Of a stretch of DNA of 39,506 bases, positions 1 through 39,506 are shown piece after piece. This DNA comes from an uncultured Pseudomonadota bacterium (GTDB lineage: Bacteria; Pseudomonadota; Gammaproteobacteria; Methylococcales; Methylomonadaceae), in NCBI GenBank assembly GCA_903918375.1, contig CAIXED010000039.1:1-39506 (forward strand). The letters run 5' to 3'. The stretch's first letter is position 1. Every line of letters begins with the position of its first letter. The position numbers were made by a program, and so were the translations under genes. The notes under the pieces were generated by a model. The model worked only from the letters and a program-made list of their open reading frames with translations, did no database searches and was not told the DNA's origin.

Positions 1-603
1 ACCGATTACCATCGCGCTGGTGGTGTTGGCGTGTGAGTTAGAGGCATTGCTGTAACGACCGCCGGTTGATAAACACAAACCTTTGCTATCGAAATACGAA
101 CAGTCGTAAGTTAAGCTGTTGTTGATGGTGCCGGTTTGGATAGCGTAGATGCCTTGGAGAGCCGCGACGTTGGCTTGGAGGGCGGCTTGGGTTTCTTCGG
201 CGGAGGGGCCGGAGTTTAAATAGCCTAAAAATAACGCCCAAGTTAATGACTCTGATTGATCTGATGAAGAGCCTACAATGCTGCCGTTATAGGTATACCA
301 AGAAACCCAAGGTTGAGATACTCTAGTCGCAAATAAAGGGCCAGTAGGACCAATAAAAAAGTGATTTGGTGTTCCAAGATTTTCTTGTAAAACATTTGCA
401 AGTGATCTGGCTAATCCACTATCACCCCACCACGGATTAGCTTTTAATGTTAAAGATATATTGCTATAACTATCTGTAACAGTTGTAAGGTTGTAAGTTA
501 ATCCATTGGCAGTAACAGCATAATCGGCTTCAGCAACTAAGCTAAAAGTGGCTAAAAATCCAATTCCGAAGTTACGGATTACTCTTTTGTTCCTTGGAAT
601 CAT
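1..603 (-). CDS. Autotransporter-like protein with a short, non-canonical passenger (partial, 3' end outside window)
   Basis: The frame is open from the ATG at 603 to position 1 (201 codons), so the C-terminus lies beyond the left edge. An AAGAGGAT ribosome site sits just upstream (about 608-615). Residues 1-26 form a signal peptide (MIPRNKRVIRN, then a hydrophobic stretch ending near AEA). About 110 residues of unrecognised passenger follow, without PATR repeats. From about residue 130 the protein matches the linker and start of the barrel of the neighbouring autotransporter: LQGIYAIQTGTINNSL, CSYFDSKG.CLSTGGRYSNAS and the following TTSAMVIG. Positions 1-205 are close to 1450-1655 at the DNA level too. 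It lacks the extended signal peptide of its neighbour. A small inverted repeat (TTTGGTG 632-638, CACCAAA 648-654) lies in its leader. The paralogy is seen directly; surface display of the short passenger is inferred. Confidence 0.75.
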   Translation of the reverse strand, partial: MIPRNKRVIRNFGIGFLATFSLVAEADYAVTANGLTYNLTTVTDSYSNISLTLKANPWWGDSGLARSLANVLQENLGTPNHFFIGPTGPLFATRVSQPWVSWYTYNGSIVGSSSDQSESLTWALFLGYLNSGPSAEETQAALQANVAALQGIYAIQTGTINNSLTYDCSYFDSKGLCLSTGGRYSNASNSHANTTSAMVIG

Positions 604-680
604 AAATATCCTCTTGTTATGTAAAACTTAATTTGGTGCATTCCATTCACCAAACCAGAAGTTTGCTGGTAAATGGTGGA

Positions 681-720
681 TAAAAAGCCCCGAAGATCGG
701 ATGATCAACGAGGCTTTTTA
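681..720 (-). terminator. Rho-independent terminator after the large autotransporter gene
   Basis: AAAAAGCC at 682-689 pairs with GGCTTTTT at 712-719, and the stem extends inward with one mismatch. It lies just beyond the stop codon of the gene ending at 736. Read on the minus strand the stem closes with a T tract; because the stem is A/T-flanked on both sides it could act in both directions. It separates the two paralogues into independent transcripts. Confidence 0.75.
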
Positions 721-735
721 CAAACGGTTTAAGAC

Positions 736-3303
736 TTAGAAACCCATTGTGTAAGTCAAATAGGCCATTTTGGTATCAACTGATTGGAACGATTCCTGTC
801 TATAGATACCGGTCAAACCAATACGGTGGCCTTTAGCCAAGTCGTATGACGCACCAAACGAGGTTGCCAAGCGGCTTTTTTGCATATTTGGGTTGAAATC
901 AATACTGGTCAAACCATCCAAGCCGCTTGCTGTATAGCGGCTGGTGTAGTTATGCATGTCTTGTTCCAAACCAGCACTACCCTGCAGACCAATTTGGTCG
1001 GTCAATTTACCCGAAGCACGTAAACCAACTAACGCCGTTAAGCTTTCTTGATTTAAACCCGAATAGCTTAATGGTGAGATTAAATCGGCTTGTTCGGTAT
1101 AAGCTGATGTAGAAACCGAAGTATGACGAACGCCCAAGTAAGGCGAGGCAATCCAGTTAGGTGTAACTCTAAAGCCATAGCTCAAGGTGCCTGAACCTGA
1201 CAAAGTATCGATACCGGTTTTGCCATAACCTAATTCAGAAGTACCTACCGCGACGCGATTGATGTCGAGATTGCTGTTGTTATAACCAGCGGCCAGTTTG
1301 GCTTCAAAACCGGTTTGATCTGGGTTGTCGTTCCAGACTGCAAACACACCTAATAATGGCGTATTGCTGCTTAATGAAGCGACGCTACCCGCTTCGGTGT
1401 TATAGAGGTTTTGATCAACATAACCACCGATACGAGTGTGCTCGTCTACACGGTAACCACCAATCACCATCGCACTGGTAGTATTAGCGTGTGAGTTAGA
1501 AGCGTTGCTGTAACGACCACCGGTTGATAGACAAAAACCTTTGCTGTCGAAATACGAACAATCGTAACTTAAGCTATTGTTGATGGTGCCGGTTTGAATC
1601 GCATAAACGCCTTGTAATGCTGCAGCATTGATACGTAATGCTGCTTGGGTATCTTCAGCATTGGCGGTTAGGGTTAAGTAAACATTGTTGTCATCGTAGT
1701 TAAGCAGATAGCCAAACCGTGAAGGTTGTAAGGATTGAATCCCAGTAAAGCGACCTGTAATACCATTAGCAGCGCTTAATAAAGTCCAGCGAGACGGTCT
1801 TAGCGCATTACCTGCAAAGCCTAAATCACCACTCAAATTAGCTTGGCCATCCACATTTAATAACTGGTTGCTTGTTACAACGAGATTGCCTGTGTTTGTA
1901 AAGTTACCGACTAGATTAACTTGCTGGGCTGCTTGGCTAATGTCAAAAGTACCGTTATTGGTCACATTGTGAGAATTAGCAATCGAAGCATTTTGTCCCA
2001 CCAAAGCCAGCGTTGATCCTGCATCTACTGTTGTTGGGCCTGAGTAGGTATTAGCCGCAGTTAGCGCTAAAGTACCACCGCCTTGTACGACAATATCACC
2101 TGGTTGAACACCATCAACAATCCCATTATTGATAACGGTTGTTGTACCTTGTGCGATATTGAAGGTTGGGTCGCCAGATACGGTGATTTGGTTATTAATG
2201 GTTGTGTTTTCGAAGACCGATAACTTCGCCGATTGATTTTGACTACCGACCAAGTCTAATTGGCTGGTACCCAGTGCATTGGCATTGTTGATTTCTAACT
2301 CTGCACCCGCATTAACCTGAATACCGCCATCGATACTGTTGTTACCGGTTAAAACCAAAGTACCTTGGTTAACGGTAGTTCTACCGTGGTAATCATTATC
2401 AGCTGTTAATACAAGTTTGCCGATATCATCGACAGTTAAACCACCAAGACCGGTGAATTTACCGATAATTTGGTTTATGGTATTAGCGCTAGGCGCCAAA
2501 ATTGCGCCATTTTGGTTAATTGTAAAGTTGGTTTGTACTTCGCTCTCGTTATTCAAGATTAGTCTTCCACCATCAAACACGGGTTGAAGATTAGGGTTTT
2601 GTAGAAAGTCAGCTAATGTATGATTAGTGGTGGTTAAAGTGGTTTCTTTAGGTTTGGTTTCGCCTAATTCATAAATCCTTAATCCTGATGGCATCATAGA
2701 TGAATCAGGATTTTTATTATCGGAACTAAAGCCAAAGCCAAATTGATTGCCTGCTTGTAAATCAAACGAAATTTTTGTTATTCCGTAGTCACTACTATTA
2801 TTTAAATTAAGAAATTCTGATAAAAAATACTTAGTAGAACCAATAAAGTAATAGGGAGTTACACCGCTATTCTGCCAATTCATAGCACTATAGTTGTAAA
2901 CTCCAAAATCAAATTTAGTTGCCCCAGAAGCTGTAGAGTAAATATCAAAACCAGAATTAGCATTGGAAGACGAATTCATAGATTGATACATACTTAAAGA
3001 TCCGCTTACTTGCACATCACCAATTTGATATGGATAATTATCTACATAAACTTGCCCAATGTTATCTGGGTTAAGGTAATTAAAATCAAAACCATTAAAC
3101 ATCCATTCTGCATAGGCATTTGATGTATAACTAGCCGCGCCTAACAACATAGTCAACGGCAGTGCTTTAGCTAAACCGGCCAAGTTTCTGCGTCGTTTAC
3201 CGTTTGATTGTCCTTGACCAACACTGTTAGTCGCTAATTCTGATGCCACCACTAGTGCGCCAAGTTTTTTGTTAAAAACCAATTTGAAAATATTTTTATT
3301 CAT
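736..3303 (-). CDS. Autotransporter with ESPR signal, PATR repeats and beta-barrel domain
   Basis: This 855-aa type Va secretion protein probably displays its passenger on the cell surface. Residues 1-36 (MNKNIFKLVFNKKLGALVVA, then SELA) match the extended signal peptide region of large autotransporters. An RRR n-region and a hydrophobic core end at AYA, residue 65. Residues 66-225 are an unrecognised, AT-rich, Asn/Ser-rich passenger head. From about residue 285 there are beta-strand repeats of the PATR type, such as LVLTADNDYHGRTTVNQGTL and TLALTAANTYSGPTTVDAGS, consistent with a beta-helix stalk. From about residue 580 to the end is a barrel domain finishing in YTMGF, with the terminal Phe used by the BAM machinery. 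An AAGGTG ribosome site at 3312-3317 supports the start. The ligand or function of the passenger is unknown. Confidence 0.88.
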   Translation of the reverse strand: MNKNIFKLVFNKKLGALVVASELATNSVGQGQSNGKRRRNLAGLAKALPLTMLLGAASYTSNAYAEWMFNGFDFNYLNPDNIGQVYVDNYPYQIGDVQVSGSLSMYQSMNSSSNANSGFDIYSTASGATKFDFGVYNYSAMNWQNSGVTPYYFIGSTKYFLSEFLNLNNSSDYGITKISFDLQAGNQFGFGFSSDNKNPDSSMMPSGLRIYELGETKPKETTLTTTNHTLADFLQNPNLQPVFDGGRLILNNESEVQTNFTINQNGAILAPSANTINQIIGKFTGLGGLTVDDIGKLVLTADNDYHGRTTVNQGTLVLTGNNSIDGGIQVNAGAELEINNANALGTSQLDLVGSQNQSAKLSVFENTTINNQITVSGDPTFNIAQGTTTVINNGIVDGVQPGDIVVQGGGTLALTAANTYSGPTTVDAGSTLALVGQNASIANSHNVTNNGTFDISQAAQQVNLVGNFTNTGNLVVTSNQLLNVDGQANLSGDLGFAGNALRPSRWTLLSAANGITGRFTGIQSLQPSRFGYLLNYDDNNVYLTLTANAEDTQAALRINAAALQGVYAIQTGTINNSLSYDCSYFDSKGFCLSTGGRYSNASNSHANTTSAMVIGGYRVDEHTRIGGYVDQNLYNTEAGSVASLSSNTPLLGVFAVWNDNPDQTGFEAKLAAGYNNSNLDINRVAVGTSELGYGKTGIDTLSGSGTLSYGFRVTPNWIASPYLGVRHTSVSTSAYTEQADLISPLSYSGLNQESLTALVGLRASGKLTDQIGLQGSAGLEQDMHNYTSRYTASGLDGLTSIDFNPNMQKSRLATSFGASYDLAKGHRIGLTGIYRQESFQSVDTKMAYLTYTMGF

Positions 3304-3474
3304 TGCTTGTTCACCTTGTGCCTTTGTTGATGAGAGGTGTCAGAGAAATCAAAAAAATTGACTCACATAACGAGATGGTCTGACATGGTTTGTTAAAATA
3401 TGTAAAACATTGTTTGTCATTTTATTCACAGTGTTGTTTAAAATATACAGTTATTGCCGACCAAATCCGACCAA
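3304..3474. promoter_or_regulatory. Divergent promoter region with a tandem 10-bp repeat
   Basis: This space separates the minus-strand autotransporter from the plus-strand kinase-regulator pair and must hold both promoters. It is AT-rich. A TTGTCA at 3414-3419 followed by AT-rich TTTAAAATATACA is a possible plus promoter, but spacing to a good -10 is imperfect. CCGACCAAAT occurs twice head to tail at 3457-3466 and 3467-3476. A 10-bp direct repeat is the geometry used by OmpR-family regulators, so self-control by the neighbouring regulator is possible but unproven. Confidence 0.4.
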
Positions 3475-5562
3475 ATGCGACATTTGTTAACTCTGTTTCC
3501 CTTGCTATCCCTATTTATGCTGTTTTCAAAATCAGGCTTAAAGCCGCTCTTGATGGTTTTAGTATTTTTAAGCGCTAGTTGGCCGCTTCATGCTGTAGCG
3601 ATTGAGCTACAGCATGGAATGGATAGGCTTAATCCAGCCTCGGTCGTTGAGTTTATTGAAGATAGCGACGGACAATTGACGTTGGCGGCGATATTGACCG
3701 ACCCCAGTATCGCGGCTCGCTTTAAACCAGCGCCGATCAGTGGTCGAGATATTAATTTTGGTTATTCCGCTGCCAGTTATTGGTTACGGCTGCCTTTAAA
3801 GCGTGAGCCAGAGTTGGCGGCGAATGCCGTTTTGGAGCTGATGTATATCTATATAGACAAGATCGAGTTTTATGCGCCGGGTAAAGCGCCAGTGATTACT
3901 GGCAGTGCCTATCCGTTTAACACTCATCCCATTGCTAATCGCTTTTATGCCTTTCCAATTGAATTAAGCACCCAGTCACAATATTTTTATTTTCGGATTC
4001 AATCGGAAGATGCGTTAACGGTGCCTTTAGCGATTTGGCAGCTTGATAAATTTAGCGCCGATAGCCAGCAAGATTACATGCTGCAATCGCTTTATTACGG
4101 CGGTGTTTTGGCTTTAGCCTTGTATAACTTGTTGTTATTTTGTTCGCTAAAAGAGAAAACTTATTTGTATTACAGCCTGTATGTCATCACGCTGGGCCTT
4201 GGGATGTTGGCTGGTAATGGTTTGGGCAAGCAGTTGATTTGGCCTGATTTTCCGGCTTGGAATCGGGTGTCACAATCGACGATTTTGAATGTTACCAGTG
4301 TGTTTGCGATTTTATTTGCCCAGAGTTATTTACAAACCCAACGCCGAACCCCTAAAACTCATATTTTTCTTAATTTGTTAATGATTGCATTTGGTTTAGT
4401 TGCTGTTTTATTAGTGCTTAGTATTGATTGGGCTTATTCGATTGCTGGATTATTAAATGTGATGTTGGGTTTGTCGTTGCTGTTTGGTAGCACGATGATT
4501 GTGACGCCAATCAGGCTGATTTACGCTGGTCAGAGTGGTTACCGTTATTTTTTACTAGCTTGGGGTGTTTTGTCGTTGGGCGTTATGGTTGCTACGTTTC
4601 GCTTTTTAGATTGGCTGCCGACCAATGCTTTGACTGCTTATGCGGTGCAAATTTCGTCTGCGTTTGAAATGTTATTTCTTGCATTCGCTTTGGCGGATCG
4701 AATTCATCAAGAAACAAAGTTAAAACAGCAATCTCAGAATGAAGCATTAAAACTTAAACAATCCATGCTTAAAACTTTGGCTATTTCCGAGCAAAATCTT
4801 GAGCGGCAGGTTAAAGAAAGAACGTTGGCTTTGGAATCATCGCTTGCGAATGAAAAACAAATCCGCATTCAATATATTCGTTTTGGTGCTTTAATTTCCC
4901 ACGAGTTTCGTAATCAATTAGCGATTATTCGCAGTCAGTTGTCGGTAATTGAAAAGGAGTATAAACAAGGCATTGTTAAACTGGATAAAAGAATACCTAT
5001 TATTAATTTAACCATTAATCGTTTGACGAGTTTATTTGATAAGTGGTTGCAAGATGGAAGGTTAAATGATGATAGTCATGTTTTAACCATTGATAGGGTT
5101 GATATTACTGCTTGGTTAAGAGATTTGATCGAACAATATCAGGCTATGCAACCTGAACATCAATTTCAGCTTAAATTAAATCCAATGGTGATGGAGCTCT
5201 TTGCAGACATTGATTTATTAACCATGGCATTAAAGAATTTAATTGATAATGCTTGTAAATACTCGCCAGCGGATAGTTTAATTACAATTGAAGTTCGTCA
5301 GCAAGACAGAATGGTGGGCATTGCGGTTATTGATCAAGGCTTGGGAGTTGCAGTTGAGCATCAGCAACAAGTTTTTACTGATTATTATCGAGTCAATCCC
5401 GAAAGCCGTGTACAGGGTTTGGGGCTTGGGCTTAGTCTGGTTAAGCGGATTGTCAATCGGCATGGAGGTCATATTGAGTTAACTAGCGTACTGGGGTGCG
5501 GTAGTTGTTTTTGTATGTGGTTAAAAAACAATAGAGATAATTATGCTGATTCAACAAGCTAA
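3475..5562 (+). CDS. 7TMR-DISM membrane sensor histidine kinase
   Basis: In order the protein has a signal or anchor segment, a periplasmic 7TMR-DISM extracellular domain (about residues 55-190), seven membrane helices (about 200-405), a Gln/Lys-rich coiled coil (about 410-460), an H-box with LISHEFRNQLAII (phospho-acceptor His near 476) and a GHKL ATPase domain. The ATPase carries NLIDNACKYSP (N box), DQGLGV (G1) and GLGLGLSLVKR (G2). It should bind an external ligand and phosphorylate the overlapping response regulator. The start is uncertain: a TTG at 3454 gives 702 aa, the ATG at 3475 gives 695 aa, and an ATG at 3517 would begin at a tidy signal peptide; none has a good ribosome site. The 3' end overlaps the next gene by 20 bp, so the pair is surely co-expressed. 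Confidence 0.9.
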   Translation: MRHLLTLFPLLSLFMLFSKSGLKPLLMVLVFLSASWPLHAVAIELQHGMDRLNPASVVEFIEDSDGQLTLAAILTDPSIAARFKPAPISGRDINFGYSAASYWLRLPLKREPELAANAVLELMYIYIDKIEFYAPGKAPVITGSAYPFNTHPIANRFYAFPIELSTQSQYFYFRIQSEDALTVPLAIWQLDKFSADSQQDYMLQSLYYGGVLALALYNLLLFCSLKEKTYLYYSLYVITLGLGMLAGNGLGKQLIWPDFPAWNRVSQSTILNVTSVFAILFAQSYLQTQRRTPKTHIFLNLLMIAFGLVAVLLVLSIDWAYSIAGLLNVMLGLSLLFGSTMIVTPIRLIYAGQSGYRYFLLAWGVLSLGVMVATFRFLDWLPTNALTAYAVQISSAFEMLFLAFALADRIHQETKLKQQSQNEALKLKQSMLKTLAISEQNLERQVKERTLALESSLANEKQIRIQYIRFGALISHEFRNQLAIIRSQLSVIEKEYKQGIVKLDKRIPIINLTINRLTSLFDKWLQDGRLNDDSHVLTIDRVDITAWLRDLIEQYQAMQPEHQFQLKLNPMVMELFADIDLLTMALKNLIDNACKYSPADSLITIEVRQQDRMVGIAVIDQGLGVAVEHQQQVFTDYYRVNPESRVQGLGLGLSLVKRIVNRHGGHIELTSVLGCGSCFCMWLKNNRDNYADSTS

Positions 5563-6235
5563 CCTTGCCCATATTTTGGTCGTTGAAGATGAGCCCGCTT
5601 TGCAAGAAGCGATGGTTAGCTATCTTAATTTGTCGGGATTTATTGCTGATGGCGTTGGTAGTGTCGCTGGCGCTAAAAGTTGGATGCAGACTCATCGAAT
5701 TGATATTTTGGTATTGGATTTAGGTTTAGCGGACGGTGATGGATTGACGTTATTGAAGGAATTCAAACTAGATGATAAAGGTTTAATTATTACCACTGCG
5801 CGTAGTGAACCATCTGACCGTTTAACGGGTTTAAAAGCGGGGGCAGATGCGTATTTAATTAAACCGCTAGTATTGGAGGAGTTAATCACAATTATTCAAA
5901 ACTTAAGTCGGCGATTAAATATAAAACCGATTAAATCATGGAGCCTTGATACATCCTGTTGGTTACTTGAATCACCTGATAATGAGACTGTTAAGTTAAC
6001 TATGTTGGAAATGGCTTTCTTAGGTTGTTTGGCTGCTTCGCCTACTGAGCTTGTTTTAAAAGACAGTTTAATTATGGCTTTGGGAGAGGACCCTTTGGAG
6101 TATGACCCGCGGCGAATGGAGATTCTAGTTCGCCGGTTGAGAACAAAAGTCAAAAACACCTTAGATTGTGATGTACCGATTGAAACTGTGCATGGTCGCG
6201 GTTATGTGTTTGCAGGTTTAATTACCAAAAAATAA
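5543..6235 (+). CDS. OmpR/PhoB-family response regulator
   Basis: This 230-aa protein has a receiver domain with acidic pocket E15-D16, phospho-acceptor D59 (in ILVLDLGLADGDG), T84/T85 and K107 (YLIKPL). A winged-helix DNA-binding domain follows from about residue 130, ending in the typical RRLRTKVKN and ETVHGRGYVF wing. The gene begins inside the kinase gene, so the kinase is the expected partner. Regulation of the divergent autotransporter is plausible from position, and the 10-bp tandem repeat in the shared intergenic space is a candidate site. The actual regulon cannot be read from the sequence. Confidence 0.93.
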   Translation: MLIQQANLAHILVVEDEPALQEAMVSYLNLSGFIADGVGSVAGAKSWMQTHRIDILVLDLGLADGDGLTLLKEFKLDDKGLIITTARSEPSDRLTGLKAGADAYLIKPLVLEELITIIQNLSRRLNIKPIKSWSLDTSCWLLESPDNETVKLTMLEMAFLGCLAASPTELVLKDSLIMALGEDPLEYDPRRMEILVRRLRTKVKNTLDCDVPIETVHGRGYVFAGLITKK

Positions 6236-6332
6236 GATTTTAAGCAGCGATTAGAGTAAAGGCTTGGCGCACCTAATAGACTTATGAAAGATGAAACGCA
6301 CTTCAGTGCTAGGCGGTTTATCAACCCTGTTT

Positions 6333-6341
6333 TGCTATAAT
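6333..6341 (+). promoter_or_regulatory. Extended -10 promoter for cysM
   Basis: TGCTATAAT is a perfect extended -10 element (TG at 6333-6334, TATAAT at 6336-6341). It gives a leader of about 25 bases to the cysM ATG at 6374. There is no good -35 hexamer at 17 bp, which is normal for extended -10 promoters. Confidence 0.65.
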
Positions 6342-6373
6342 CCCGCACTATTAGTTTTTACATTCTTTAATTT

Positions 6374-7264
6374 ATGAATTTTCCTACCATCGAATCTTTT
6401 GTTGGCAACACGCCTTTGGTGCGTTTGCAGCGTCTACCGGGTGAAACCAGCAACACTATTTTGGTAAAGCTTGAGGGTAATAACCCAGCCGGTTCGGTTA
6501 AAGATCGCCCTGCCTTAAGCATGATTCAACACGCTGAAGCGCGTGGCGATATTAAACCCGGCGATTGTTTGATTGAAGCAACTAGCGGCAATACCGGGAT
6601 TGCTTTGGCGATGGCGGCAGCGATTAAGGGCTATAAAATGATTTTAATCATGCCCGACAATATGAGCGCTGAGCGGATTGCTTCGATGAAAGCGTATGGC
6701 GCGGAAATTATCTTGACACCAGCGGCAGGCAGTATGGAAGGGGCGATTGATTTAGCCAGAGCCATGCAAGCCGAGGGCAAAGGTTTGATTCTCGATCAAT
6801 TCGCTAATTCTGATAACCCTTTAGCGCATTACGAAAGCACAGGGCCAGAAATCTGGCGCGACACTCACGGTAAAATCACCCATTTCGTCAGCTCGATGGG
6901 CACTACGGGCACCATCATGGGCACATCGAAGTATTTAAAACAGCAAAATCCAGCAATTCAAATTGTTGGTGTGCAGCCGGAAGGTGATTCTAAAATCCCA
7001 GGTATCCGCCGTTGGCCGCAGGAATATTTACCGAAAATTTACGATGCAACACGGGTTGATCGGATTATCGATGTTGATCAATTGTCTGCGGAAAACACCA
7101 CCCGCGATTTGGCGACAAAAGAAGGAATTTTTGCCGGCATTTCATCGGGCGGGGCGGTTTATGCGGCGTTGCAATTGTCCAAACAAGTCGAAAATGCGCT
7201 GATTGTGGCGATTGTTTGTGATCGCGGTGATCGGTATTTATCGACTGGGGTTTTTCCAAACTAA
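6374..7264 (+). CDS. cysM: Cysteine synthase B (O-acetylserine sulfhydrylase)
   Basis: This cytoplasmic PLP enzyme makes cysteine from O-acetylserine and sulfide; CysM can also use thiosulfate. At 296 aa it has the usual length for the family. The PLP lysine is K43 in NNPAGSVKDRP, the substrate loop is TSGNTG at 70-75, and the phosphate-binding loop is in SSMGTTGTIMG. The C-terminal CDRGDRYLSTGVF is characteristic of CysM rather than CysK. It has its own extended -10 promoter. The cysM-rlmD order is also known in pseudomonads, though a palindromic repeat separates the two genes here. Confidence 0.94.
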   Translation: MNFPTIESFVGNTPLVRLQRLPGETSNTILVKLEGNNPAGSVKDRPALSMIQHAEARGDIKPGDCLIEATSGNTGIALAMAAAIKGYKMILIMPDNMSAERIASMKAYGAEIILTPAAGSMEGAIDLARAMQAEGKGLILDQFANSDNPLAHYESTGPEIWRDTHGKITHFVSSMGTTGTIMGTSKYLKQQNPAIQIVGVQPEGDSKIPGIRRWPQEYLPKIYDATRVDRIIDVDQLSAENTTRDLATKEGIFAGISSGGAVYAALQLSKQVENALIVAIVCDRGDRYLSTGVFPN

Positions 7265-7343
7265 CTTTTAACAGTGGTGGTATCTCCCCATCTATCATTA
7301 TTAAGATGTTGGGAAAATTTGGAATGATGAAAGGCATTGCCCA

Positions 7344-7417
7344 GTAGGGTGGATAAGCGCAGCGTCATCCACCATGTTGGCCTTCGCGGTGGATGACGCT
7401 GCGCTTATCCACCCTAC
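7344..7417. repeat. Perfect 30-bp inverted repeat (REP/MITE-like element)
   Basis: Arms at 7344-7373 and 7388-7417 are exact reverse complements of each other, starting GTAGGGTGGATAAGCGCAGC, around a 14-base loop. It sits between cysM and rlmD with no gene inside. Elements with this GGGTGGATAAGCGCAGCG core recur in several proteobacterial genomes, from memory. Only one copy is in this window, so dispersal cannot be shown here. It may also end the cysM transcript. Confidence 0.75.
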
Positions 7418-7491
7418 GTAATTTTCAGGAAAATGTAACTTGCTTATTACTTATTTAATTTTATCCAGCTTCATACTTAACCAACTCAAAC

Positions 7492-8817
7492 ATGGCATAT
7501 AAGAAAAAACTCCCGCTAGACCCAGTCAACACGACCATTGAATCTTTAGCCCACGATGGCCGTGGTGTTAGCCATGTTAATGACAAAGTGGTATTTATCG
7601 ACGAAGCCTTACCGGGCGAAAACGTCGATTTCGTTTACACCGATATGCGCCGTGATTATGCCGAAGGTAAAGTGGTGCAACTGCATAGTCGTTCACCGCA
7701 ACGAGTTGATCCTAAATGCGCGCATTTTGGTAGCTGCGGTGGCTGTAGCTTTCAGCATGTTGCTGACGAAGAGCAAATTAAAATTAAACAAGAATTGCTA
7801 AAAGAGCAGTTTAAACGTATCGGTAAAGTCGAAATTCCTGAAATTTGGGAAGCTTTAACCGGCCCACATTGGGGCTACCGCCGTAAAGCGCGGATGGGTG
7901 TCAAATATGTGGCGAAGAAAGGTCGGGTTTTGGTGGGCTTTCGTGAACGTCGCAACCCGTTTTTAGCTGAGATTGATAGCTGTAAAGTGATGTATCCCTT
8001 GATTGGCGAGAATTTGCTGGCTTTTGGCGAGATGATTGCTCAATTAACCATTAAAGACAAAATCCCGCAAATCGAAGTGGCGATTGGTGATAACGAAGTG
8101 GTGTTGGCGTTTCGGGTTTTAGAGCCGCCAACCGAACAAGATAAACAAATCTTGCGTGATTTTGGTCGTCAGCATCAAATCAGTATTTGCTTACAACCCA
8201 AAGGCCCAGACACCATAGCGCCATTAGACGGTGAGCCAGAAGTCATTCCTAGTTATACCTTGGCCGAGCAAGGGGTTAAATTTAATTTCAAACCGGCGAT
8301 GTTTACTCAGGTTAATTATGAAATTAACCAAAAAATGGTCACTCGCGCTTTAGATGCTTTGGAATTAACGGCTGAAGATCGGGTGTTGGATTTGTTTTGT
8401 GGCTTGGGCAATTTCACTTTGCCATTGGCGACCAAAGCCGGTTATGTGGTTGGGGTAGAAGGCGATTTACCGTTGGTTAATCATGCCCGTGAAAACGCAC
8501 GCTTAAACAACTTGGACAATGTTGAGTTTCATGCCGCTGATTTAACTAAAGATGTTCGTGATCAAGCTTGGAGTAAACATAAGTTCACCAAAGTGTTGCT
8601 CGATCCGTCCAGAGCCGGTGCTTCAGAAGTGTTACATAATTTTAAACATTGGCAGCCAGAACGGATTGTTTATGTGTCTTGTAATCCATCGACTTTGGCG
8701 CGTGATGCCGGCATTTTGGTCAATGAATTGGGTTATAAACTGGTGAAAGCAGGGGTGATGGATATGTTCCCGCAAACCGGTCATGTCGAATCAATTGCTT
8801 TGTTCGTGAAAAAATGA
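7492..8817 (+). CDS. rlmD: 23S rRNA (uracil-1939-C5)-methyltransferase
   Basis: This SAM- and [4Fe-4S]-dependent enzyme makes m5U1939 in 23S rRNA. It is 441 aa, near the E. coli length of 433. An N-terminal TRAM domain covers residues 10-68. The cluster cysteines are C76, C82 and C85 (CAHFGSCGGC) plus C164 (IDSCKVM). The SAM site is VLDLFCGLGNFTLPLA and the catalytic nucleophile is C397 in VSCNPSTLARD. Its stop overlaps the next start as ATGA, so the downstream L,D-transpeptidase is probably translationally coupled. Confidence 0.95.
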   Translation: MAYKKKLPLDPVNTTIESLAHDGRGVSHVNDKVVFIDEALPGENVDFVYTDMRRDYAEGKVVQLHSRSPQRVDPKCAHFGSCGGCSFQHVADEEQIKIKQELLKEQFKRIGKVEIPEIWEALTGPHWGYRRKARMGVKYVAKKGRVLVGFRERRNPFLAEIDSCKVMYPLIGENLLAFGEMIAQLTIKDKIPQIEVAIGDNEVVLAFRVLEPPTEQDKQILRDFGRQHQISICLQPKGPDTIAPLDGEPEVIPSYTLAEQGVKFNFKPAMFTQVNYEINQKMVTRALDALELTAEDRVLDLFCGLGNFTLPLATKAGYVVGVEGDLPLVNHARENARLNNLDNVEFHAADLTKDVRDQAWSKHKFTKVLLDPSRAGASEVLHNFKHWQPERIVYVSCNPSTLARDAGILVNELGYKLVKAGVMDMFPQTGHVESIALFVKK

Positions 8818-9308
8818 AATCCAGCTGCGACTTCTATTTAGATATTTCGATTGCCGATCAGCGTTTATTGGTGATTGACGGTCAACAAGTGGTCGCAGCT
8901 TATCCGGTTTCAACGGCAAAAAATGGCCCCGGCGAATTAAAAGGTAGCGAATGCACGCCGACTGGTTGGCATCAGATTCGCGCCAAAATTGGTGATGCTG
9001 CGCCGATGAATAGCGTTTTTGTGGGACGGCGGCCAACCGGTGAAATTTACAGTCCTGAACTGGCTGAGCAATATCCAACACGCGACTGGATTCTCAGTCG
9101 GATTTTATGGCTGGGTGGTTTGGAAGCGGGTAAAAATCGCTACGGCAAGGTGGATAGCTCTTGGCGTTATATCTACATTCACGGTTGCCCCGATCAGGAA
9201 ATGCGCGGCGAACCGGCTTCGCATGGTTGTATCCGAATGCTGAATGCCGATGTCATCGCCTTGTTTAATCAAGTCACAGCAGGTTGTAAGGTGTGGATTC
9301 ATGTCTAA
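8814..9308 (+). CDS. L,D-transpeptidase (YkuD) family protein without a signal peptide
   Basis: The 164-aa protein is a stand-alone YkuD catalytic domain. The active site HGCP...SHGCIRM is present, with H123, H137 and nucleophile C139. Known relatives cross-link peptidoglycan or attach lipoprotein in the periplasm, but this chain begins MKSSCDFYLDISIADQRLLV with no hydrophobic export signal. The start is fixed by the ATGA overlap with rlmD, and no upstream in-frame extension could add a signal without running through rlmD. Short YkuD proteins without signal peptides are known in gammaproteobacteria; whether they act in the cytosol or leave by another route is not clear. Confidence 0.85.
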   Translation: MKSSCDFYLDISIADQRLLVIDGQQVVAAYPVSTAKNGPGELKGSECTPTGWHQIRAKIGDAAPMNSVFVGRRPTGEIYSPELAEQYPTRDWILSRILWLGGLEAGKNRYGKVDSSWRYIYIHGCPDQEMRGEPASHGCIRMLNADVIALFNQVTAGCKVWIHV

Positions 9309-10110
9309 TCGGCGGGTGGTATTGGGAATTGAATATGACGGCACCGCCTATGCCGGTTGGCAATGGCAAACCGGTCGTACCACGGTGCAAGGCGAGTTAG
9401 AAAAAGCGCTGAGCAAAATTGCCAATCAAGCGATTACCGTTAATTGCGCTGGCCGTACCGATGCGGGTGTTCATGCCTTTGAACAAGTGGTGCATTTTGA
9501 CAGCCCCGTCGAACGTGATTTACAAGCTTGGTTGATGGGCGGCAATAGTTATTTGCCAGATGATATTCGGATTATTTGGGCGCAACCGGCGGTGGCTGAT
9601 TTTCATGCTCGTTATAGCGCGATTGCCCGTTGTTATCGCTATGTGATTTTGAATCGACCAATGAAATCGGCGTTGCTGAAAACCCAAGCCACTTGGTGTT
9701 ATCAGCCCTTAGATGCCGAAAAAATGCATCAAGCCGCGCAGTTATTGTTGGGTGAACACGATTTCTCTTCATTCCGTGCTCAAGGCTGTCAGTCGGTTAG
9801 CCCGAATCGAATCATGCACTTTATCGACGTTTATCGCCAAGAGCAGTTGGTGATTATCGACATTTGTGCCAATGCTTTTTTGCATCACATGGTCAGAAAT
9901 ATCACAGGGGTGTTGATGGAAATTGGCATGGGCAAACAGCCGATTAGCTGGGCAGCGGATTTGTTAACCATCAAAGACCGCTCTCAAGCCGCCGCCACTG
10001 CGCCGCCTTATGGCTTGCATTTGTTGTCAGTGTTTTATCCCGAGCAATATGGCGTCAGCAAGCATCCTTTATTTGAAAAACTGCCGAAAGACGCCAAGCG
10101 CTTTGATTAA
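9301..10110 (+). CDS. truA: tRNA pseudouridine(38-40) synthase
   Basis: TruA converts U38-U40 of the tRNA anticodon arm to pseudouridine. The ATG at 9301 was chosen over an upstream one at 9244 because the family begins right at RRVVLGIEYDGTAYAGWQ, and AAGGTG lies at a good distance before it. The resulting length of 269 aa is typical (E. coli 270). The catalytic aspartate is D54 in CAGRTDAGVHA. FLHHMVRNITGVLMEIG is the conserved C-terminal region. It overlaps the transpeptidase gene by 8 bp. Confidence 0.95.
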   Translation: MSNRRVVLGIEYDGTAYAGWQWQTGRTTVQGELEKALSKIANQAITVNCAGRTDAGVHAFEQVVHFDSPVERDLQAWLMGGNSYLPDDIRIIWAQPAVADFHARYSAIARCYRYVILNRPMKSALLKTQATWCYQPLDAEKMHQAAQLLLGEHDFSSFRAQGCQSVSPNRIMHFIDVYRQEQLVIIDICANAFLHHMVRNITGVLMEIGMGKQPISWAADLLTIKDRSQAAATAPPYGLHLLSVFYPEQYGVSKHPLFEKLPKDAKRFD

Positions 10111-10112
10111 TC

Positions 10113-12185
10113 TTAAATATTAGCTTCAGTAGTCGTTAACATTTGACTAGGCATATGCTCAGCCTCACTGGACTCTGGATAGTTTTTACCAGCGATAATG
10201 CAATAAATCACCCGCAAGGTATCGGCAACCAATAACCAAGTAATCAACATAAACACACTGGTTAAGCCGGCATTCAAGTAATCATTAAAAATCAAACTCG
10301 GCGCTTTGCTGGCTAAGTCAGCCGACAAACTGCCATTGGCTAATTTCTGGCTTAGATCATTAGCATGAGCCAAAAAGCCCACCCGTAAATCGTCAGCAAA
10401 CAATTTTTGCCATGCTGCGCTACTGGTGACGATAATTAGCCAGCTTAATGGCAGCGCGGTTACCCAGCTGTATTTCAACTTGCCAGACTTGACCAGAATC
10501 GTGGTGCCGACACACAAGGCAATCGCCGCCAACATTTGATTAGCAATCCCAAATAACGGCCATAAGCTGTTAATCCCGCCTAATGGGTCGATGGTGCCCA
10601 TGTATAGGAAATAACCCCAAGCGCCCACCACCGCGCCGCTGGTTAACAAGACATTGGCTTTGCCAGTATTCTTGCGGAAATTGCCGACGATGTCTTGCAA
10701 CATAAACCGCGCCACCCGAGTGCCAGCGTCTAAGGTGGTTAAAATAAACAAAGCCTCAAACATAATCGCAAAGTGATACCAAGCAGCGAGTAAATGTTCA
10801 CCAAAGACCTTGGCAAACAAACTCGCCATTCCTACCGCCAACGACGGTGCGCCACCAGTACGGGCAAATAAAGTCGATTCGCCCATGGTTTGTGCTAATT
10901 GCTGCATTTGTTCGGCATTGACCGCAAAACCCCAACTGCTGATTTTCGCCGCCGCCACGATAGGATCAGCACCAACAATACCGGCTGGGCTGTTGATCGC
11001 AAAATACACCCCAGGTTCTAAAACGGTGGCAGCAATCATCGCCATAATCGCCACAAACGATTCCATCGCCATCGCCCCATAGCCGATAAAACGCGCGTCT
11101 TGTTCGTTGGCTAATAATTTGGGGGTAGTGCCGGAAGCGATTAAGCTGTGGAAACCGGAAATCGCACCACAAGCGATAGTGATAAACACAAACGGAAATA
11201 ATTTACCGCCAAAAATCGGCCCGCTACCGTCGATAAACGGGGTGAGGGCAGGCATTTTTAAATCGGGACGCAGGACGATAATTGCCACCGCTAATGCAGC
11301 AATGGTGCCGAGTTTCATAAAGGTGGATAGATAGTCGCGAGGCGCTAACAACAACCAGACCGGCAATACCGCAGCGGCAAAACCGTAGCCAATTACCATT
11401 AAGGCTAATTCGGGGGCGTCATAATCAAACCAACTGCGTAAGCTTTCGTTGTTTTCAATCCAACCGCCACCAACCACAGCAAAAATCAACAGCGAAACGC
11501 CAATCAAGGTCGCTTCTAAAACGCGTCCTGGGCGTAAATGATGTAAATAACAGCCCATTAACACCGCAATCGGAATCGTCGCAGCAACCGTCGAGGTTGC
11601 CCAAGGGCTGTGTTTCATGGCATTAACTACCACCAAACCCAATACTGCAATTAGGATGATCATAATCATCATCACCCCAATCATCGCCGCTGAACCACCG
11701 ATGACACCTAATTCATCTTTCGCCATTTGCCCCAGCGAGCGACCATCACGGCGCACCGAGAAAAACAGCGTGACAAAATCCTGCACACAACCGCCTAACA
11801 CCGCACCGATTAAAATCCACAAGGTGCCAGGTAAATAACCGAATTGTGCGGCTAAAGTGGGACCAATTAACGGGCCCGGGCCAGCAATCGCGGCAAAATG
11901 ATGACCAAATACCACCCATTTGTGGGTGGGCATAAAGTCATGACCGTCGTTATAGCGTTCGGCAGGCGTAGCTCGGTTAGCGTCTAAAACCAAGACTTTG
12001 GCGGCGATAAACGCACTATAAAACCGATAACCCAAGGCATACACGCACAATGCGGCAATCACTAACCATAAACTATTGATGGTTTCGCCACGATTAAGGG
12101 CGATAGTGGCTAAAGCAAGGGCGCCGATAGCGGCAATCACGAGCCAAAATAAACGGCATAAAAGCGGAGATTTGTTGCAAAACAT
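10113..12185 (-). CDS. cstA: Carbon starvation protein CstA (pyruvate/peptide transporter family)
   Basis: This is a polytopic inner membrane protein of about 18 helices. E. coli relatives CstA and BtsT import peptides and pyruvate. Family signatures visible here include THKWVVFGHHFAAIAGPGPL, GPTLAAQFGYLPGTLWI, GCVQDFVTLFFSVRRDGRSL and FHSLIASGTTPKLLANE. The ATG at 12185 gives 690 aa (E. coli CstA 701) and has AGGA six bases upstream; a TTG at 12209 would add eight residues. The gene is convergent with truA (2-bp gap), leaving no room for a separate terminator. The substrate cannot be decided from sequence; pyruvate or peptide is the family expectation. Confidence 0.93.
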   Translation of the reverse strand: MFCNKSPLLCRLFWLVIAAIGALALATIALNRGETINSLWLVIAALCVYALGYRFYSAFIAAKVLVLDANRATPAERYNDGHDFMPTHKWVVFGHHFAAIAGPGPLIGPTLAAQFGYLPGTLWILIGAVLGGCVQDFVTLFFSVRRDGRSLGQMAKDELGVIGGSAAMIGVMMIMIILIAVLGLVVVNAMKHSPWATSTVAATIPIAVLMGCYLHHLRPGRVLEATLIGVSLLIFAVVGGGWIENNESLRSWFDYDAPELALMVIGYGFAAAVLPVWLLLAPRDYLSTFMKLGTIAALAVAIIVLRPDLKMPALTPFIDGSGPIFGGKLFPFVFITIACGAISGFHSLIASGTTPKLLANEQDARFIGYGAMAMESFVAIMAMIAATVLEPGVYFAINSPAGIVGADPIVAAAKISSWGFAVNAEQMQQLAQTMGESTLFARTGGAPSLAVGMASLFAKVFGEHLLAAWYHFAIMFEALFILTTLDAGTRVARFMLQDIVGNFRKNTGKANVLLTSGAVVGAWGYFLYMGTIDPLGGINSLWPLFGIANQMLAAIALCVGTTILVKSGKLKYSWVTALPLSWLIIVTSSAAWQKLFADDLRVGFLAHANDLSQKLANGSLSADLASKAPSLIFNDYLNAGLTSVFMLITWLLVADTLRVIYCIIAGKNYPESSEAEHMPSQMLTTTEANI

Positions 12186-12339
12186 GCTAATTCCTAAGCA
12201 AAGTACCAATCAAAATAACCGCAAATCTTAGCATGTAAGGCGATTTTGCTAAATATTGGCCGCGTTTTATAGCTGATTGATGTCTAAATCGTTACAATCA
12301 GCACCGCTAGACCCAAACATTATTTAAGGAGGATTACAC

Positions 12340-12828
12340 ATGAAAAAAACCTATATCGCAGCGGGTTTATTAGCTGCCGCATCATTATTGAGCGTTTCAT
12401 TGGCCGTAGCAGAAGGCGCAGCAGAAAAACCGGTTCATGGTGAATACAAGGATTGGCGAGTGTTGGGCGTGTCGCATCGCTTAGACAAAAAATATGTGCG
12501 TTCAATTTTAGGTAACGATGTGGCTATTAATGCGGCACGTAGCGGTAAAACCGCGCCGTGGCCTGAAGGCACTATCATTGCCAAATTATCTTGGAAAGAA
12601 CAAACTCATCCAAACTGGCCAAACGCTGTAGTTCCAGGTGAATTTGCTGGCGCTGAAGCGATGGTTAAAGACAGCAAAAAATTCGCAGAAACTGGCGGTT
12701 GGGGTTTTGCACATTGGGAAGGGACTAAATTAGTTTTCAATGACAAAGAAAAAAGCGCCACTTGCTTTGCTTGCCATATGCCAATGAAAGACCACGATTA
12801 CGTTTACACTGCACCTAGCTTGCAATAA
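12340..12828 (+). CDS. Cytochrome P460 family c-type haem protein
   Basis: The 162-aa protein is exported: residues 1-24 form a Sec signal peptide ending near AVA. The haem c motif is CFACH at 142-146. The family core is present: YKDWRVLGVSHR, then YVRSILGNDVAINAARSG, then WPEGTIIAKLSWK. Cytochrome P460 of ammonia oxidisers and methanotrophs oxidises hydroxylamine or NO using a lysine cross-linked haem; the related cytochrome c'-beta lacks the cross-link and binds NO. K82 and K86 in AKLSWK are candidates for the cross-link but I cannot confirm either. A strong AAGGAGG ribosome site (12326-12332) suggests high expression. A hairpin follows the gene. Confidence 0.88.
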   Translation: MKKTYIAAGLLAAASLLSVSLAVAEGAAEKPVHGEYKDWRVLGVSHRLDKKYVRSILGNDVAINAARSGKTAPWPEGTIIAKLSWKEQTHPNWPNAVVPGEFAGAEAMVKDSKKFAETGGWGFAHWEGTKLVFNDKEKSATCFACHMPMKDHDYVYTAPSLQ

Positions 12829-12838
12829 GCCGATTTAG

Positions 12839-12864
12839 CCGTCCGCGCTGTTGAGTGCGGACGG
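12839..12864 (+). terminator. GC-rich hairpin after the cytochrome P460 gene
   Basis: CCGTCCGC (12839-12846) pairs exactly with GCGGACGG (12857-12864) around a 10-base loop. The T tract after it is poor (TGATTATT), so it may only attenuate or protect the upstream mRNA, letting some transcription continue into the Dabb gene 20 bases later. Confidence 0.55.
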
Positions 12865-12884
12865 TGATTATTCATGGAATCTTA

Positions 12885-13268
12885 ATGAAATTTTTCTTCC
12901 TCGCTTTGATCTTGAGCGCAAGTTGTTTTGCGGTTCAAGCGGAATCATCCCATCCTGTGCATCATTTAGTGATTGTTTGGCTTAAACAAGCCGGTGATGA
13001 AGCGCAGCGTCAACAATATATCGAAGCCAGCAAAGCCTTTGCCGAATTACCGGGGGTATTGAGTTATGAAGTTGGCACACCAGCCAGCATCAAGCGCAGT
13101 CGAGTTAATGGGGCTTTGGATGAGTCTTATGATCTAGCGGTTGCCAGTCGCTTTGAAAGCCAAGAGGCGTTTGAAGCGTTTTTGAAAAATCCAGACTATC
13201 AAAAAGTGGCGCAGGAGGTTTTAAAGCCGTTGGTTGATCGGTATAAGATTTATGAGTTTGTTGAGTAG
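12885..13268 (+). CDS. Secreted Dabb (stress-responsive alpha/beta barrel) protein
   Basis: From the ATG at 12885 the product is 127 aa, with a signal peptide MKFFFLALILSASCFAVQA and predicted cleavage before ESSHP. Residues 25-125 match the Dabb ferredoxin-like fold: HPVHHLVIVWLK, then LPGVLSYEVG, then YDLAVASRFESQEAFEAFL. These proteins dimerise into a barrel; most have no assigned reaction. A GTG at 12855 in the same frame lies inside the preceding hairpin and would destroy the signal peptide, so it was rejected. It follows the P460 gene closely and may share its transcript; periplasmic location fits a partner role, but that is only inference. Confidence 0.8.
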   Translation: MKFFFLALILSASCFAVQAESSHPVHHLVIVWLKQAGDEAQRQQYIEASKAFAELPGVLSYEVGTPASIKRSRVNGALDESYDLAVASRFESQEAFEAFLKNPDYQKVAQEVLKPLVDRYKIYEFVE

Positions 13269-13275
13269 AAGTAAA

Positions 13276-13299
13276 GGTGCATTGCGATAGCAATGCACC
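13276..13299. terminator. Bidirectional terminator between the Dabb gene and eda
   Basis: GGTGCATTGC (13276-13285) and GCAATGCACC (13290-13299) form a perfect 10-bp stem with a GATA tetraloop. It lies between convergent genes. Read on the minus strand it is followed by TTTACTT, which suits the end of eda. Confidence 0.8.
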
Positions 13300-13310
13300 C
13301 ATTAAACCTT

Positions 13311-13937
13311 TTACTTCAATTTCGCTGCTTCTGCCGCTCGACGAGTAATTTCTGCCCAATCGCCAGCATCAACTAAATCAGCCGGTGCCATCCAAGAACC
13401 GCCAACACAAGCCACATTGCTTAATGCCAAATACTCAGGGGCATTTTTTGGATTAACACCGCCCGTTGGACAGAAGGTGACTTGTGGCAGTGGTGCGCCG
13501 ATTGATTTCAACATTGGGATACCGCCAGCTGCTTCCGCTGGGAAAAACTTCATCGCGGTAATGCCTTTTTCCAACAGCTTCATTACTTCGCTCGGGGTAA
13601 TCACACCTGGCAAAATCGGCACGCCAGAAGCAATCGCTGCATCAATTACTCTATCGGTGACACCCGGGCTAACGATAAATTCCGCACCGGCATCAATCGC
13701 TTGTTGTAGGGTATCGGTGTTGATAATAGTGCCAGCACCGACAATAGCGCCAGGTACTTCGGCTTTGATTTTACGAATTGCATCCAATGCAACGGGGGTG
13801 CGTAGAGTGATTTCCAATACCTTCAAACCGCCATCAACCAAGGCTTTGGCTAAAGGTACAGCTTGATCAAGTTGGTTAATGACCATGACCGGCATTACCG
13901 GTGAAGTGGTCATGACTTCTTTAATGGTTACAGCCAT
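13311..13937 (-). CDS. eda: 2-keto-3-deoxy-6-phosphogluconate aldolase
   Basis: This class I aldolase splits KDPG to pyruvate and glyceraldehyde-3-phosphate, the last Entner-Doudoroff step. At 208 aa it has the usual length. The Schiff-base lysine is K130 in ITAMKFFPAE and the catalytic glutamate is E42 in LEITLRTP. GAGTI and TGGVNPKN provide phosphate binding. It follows edd by 34 bp on the same strand and is certainly in the same operon. A strong terminator follows it. Confidence 0.96.
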   Translation of the reverse strand: MAVTIKEVMTTSPVMPVMVINQLDQAVPLAKALVDGGLKVLEITLRTPVALDAIRKIKAEVPGAIVGAGTIINTDTLQQAIDAGAEFIVSPGVTDRVIDAAIASGVPILPGVITPSEVMKLLEKGITAMKFFPAEAAGGIPMLKSIGAPLPQVTFCPTGGVNPKNAPEYLALSNVACVGGSWMAPADLVDAGDWAEITRRAAEAAKLK

Positions 13938-13971
13938 GTTGAGTCCAGTGTTAAGTTAAGAGATAAATGAA

Positions 13972-15792
13972 TTAATCGATGAAAAATAGATTGGTTGCAC
14001 CAGTTTCAGCAGAAGAAGCATTAGCCCGGAACGCACCAAACAGTTCACGCCCCATGCCAACATGATGGCCTTTGGCGCTGTTAGCAACCGCAACCCGAGC
14101 ATCAAACTCCGCTTGATCAACTTGCACATTGACCTCGCCAGTTTGGGTGTTCAAAACAATCACATCACCATCGCGAACTTTGGTTAATGGGCCACCATCA
14201 ACACATTCTGGGCACATATGAATCGCTGAAGGCACTTTGCCTGATGCGCCTGACATACGGCCATCAGTGATTAAAGCGACTTTAAAACCACGGTCTTGTA
14301 ATACGCCTAGTGGTGGAGTCAGTTTGTGCAGTTCTGGCATGCCGTTGGCTTTTGGGCCTTGGAAGCGCAAGACCACGATGCAATCTTTTTCTAATTCGCC
14401 ACGTTTAAACGCTGCAACTACATCATCTTGATCATCAAACACAACTGCTGGCGCTGTAACGACTTGATGTTGCTCGGCAACCGCTGAAATTTTCGATACG
14501 CCACGACCTAAATTACCGTGCATGACATGCAAACCGCCGCCAGCGGCAAATGGCTGGGCAACGCTGCTAATCACGCTATTGTCCAAAGCCTGTTCTGGGC
14601 CTGCTTGCCAGCTTAATTGACCGTCAAGTAGTGTTGGCTCTTGGTTGTATTGCGCCATGCCGCGTTGGTCACCGATAGTGAGAATATCGCCATGCAATAA
14701 GCCGTTGCGTAATAGCTCGGCAATTAACACGCCCATGCCGCCAGCGGCTTGGAAGTGGTTGATGTCGGCTGAGCCGTTTGGATAAATTTTTGCTAATAAA
14801 GGAATGATTTTTGACAATTTGTCGAAATCGTCCCAGTTGATAATAATCCCTGCCGCACGAGCAATCGCAATCAGGTGAATGGTGTGGTTGGTAGAGCCAC
14901 CGGTGGCTAATAAACCAATCACCGCATTCAAAATCGCTTTTTCATCAATCACATGGCCGATAGGGCGGAAGTCATTACCCAAAGCGGTGAATTTCAAGAC
15001 TTGTTTAGCTGCGGCTTTGGTCAGTTCGTCACGCAATGGTGTGTAAGGATTGACGAACGAGCTACCTGGCAAATGCAAGCCCATAATTTCAACCATCATT
15101 TGGTTGCTGTTGGCGGTGCCGTAGAAAGTACAGGTACCGGGGCTGTGGTAAGACTGTGATTCGGATTCGAGTAATTCTTTGCGGCCAACTTTGCCTTCCG
15201 CATACAGCTGACGAATCCGTACTTTTTCTTTATTCGACAAGCCACTAGGCATTGGGCCGGCTGGGACAAAAACCGCCGGTAAATGACCGAAGCTCAACGC
15301 GCCTATCAACAAGCCCGGCACGATTTTGTCGCAAACGCCCAAATATAAAGCGGCATCAAACATATTGTGGCTTAGGCCAATCGCGGTTGACATGGCAATG
15401 ATGTCGCGGCTGAACAAGGATAATTCCATGCCCGGTTGACCTTGCGTTACACCGTCACACATCGCTGGTACGCCGCCAGCAAACTGCGCCACACCACCGG
15501 CTTCGCGCACCGCTTGTTTAATCAGAGCAGGGTAATCTTTATACGGTTCGTGGGCTGACAACATATCGTTGTAAGCAGAAATAATCGCGACATTGGCTTT
15601 TTCAGCATGAGCCAAGTCGTCTTTTTCGCCGGATGCACAAGCTGCAAAACCATGTGCCAAGTTGCCGCAAGCCAATTTCGCGCGGTGTGGGCCTTTTTCA
15701 ATCGCGGCATCGACATTGGCCAGATAAGCAGCACGGGTTTCGCGGCTGCGTTCAATGACTTGCTGGGTAACTTGTTCTAGTACGGGATGCAT
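13972..15792 (-). CDS. edd: 6-phosphogluconate dehydratase
   Basis: This IlvD/Edd-family iron-sulfur enzyme converts 6-phosphogluconate to KDPG. The protein is 606 aa (E. coli 603). Likely cluster cysteines include C154 (GVCDKIVPG) and C221 ([12 protein letters not shown]). [14 protein letters not shown] and [17 protein letters not shown] are family signatures. A GGAGCG ribosome site precedes the ATG at 15792. It lies between pgl and eda, so the whole route from glucose-6-phosphate to pyruvate is encoded in one block. Confidence 0.97.
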
Positions 15793-15846
15793 AGTGCGCT
15801 CCTAAAATGGCGGAAATGACGTGCCGAATCGTGGAAATATGAAATG

Positions 15847-15877
15847 AACTGGGTTTAGATTGACTCTAAACCCAGTT
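15847..15877 (-). terminator. Perfect 13-bp hairpin between pgl and edd
   Basis: AACTGGGTTTAGA (15847-15859) and TCTAAACCCAGTT (15865-15877) pair without mismatch around a 5-base loop. On the minus strand it is followed by CATTTCATATTT rather than a clean T run. It may partially terminate transcription after pgl or act as a processing or stability element within the operon. Confidence 0.65.
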
Positions 15878-15888
15878 GATAAGATGGC

Positions 15889-16599
15889 TTAAGGCGCCCA
15901 GTAAAGCTCAACAGGTACTTGCTCTTGATGCAGAATCGCTCGGATTGGCATTTCTTCGACTGGGCCGGGTTTCATGGCTTGATCGAATGTCGCCAATTTG
16001 TCTTCGCCGGTAATCAAAATAATGATGCGATCACATTTCATTAAACCCGCCAAGGTCAGTGACATCCGCTCAGTTAGCGGGCCAGTGATAGCACTGGGTT
16101 TGGCTTTAATCGCAACGGTTAATTGCTCGTTGCTGGGTTTTAATGCAGTGGCTAGACCATCAGCATGTGGAAATAACGAAGCGGTATGACCATCATTACC
16201 CATGCCAACAATCGCAACGGTAAACGGCAGTGGCAGCGCGTTGTAATTGGCTTCGGTTTCTGAATGACCGCGCGAAGCACTATTAGAATTGGTTTTCATA
16301 CCAGTAAAGGTGGCCGCTTTCGCGTTATTAATCAACAAAGTGCGCTTGATTAAACCTTCATTGCTGGCTTCATGATCTGTGCTTACCCAGCGCTCGTCAA
16401 CCAAGGCAACTTTAACTTTTTTCCAAGCCAGTTCCATTTTTGACAGTGCGTTATAAAGCGGAGCAGGTGTAGTGCCGCCAGAAACTAATAAGGTAGCGGA
16501 GCCTTGTTTGCTCAAAGATTCCGAGATGAAATCTTGGCATTCAGCCGCCAGTGTGGTGAACAAGTGATTGCGTTGCTCAAAGTGAAATTCTCTAACCAT
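15889..16599 (-). CDS. pgl: 6-phosphogluconolactonase (DevB type)
   Basis: It hydrolyses 6-phosphogluconolactone to 6-phosphogluconate, joining Zwf to Edd. Family motifs are ATLLVSGGTTPAPLYNAL, VKVALVDERWV, and VAIVGMGNDGHTASLFPH. The start at ATG 16599 gives 236 aa; a TTG at 16614 would add five residues before the normal family N-terminus. The ribosome site is weak (GAGAA). It lies between zwf and edd on the same strand, with hairpins on both sides that may tune relative expression. Confidence 0.93.
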   Translation of the reverse strand: MVREFHFEQRNHLFTTLAAECQDFISESLSKQGSATLLVSGGTTPAPLYNALSKMELAWKKVKVALVDERWVSTDHEASNEGLIKRTLLINNAKAATFTGMKTNSNSASRGHSETEANYNALPLPFTVAIVGMGNDGHTASLFPHADGLATALKPSNEQLTVAIKAKPSAITGPLTERMSLTLAGLMKCDRIIILITGEDKLATFDQAMKPGPVEEMPIRAILHQEQVPVELYWAP

Positions 16600-16665
16600 A
16601 GCAGTGTTTCTCAATTAATCAGTCCAGAATAACTTAAAACAGTAGGGGGTTTGCCTAACGATCTA

Positions 16666-16720
16666 CTTTAGTTGTGAAGCAGTCAACAACTAAAGTCCGG
16701 CTCGCCCCATGATGAGCCGG
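16666..16720 (-). terminator. Two consecutive hairpins between zwf and pgl
   Basis: The first after zwf is CCGGCTC (16697-16703) with GAGCCGG (16714-16720). The second is a perfect 10-bp stem CTTTAGTTGT (16666-16675) with ACAACTAAAG (16686-16695). Neither has a good T tract on the minus strand. They could reduce read-through or block 3' exonucleases on the zwf message. Confidence 0.6.
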
Positions 16721-16729
16721 ATAAAACTT

Positions 16730-18196
16730 TTATTCTTCCCAAGCGCGTCCATCACGGGCTAATAAAGCCACTGATGCTACCGGTCCCCAGCTACCTGCTG
16801 GGTAAGGTTTAGGTGCGCTATGGTTTTGTGCCCAAGCAGACTGGATAGAATCGACCCAAGTCCATGCTTGTTCAATTTCTTCACGGCTTAAAAACAGAGT
16901 TGGATTGCCGCGTAAGGCTTCTAAAATCAGTTTTTCATAACCGCCAAATAGACGATTCTTTTTGAAAGTTTCTGAAAAACTCAAATCCAGCTTGGTTTGT
17001 TGCAATTTGATATTGCCGTCAATACCAGGGATTTTATTTAACATCATCACATCAACCCCTTCATTGGGCTGTAAGTGAATCACCAATTTATTAGCGGGTA
17101 AATCTTTAAAGCTGTCTTTAAAAATATTGTGTGGCAACTGTTTAAAGTTGACGACGATTTCGGTGCGCTTATTCGGGGTACGTTTACCGGTACGCATATA
17201 AAATGGAACCCCAGCCCAGCGCCAGTTATCAATATCAACTCGCACAGCTACAAAGCTTTCGGTCGTGCTCTCGGTATTGGCGCCTTCTTCTTCCAAATAG
17301 CCAGGGACTGCAGAGCCTTTGATATAGCCTGATGTATATTGACCGCGAACGGTTTTATCATCGACATTGTTCGGCGTAATAGGGCGTAGGGCTTTTAAGA
17401 CTTTGATTTTTTCGCTGTGGATGTTTGCTGCTGATAAATCTGCCGGTGGCTCCATTGCGACAAAGGTCAAAATCTGTAGTAAATGGTTTTGCAGCATATC
17501 GCGCAACTGACCAGTTTTATCGAAATATTCCCAGCGGCCTTCGATACCAATATCTTCACCAACGGTGATTTGAATATGGTCGATGGTGTTGTGGTCCCAG
17601 TTGGTGGTGAAAATCGAGTTAGCAAAACGTAATGCCAACAAGTTCAATACAGTTTCTTTGCCTAGATAATGATCAATCCGATAAACCTGATCTTCGTGGA
17701 AAACATCAGCCACCACATCATTAATTTCTTGTGATGATTTCAAGTCATGGCCGATTGGTTTTTCCATCACCATTCTTGATTCGCGATTCAAAATCCCACA
17801 GCTTTGCAAACCTTGGCAAATGTTTTTAAACAGAAACGGCGCAACCGCAAAATAATTCACCATCACCCGTTTTTCGGCATCAATGGCATTATGCAATTGT
17901 TGATATTGTTCGGCTTGGGTGAGGTCGATTTTCAGATACGACAAGCGTTTAGAAAAACGCTCCCACATCGCTTCATCAATCGTATTGTTCAAAAATGACT
18001 GCAAACTTTTATGGGCAATTTCGACAAAACCTTCGCTGGTTTCCTCCAATCTATCGACGCCAATAATCCGAGTGTCGGCTTCTAATAAATTGTTTTTTTC
18101 TAAACGATATAAAGAAATCAATAGCTTACGTTTGGATAAATCGCCTAGTGCGCCGTAGATAACCAAATCGCAGGGTTTGAATGTGTTGTTTGTCAT
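16730..18196 (-). CDS. zwf: Glucose-6-phosphate 1-dehydrogenase
   Basis: It oxidises glucose-6-phosphate to the lactone with NAD(P)+, opening the Entner-Doudoroff and oxidative pentose phosphate routes. The start ATG at 18196 gives MTNNTFKPCDLVIYGALGDL and 488 aa (E. coli 491); 17 more in-frame residues upstream do not fit the family. The nucleotide fingerprint reads GALGDLSKRK in place of the usual GASGDL. The substrate-binding and catalytic motif YRIDHYLGKE is intact. No clear ribosome site is visible. A candidate promoter lies about 85 bp upstream. Confidence 0.95.
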   Translation of the reverse strand: MTNNTFKPCDLVIYGALGDLSKRKLLISLYRLEKNNLLEADTRIIGVDRLEETSEGFVEIAHKSLQSFLNNTIDEAMWERFSKRLSYLKIDLTQAEQYQQLHNAIDAEKRVMVNYFAVAPFLFKNICQGLQSCGILNRESRMVMEKPIGHDLKSSQEINDVVADVFHEDQVYRIDHYLGKETVLNLLALRFANSIFTTNWDHNTIDHIQITVGEDIGIEGRWEYFDKTGQLRDMLQNHLLQILTFVAMEPPADLSAANIHSEKIKVLKALRPITPNNVDDKTVRGQYTSGYIKGSAVPGYLEEEGANTESTTESFVAVRVDIDNWRWAGVPFYMRTGKRTPNKRTEIVVNFKQLPHNIFKDSFKDLPANKLVIHLQPNEGVDVMMLNKIPGIDGNIKLQQTKLDLSFSETFKKNRLFGGYEKLILEALRGNPTLFLSREEIEQAWTWVDSIQSAWAQNHSAPKPYPAGSWGPVASVALLARDGRAWEE

Positions 18197-18278
18197 TTTT
18201 GTTAAATTAATGCGTCTAAACGGTATTGCCTGCAGATTTGCCAGCAACTAGATTCAGGCGGGAGTTAATAATGCCTGC

Positions 18279-18305
18279 ATTATAAGGTGGGCCGTAGGCT
18301 GTAAA
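18279..18305 (-). promoter_or_regulatory. Candidate promoter for the zwf-pgl-edd-eda block
   Basis: On the minus strand TATAAT (plus 18279-18284) is preceded by TTTACA (plus 18300-18305) with 15-bp spacing, or by TTGTTT with 18 bp. The start would fall about 75 bases before the zwf ATG. The -35 overlaps the hairpin that follows mutS. Confidence 0.5.
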
Positions 18306-18320
18306 CAAGTTTACTGCCTA
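18295..18320 (-). terminator. Hairpin after mutS
   Basis: TAGGC-T-GTAAAC (18295-18306) pairs with GTTTAC-T-GCCTA (18309-18320), one T:T mismatch and a 2-base gap at the tip. It lies 17 bases past the mutS stop. No T run follows, so termination is uncertain. Confidence 0.4.
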
Positions 18321-18337
18321 GACCCAAGCGATTTGTA

Positions 18338-20920
18338 CTAGCTGTTTTTTAGTAATTGCTTCAAATGGTACAAAGCGTCCAAGGCTTGTTTGGGGCTTAA
18401 ATTGTCGGGATTAATTTCCTCTAAGGCATCCAACGCTGGGTGATTTTCTGGACTAGCGAATAAATCTAATTGATTAACTGGCATATGATTTTTCTGCTCA
18501 ATCACCGCGCTATTTTCCAATTGTTGGAGTTTGGATTTGGCCTGACTAATTACGGCTTGCGGTACACCGGCTAATGCCGCGACTTGCAAACCATAACTTT
18601 GGCTGGCTGGGCCGTCTTTTACGGCATGGAGAAAAACAATTTTGTCGCCATGCTCCATCGCATCCAAATGAACATTATGGATGTTGGCTTGTTCTTCGGC
18701 TAAGCTTGTTAATTCAAAATAATGGGTGGCGAATAAGGTAAAGGCTTGGGTTTTACGCGCCAAATAATCGGCGCAAGCCCAAGCCAGCGACAAGCCATCA
18801 AAAGTGCTGGTGCCACGGCCAATTTCGTCCATTAAAATCAAACTATTGCTAGTGGCGTTATGCAGAATATTGGCGGTTTCCGACATTTCCACCATAAAAG
18901 TCGAACGGCCACTGGCTAAATCATCAGAGGCACCGATACGAGTAAAAATTTTGTCGATAGGCCCACAACGCAAGGATTTCGCTGGCACATAACAACCAAT
19001 ATGCGCCAGTAAAACAATCAAAGCCGCTTGGCGCATATAAGTCGATTTACCGCCCATGTTCGGACCAGTAATCACCAGCATTCGCCGGTCACTGGAAAAA
19101 TTCAGATCATTGGCGACAAACGGCAGACTGGATAATTGTTCCACCACCAAATGCCGACCCGCTTCAATGTCTATTCCGGTTTGTTGATTTAAAACCGGTT
19201 GCGATAAATTCAAACTATCAGCGCGTTCGGCAAAATTCACCAAGACATCTAATTCCGCTAGGGCGATGGCGCATTTTTGCAAGTCAAATAATGCGTCACC
19301 GAGACGATTCAATAAATCCTCATACAAAGCCTTTTCAAAACTCAGCGATTTGTCGCGGGCGCTTAACACTTTATCTTCAAAGATTTTCAACTCTTCAGTG
19401 ATATAGCGTTCCGCACCTTTTAAGGTTTGTTTACGGCTGTAATGAGCGGGGACTTTGTCTGCTTGAGTGTTGGAAATTTCGATGTAATAACCGTGAACCC
19501 GATTGTAATTAACTTTAAGTGTCGCGATGCCAGTAGCTTGGCGTTCGCGTTGCTCCATATCAATTAAAAACTGATCGGCGTTTTGGCTAAGATTGCGTAA
19601 TTCGTCCAGTTCTGGATGATAGCCTTCAGCAATCACACCGCCATCACGAATTAACACCGGTGGATTATCGACAATCGCTCGCTGCAATAGCGATAGCAAC
19701 TCAGGTTGTTCACGCAATTGGGAACGCAAAGCTTCCAGATGCGGATTATCACTATCGGCTAACAAGCTTTGTAAGCTAGGCAATGCACCCAAGGTATGCC
19801 GCAAAACCAATAAATCACGCGGCCTAGCCGACTTTAAAGCAATCCGTGAACTAATCCGCTCAATATCACCGACTTGGCGCAAACTGGTTTGGATGTCATT
19901 AAAGCCTTGGTTTTCCAGCAAACTGGCAACACAAGCATAACGACCTTTAATCACGGCATGATCGCGCAACGGTCGATGTATCCAGCGCCGCAAACAACGA
20001 CTGCCCATTGCGGTAATGGTTCTATCCAGCACGCCCAATAAAGTAAATTGCATTTGCCCGCTAGGATGGCTGTCCAACTCCAGATTACGACGACTAGCGG
20101 CATCCAAGCTGATGCTATCGTCACAATCTTCAACGCTAATCCCTTGAATATGCGGCAGGGCGCTTTGCTGAGTGTCGCGCAAATACTGCAATAAACAACC
20201 TGCCGCGCAAATCGCCGCTGGTAAATGCTCACAACCAAAGCCTTTTAAATCGTGACTGCTGAATTGTTTGAGAATCAATTGACGGCAACTGTCTAAATCA
20301 AAATGCCAAGGTGGACGGCGGCATAACCCTTTGCGTTCTTTGATTGACGGCGGTAGTGCAAAATCTTCACTAAATAATAATTCAGCCGGATTTAGGCGCT
20401 CGATTTCGCTTAATAACTGATTTTCACTGTCTAATTGCTGTAAAAGGAATTTGCCGCTGGTTAAATCCAAACACGCCAAGCCAAATGATTTACTAAATAC
20501 CGCCAAAGCCACCAATAAATTATCTTTGCGATCTTCTAGCAACGCTTCATCAGTGACCGTGCCAGGGGTTACAACCCGCACCACTTGCCGCTCGACAGGG
20601 CCTTTGGATTTCGCGGGATCACCAATTTGTTCACAAATCGCAATCGACTCGCCTTGTTTTAATAAGCGAGCAATATAGTTTTCAGCGGCATGGTAAGGTA
20701 GACCAGCCATCGGAATTGGCTGACCACCAGAATGACCGCGAGCGGTTAAGGTAATGTCCAATAATTGCGCGGCTTTTTTGGCATCATCAAAAAACAGCTC
20801 GTAAAAATCGCCCATTCGGTAAAAAACCAAAGTGTCGGGATGTTGCGCCTTGATGCCTAGGTATTGCTGCATCATCGGCGTGTGGACTGGGTTTTTATTA
20901 ATTTCTTGGTTTTCTTTCAT
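18338..20920 (-). CDS. mutS: DNA mismatch repair protein MutS
   Basis: MutS recognises mispairs and recruits MutL. The 860-aa length is close to E. coli (853). The N-terminal mismatch-binding domain has the intercalating Phe in [17 protein letters not shown]. The ATPase has Walker [14 protein letters not shown], the [12 protein letters not shown] Walker B/signature region and FATHYFEL. The C-terminal segment holds the tetramerisation tail ([17 protein letters not shown]). The ATG at 20920 fits the family. Its neighbours acs and the permease have no functional link to it. Confidence 0.97.
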
Positions 20921-20955
20921 TATTTAATGCGATAAAAATTATTAGCTCGATTTAC

Positions 20956-21852
20956 TCAAGACGTTTCTAGCGGTGATAGGGTTCGCTTATCTCGTCGCTC
21001 CGCCCATTGATGTATCAATAAAGCACTCATAATCAGGCCTGTGCCGATAATGACTTTTAAACTGACTGGTTCTTGATTGGCCGTGTAGCCCAGCCATAAA
21101 GACAAAACGGGTGTCATCAGGTTAATCATCGCGACTTGAGTGGCTGGCAAATGCTTTAAAACGTAGTAGTAAAGTGCAAAGCCAAAGGTTGTCGCGATTA
21201 AGCCTAAGTAAACGATTGCCCACAAGGTTTGCTGAGGAATTTGCTCAGGAATCTCGCCATCTAGCCAATACCAAGATGCCCAATACAGCGGCAAGGATAG
21301 CAACATGCCGCCGCTGATTTGTTGGATTGCCGGCAGTTGCGCGTCAATCCGTTTTACCCAAATCGCGCTTAAAGCGTGAATAAAAGTCGATAACAACATC
21401 GCTGCTACGCCTATCAATGCTTGCTCGCTTAATGCCATCGCTGACATAAACATCACCACCAAACCCGCGACACCCAAACTATAAGCGACCAGTTTTAACC
21501 AACCTAAACTGCGTTCTTTTAAGATCGCCGCCGCCATGAACGCGGTCATAAATGGACTTAAACCAAAAATCACCGACATCCAGCCTGAGGGAATAAATTG
21601 CGCCGCCCAGTAGGTGATGATCATACTCAAATAGAGCTGGACACTGACCGCCAGATAAGTCCAGCAAGCAGGGCGGCTAAAGCGGATCGCTTGGCGGGTG
21701 ATGAGTAATAACAACAGTAAACAAGCGGCACCAATCGACATTCGTGCCGTGACGCCCATCACAAAACTGATGCCTTCACTGCTCCATTTAATTGCCAATG
21801 GCGTGGTCGTCCAGACTAAAACCACACCGAGATAGGCTAATTTAATTGCCAT
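20956..21852 (-). CDS. EamA-family (DMT superfamily) permease
   Basis: The 298-aa membrane protein has about ten predicted helices in two EamA repeats. The first starts at LAYLGVVLVWTTTPLAIKWS and the second near VAAMLLSTFIHALSAIWVKR. Family members export amino acids, metabolites or drugs, and the substrate here is unknown. Its ATG overlaps the acs stop as TGATG, so translation is probably coupled to acs. It could therefore handle a metabolite tied to acetate use, but that is inference. A highly charged short tail (ERRDKRT) should face the cytoplasm. Confidence 0.88.
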   Translation of the reverse strand: MAIKLAYLGVVLVWTTTPLAIKWSSEGISFVMGVTARMSIGAACLLLLLLITRQAIRFSRPACWTYLAVSVQLYLSMIITYWAAQFIPSGWMSVIFGLSPFMTAFMAAAILKERSLGWLKLVAYSLGVAGLVVMFMSAMALSEQALIGVAAMLLSTFIHALSAIWVKRIDAQLPAIQQISGGMLLSLPLYWASWYWLDGEIPEQIPQQTLWAIVYLGLIATTFGFALYYYVLKHLPATQVAMINLMTPVLSLWLGYTANQEPVSLKVIIGTGLIMSALLIHQWAERRDKRTLSPLETS

Positions 21853-23792
21853 CAGCTTATTGATTGGCGATTAGCAATAATCTCTTCCACCACCGATGGA
21901 TCGGCTAAGGTGGAAATATCGCCTAAGTTATCAAATTCATTCGCAGCAATTTTGCGTAAAATCCGGCGCATGATTTTGCCTGAGCGGGTTTTCGGTAAGC
22001 CCGGTGCCCATTGAATGATATCCGGCAAAGCGATGGCGCTGATTTCGGCTTTGATTAATTCCGCTAAAGCTTTTTTCAATGTAGCATCACCGCTTACGCC
22101 AACATTCAAAGTCACATAAGCATAAATGCCTTGGCCTTTAATCGGATGTGGAAAACCCACTACCGCAGCTTCTGCCACGTCATCATGCAACACCAAAGCG
22201 CTTTCAATTTCGGCAGTGCCCAAGCGGTGACCGGAAACGTTAATCACATCGTCCACCCGTCCGGTAATCCAGTAATAACCGTCTTTATCACGACGAGCGC
22301 CATCGCCAGCGAAGTAATAACCAGGAAAGGGTTTGAAATAGGTTTCGATAAAGCGTGGATGGTCGCCGTAAACACTACGCGCTTGTCCCGGCCAAGGGTG
22401 GGTTAACACTAAAATGCCTTCCGCTTCGCCTTCTAACAAATTGCCTTCGTTATCGACAATCGCTGGATTGACGCCAAAAAACGGCAAACTGGCGGAGCCG
22501 GGTTTCAATGCTGTCGCGCCCGGCAGTGGGGTAATTAAAATCCCGCCAGTTTCGGTTTGCCACCAAGTATCGACAATCGGACAGCGTTGTTCACCGACTT
22601 GCTGGTAATACCATTCCCACGCCTCAGGATTAATCGGTTCACCGACACTACCAAGAATCCGTAATGAACTGCGTTGGCTGGTTTTAAGCCATTGATTGCC
22701 TTGCGCCATTAAGGCGCGAATCGCAGTGGGCGCGGTATAGAAAATATTAACTTGGTGTTTGTCTATCACTTGCCAAAAGCGGTCGGCAGCAGGGTAGGTG
22801 GGAACGCCTTCAAACATCAAGGTCGTCGCGCCATTGCACAGCGGCCCATAAAGCACATAAGAATGCCCTGTTACCCAGCCAATATCAGCAGTACACCAAT
22901 AAACATCGCCATCTTGGTAATCAAACACATATTTATGAGTCATTGCCGCAAACAGCAAATAACCGCCGGTGGTGTGCAAGACGCCTTTGGGTTTGCCGGT
23001 AGAGCCGGAGGTATAAAGAATGAATAACGGATCTTCGGCATCCATCGCTTCGGCGGGGCAGACGCTTGAAGCGGCTTGCATCGCGGTGTGATAACAAAGA
23101 TCTCGGCTTTGATTCCAAGGCACCTCGTGATCGCTGTGTTTAATCACAATCACAGTTGTTAGGTTAGGGCATTGGTCGGCCGCTTTGTCGGCATTGATTT
23201 TAGAGGGCACTAATTTGCCGCCGCGATAGCTTTCGTCAGCGCAGATTAGGATTTTACAATCGGCATCAATAATCCGGTCCCGCAAAGCATCGGCAGAAAA
23301 GCCACCAAACACAATCGAATGCACCGCGCCAATCCGCGTGCAAGCCAAAATCACCACTGCCGCTTCGGCAATCATCGGTAAATAAATACAAACTCGATCA
23401 CCTTTTTGTACGCCTTGAGCTTTTAGGACATTGGCAAATTGGCAGACTTGTTGATGTAGTTGATTGTAAGTCAGGCTGCTTTGTTGCTGTGGGTCATCGC
23501 CTTCCCAAATAATCGCGATTTGTTCGCCGCGTTGTGCAAGATGTCTGTCCAGACAATTCACACTGACATTTAGTTGTCCGCCTTTGAACCAGCTGATTTC
23601 ACCTTTGCGGTAATCGTGCTCTAAAACCTGTTGCCAAGGCTGTTGCCAATCTAAAAAGGCTGCGGCTTGTTCGGCCCAAAACGTCTCAGGATCAGCGATT
23701 GATTGCTGATAAAGCTGTTGATAGCTTTCGGGATTAATATGAGCGGTGGCGGAAATCTGTTGCTTAATCGGGTAAATCGGTTGTTCTGACAT
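21852..23792 (-). CDS. acs: Acetyl-CoA synthetase (AMP-forming)
   Basis: It activates acetate to acetyl-CoA via acetyl-AMP. The 646-aa length matches E. coli Acs (652). The AMP-binding loop is [29 protein letters not shown] is the substrate-pocket motif; and [18 protein letters not shown] is the hinge. The C-terminal [12 protein letters not shown] contains the lysine that is reversibly acetylated in this family, so post-translational control is likely. It heads a two-gene unit with the EamA permease. Confidence 0.97.
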
Positions 23793-23881
23793 GGCTGTCC
23801 TAATTTTTTAAGTCGCTGAGCAGGTGAGTCTGGTCGCCATTTTGCCAGAAAAATCAGTTAAATCATGATTTACGAGGCGTG

Positions 23882-24211
23882 TTAGTTGTCATTGATCTCT
23901 TGTTCTAATACAGTCCGTAGACCTTCTGACATTTCCAATGTCACCGGATCCCAGCCTTCCATTTGCATCACTTCTAATAAGCAATCTTCCATAATTTGAT
24001 GTGCGGCTATGGTTGCTTCGGCAATTCGTTGATGTACCTGATTTTGCAACTCGGTTCTGCTACGGTCGGCACAGTTGGCTTGGTAATCGTAAAGCTTACG
24101 CAAACTGTCGATTTGCATCCCTACTTGTGACGGGCAGGAGCATAGATACAAAATTGATTGTAAGTTGATGCGACGTAATTGTGCATCGCTGAACTTGGTT
24201 TCCAAACTCAT
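23882..24211 (-). CDS. Conserved-looking hypothetical protein, 109 aa
   Basis: I do not recognise the family. The product is soluble and probably mostly helical, with 4 Cys, two of them in a CSCPS motif at about residues 28-32 (LYLCSCPSQVGMQIDSLRKL). It is acidic at the C-terminus. The ATG at 24211 has a weak AGGC site. Codon use matches that of the neighbours, which favours a real gene over a chance frame. It lies 89 bp upstream of acs on the same strand, so it may be transcribed with acs. Confidence 0.6.
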   Translation of the reverse strand: MSLETKFSDAQLRRINLQSILYLCSCPSQVGMQIDSLRKLYDYQANCADRSRTELQNQVHQRIAEATIAAHQIMEDCLLEVMQMEGWDPVTLEMSEGLRTVLEQEINDN

Positions 24212-24394
24212 GAATCTAAGCCTCTTGCTTGTTATTATTGTTTTTCAGCTTGCTGTAGAACGCTTCAGGTTTTACAGACTAGATATATTATGCATGGGGA
24301 TGGCTGAAATCGAAAAGATTTCACTGTCTTTTTGATGATGAAATTTACCCAAATCTGTGAGCGCGAAGATGTGATGAAATTTCTTTCAGCAAAA

Positions 24395-24823
24395 TTAGTC
24401 TGGGGAGTCGTGTTCTGATCTTTGAGATTTTATTTCCGGTAACAATAGTTCGCAAAGAGCATTTAGAGTCATTAACAAAACAATTTGCCAGAAGGGTATC
24501 AAGTAATAGTCCCATCCGCCGGTATTGATTTGCTTTATCCATGAGTTACCAAAACCGATAATTGGCAATAAGGCCACCAGCGTAAACGAAGTGATTTGAA
24601 ATATTGTTGAGCGTTTTGCTCGGTTTAGGATCGATAACAGTATTCCATAGGGTGAAAGAGCAAACACAACACTGAATAGATAACTCGAAATAGTGGAGTT
24701 AAGATGATTTTGCGAACTGTTAGCCGACCAATCAACGCTATCGGTGTAAAGAATAACGGTGGTTACAGCGATAGCTATAGTTGCTCTAATAAGATTGCGA
24801 TGAGTGATTGAACGGTTAGCCAT
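24395..24823 (-). CDS. Small multi-pass membrane protein of unknown function, 142 aa
   Basis: Four hydrophobic segments are visible, near residues 11-28, 45-65, 75-92 and 105-125, with a charged C-terminal tail (KSQRSEHDSPD). The ATG at 24823 overlaps the rsgA stop as TGATG, so it is very likely translated by coupling to rsgA. It is richer in A/T than rsgA. No family was recognised. The interval 24212-24394 downstream holds no feature I can support. Confidence 0.6.
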   Translation of the reverse strand: MANRSITHRNLIRATIAIAVTTVILYTDSVDWSANSSQNHLNSTISSYLFSVVFALSPYGILLSILNRAKRSTIFQITSFTLVALLPIIGFGNSWIKQINTGGWDYYLIPFWQIVLLMTLNALCELLLPEIKSQRSEHDSPD

Positions 24824-25716
24824 CAAAACCGATTCGCCGGCGGCATTTTCTCTCTTAATTTCAAAAACCGTTGATAGCGGTTCTCAGCCAATTCCCCATT
24901 CTCCACCGCACCGCGAATCGCGCAGTCTTTGTCATTAACATGACGGCAGTCGTTGAATTTGCATTGACCGATATAGGCTTGAAACTCGCGGTAGCCCCAA
25001 GCCAATTGTCTTTCCGTCAAATCAGCCAAGCCAAAAATCGCTACGCCCGGGCTGTCGATTAAATCGCCACCGTTGGGCAAATGGTAAAGGGTGGCTGCGG
25101 TGGTGGTGTGGCGGCCGTGGCGAGTGGTAGCGGAAACGGTATTGGTTTTTAGGTTTTTATTGGGGAATAGGGCGTTGGTTAATGAAGATTTGCCAACACC
25201 GGATTGACCGGCAAACATGCTGGTTTGGGTGGCTAGCACTTGTTGTAACTCGGCAATGCCGATGTTTTGATTGGCACTGACGCGGTGCAGGTTGTAGCCC
25301 AATGTTTGTTGGTAATACTGCAATTGTTGTTCGACATGATCGGAAAACGGCAGGTCGATTTTGTTGAATACCAAGGCAGCGTCGATGTTGCAGTTTTCGC
25401 AGATGGCAAGGTATTGGTCGAGCAGTAAAAAATCACATTCCGGTTCGGTGGCAAACACCACGAATATGGTGTCGATATTGGCGGCAACAGGGCGGGTTTG
25501 GTCGCCGCGACACGGTCGTTGTAATACCGAGCGGCGCGGCAGGAGCTGTTCAATTCGGCCTTGATCGGCGGCTGAGTGAGAAATCAGCACCCGATCACCG
25601 ACTACTACTGTGTCTAGTTTGCGTAGTGTTTGGCACAAAATGGTCTGTTCGCCCACCTCAACGGCAATTCCTTTGCCGAGGTGGGCAACCACCAAGCCTT
25701 CGCTTAGCGCTGACAT
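24823..25716 (-). CDS. rsgA: Ribosome small-subunit GTPase RsgA
   Basis: RsgA checks late 30S subunit maturation. The 297-aa protein has an N-terminal OB fold, a circularly permuted GTPase and a C-terminal zinc finger. The G4 motif FNKID is at 117-121, preceding G1 GQSGVGKSS at 170-178 and G3 DSPG at 221-224, which proves the permutation. Zinc ligands are C252, C257, H259 and C265. Its ATG overlaps the protease stop as TAATG. The divergent orn is a common gammaproteobacterial neighbour. Confidence 0.96.
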   Translation of the reverse strand: MSALSEGLVVAHLGKGIAVEVGEQTILCQTLRKLDTVVVGDRVLISHSAADQGRIEQLLPRRSVLQRPCRGDQTRPVAANIDTIFVVFATEPECDFLLLDQYLAICENCNIDAALVFNKIDLPFSDHVEQQLQYYQQTLGYNLHRVSANQNIGIAELQQVLATQTSMFAGQSGVGKSSLTNALFPNKNLKTNTVSATTRHGRHTTTAATLYHLPNGGDLIDSPGVAIFGLADLTERQLAWGYREFQAYIGQCKFNDCRHVNDKDCAIRGAVENGELAENRYQRFLKLREKMPPANRF

Positions 25717-26966
25717 TATGCTGACCGCATGGTGTCTTCGATATGGGCGATGCGGATAGCTGCCGGTGGATGGCTGTAATGGAATGCTGAGTACAGTGGA
25801 TCTGGGGTTAAAGTGCTGGCGTTTTCTTCGTACAACTTGACTAAACCGCTGATCATTTTGCTGCCTTGTGCGTGGCGAGTAGCAAAGTCGTCGGCTTCAA
25901 ATTCAAATTTACGTTGGAAGTAAGCGCTGATTGGTTGCATAAAAGTGGTGAATACCGGTGAAACCAACATAAACACCAATAAAGCCGAGGCATTGGATGG
26001 GCTGGTCACGCCTAAGCCTTCAAAGAACCAGTTTTGAGTGATTAACCAGCCCAAGATGGCGAAGCTGATTAAGGTCATGATCGATGAAGTGACCAACATT
26101 TTGATGACGTGTTTGCATTTAAAGTGGCCTAATTCGTGAGCTAAAACCGCTTCTAACTCTTCTTCGTCTAATGAGTTGACCAAAGTATCGAAAAACACGA
26201 TGCGTTTGTTGTTGCCAAGACCAGTGAAGTAAGCGTTGCCGTGACCAGAGCGACGTGAGCCGTCCATGATAAAAATGCCTTGGCTGTTAAAGCCACAACG
26301 TTGCAATAAGCCTTGGATGCGCTCTTTTAATGCACCGTCTTCCATTGGGGTGAATTTGTTAAATAAAGGTGCGATCACGGTGGGGAATAACCAGCTCATT
26401 AACAAAGAAAAGCTGATGATGATACCCCAAGCGTACAACCACCATAACTCACCGATGCTGTCCATCACCCATAAAATCAAGGCCAAAATCGGCATCCCAA
26501 TCGCCATTGTCAGGGTGATTGATAACAATTGGTCTTTGAGAAATTGCGGGACGGTGTTTTTGTTGAAGCCGAATTTTTCTTCGACCACAAAAGTTTGGTA
26601 CAAGCTGAATGGCATTTCTACCAAGGTCATAATCACGAAAATGCTGGCAACCGCTGATAGGCTGGCAATTAACGGTGATAAGTCAAAAGTTGACCAAAAA
26701 TCAAACACTAAGCTAATGCCACCGCCTAAGGTTAACAACAGCAAAAACACCATGCCAACCACGCTATCAATGTCGTGGAGTTTGCTTTTGGTGATGGTGT
26801 AATCAGCGGCTTTTTGATGGGCTTCTAAAGGGACGCGACTGCTAAAAGCGGTCGGCACTTGTTCACGATGTTGTAAAACGTATTTTTTTTGTCTGCCGGA
26901 TAGCCAGAATTGGACGCCGTAAGAAAGGGTGAAGGCTGCCAGAAAAACGTAAGTAAAGGTATTCAT
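25716..26966 (-). CDS. M48 (Ste24/CAAX protease-like) membrane metalloprotease
   Basis: The 416-aa integral membrane zinc protease has the HEXXH motif at H277-E278-H281 (LAHELGHFKCKH) and a third ligand glutamate near E357 in FEFEADDFA. Helices lie near residues 4-22, 68-90, 100-122, 148-168, 178-200, 290-310 and 325-345. An N-terminal Ste24-type domain precedes the catalytic domain, which distinguishes it from short HtpX. Bacterial Ste24-like proteins probably clear misfolded membrane proteins. It is coupled to rsgA by a 1-bp overlap. Confidence 0.92.
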   Translation of the reverse strand: MNTFTYVFLAAFTLSYGVQFWLSGRQKKYVLQHREQVPTAFSSRVPLEAHQKAADYTITKSKLHDIDSVVGMVFLLLLTLGGGISLVFDFWSTFDLSPLIASLSAVASIFVIMTLVEMPFSLYQTFVVEEKFGFNKNTVPQFLKDQLLSITLTMAIGMPILALILWVMDSIGELWWLYAWGIIISFSLLMSWLFPTVIAPLFNKFTPMEDGALKERIQGLLQRCGFNSQGIFIMDGSRRSGHGNAYFTGLGNNKRIVFFDTLVNSLDEEELEAVLAHELGHFKCKHVIKMLVTSSIMTLISFAILGWLITQNWFFEGLGVTSPSNASALLVFMLVSPVFTTFMQPISAYFQRKFEFEADDFATRHAQGSKMISGLVKLYEENASTLTPDPLYSAFHYSHPPAAIRIAHIEDTMRSA

Positions 26967-27013
26967 TAATGCCAGAAAGTTAGGGGTTAAGGTTCGCGAT
27001 ACAGATTAGCTAA

Positions 27014-27022
27014 TGCTACAAT
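27014..27022 (+). promoter_or_regulatory. Extended -10 promoter for orn
   Basis: TGCTACAAT is a good extended -10 (TG at 27014-27015, TACAAT at 27017-27022), giving a leader of about 28 bases before the orn ATG at 27058. It lies in the 91-bp divergent space shared with the M48 protease gene. Confidence 0.55.
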
Positions 27023-27057
27023 TTGCCGCAACCTCTAAATAAATCAAGCGATAAAAA

Positions 27058-27603
27058 ATGGCTCAAAATGCAGAAAACCTGATCTGGATTGATTTGGAAA
27101 TGACCGGATTAATTCCCGATACTGATTTGATTATTGAAATTGCTACGGTGATTACCGATAAAAATCTCAATATTCTGGCGCAAGGGCCTGTGTTGGCGGT
27201 GCATCAATCTGATACAGCTTTAGCGGCCATGGACGAATGGAATCAAACCCATCATGGGCAATCGGGCTTGATTGAACGAGTGAAAGCTTCAACCATCAGC
27301 GACGCCGAAGCCGAGCGTCAAACCATCGAATTTTTACAACAATGGGTGCCAGCCAATACCTCGCCAATGTGTGGCAATAGCATTGGTCAAGATCGTCGCT
27401 TTTTGTACCGTTACATGCCGCAATTAGAAGCTTATTTTCATTACCGCAATCTCGATGTTTCCACCGTCAAAGAGTTGGCGGCACGTTGGGCGCCGCAAGT
27501 GAAAGACAGCTTCACCAAGCAAACCGCTCACCAAGCGTTGGAAGACATCATCGAATCGATTGATGAGCTAAAGCATTATCGCCAACACTTTTTTAAATTC
27601 TAA
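27058..27603 (+). CDS. orn: Oligoribonuclease
   Basis: Orn degrades 2-5 nt RNA to mononucleotides, including pGpG from c-di-GMP turnover. The 181-aa protein is a DEDDh exonuclease: D12 and E14 (WIDLEMTG), D112 ([10 protein letters not shown]), H158 and D163 (AHQALED). The length equals the E. coli protein. Its stop overlaps the next start as TAATG, coupling the fluoride channel to it. Confidence 0.97.
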
Positions 27604-28310
27604 TGCTACAAATTTTGGCGGTTGCTCTCGGCGGTGCGGTTGGCTCGGTTTTAAGGTATTTAACTTCCAATGGCGTCTACTTGTGGCTGGGGCGTGGTTT
27701 TCCTTACGGTACGTTAACCGTCAATTTGATTGGTTCGTTTTTAATGGGCTTGATGGTCGAAACCCTGATTTTGCAACGCATCGCCATTGCCGCCGAATAC
27801 CGTAGCGCGATTTTGGTTGGCATTTTTGGCGGTTTTACCACGTTCTCGTCGTTTTCTTTGGATACCTTATATCTATTGGAACAAGGGCAAATCGGTAAAG
27901 CCGGTTTAAATATTGCGGTTAGCGTGTTCGGCTGTTTATTGACGGTTTGGTTAGGTTTGCTGGCTGGCCGTGGTTTGTTGGTGTATGGACAAGGCGCAGT
28001 GCGAATTTTTGACTGGCCATTTCCTTATGCTTTAACCATCATCAATGGCATTGGGGCGTTTTTGATTGGCCTTGTTGCTACGGTGTTAATGCACAAATTG
28101 GCGATTGCCATTGAGCATAGAGCGATTTTGATAACGGTGTTATGCGGGATATTTATCACCTTATCCGGTTTATATTTGATTCTTTACTTGTTAGAAAGCG
28201 GCCATGCTTTTGAAACCCATTTAAGCGCGATGTTGATAGTGTTTATCAGCAATATCGCTGTATGCGGCGCGACTTTGTGGTTGGGCTTATGGCTGGGCAA
28301 ACAGGTTTAG
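27603..28310 (+). CDS. crcB: Fused double CrcB/Fluc fluoride channel with degenerate second half
   Basis: Normal CrcB is about 125 aa with four helices and works as an antiparallel dimer that exports fluoride. Here residues 1-125 form a complete domain: GGAVGSVLRY, GRGFPYGTLTVNLIGSFLMG with N41, and GIFGGFTTFSSFSLDTLYLL with the Phe box (F81, F84). Residues 138-233 are a second copy starting directly at the TM2 equivalent: FPYALTIINGIGAFLIG (N148 aligned with N41). Its Phe box is lost: GIFITLSGLYLILYLLE has Leu, Thr or Gly where F81 and F84 should be. The TM1 equivalent is absent, and the 20-residue linker has no helix, so seven helices are expected. The fusion is seen; a single-pore, internally antiparallel monomer is inferred. 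It is translationally coupled to orn. Confidence 0.9.
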   Translation: MLQILAVALGGAVGSVLRYLTSNGVYLWLGRGFPYGTLTVNLIGSFLMGLMVETLILQRIAIAAEYRSAILVGIFGGFTTFSSFSLDTLYLLEQGQIGKAGLNIAVSVFGCLLTVWLGLLAGRGLLVYGQGAVRIFDWPFPYALTIINGIGAFLIGLVATVLMHKLAIAIEHRAILITVLCGIFITLSGLYLILYLLESGHAFETHLSAMLIVFISNIAVCGATLWLGLWLGKQV

Positions 28311-28346
28311 GTTTTAGTTTATTTTTTTAATTCAGGACGGATTGTC

Positions 28347-29666
28347 ATGTTAGACCCTCGTTTATTTAGAAGCGAACTCGAATTGGTGCAACAACAGTTG
28401 AAAAGACGCGGTATCAATTTTGATGCCCATCTTTATTTGGAGTTGGAAAAGCAACGAAAAGAGATTCAAGTTGAAACCCAAAATTTGCAAAATGAGCGGA
28501 ATACTCTTTCAAAAGCTATAGGCCGAGCAAAGCATCAATCTAAAGCACCAGCAAATGCAATGGAGCTTTCTACTACTACTGATGATGATACAAGTATTAA
28601 TGAACAAATCGAATATCTTGGAAAACTTGGAAAGTCACTTAAAGAGGCTGATAGTAAATTAGATAGCATTCAAAATAACTTAAATACCTTAATGGAAGGC
28701 ATTCCAAACATTTTGGACGAAGCAGTACCCGCTGGAAAAAGCGAAGACGATAACGTTGAAGTCAGTCGTTGGGGTGATATTCGCAGCTTCGACTTTACGC
28801 CAAAAGATCACGTTGATTTAGGCGAGCCGCTGGGTATGAATTTTGAGCTAGGCGCGAAAATCGCCAGCGCCCGTTTTGTGGTGTTATCCGGCAAATTGGC
28901 CACCCTACAACGGGCGATTATCCAGTTGATGTTAGACACTCACATCAATCAACACGGCTATTCAGAAACCTATGTGCCGTTTTTGGCTAATGCTGACAGC
29001 TTGCGCGGCACCGGCCAATTGCCAAAGTTTGAAGCCGATTTGTTCACCGTACAAAACGACCCCACTTTTTATCTGATTCCAACTGCCGAAGTGCCGGTAA
29101 CTAACATCGTTCGCGATGTCATCGTCGATGCTAAACAAATGCCGTTGAAATACGTTTGCCACTCGCCTTGTTTCCGTAGCGAAGCCGGTGCTTATGGTAG
29201 TGACGTGCGTGGCATGATTCGTCAGCATCAGTTTGAAAAAGTCGAATTAGTACAAATTGTCACTCCAGAACAATCAGCGCAAGCCCATGAAGAATTAACC
29301 GCTCATGCTGAAAACATTTTGAAATTGTTGAATCTGCCTTATCGCAAAGTGTTGTTGTGCGCTGGCGATACCGGATTCTCATCGTCTAAAACTTACGACT
29401 TAGAAGTTTGGTTACCAGGACAGCAAAAATACCGTGAGATTTCTTCATGCAGTAATTTCAAAGACTTCCAAGCCCGTCGCTTGCAAGCCCGTTGGCGTAA
29501 CCCAGAAACCGGCAAGCCAGAATTGGTGCATACCTTAAATGGCTCTGGTTTAGCGGCTGGTCGTACCTTGATTGCTGTGTTGGAAAACTATCAAAATCAA
29601 GATGGCTCAATCACTGTGCCAGAAGCATTACGTCCTTACATGGGCGGCTTAGAAACCATTCAATAA
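28347..29666 (+). CDS. serS: Seryl-tRNA synthetase
   Basis: It charges tRNA-Ser (and tRNA-Sec) with serine. The 439-aa chain is about ten residues longer than E. coli SerRS (430). The N-terminal two-helix coiled-coil arm covers residues 28-115. The class II motifs are intact: [27 protein letters not shown] (motif 2) and [20 protein letters not shown] (motif 3). The arm between about 28500 and 28720 uses unusual codons (ATA, CTT, AGT, ACT, GCA) and contains an extra polar stretch ([11 protein letters not shown]), unlike the rest of the gene. An AGGACGG ribosome site supports the start. Confidence 0.96.
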
Positions 29667-29678
29667 AGCGCAAACCAT

Positions 29679-29746
29679 CGACCTCGTTTCAACCTTAAAT
29701 AGTTTTGAACCAAAACTATTTAAGGTTATTATCCCAACCGAGGTCG
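29679..29746 (+). terminator. Nested palindrome / terminator after serS
   Basis: A perfect 16-bp hairpin (29691-29706 with 29712-29727, 5-base loop) is enclosed by an outer 8-bp pair, CGACCTCG (29679-29686) and CGAGGTCG (29739-29746). The inner hairpin ends in TT-ATTAT, enough for termination. The outer pair could form a second stem or a cruciform. It isolates serS from the haemoglobin gene. Confidence 0.7.
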
Positions 29747-29820
29747 GTCTATCTGCAATCATTATCTTTTGCCGAAAACGCGCCGCCTCAATAATTAAAA
29801 TAATTAGAGGAGGAAATCTT

Positions 29821-30201
29821 ATGAGTGAAGAAAACCAAGCATCGTTGTATGAGCGTATTGGTGGTGAGGCTGCGGTGAATGCGGCTGTCGATTTGTTCTA
29901 TCAAAAAATTGCTGATGATTACCGTGTTAACCGTTTCTTTGAAAACGTTGATATGTCTAAACAAGCGGCACACCTTAAAGCGTTCATGGGATTGGCTTTT
30001 GGTGGTCCAAATGAATACACCGGTCGCGGCTTACGCGAAGGCCATGCTCGCTTGGTTAAAAAAGGTCTTAACGACTCGCATTTTGATGTGGTGTTAGAGT
30101 TGTTAGGCGAGACTTTGCAAGAGTTAAATGTCCCAGCTGATTTGATCGCTGAAGCGGCGGCTTTGGTAGAAAGCGTCAGAGACGATGTGTTAGGCAAATA
30201 A
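29821..30201 (+). CDS. Group 1 truncated haemoglobin (GlbN type)
   Basis: The 126-aa protein has the truncated 2-on-2 globin fold. It starts SLYERIGGEAAVNAAVDLFY. Tyr27 matches B10, Q48 matches E7, H51 matches E10 as in cyanobacterial GlbN, and H75 (REGHARLV) is the proximal F8 histidine. AFGGPNEYTGRG is the EF-loop signature. Roles in this family include NO dioxygenation and oxygen or nitrite handling. A very strong GAGGAGG ribosome site at about 29810-29816 implies high expression. Its co-occurrence with a P460-type protein in the window suggests reactive-nitrogen chemistry, though they are 17 kb apart. Confidence 0.93.
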   Translation: MSEENQASLYERIGGEAAVNAAVDLFYQKIADDYRVNRFFENVDMSKQAAHLKAFMGLAFGGPNEYTGRGLREGHARLVKKGLNDSHFDVVLELLGETLQELNVPADLIAEAAALVESVRDDVLGK

Positions 30202-30221
30202 GTTAGTTCTGCTATCATCAG

Positions 30222-30252
30222 GCGGCGGTTTTGTAAGTTACAAAGTCGCCGC
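30222..30252 (+). terminator. Hairpin after the haemoglobin gene
   Basis: GCGGCG (30222-30227) pairs with CGCCGC (30247-30252), and TTTGTA with TACAAA inside, separated by a 2-base internal loop on each side. No T tract follows. A second stronger hairpin lies 40 bases further on. Confidence 0.5.
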
Positions 30253-30293
30253 TGATCGGCTTGATCCCCGATAATCGTGTTGAAAGCTTCGCT

Positions 30294-30338
30294 TAGTCAA
30301 CAAATAGAGACGTATTTTGCGTCTCTATTTATTGACTA
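30294..30338. terminator. Long 19-bp hairpin, likely bidirectional terminator
   Basis: The stem 30294-30312 pairs with 30320-30338 with one C:A mismatch around a TATTTTG loop. The core is AAATAGAGACG / CGTCTCTATTT. It sits just upstream of a small gene, so it probably ends the haemoglobin transcript and insulates the small gene. Confidence 0.6.
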
Positions 30339-30398
30339 GACAAATTCAGTTGCCAAGGTAATCTGTAGACTATTTTAATCTAATCACGGAGGTAAACC

Positions 30399-30536
30399 AT
30401 GGGGCCGTATTATCGTGGTACATCGCAAGGCTTGGGTAATTTCTTTGATGCTTTTTATCAGCATCCGATTCTAATGTTAGTGTTGTTAGCGGCAATTGTC
30501 GCGACAGGTATTTTTGTTTGGCGTAGAAAAGTTTAG
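30399..30536 (+). CDS. Small one-helix membrane protein, 45 aa
   Basis: The ATG at 30399 has a textbook GGAGG ribosome site seven bases upstream. The product is MGPYYRGTSQGLGNFFDAFY, followed by QHP, a hydrophobic segment of about 19 residues (ILMLVLLAAIVATGIFVW) and a basic RRKV tail. This gives an N-out/C-in single-pass protein by the positive-inside rule. It is flanked by hairpins on both sides and has its own transcription unit. I do not recognise a family; size and layout resemble small regulatory or complex-stabilising membrane proteins, but no function can be assigned. Confidence 0.7.
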   Translation: MGPYYRGTSQGLGNFFDAFYQHPILMLVLLAAIVATGIFVWRRKV

Positions 30537-30552
30537 TTGCGCTTAAAATAAA

Positions 30553-30571
30553 ACTCCCGCTTTGCGGGAGT
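30553..30571. terminator. Bidirectional terminator between the 45-aa gene and metA
   Basis: ACTCCCGC (30553-30560) and GCGGGAGT (30564-30571) form a perfect 8-bp stem with a 3-base loop. On the minus strand it is followed by TTTATTTT, ideal for the end of metA; on the plus strand by CTTGGTTT. Confidence 0.88.
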
Positions 30572-30577
30572 CTTGGT

Positions 30578-31642
30578 TTATAAATCTAAAGGATTAGCTG
30601 GGTTAATACCTTCCATAAACGGTAGCTTGCGGTCTTCGTTAGTAATTTGATAGACCTTACCCAACCAGTTGTTAAACACTGCCTTAGCGGTATCTCGCCA
30701 AGTATTATCCAAATGCGGAATAATTTGATGTTCCGGCATCCGCTCTAAAACTAAACATTTCGCCTTCGCGGTTTTAACCTGTTCAGCATAATCCGCTAAC
30801 AAGGCTTGGCCTTCGCTATCAAAATAATGCTCAGGATAGGGCGGATAATCATCACGTTCGCCACTATAAAAACGTAAAACTTCGCGCTTATATTCTTTCA
30901 GCAAACTAATGTCGTCGTATTCGGGATGACCTTGGAAATAGACAATCCGAAACCCATCGGGACTAACCGCTAAATGCACGCCAGCTTCTTGACTAGCAAC
31001 CAATACTTTCAATCCGTGCTGTTTCATTTCCGATTCAAATACCTCATTAAATCGTGAATGCGGCACATCAAAACGGGTATTGATTTCAGCAATTAAAGGG
31101 TGAGTGCGGTCAACCACTTTATGCGAATAAACCCCCCAGCGTTTAGCCGGTAAGCGAGTTCGCTCAACGCCATAACAATGTTGAATCAGCGCATGAGTGG
31201 CTAAGCAAGAGCACAAAATTGAAGTGACATTTTGTTTCGCCCATTCAAAGACTTCGGTCAAAGGTTGCCAAAATTCTTCGTCTTGTAAATGGGCATGAGT
31301 GACATTAGCACCGCTAATAATTAACGCATCCAAGCCATCTTGTTTAATTTGCTCGAACGACTCGTAATATTTTTCAATATGAGCTAAAGCATCTGGGCCA
31401 CGTTCCAAACCTTCGATAGTGAAAGGATGAACATGGAATTGAGCGATTTGATTGCAAGCACCGACTAAGCGGAAAAACTGCCTTTCGGTGGCTTCTAAAG
31501 CCGCATCGGGCATGATGTTGAGCAAGCCAATGTGTAATTCGCGAATCGACTGATGACAAGCTCGGTCAGCAGTTAATATTTCTTCACCTTCTTCCTGTAA
31601 ACGGCGAAAAGTCGGTAAATCAGTGTGAGCAACTAAGGGCAT
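30578..31642 (-). CDS. metA: Homoserine O-succinyl/acetyltransferase (MetA family)
   Basis: MetA acylates homoserine in the first committed step of methionine synthesis. The 354-aa chain is longer than E. coli MetA (309) mostly by a C-terminal extension (about residues 315-354, HQIIPHLDNTWRDTAKAVFN and on) and a few N-terminal residues. The catalytic cysteine is C146 in LCSCLATHAL, and the His/Glu pair is in YFQGHPEYD. Succinyl versus acetyl specificity in this family depends on a few active-site residues and cannot be settled by eye. It is 13 bp downstream of the ATPase gene on the same strand, so probably co-transcribed. Confidence 0.92.
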   Translation of the reverse strand: MPLVAHTDLPTFRRLQEEGEEILTADRACHQSIRELHIGLLNIMPDAALEATERQFFRLVGACNQIAQFHVHPFTIEGLERGPDALAHIEKYYESFEQIKQDGLDALIISGANVTHAHLQDEEFWQPLTEVFEWAKQNVTSILCSCLATHALIQHCYGVERTRLPAKRWGVYSHKVVDRTHPLIAEINTRFDVPHSRFNEVFESEMKQHGLKVLVASQEAGVHLAVSPDGFRIVYFQGHPEYDDISLLKEYKREVLRFYSGERDDYPPYPEHYFDSEGQALLADYAEQVKTAKAKCLVLERMPEHQIIPHLDNTWRDTAKAVFNNWLGKVYQITNEDRKLPFMEGINPANPLDL

Positions 31643-31655
31643 TCCGATAACTCAC

Positions 31656-32501
31656 TCAATTTTGTTGCGCAATCGCATTAGCAATCAACTGAATAAAATC
31701 GTTTTCGTTCTCGATTTTCATCACATCTTCGCTATTAAGGGTGTAGCCATATTGATTAGCAATCGCTTCGTAACGCGGGATACGCGAATGAAACAATTCT
31801 GGAAACACCCAGCTAACAAATTCATCGGGTGGAATTTGGTCGGTGCTGGTGTAGCCATGTTGCCCCATATATTCCGCCAGTTTTTCATCGATAAACTCAG
31901 GGCGGTAGTAGAGCGGTTTTGGTGATTTTTTAGCGCGATCAATCAACACTTGTTGGCGTGATGCGGGGATTTTGATGTAAATAATCAGCGTGTTTTCAGC
32001 CAGTGTTTCTAACACTTCGCGATTATCCAGTTCACAAACACTGCCGCCCGCATCGTTAATGAAATGTTGGTAGCCATAGATGGATTCAGCTTTGTGAATA
32101 AAATCAGGCACATCATTCATCGCAGCAATTTCAGCTTGATGATGCAGCGCTTGGCGACGTTTAAATTCTTCTAACGATAAGCCGCCTAGCGCTGGATTAC
32201 CGAGTTTGCCTAAAAAGCTGGAAACCGGCGATAAGTTATCAACGGTGATGTTGCTACAGATGTAGATAGAATCAGAGTGCAAAAGATCGCGCAAAAACGG
32301 CACGCCCATCGCTTGTTGTTTGATGTTGTCGAGAATCGGTTCTTCTAAATATTTGGTGCCAATCCGGTAATCACCGGAATAATGGAACCAATTGGTTTTG
32401 GGGAGTTTTTTAGATAATCGGGTTTTACCAGCACCAGACATGGCAAGTAAAGTGATGCGTTTGGATTCCCAATCCAAAAATTGCTGAGGGGTCATTTTCA
32501 T
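31656..32501 (-). CDS. P-loop ATPase/kinase-like protein of unknown role
   Basis: The 281-aa protein has a Walker A motif AMSGAGKTRLS at residues 20-30 and resembles small-molecule or nucleotide kinases in overall pattern: a beta strand before the P-loop, a lid-like basic segment near IDRAKKSPKPLYYRPEFIDE, and a possible Walker B/DAGG region (HFINDAGGSVCEL). No signal peptide or membrane segment is present. The ATG at 32501 has AAAGAGT upstream; a second ATG lies two codons later. Homologues are usually annotated simply as ATPase. It precedes metA in what looks like a two-gene operon. Substrate unknown. Confidence 0.75.
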   Translation of the reverse strand: MKMTPQQFLDWESKRITLLAMSGAGKTRLSKKLPKTNWFHYSGDYRIGTKYLEEPILDNIKQQAMGVPFLRDLLHSDSIYICSNITVDNLSPVSSFLGKLGNPALGGLSLEEFKRRQALHHQAEIAAMNDVPDFIHKAESIYGYQHFINDAGGSVCELDNREVLETLAENTLIIYIKIPASRQQVLIDRAKKSPKPLYYRPEFIDEKLAEYMGQHGYTSTDQIPPDEFVSWVFPELFHSRIPRYEAIANQYGYTLNSEDVMKIENENDFIQLIANAIAQQN

Positions 32502-32635
32502 AAAAAATACTCTTTGGCAAATGCGCTAAGGGCTAATAAATAAGGCTTTTGGCTATGATAGCCGAGTTGAAGAAAAACCTCAGCGGCTTTTCCTTTAGAA
32601 TGACGCTAATTTCATTACCTGCATAGCATTAAAAA

Positions 32636-32842
32636 ATGAGTGATAACAGAATTATCGAATTAGAAATTAAGCAAGCCTATCAAGAGGATTTGATTCAGGC
32701 TTTAAATCAAGTAGTTGCTGAGCAGCAAAAACAAATTGGCAAATTAGAAGAAACCTGCAAATTGCTACACGACAAAATTAAAAGCTTGGCTTACGACCCA
32801 GGTCAATCCACTGGCGTTGATGAACGCCCACCGCATTATTGA
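32636..32842 (+). CDS. slyX: SlyX family protein
   Basis: This 68-aa coiled-coil protein has the SlyX pattern: IIELEIKQAYQEDLIQALN, then VVAEQQKQIGKLEETCKLLH, and the typical C-terminal ERPPHY. The function of SlyX is unknown in any organism. Its last 7 bases overlap the convergent carboxypeptidase gene, leaving no space for a terminator between them. Confidence 0.9.
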   Translation: MSDNRIIELEIKQAYQEDLIQALNQVVAEQQKQIGKLEETCKLLHDKIKSLAYDPGQSTGVDERPPHY

Positions 32843-34164
32843 TGGCGATCGGATTTTTTATGCTTCACCACTTTTTTGTGACTGACCTGTTTAACTGATT
32901 TACTTTGAGTTCTTGATGCCACTGGGCGAGCTTTAGGTGCTAACACGGTGCAATCATGAATACTGGTTTGTAAATGCTTACAGAAGTTAGTCGCATCATT
33001 AGCATCCAAGCCTCGCCAAACCACTTTCCAAGCTGATTTGCCTTTGCTCTTACGCTTTACAACTTCGACTTGGCCTTTATTGCCTAAAGCGCCTAACGCA
33101 TGTCTGGCATGAGCCAACTGTTTATCGGCTTGGGATTTTTGGTTATCAGCGCCGAATGAGATTGACCAGTTATCTTGTTGTTGATTATCTGATTCGTTGG
33201 AGCGTGCGTGGCGTTCTTTAGGTTTTAGTTGTATCGGTTCGCGGTCTGAAGCACCCGAGTCAGCGCCCATTTGCACTGCGCTACCGGCGCAACGATTCGA
33301 AGCCAATTGAAACGGTGGTGGTGCAAAATCATCATCTCTCAGTTGAGAAACATGGCTTCCTTCAACCCCAGCGGCTGTTTTCTCAAAGCCAATATCCAGC
33401 AAGTTGCCCATTTGTTCAAAGCGTTCGTTACTACTGTGAGCGCCTAATAAAACCCCAATCAAGCGATGACCATTGCGTTTTGCTGAGGCAATTAAGTTAT
33501 AGCCAGAGCCGCAGGTGAAGCCGGTTTTAAAGCCATCAGCATCAGGATAGCTTCGCAAAATGCGATTGGTATTGGGTAGGATTTGGCCTTTATAGTGAAA
33601 CTCGGTAGTCGAAAAGTAGTGATAGTATTCAGGAAAGTGGTGCAACACAGCCGATGATAATATCGCTAAGTCACGAGCGCTACTAATCTGGCTTTCATCC
33701 GGTAAACCACTGGCATTGACGAAAGAAGTGCTAGACATACCTAAATGATGAGCTTGTTCGGTCATTAGGTGAGCAAAGTGTGATTCGCTACCGCCCAAGT
33801 GTTCGGCGAGTGTGACCGCTGCATCATTAGCTGAACGGGTTGCTACTGCCAAAATAGCGTTTTCTACACTGATTTGTTGACCTTTACGCAAGCCTAAACG
33901 CGAATTCGGTTGCATTGCTGCGTGTTTGGAAGCAACTAAGGTGTCGTTTAAATGTAAACGGCCAGATTCTATCGCTTTGAAAGTCATATATAAAGTCATG
34001 ACTTTGGTTAACGAAGCCGGATACCAGCGTTGCGCGGCTTCGGTCTCATGTACCACATGGCCGCTGTCTGCATCGATAACGATAGCGGCATAACGAGCCT
34101 GTACAGGTTGGCTCGTTAATGAAAAAAGTAATGTTAATAAGGCAGCAGTTGTGGTTTTTTGCAC
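32836..34164 (-). CDS. D-alanyl-D-alanine carboxypeptidase (S11) with C-terminal SPOR-like domain
   Basis: This penicillin-binding protein trims the terminal D-Ala from peptidoglycan stem peptides. Residues 1-23 form a signal peptide ending at VQA. The catalytic SxxK is S51-L-T-K54 (WYPASLTKVM), the SxN is in ATRSANDAA near residue 110, and the KTG is in DADGFKTGF near 217. After the peptidase domain comes a polar linker (about 285-345), a SPOR-like fold (NWSISFGADNQ to HDCTVLAPKA) and a very basic His/Lys-rich tail (SHKKVVKHKKSDRHQ). SPOR domains bind denuded glycan at the septum, so septal targeting is likely. The classic S11 beta-sandwich domain is missing. It is the same architecture as other proteobacterial PBP-SPOR fusions. 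Confidence 0.9.
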   Translation of the reverse strand: MQKTTTAALLTLLFSLTSQPVQARYAAIVIDADSGHVVHETEAAQRWYPASLTKVMTLYMTFKAIESGRLHLNDTLVASKHAAMQPNSRLGLRKGQQISVENAILAVATRSANDAAVTLAEHLGGSESHFAHLMTEQAHHLGMSSTSFVNASGLPDESQISSARDLAILSSAVLHHFPEYYHYFSTTEFHYKGQILPNTNRILRSYPDADGFKTGFTCGSGYNLIASAKRNGHRLIGVLLGAHSSNERFEQMGNLLDIGFEKTAAGVEGSHVSQLRDDDFAPPPFQLASNRCAGSAVQMGADSGASDREPIQLKPKERHARSNESDNQQQDNWSISFGADNQKSQADKQLAHARHALGALGNKGQVEVVKRKSKGKSAWKVVWRGLDANDATNFCKHLQTSIHDCTVLAPKARPVASRTQSKSVKQVSHKKVVKHKKSDRHQ

Positions 34165-34417
34165 GACAGTAATGTTGTTATTTTACTACAGAAAGTTAGC
34201 GTAACTAGTTGATGTGTATATTTAACCAGATTTTACAACAGCAAAAAAGCCGCTTTTTGAAATTTTTGAGTGAATAAAAATTAAACTAGCAGGGATATCG
34301 ATTTAGCTTATTGATTATTGGCGATTTTTTATTTTTACGGAAAAACGTATTCTTTCTCAAGTTCGGTTGTTTGCTATATCATCCCGTTCTCATAATTATA
34401 ATAAAAAGGCGAGGATT
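34165..34417. promoter_or_regulatory. AT-rich divergent intergenic region with extended -10 for the PEPCK gene
   Basis: These 253 bases separate the carboxypeptidase and the large carboxykinase gene. TGCTATATC at 34372-34380 is a candidate extended -10 giving a 30-base leader. A second TATAAT at 34397-34402 is too close to the ATG to be the main promoter. A small A/T hairpin (AAAAAG 34244-34249, CTTTTT 34253-34258) is present. No coding signal is visible. Confidence 0.45.
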
Positions 34418-37400
34418 ATGGATATGCAACAGGCTTTAGGTCTTGATCACGATCATCAAGATCCGCAAGTTTTTCAACAACAGTTACATCTTTATATCAA
34501 TCTGAAGCTTGCTTCCTGCGGTCAGCCAACCTGTGTTGATGAGCATTCGCAAGCCTTCATGGCTACCGCGCAGGATCTATTAAACAGCTATGTCGAAAAA
34601 AGCCGTCAACTGGCTGGCGCAGCGCTTTATCCAGCAGATAAACGGATTCAAGATTTCTTAGAAGGCTATTTAGCTGATCTGAATTTAGCCAGTATTCCGA
34701 CTTTACCTTCAATGACTTTCGAGCTAGATCGCCACGGCGTTGCCCGTGAACTGTCATTACCGATGGGTAAAGACCAATTTGTTTCCGATATTGTTTCCAG
34801 CTATCGGGTTAAACAAGGGGTTTTGCATAATCCGGCCCGTGATCGTCGTACCACCGAAGGTTCTTTTCATATTGCCGAAGGCGGCTTGCCAGTGCCGGGC
34901 GATAAAAAACAAGTGCCGAAACTGACGTTTGCCTTGATGTTGGAAGCGGCGTTGAATCCGCCAGAGCAGCTGATGGTATTGCCGTTTACTGCCGAACAAG
35001 CGCAACCGGCAAAAATGTTTGCGTCTTTATTGTTAAGACCGATTGTTTGCCCCGAAGTACCGGGTGTCGATGCTGAAAAATCGATGGAAATCCGCTTTTT
35101 CGCGCCGGGTAATTTGGTCAGTAATTTGGATTTTGTTGAAAGTATTTTTGGCAATGGCGGCAATCCAGCTTTGCCTGAATGCGATGCGGCTTTAGATGTT
35201 GATCATTGGACGGGGCACAGCGGTTGCGTGATTTTGGCACCGCATTTATCGACTTTAACTAAACAACAACTCGGTTTACCGCATTGGGATGAAGCGACTC
35301 AGCGTCAACGTGATGACGGCATGTGCTGGAAACAGCCGGATGAACTGTATAACCAAGGCCAAGCTTTTAAATTAACCGCTCGCGATAGCAGTGGCGTGAT
35401 TGTGACCTTGTTGGCCGATAACTATTACGGCTACTGCAAAAAAGAAATCAAAACCCAAATCAGCTATTCAGCGAATTTATTCGGTTCTGCCGAAGAAGAA
35501 CACGCTGGCGGCGCGTTGGCATTTGAGCGGATCAATCATGGCGATGAATACGGAGTTGGCAGTGTCACTCGTGAAGCAGGCTATGATTTTGATGACATGG
35601 TGGCGCACTATGGCGATTTAATGACCGTCAAACCGGAAGGTTACGGTATTGATAAACGCTTCCCAGAGATTATCTATGTGCCGCAAGATTTGCGGATGAA
35701 CGTCAACGGCCAGCAAATCACTTGGCAATATCAAGGCCAAACCCAATCCTTACGTCTGCAACCGGGCAAAGTTTACGTGCAGCCTAACGGTTACAAAGTT
35801 GAAATGGCTAAACATCCTGGCGCACCTTCTTGGCGTTTGATTGGTACTAAAGCTGAAGGCACTTTCTGCCACAAACCTTGCACCGTATCGGGTGGTGGTA
35901 AATCAGAAATTTCTAAATCGATTGAAGATGCGGTGATTTACGCGCCGTTATATGTCGATGATTTGCAAAATGATTTGGATAAAGTCCAAGCGATTTTTGA
36001 TTACGATTACAGCTACCGTTTTGCCGCGCCGATTGCCGATGAAGACCGCACCCCAAGCCGTCAATTATTGAGTGCTGACCGCAGTTTAGGTTCGGTGATT
36101 AAATTGCTGACACCATCGCCTACCCATACCGATCAATATAACGCTTGGTTAAAATCGATTCCGCCTAGCATTTTGGCGCTGGTATTTTTAATCAAACGTT
36201 TTTATCGGCCTGAATGGGGCGATAACTGGCGCGATTATTTATCTGTCGATGTGATTGATGGTGCACCGGGCCATGAGTTGAAATTAGATCAACGCAAAAT
36301 CGTCGCGACTTATTTACGAGTTGGTTTTAATCAACAAGGTGATTGGCGTACTTTCAAAGTTCGCCAAGACTATATCGCTGCTGAAAAAATCCAAATGGAA
36401 GACGACATCAGTGCATCGGTGGTGGTGCCTGTAGCGCAAATTCGGCCTTGGATGGCAGACGACAAACATCAACACAGCGTCAAATTAGTCAGCAACTGCG
36501 AATACCGTTTATTCCAGCGCCCTGATGACGCGATTATTCCTGGCTACGACAAGCAAACCGAAGCGAATATGTCTGAAGCGGGTAATTTCATGGCTAATTT
36601 TGAACCTTTGCATGGCGAAAAATTGGCCGCTGTAGTCGATGATGTGATGGCGTTTTCTAAATTCACCGTGCCGATGCACGATTTATTAGCCAAAGCCCAT
36701 GCAGAAGGCGAGGGCTATGTGGTTTCTTCCGCACATCCACGTTTGGTAGATGGTAAGCCATCGAAAAATCCGCGTTATTTAGAAACCCGTGCCGATATTG
36801 TTAAACCGATGCGTAAATATCTGGCCGAAGTGGGTGCCAGATTGCACCGTAAAATTCCGTTACAGCAACCGGTTTGTTATCCGGTTGATGCGGTGTTAAC
36901 CGGTCGCCGTAATAATCCACCAGAGCCGGGGATTCGTTCCTTAGCGGTTTACAACCCGATTCATTATCAAGAACTGCCGGAATTGTTCATGGACTTTATT
37001 TGTTCATTAACCGGCAAATCGCCATCGACCACCGGTGCGGGTAGTGAAGGCGCGTTAACCAAAGGGCCGTTTAATGCCTTGCGACCGACTGCCGATTTAA
37101 ACAATGCCTTGGTGTCGTTCATTTTGACTGGTTATCCTGGGTTTTCTAGCTCAGCAGGTTTTATCGGCCCAGATATTCGTGTCGATCACGACATCAGTTT
37201 ATTGATTCCTGAAATCTGGGCGAGGTTGGGGCATCAAGAACGTCAGCCAGAGTATTTAATCAAACACGGCTTTTTAGAGCCATTAGCCGATTTTGAATAT
37301 CAAGGTGAAACCGTGTTAGCCAGTCGTTTGGGTTACCGGATTACCAGCCGATTCGTGCATGGCTTGATGGGTAAAATTTTCGACAATCCTTATGCGGTGT

Positions 37401-37891
37401 TTACCGATGAGCTGTTGCAACCTGAACGCCAAGATTTGGCGGTGTTTGTTGATGGTGTTAATAACATCGTCGATACCCAGCAAAAAGTCGCTAAACAGTA
37501 CATCGCTGATGGCAGTATCGAAGACGCTTGCCCACCGTTGTATGCCTTGCTGCATATTATGGCGAATGGCGAATATCAAGGTAAGGATGCTCATCATCCT
37601 GAAATTCGGGCGATGTTTACCCGCGAATACTTGCTGGCCTCAGCTTGGTATCAACAACGCTTGTTAATTAAACAGCAACGCGATATTGCCTTGTGGCAGC
37701 GCAATGTTGATACCTTGCAGGCGTTTATTAGCCATGATCGCAATAAAGGCGCGACTTTAAGTTTGGACTTAGAACAACGCTATCAAGCCGCGCAAGCTAA
37801 GTTACAAACAGTGCAAAGTCCGGCTTATTTGCAGGTTTTGGTTGGAAGTTTGGGGGCTGATCCGTTGGCGGCTTATCAGGCGAAGGTTTAG
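34418..37891 (+). CDS. PPi-type phosphoenolpyruvate carboxykinase
   Basis: The 1157-aa length and whole-chain pattern fit the diphosphate-dependent PEPCK family (EC 4.1.1.38) described from Propionibacterium and Entamoeba, which interconverts oxaloacetate + PPi with PEP + Pi + CO2. Recognised conserved blocks are NPARDRRTTEGSFHIAEGGL, WTGHSGCVILAPHL, NYYGYCKKEIKTQISYSANL, VSGGGKSEISKS (about 490-501), FQRPDDAI..GYDKQ, GRRNNPPEPG and TGKSPSTTGAGSEGALTKGP (about 866-885). The start ATG at 34418 has a GAGGA site; a TTG at 34367 in frame was rejected. It is unrelated in sequence to ATP or GTP PEPCK. The assignment rests on my memory of family motifs, not on a search. No partner gene is adjacent; it is monocistronic. 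Confidence 0.82.
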   Translation: MDMQQALGLDHDHQDPQVFQQQLHLYINLKLASCGQPTCVDEHSQAFMATAQDLLNSYVEKSRQLAGAALYPADKRIQDFLEGYLADLNLASIPTLPSMTFELDRHGVARELSLPMGKDQFVSDIVSSYRVKQGVLHNPARDRRTTEGSFHIAEGGLPVPGDKKQVPKLTFALMLEAALNPPEQLMVLPFTAEQAQPAKMFASLLLRPIVCPEVPGVDAEKSMEIRFFAPGNLVSNLDFVESIFGNGGNPALPECDAALDVDHWTGHSGCVILAPHLSTLTKQQLGLPHWDEATQRQRDDGMCWKQPDELYNQGQAFKLTARDSSGVIVTLLADNYYGYCKKEIKTQISYSANLFGSAEEEHAGGALAFERINHGDEYGVGSVTREAGYDFDDMVAHYGDLMTVKPEGYGIDKRFPEIIYVPQDLRMNVNGQQITWQYQGQTQSLRLQPGKVYVQPNGYKVEMAKHPGAPSWRLIGTKAEGTFCHKPCTVSGGGKSEISKSIEDAVIYAPLYVDDLQNDLDKVQAIFDYDYSYRFAAPIADEDRTPSRQLLSADRSLGSVIKLLTPSPTHTDQYNAWLKSIPPSILALVFLIKRFYRPEWGDNWRDYLSVDVIDGAPGHELKLDQRKIVATYLRVGFNQQGDWRTFKVRQDYIAAEKIQMEDDISASVVVPVAQIRPWMADDKHQHSVKLVSNCEYRLFQRPDDAIIPGYDKQTEANMSEAGNFMANFEPLHGEKLAAVVDDVMAFSKFTVPMHDLLAKAHAEGEGYVVSSAHPRLVDGKPSKNPRYLETRADIVKPMRKYLAEVGARLHRKIPLQQPVCYPVDAVLTGRRNNPPEPGIRSLAVYNPIHYQELPELFMDFICSLTGKSPSTTGAGSEGALTKGPFNALRPTADLNNALVSFILTGYPGFSSSAGFIGPDIRVDHDISLLIPEIWARLGHQERQPEYLIKHGFLEPLADFEYQGETVLASRLGYRITSRFVHGLMGKIFDNPYAVFTDELLQPERQDLAVFVDGVNNIVDTQQKVAKQYIADGSIEDACPPLYALLHIMANGEYQGKDAHHPEIRAMFTREYLLASAWYQQRLLIKQQRDIALWQRNVDTLQAFISHDRNKGATLSLDLEQRYQAAQAKLQTVQSPAYLQVLVGSLGADPLAAYQAKV

Positions 37892-37929
37892 AAATTGATT
37901 GGCTTTGCGTGCCTTCTTTATACCTTAGC

Positions 37930-38021
37930 CTTTGATTTTGTCATTCCGAAGGAATCCCTTAGCTTCTAAGTTATTCAATACCTTTAAAGTTAAGCGATCC
38001 CTGACGGGATGACAAAACAAA
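37930..38021. repeat. Imperfect palindromic repeat (MITE-like)
   Basis: TTTTGTCATTCCG at 37936-37948 matches, in reverse complement with one mismatch, CGGGATGACAAAA at 38005-38017, and similarity continues outward to about 37930 and 38021. The inner sequence contains AAGGAATCCC and GATCCCTGACGGG, the usual style of small dispersed palindromic elements. It follows the PEPCK gene and may serve as its terminator. Confidence 0.5.
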
Positions 38022-38071
38022 AGTGATTCAGCAATTTCAAACAATATTTTTCCAGATAATGAGATTGATCC

Positions 38072-38465
<394 letters not shown>

Positions 38466-38552
38466 TCGACTTAGGTCGGTAGCATCCTATGTGGGTTGCA
38501 AATTAGCGCATCGTATCGTGGTCGGATATTTTGAAATTTGGGAGGATAAAGT

Positions 38553-39206
38553 ATGAAATTTAAGGCATCGAATAACAAATACGATACACATCTTAATATA
38601 GGTACATCGTATCAGGGCATCGTATCTCGGTGGTTATTAGGCCTTGCTCCATACGTATTGATTGTGTTTATAGCATGGTACCCAGTTTGGAATATAGACC
38701 TAGAAGGAGAATGCACCAAACCAAGCAAATTCTTTGAGTGCTGGGATATAGCATTTAACTATCATCCAAATAGTAATTTCAATAAACTCCCAACAGAGCA
38801 ATATCTGATCGATTTGTTTCAAGAAAATAAAGACAAATTTTTCCGTATATCAGAACACCCATACAATCTATCGAGCGCTTTCGGCTTAAAAAACATACGC
38901 CGAGTATGGGAGTTGGACTCGGTGTTGATGTTTAAAATTAAAAGTACTTTATTTATAAAAGGTATGGATGAATTATCGAAAAAAAGTTGGCCGTGGATTC
39001 TCAGAGAAAAAGGATATTTTTTTGCAAAGCAAAGCGACTTAAATATGTTAATGACTCACGATCATGAATTTAGTTACTTATCATTTAGACTTGTTGATCA
39101 GCTCGATAATGATTGGCCTGATGACTGGGTTTTAAATCAGTGCCTTTTGCGTAAGATTGAAAGTGACTGGTATTTATATTTATGTAAAGTTCATAATGGA
39201 GGATAA
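38553..39206 (+). CDS. Orphan protein of unknown function, 217 aa, one membrane helix
   Basis: The ATG at 38553 has a clear GGAGG ribosome site eight bases upstream. One membrane helix is predicted at about residues 28-48 (WLLGLAPYVLIVFIAWYPVW) after a cytoplasmic polar N-terminus, leaving a 165-residue domain outside the membrane. That domain is rich in aromatic residues (Trp, Tyr, Phe) and has two Cys near 54 and 63. No family was recognised. The gene is markedly more AT-rich than its neighbours and lies between two inverted IS110 ends, so it was probably acquired horizontally. CATCGTATC occurs three times at 38512-38630 around its start. Confidence 0.65.
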   Translation: MKFKASNNKYDTHLNIGTSYQGIVSRWLLGLAPYVLIVFIAWYPVWNIDLEGECTKPSKFFECWDIAFNYHPNSNFNKLPTEQYLIDLFQENKDKFFRISEHPYNLSSAFGLKNIRRVWELDSVLMFKIKSTLFIKGMDELSKKSWPWILREKGYFFAKQSDLNMLMTHDHEFSYLSFRLVDQLDNDWPDDWVLNQCLLRKIESDWYLYLCKVHNGG

Positions 39207-39209
39207 ACC

Positions 39210-39240
39210 ATGCAATACAATGAAGAAACTTTTCAGTCCC
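39210..39240 (+). pseudogene. 5' stub of a second gene cut by the IS110 remnant
   Basis: Three bases after the orphan gene's stop, a GGAGGATAAACC ribosome site precedes an ATG at 39210 encoding MQYNEETFQS. The reading frame then meets the IS110 boundary at 39241 and stops 30 bases later. The same GGAGGATAAA site is used by the orphan gene, so the two were probably an operon whose second member was truncated by the element. Confidence 0.55.

Positions 39241-39506
<266 letters not shown>

Follow-up and report, generated by a model that had tools for sequence, protein, structure and literature searches.

A seven-span CrcB fusion of Methylococcales whose second half is predicted to be inverted and lacks the fluoride-pore phenylalanine pair

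The window analysed here, a stretch of 39,506 nucleotides from an uncultured member of the Methylococcales, an order of methane consumers, contains at 27603-28310 (+) an open reading frame for a 235-residue chain made of two CrcB-derived domains, D1 and D2. The question raised by this locus is how a fluoride channel can be formed by a chain whose second domain lacks a helix and both pore phenylalanines. The ATG of crcB overlaps the stop codon of the upstream exonuclease gene, which we take to be orn, and serS starts 36 bases past the end of crcB (Table 1).

Table 1. Features of the fused crcB gene and its neighbours (positions in the window)
Feature	Position	Strand	Evidence
RNase_T exonuclease, oligoribonuclease-like, upstream neighbour	27058..27603	+	Pfam PF00929, 9.2e-36
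D1, complete CrcB/Fluc domain, residues 1-125, TM1-TM4	27603..27977	+	Pfam CRCB, 4.3e-27, profile 1-103 of 103; Foldseek
N41, pore Asn of D1	27723..27725	+	kept in 148/148 fused relatives
F81-S82-S83-F84, two pore Phe of D1	27843..27854	+	F at both positions in 148/148, 0 parsimony changes each
Junction, residues 126-137, without separate transmembrane helix	27978..28013	+	AlphaFold2 model; motif of relatives
D2, CrcB domain without TM1, residues 138-235 (TM2'-TM4') and stop	28014..28310	+	Pfam CRCB, 6.6e-6, profile 24-102, below cut-off
N148, aligned to N41	28044..28046	+	98/148; 82/95 in the first set
L187-S188-G189-L190, site of the lost D2 Phe pair	28161..28172	+	F187 in 19/148, F190 in 9/148, both in 0/148
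serS, seryl-tRNA synthetase, downstream neighbour	28347..29666	+	Pfam PF00587 and PF02403

The Pfam CRCB profile (PF02537) covers the whole chain in two stretches with 110.1 bits (8.1e-32; cut-off 32.9). An initial annotation of this DNA had placed a complete Fluc domain at residues 1-125, and D1 alone indeed matches the full profile (positions 1-103, 94.9 bits, 4.3e-27), so that a score above the cut-off coincides with a four-helix domain. The C-terminal 106 residues alone reach 26.8 bits (6.6e-6), short of the cut-off, and their match runs from profile position 24 to 102, as expected of the annotated second CrcB copy without helix 1. No unrelated family fits this half better, the Pfam runner-up being TcpE with an E-value of 1. 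In NCBIfam, the whole chain and the isolated second half share one CrcB model as their top match, and the best 14 rows for the second half alone are all CrcB models, every one below its cut-off. The pore set T37, N41, F81, F84 and D87 is present in D1, and D2 retains just the asparagine. The alignment agrees with the annotation in making N148 the counterpart of N41 and in the loss of the phenylalanine box from D2, since F81 and F84, anchored by a flanking T-x-S motif, align to L187 and L190.

The fusion is not an accident of assembly, because 136 of 151 genomes of the window's family (f1) match the window's CrcB, in most cases with a single open frame that spans almost the entire query, and the Methylococcales and their relatives yielded 148 distinct fused proteins. 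Order-wide, a match was found in 117/121 genomes. The sample comprised 16 related loci (57-99% identity; Methylomonas, other Methylococcales and uncultured proteobacteria), 30 further loci (L017-L046), 60 further stretches from among the f1 matches and stretches of 60 of the 77 further genomes of the order; once identical rows and L092, L098 and L109 had been taken out, there were 158 distinct proteins, 148 fused, for which a long open frame was the condition of entry, and 10 not fused. The fusion is present in families f1-f6, and the eight members examined of f7 and f8 (of 18 and 2) carry a standalone CrcB of about 124 residues. At the standalone loci L190 and L192 the gene order is mtnA-crcB-DUF190-serS, mtnA and serS being named by likeness. 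In a tree of both halves, restricted to TM2-TM4 and built by a quick method from few columns, the second halves included (24 of the 148) all lie on one side of a branch with a support of 93. This grouping suggests a single origin, and the fusion probably arose once.

The topology of the chain was approached with two AlphaFold2 models of single chains, which were used for helix positions only and not for contacts between D1 and D2. The first reached a pLDDT of 63 and a pTM of 0.44; the second, obtained after five single-domain rows had been added, reached 73.1 and 0.52. Both place helices at residues 2-29 and 36/37-57, a broken TM3, and further helices at 97-129/130, 142-165, 170-198 and 203-234, and neither has a helix between about 131 and 141. 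In the better model TM4 ends at residue 130, and pLDDT falls below 50 at 128-136. No TM1' helix is thus predicted within residues 122-138, where TM4 runs to 130 and is followed by non-helical chain to about 141. Hydropathy averaged over the 148 fused relatives and smoothed rises to seven main peaks and dips at 130-136. TM3 of D1 is broken as in Fluc, and TM3' is unbroken in both models, at modest confidence. When the better model was compared with the PDB by Foldseek, ranks 1-31 were all Fluc chains (E 1.2e-3 to 1.2e-2, TM-score by target up to 0.77), each aligned over about 125 columns, which fits D1. Because TM4 ends on the N-terminal side, no span precedes TM2' and the spans total seven, D2 must be oriented opposite to D1 in the predicted fold, a deduction from the span count and not something seen in coordinates. 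The annotated inversion without a linker helix is upheld by these seven spans and by the lack of TM1' from both the models and the hydropathy. The junction of one group of relatives has the sequence YPWLGHGFPYG, which resembles the TM1-TM2 loop of D1 (YAWLGRGFPHG). From this likeness of motifs, D2 seems to begin right after the missing TM1, and the junction seems to hold the TM1-TM2 loop of the second copy; a strict WLGxGF-like pattern occurs at the junction in 14/148.

The consequences for conduction depend on the phenylalanines. Each Fluc pore is described as combining Phe80 from one domain with Phe83 from its partner, and mutants in which both phenylalanines of one domain were replaced are said to have been impossible to test (PMC4969038). 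Work on Fluc-Ec2 reports that Leu, Ile and Ala are inactive at F80 and F83, that Ser is also inactive at F80, that F80M was the sole working replacement among those tried, and that the pore asparagine is needed (PMC5636608). FEX retains F96 and F330, with the losses split between its domains (PMC5417652); from FEX consensus motifs we deduce that the lost partners are M99 and I327. Among the 148 fused proteins, both phenylalanines are found in every D1 and in no D2, and the full set T37/N41/F81/F84/[DE]87/N103 is present in 147 of the first domains. As each pore takes one phenylalanine from each domain, a D2 without both spoils both D1-D2 pores. The initial annotation had assumed one degenerate pore; this finds no support, as both D1-D2 pores of the window miss a phenylalanine and leucine is inactive at either site in Fluc-Ec2. 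Pore 1 (F84 with F187) is complete in 19/148 proteins, pore 2 (F81 with F190) in 9/148 and either one in 28/148 (13/95 in the first set, made up of the window's family and named loci), leaving 120/148, the window among them, with no full pair in either. Some members thus have a complete intramolecular pore, since F187 recurs in 19 proteins, carriers in the outlying families f2, f3, f5 and f6 included. In the other 129 residue 187 is Leu, Ala, Gly, Val, Ser, Cys or Ile; Met was never seen.

By parsimony, on a tree made by a quick method with 54 of 155 inner branches open, F81 changes 0 times against 35 for residue 187, and F84 0 times against 13 for residue 190, although the alignment at 187 and 190 may be wrong where the second halves have diverged most. 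The same comparison of D1 with its D2 counterpart gives 0 against 33 for T37, 8 against 37 for E87 and 1 against 39 for N103, and at least 13 changes between phenylalanine and other residues at 187. As a control, six adjacent CrcB gene pairs, presumed heterodimers (two from one genus, and with the STFSSF of one L215 chain read by eye), all keep one antiparallel pore with both phenylalanines. By these residue counts, conservation tracks the domain and not the pore. Together with the control pairs and the splitting of losses in FEX, the phenylalanine conservation in the fused family follows the pattern expected if D1 paired with D1.

The second domain is nevertheless more than a relic, since selection on it is strong. 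Over 78 pairs of relatives (dS 0.2-1.2; pairs not independent and none including the window), median dN/dS was 0.050 for D1 and 0.114 for D2, with D2 higher in 75/78 pairs. For the window itself, the one close pairing is that with L001, where D2 has a value of about 0.04 from very few changes. Mean identity among the fused rows is 63% in D1 and 33% in D2. These substitution rates indicate that D2 is maintained by purifying selection in the relatives, more loosely than D1. What D2 conserves are G156, G182, S188, G228, L190 and Y191, and not the fluoride-handling residues; the vestibule serine is present in 124/148, and N217 in 127/148, a position where D1 mostly has Ser.

Two genomes of the order carry a D2 that is cut or absent. 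In G171 (L148) a protein of 160 residues consists of D1 and one more hydrophobic stretch, followed by serS (by likeness) on a contig of 4.4 Mb, and in G197 (L150) a protein of 133 residues consists of D1 only, followed by a DUF190 gene and serS (by likeness). Both proteins keep the phenylalanine pair in D1 and are the sole CrcB match of their genome; in the tree both are placed within f4, on long branches with modest support (86 for G171, not starred). With D1 intact and D2 cut or absent, D1 apparently does without D2 in these two genomes. Further apparent losses of D2, in G121 and G080, were due to contig ends.

The physiological setting suggests that the fused gene should work. A single CrcB match was found in the window's genome, which is 99.79% complete, and a search of it for CLC gave no match. 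No fluoride riboswitch was found in the window, and a search of 121 genomes of the order with stricter filters gave three at E 0.001, one of them over the cut-off, with the window's genome absent from these. The crcB fusion is therefore the only fluoride exporter recognised by these searches in this genome. With a sole CrcB and no CLC, a dead intramolecular channel is unlikely to be the whole story. As a separate observation, a genome of the window's family that is 100% complete (L213, G010) gave no match to the window's CrcB; a fluoride riboswitch that scores 46.5 bits lies there upstream of a gene for a Na/H exchanger, perhaps a replacement route.

The explanation we favour, at about even chances, is that two oppositely inserted chains pair through their first domains as the channel, D2 being a non-conducting inverted companion. 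The conducting unit would consist of two D1 domains, contributed by separate fused chains and arranged antiparallel, with two normal Fluc pores; the chains would insert in opposite orientations, and D2 would be a three-helix companion packed against D1 or next to it, serving assembly, stability or insertion. The pairing, the dual insertion and the role of D2 are what we infer. The invariance of F81 (148/148) is what a need for pairing of D1 with D1 would produce, and a reading with a single conducting pore leaves it unexplained. For the pairing of first domains speak the conservation of phenylalanine by domain, the control pairs, G171 and G197, the low charge bias and the sole CrcB; against it, the tethered D2 retains CrcB glycines, the vestibule serine and N217, as though it still packed in the manner of a Fluc half, and could then occupy the dimer surface of D1; D2 is also selected with no proven task, and the recurrence of F187 gives some members a complete intramolecular pore.

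Insertion in both orientations is compatible with the charges. With R18 left out, the net Lys/Arg bias of the seven-span chain, counted within loop limits set by the analyst's choice, averages -0.95 in the 148 relatives and lies within ±2 in 140 of them, close to zero as expected of a dual-topology protein; counting the invariant R18, the mean is -1.95 (sd 1.38). By part, the bias is +1.07 for D1 and -2.02 for D2, which retains charges in its TM2'-TM3' loop as D1 has them between TM2 and TM3, but on the opposite face. For comparison, a table in a review lists 0 for CrcB, -2 for EmrE and +7, +6, -6 and -7 for fixed antiparallel partners (PMC3962082). Nothing was seen in the Lys/Arg counts that would lock the chain in one orientation, and from these charge counts alone we infer that the chain may insert both ways.

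A rather unlikely alternative, though the best of the rivals, is that D1 forms an antiparallel pseudo-dimer with its own inverted D2 as in FEX, so that a non-canonical pore 1 conducts and pore 2 is dead. In this reading, pore 1 would consist of TM2, TM4 and F84 of D1 with residue 187 replacing the partner phenylalanine, and the loss of TM1 would stand in for the linker helix. This reading stays alive because D2 is tethered beside D1, inverted by the seven spans, because it keeps the structural CrcB residues G156, G182, S188 and G228 under selection in relatives, and because F187 occurs in 19/148, outlying families included; all other tracked residues of pore 1 sit in D1. However, residue 187 is not phenylalanine in 129/148 and has changed 35 times when every residue type is counted; in Ec2 a Leu, Ile, Ala or Ser in place of F80 gives no activity, and the working Met is not seen at 187. 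F81 never changes, although this reading would turn it towards the dead pore; one genome has a truncated D2 and another has none, each with an intact D1; and TM3' is unbroken in both AlphaFold2 models, at modest confidence. It is improbable that D2 is a functionless, decaying by-product of tandem duplication and deletion beside an ordinary D1 homodimer: its identity of 33% against 63% for D1, its strong degeneration and its truncation or absence in some lineages would fit, but the median D2 dN/dS of 0.114 over the 78 pairs and its rarely changing positions, of which L190 and Y191 are particular to D2, do not, and the absence of stops from the 148 rows is no evidence, because long open frames were required for entry. 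Least probable of all is a regulatory or partner-binding D2, for instance for the DUF190 protein encoded nearby, for which its conserved positions unlike those of D1 and the DUF190 gene near crcB in many genomes of the order would speak, but DUF190 accompanies standalone CrcB too, and D2 is present with no DUF190 match both in the window's genome and in the eight genomes of its genus with the most similar fused protein.

A DUF190 (PII-like) match is present somewhere in 70/121 genomes of the order, and many Methylococcales have the gene near crcB, fused and standalone alike; none was found in the window's genome or in those eight genomes (77-80% identity), all of which carry D2. The idea that D2 replaces the DUF190 gene, hinted at by G197 and the standalone families, was discarded, as a DUF190 gene persists next to crcB in many genomes with the fusion.

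The origin of inverted repeats in transporters is attributed to the fusion of domains with an odd number of spans. To our knowledge, even-span dual-topology domains are not considered able to give rise easily to such repeats by duplication and fusion. The four-span dual-topology EmrE has been called evolutionarily frustrated (PMC3962082), and the gain of a helix by FEX is said to have taken 'evolutionary gymnastics' (PMC3755343). D1 of the window resembles the homodimeric Fluc-Bpe and Fluc-Ec2 in fold, pore residues and Pfam and NCBIfam models, whereas the window's chain of 235 residues adds a second domain without TM1 and the phenylalanines. FEX also has two CrcB domains per chain with the second half inverted, but its architecture is 4+1+4 with a linker helix, and the window's is 4+3 without one. 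FEX splits its losses and keeps one pore whole; in the fused family D2 never has both phenylalanines and D1 always does. Of the features that define FEX, the inverted second half is shared, as judged from the seven spans, whereas two complete domains with a linker helix, and one pore with both phenylalanines (none in the window; 28/148 in the family), are not. The annotation had called the fusion an independent solution to the FEX problem; the different structural route, through loss of TM1, stands, but the chain is probably not a second FEX, since its D1-D2 pores lack the phenylalanine pair. The heterodimeric pairs La1/La2 and Sa1/Sa2 likewise have unequal antiparallel halves with partial phenylalanine loss, but they are separate full-length genes, and the adjacent pairs of the control keep an intact phenylalanine pair in 6/6 cases against 28/148 in the fusions. 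Engineered La1-La2 and Ec2 concatemers are also forced antiparallel tandems, but they are man-made, with an added glycophorin helix and both domains complete.

The fusion thus provides a natural case in which the loss of a helix yields inversion, in most sampled families of one order, and its steps can be reconstructed, as the order also holds standalone CrcB, one truncated and one missing D2. It separates two things that are joined in FEX, the inversion of a half and the keeping of a pore in the inverted pair. That the whole picture is right, with an even-span domain fused through helix loss into a 4+3 dual-topology chain that conducts through paired D1 domains and carries inverted, pore-dead but selected halves, is a tentative proposal with rather less than an even chance; if true, an architecture of four domains of this kind would be without precedent in ion channels.

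Whole genomes were sampled within the window's phylum. In a class sample, 221/274 genomes match the window's CrcB, and among the matches listed only the window and another member of the order align beyond residue 145, in a search that would miss fast-evolving second halves. In a phylum sample, PF02537 was found in 268/299 genomes; the window's genome gives two hits, as expected of a fusion, and 18 other genomes give two or more. Long open frames in G544, G657 and G625 had suggested natural 4+4 fusions and proved to be adjacent separate genes. No bacterial 4+3 CrcB fusion was found in the literature searched, which included passages of a 2024 review (PMC11139923) and lay mostly outside subscription papers. 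The variant of Fluc is real and conserved, and no earlier report was found, which does not establish its absence from print. Two scans of a viral collection gave few rows, all single-domain CrcB where translated; the contigs concerned (L198-L205) are possibly host flanks or contamination, and in L198 the open reading frame after crcB looks DUF190-like by eye. In four genomes of family f6 (L112, L113, L116, L119) two convergent fused crcB paralogues, one more diverged from the query than the other, have a DUF190 match between them. G065:C73, G100:C5 and G089:C29 (L195-L197) are second CrcB-like copies broken by in-frame stops, in genomes that have an open fused copy as well, and in G114 (L098/L194) D1 and D2 lie in two overlapping frames, through either a sequencing error or a real split of the gene.
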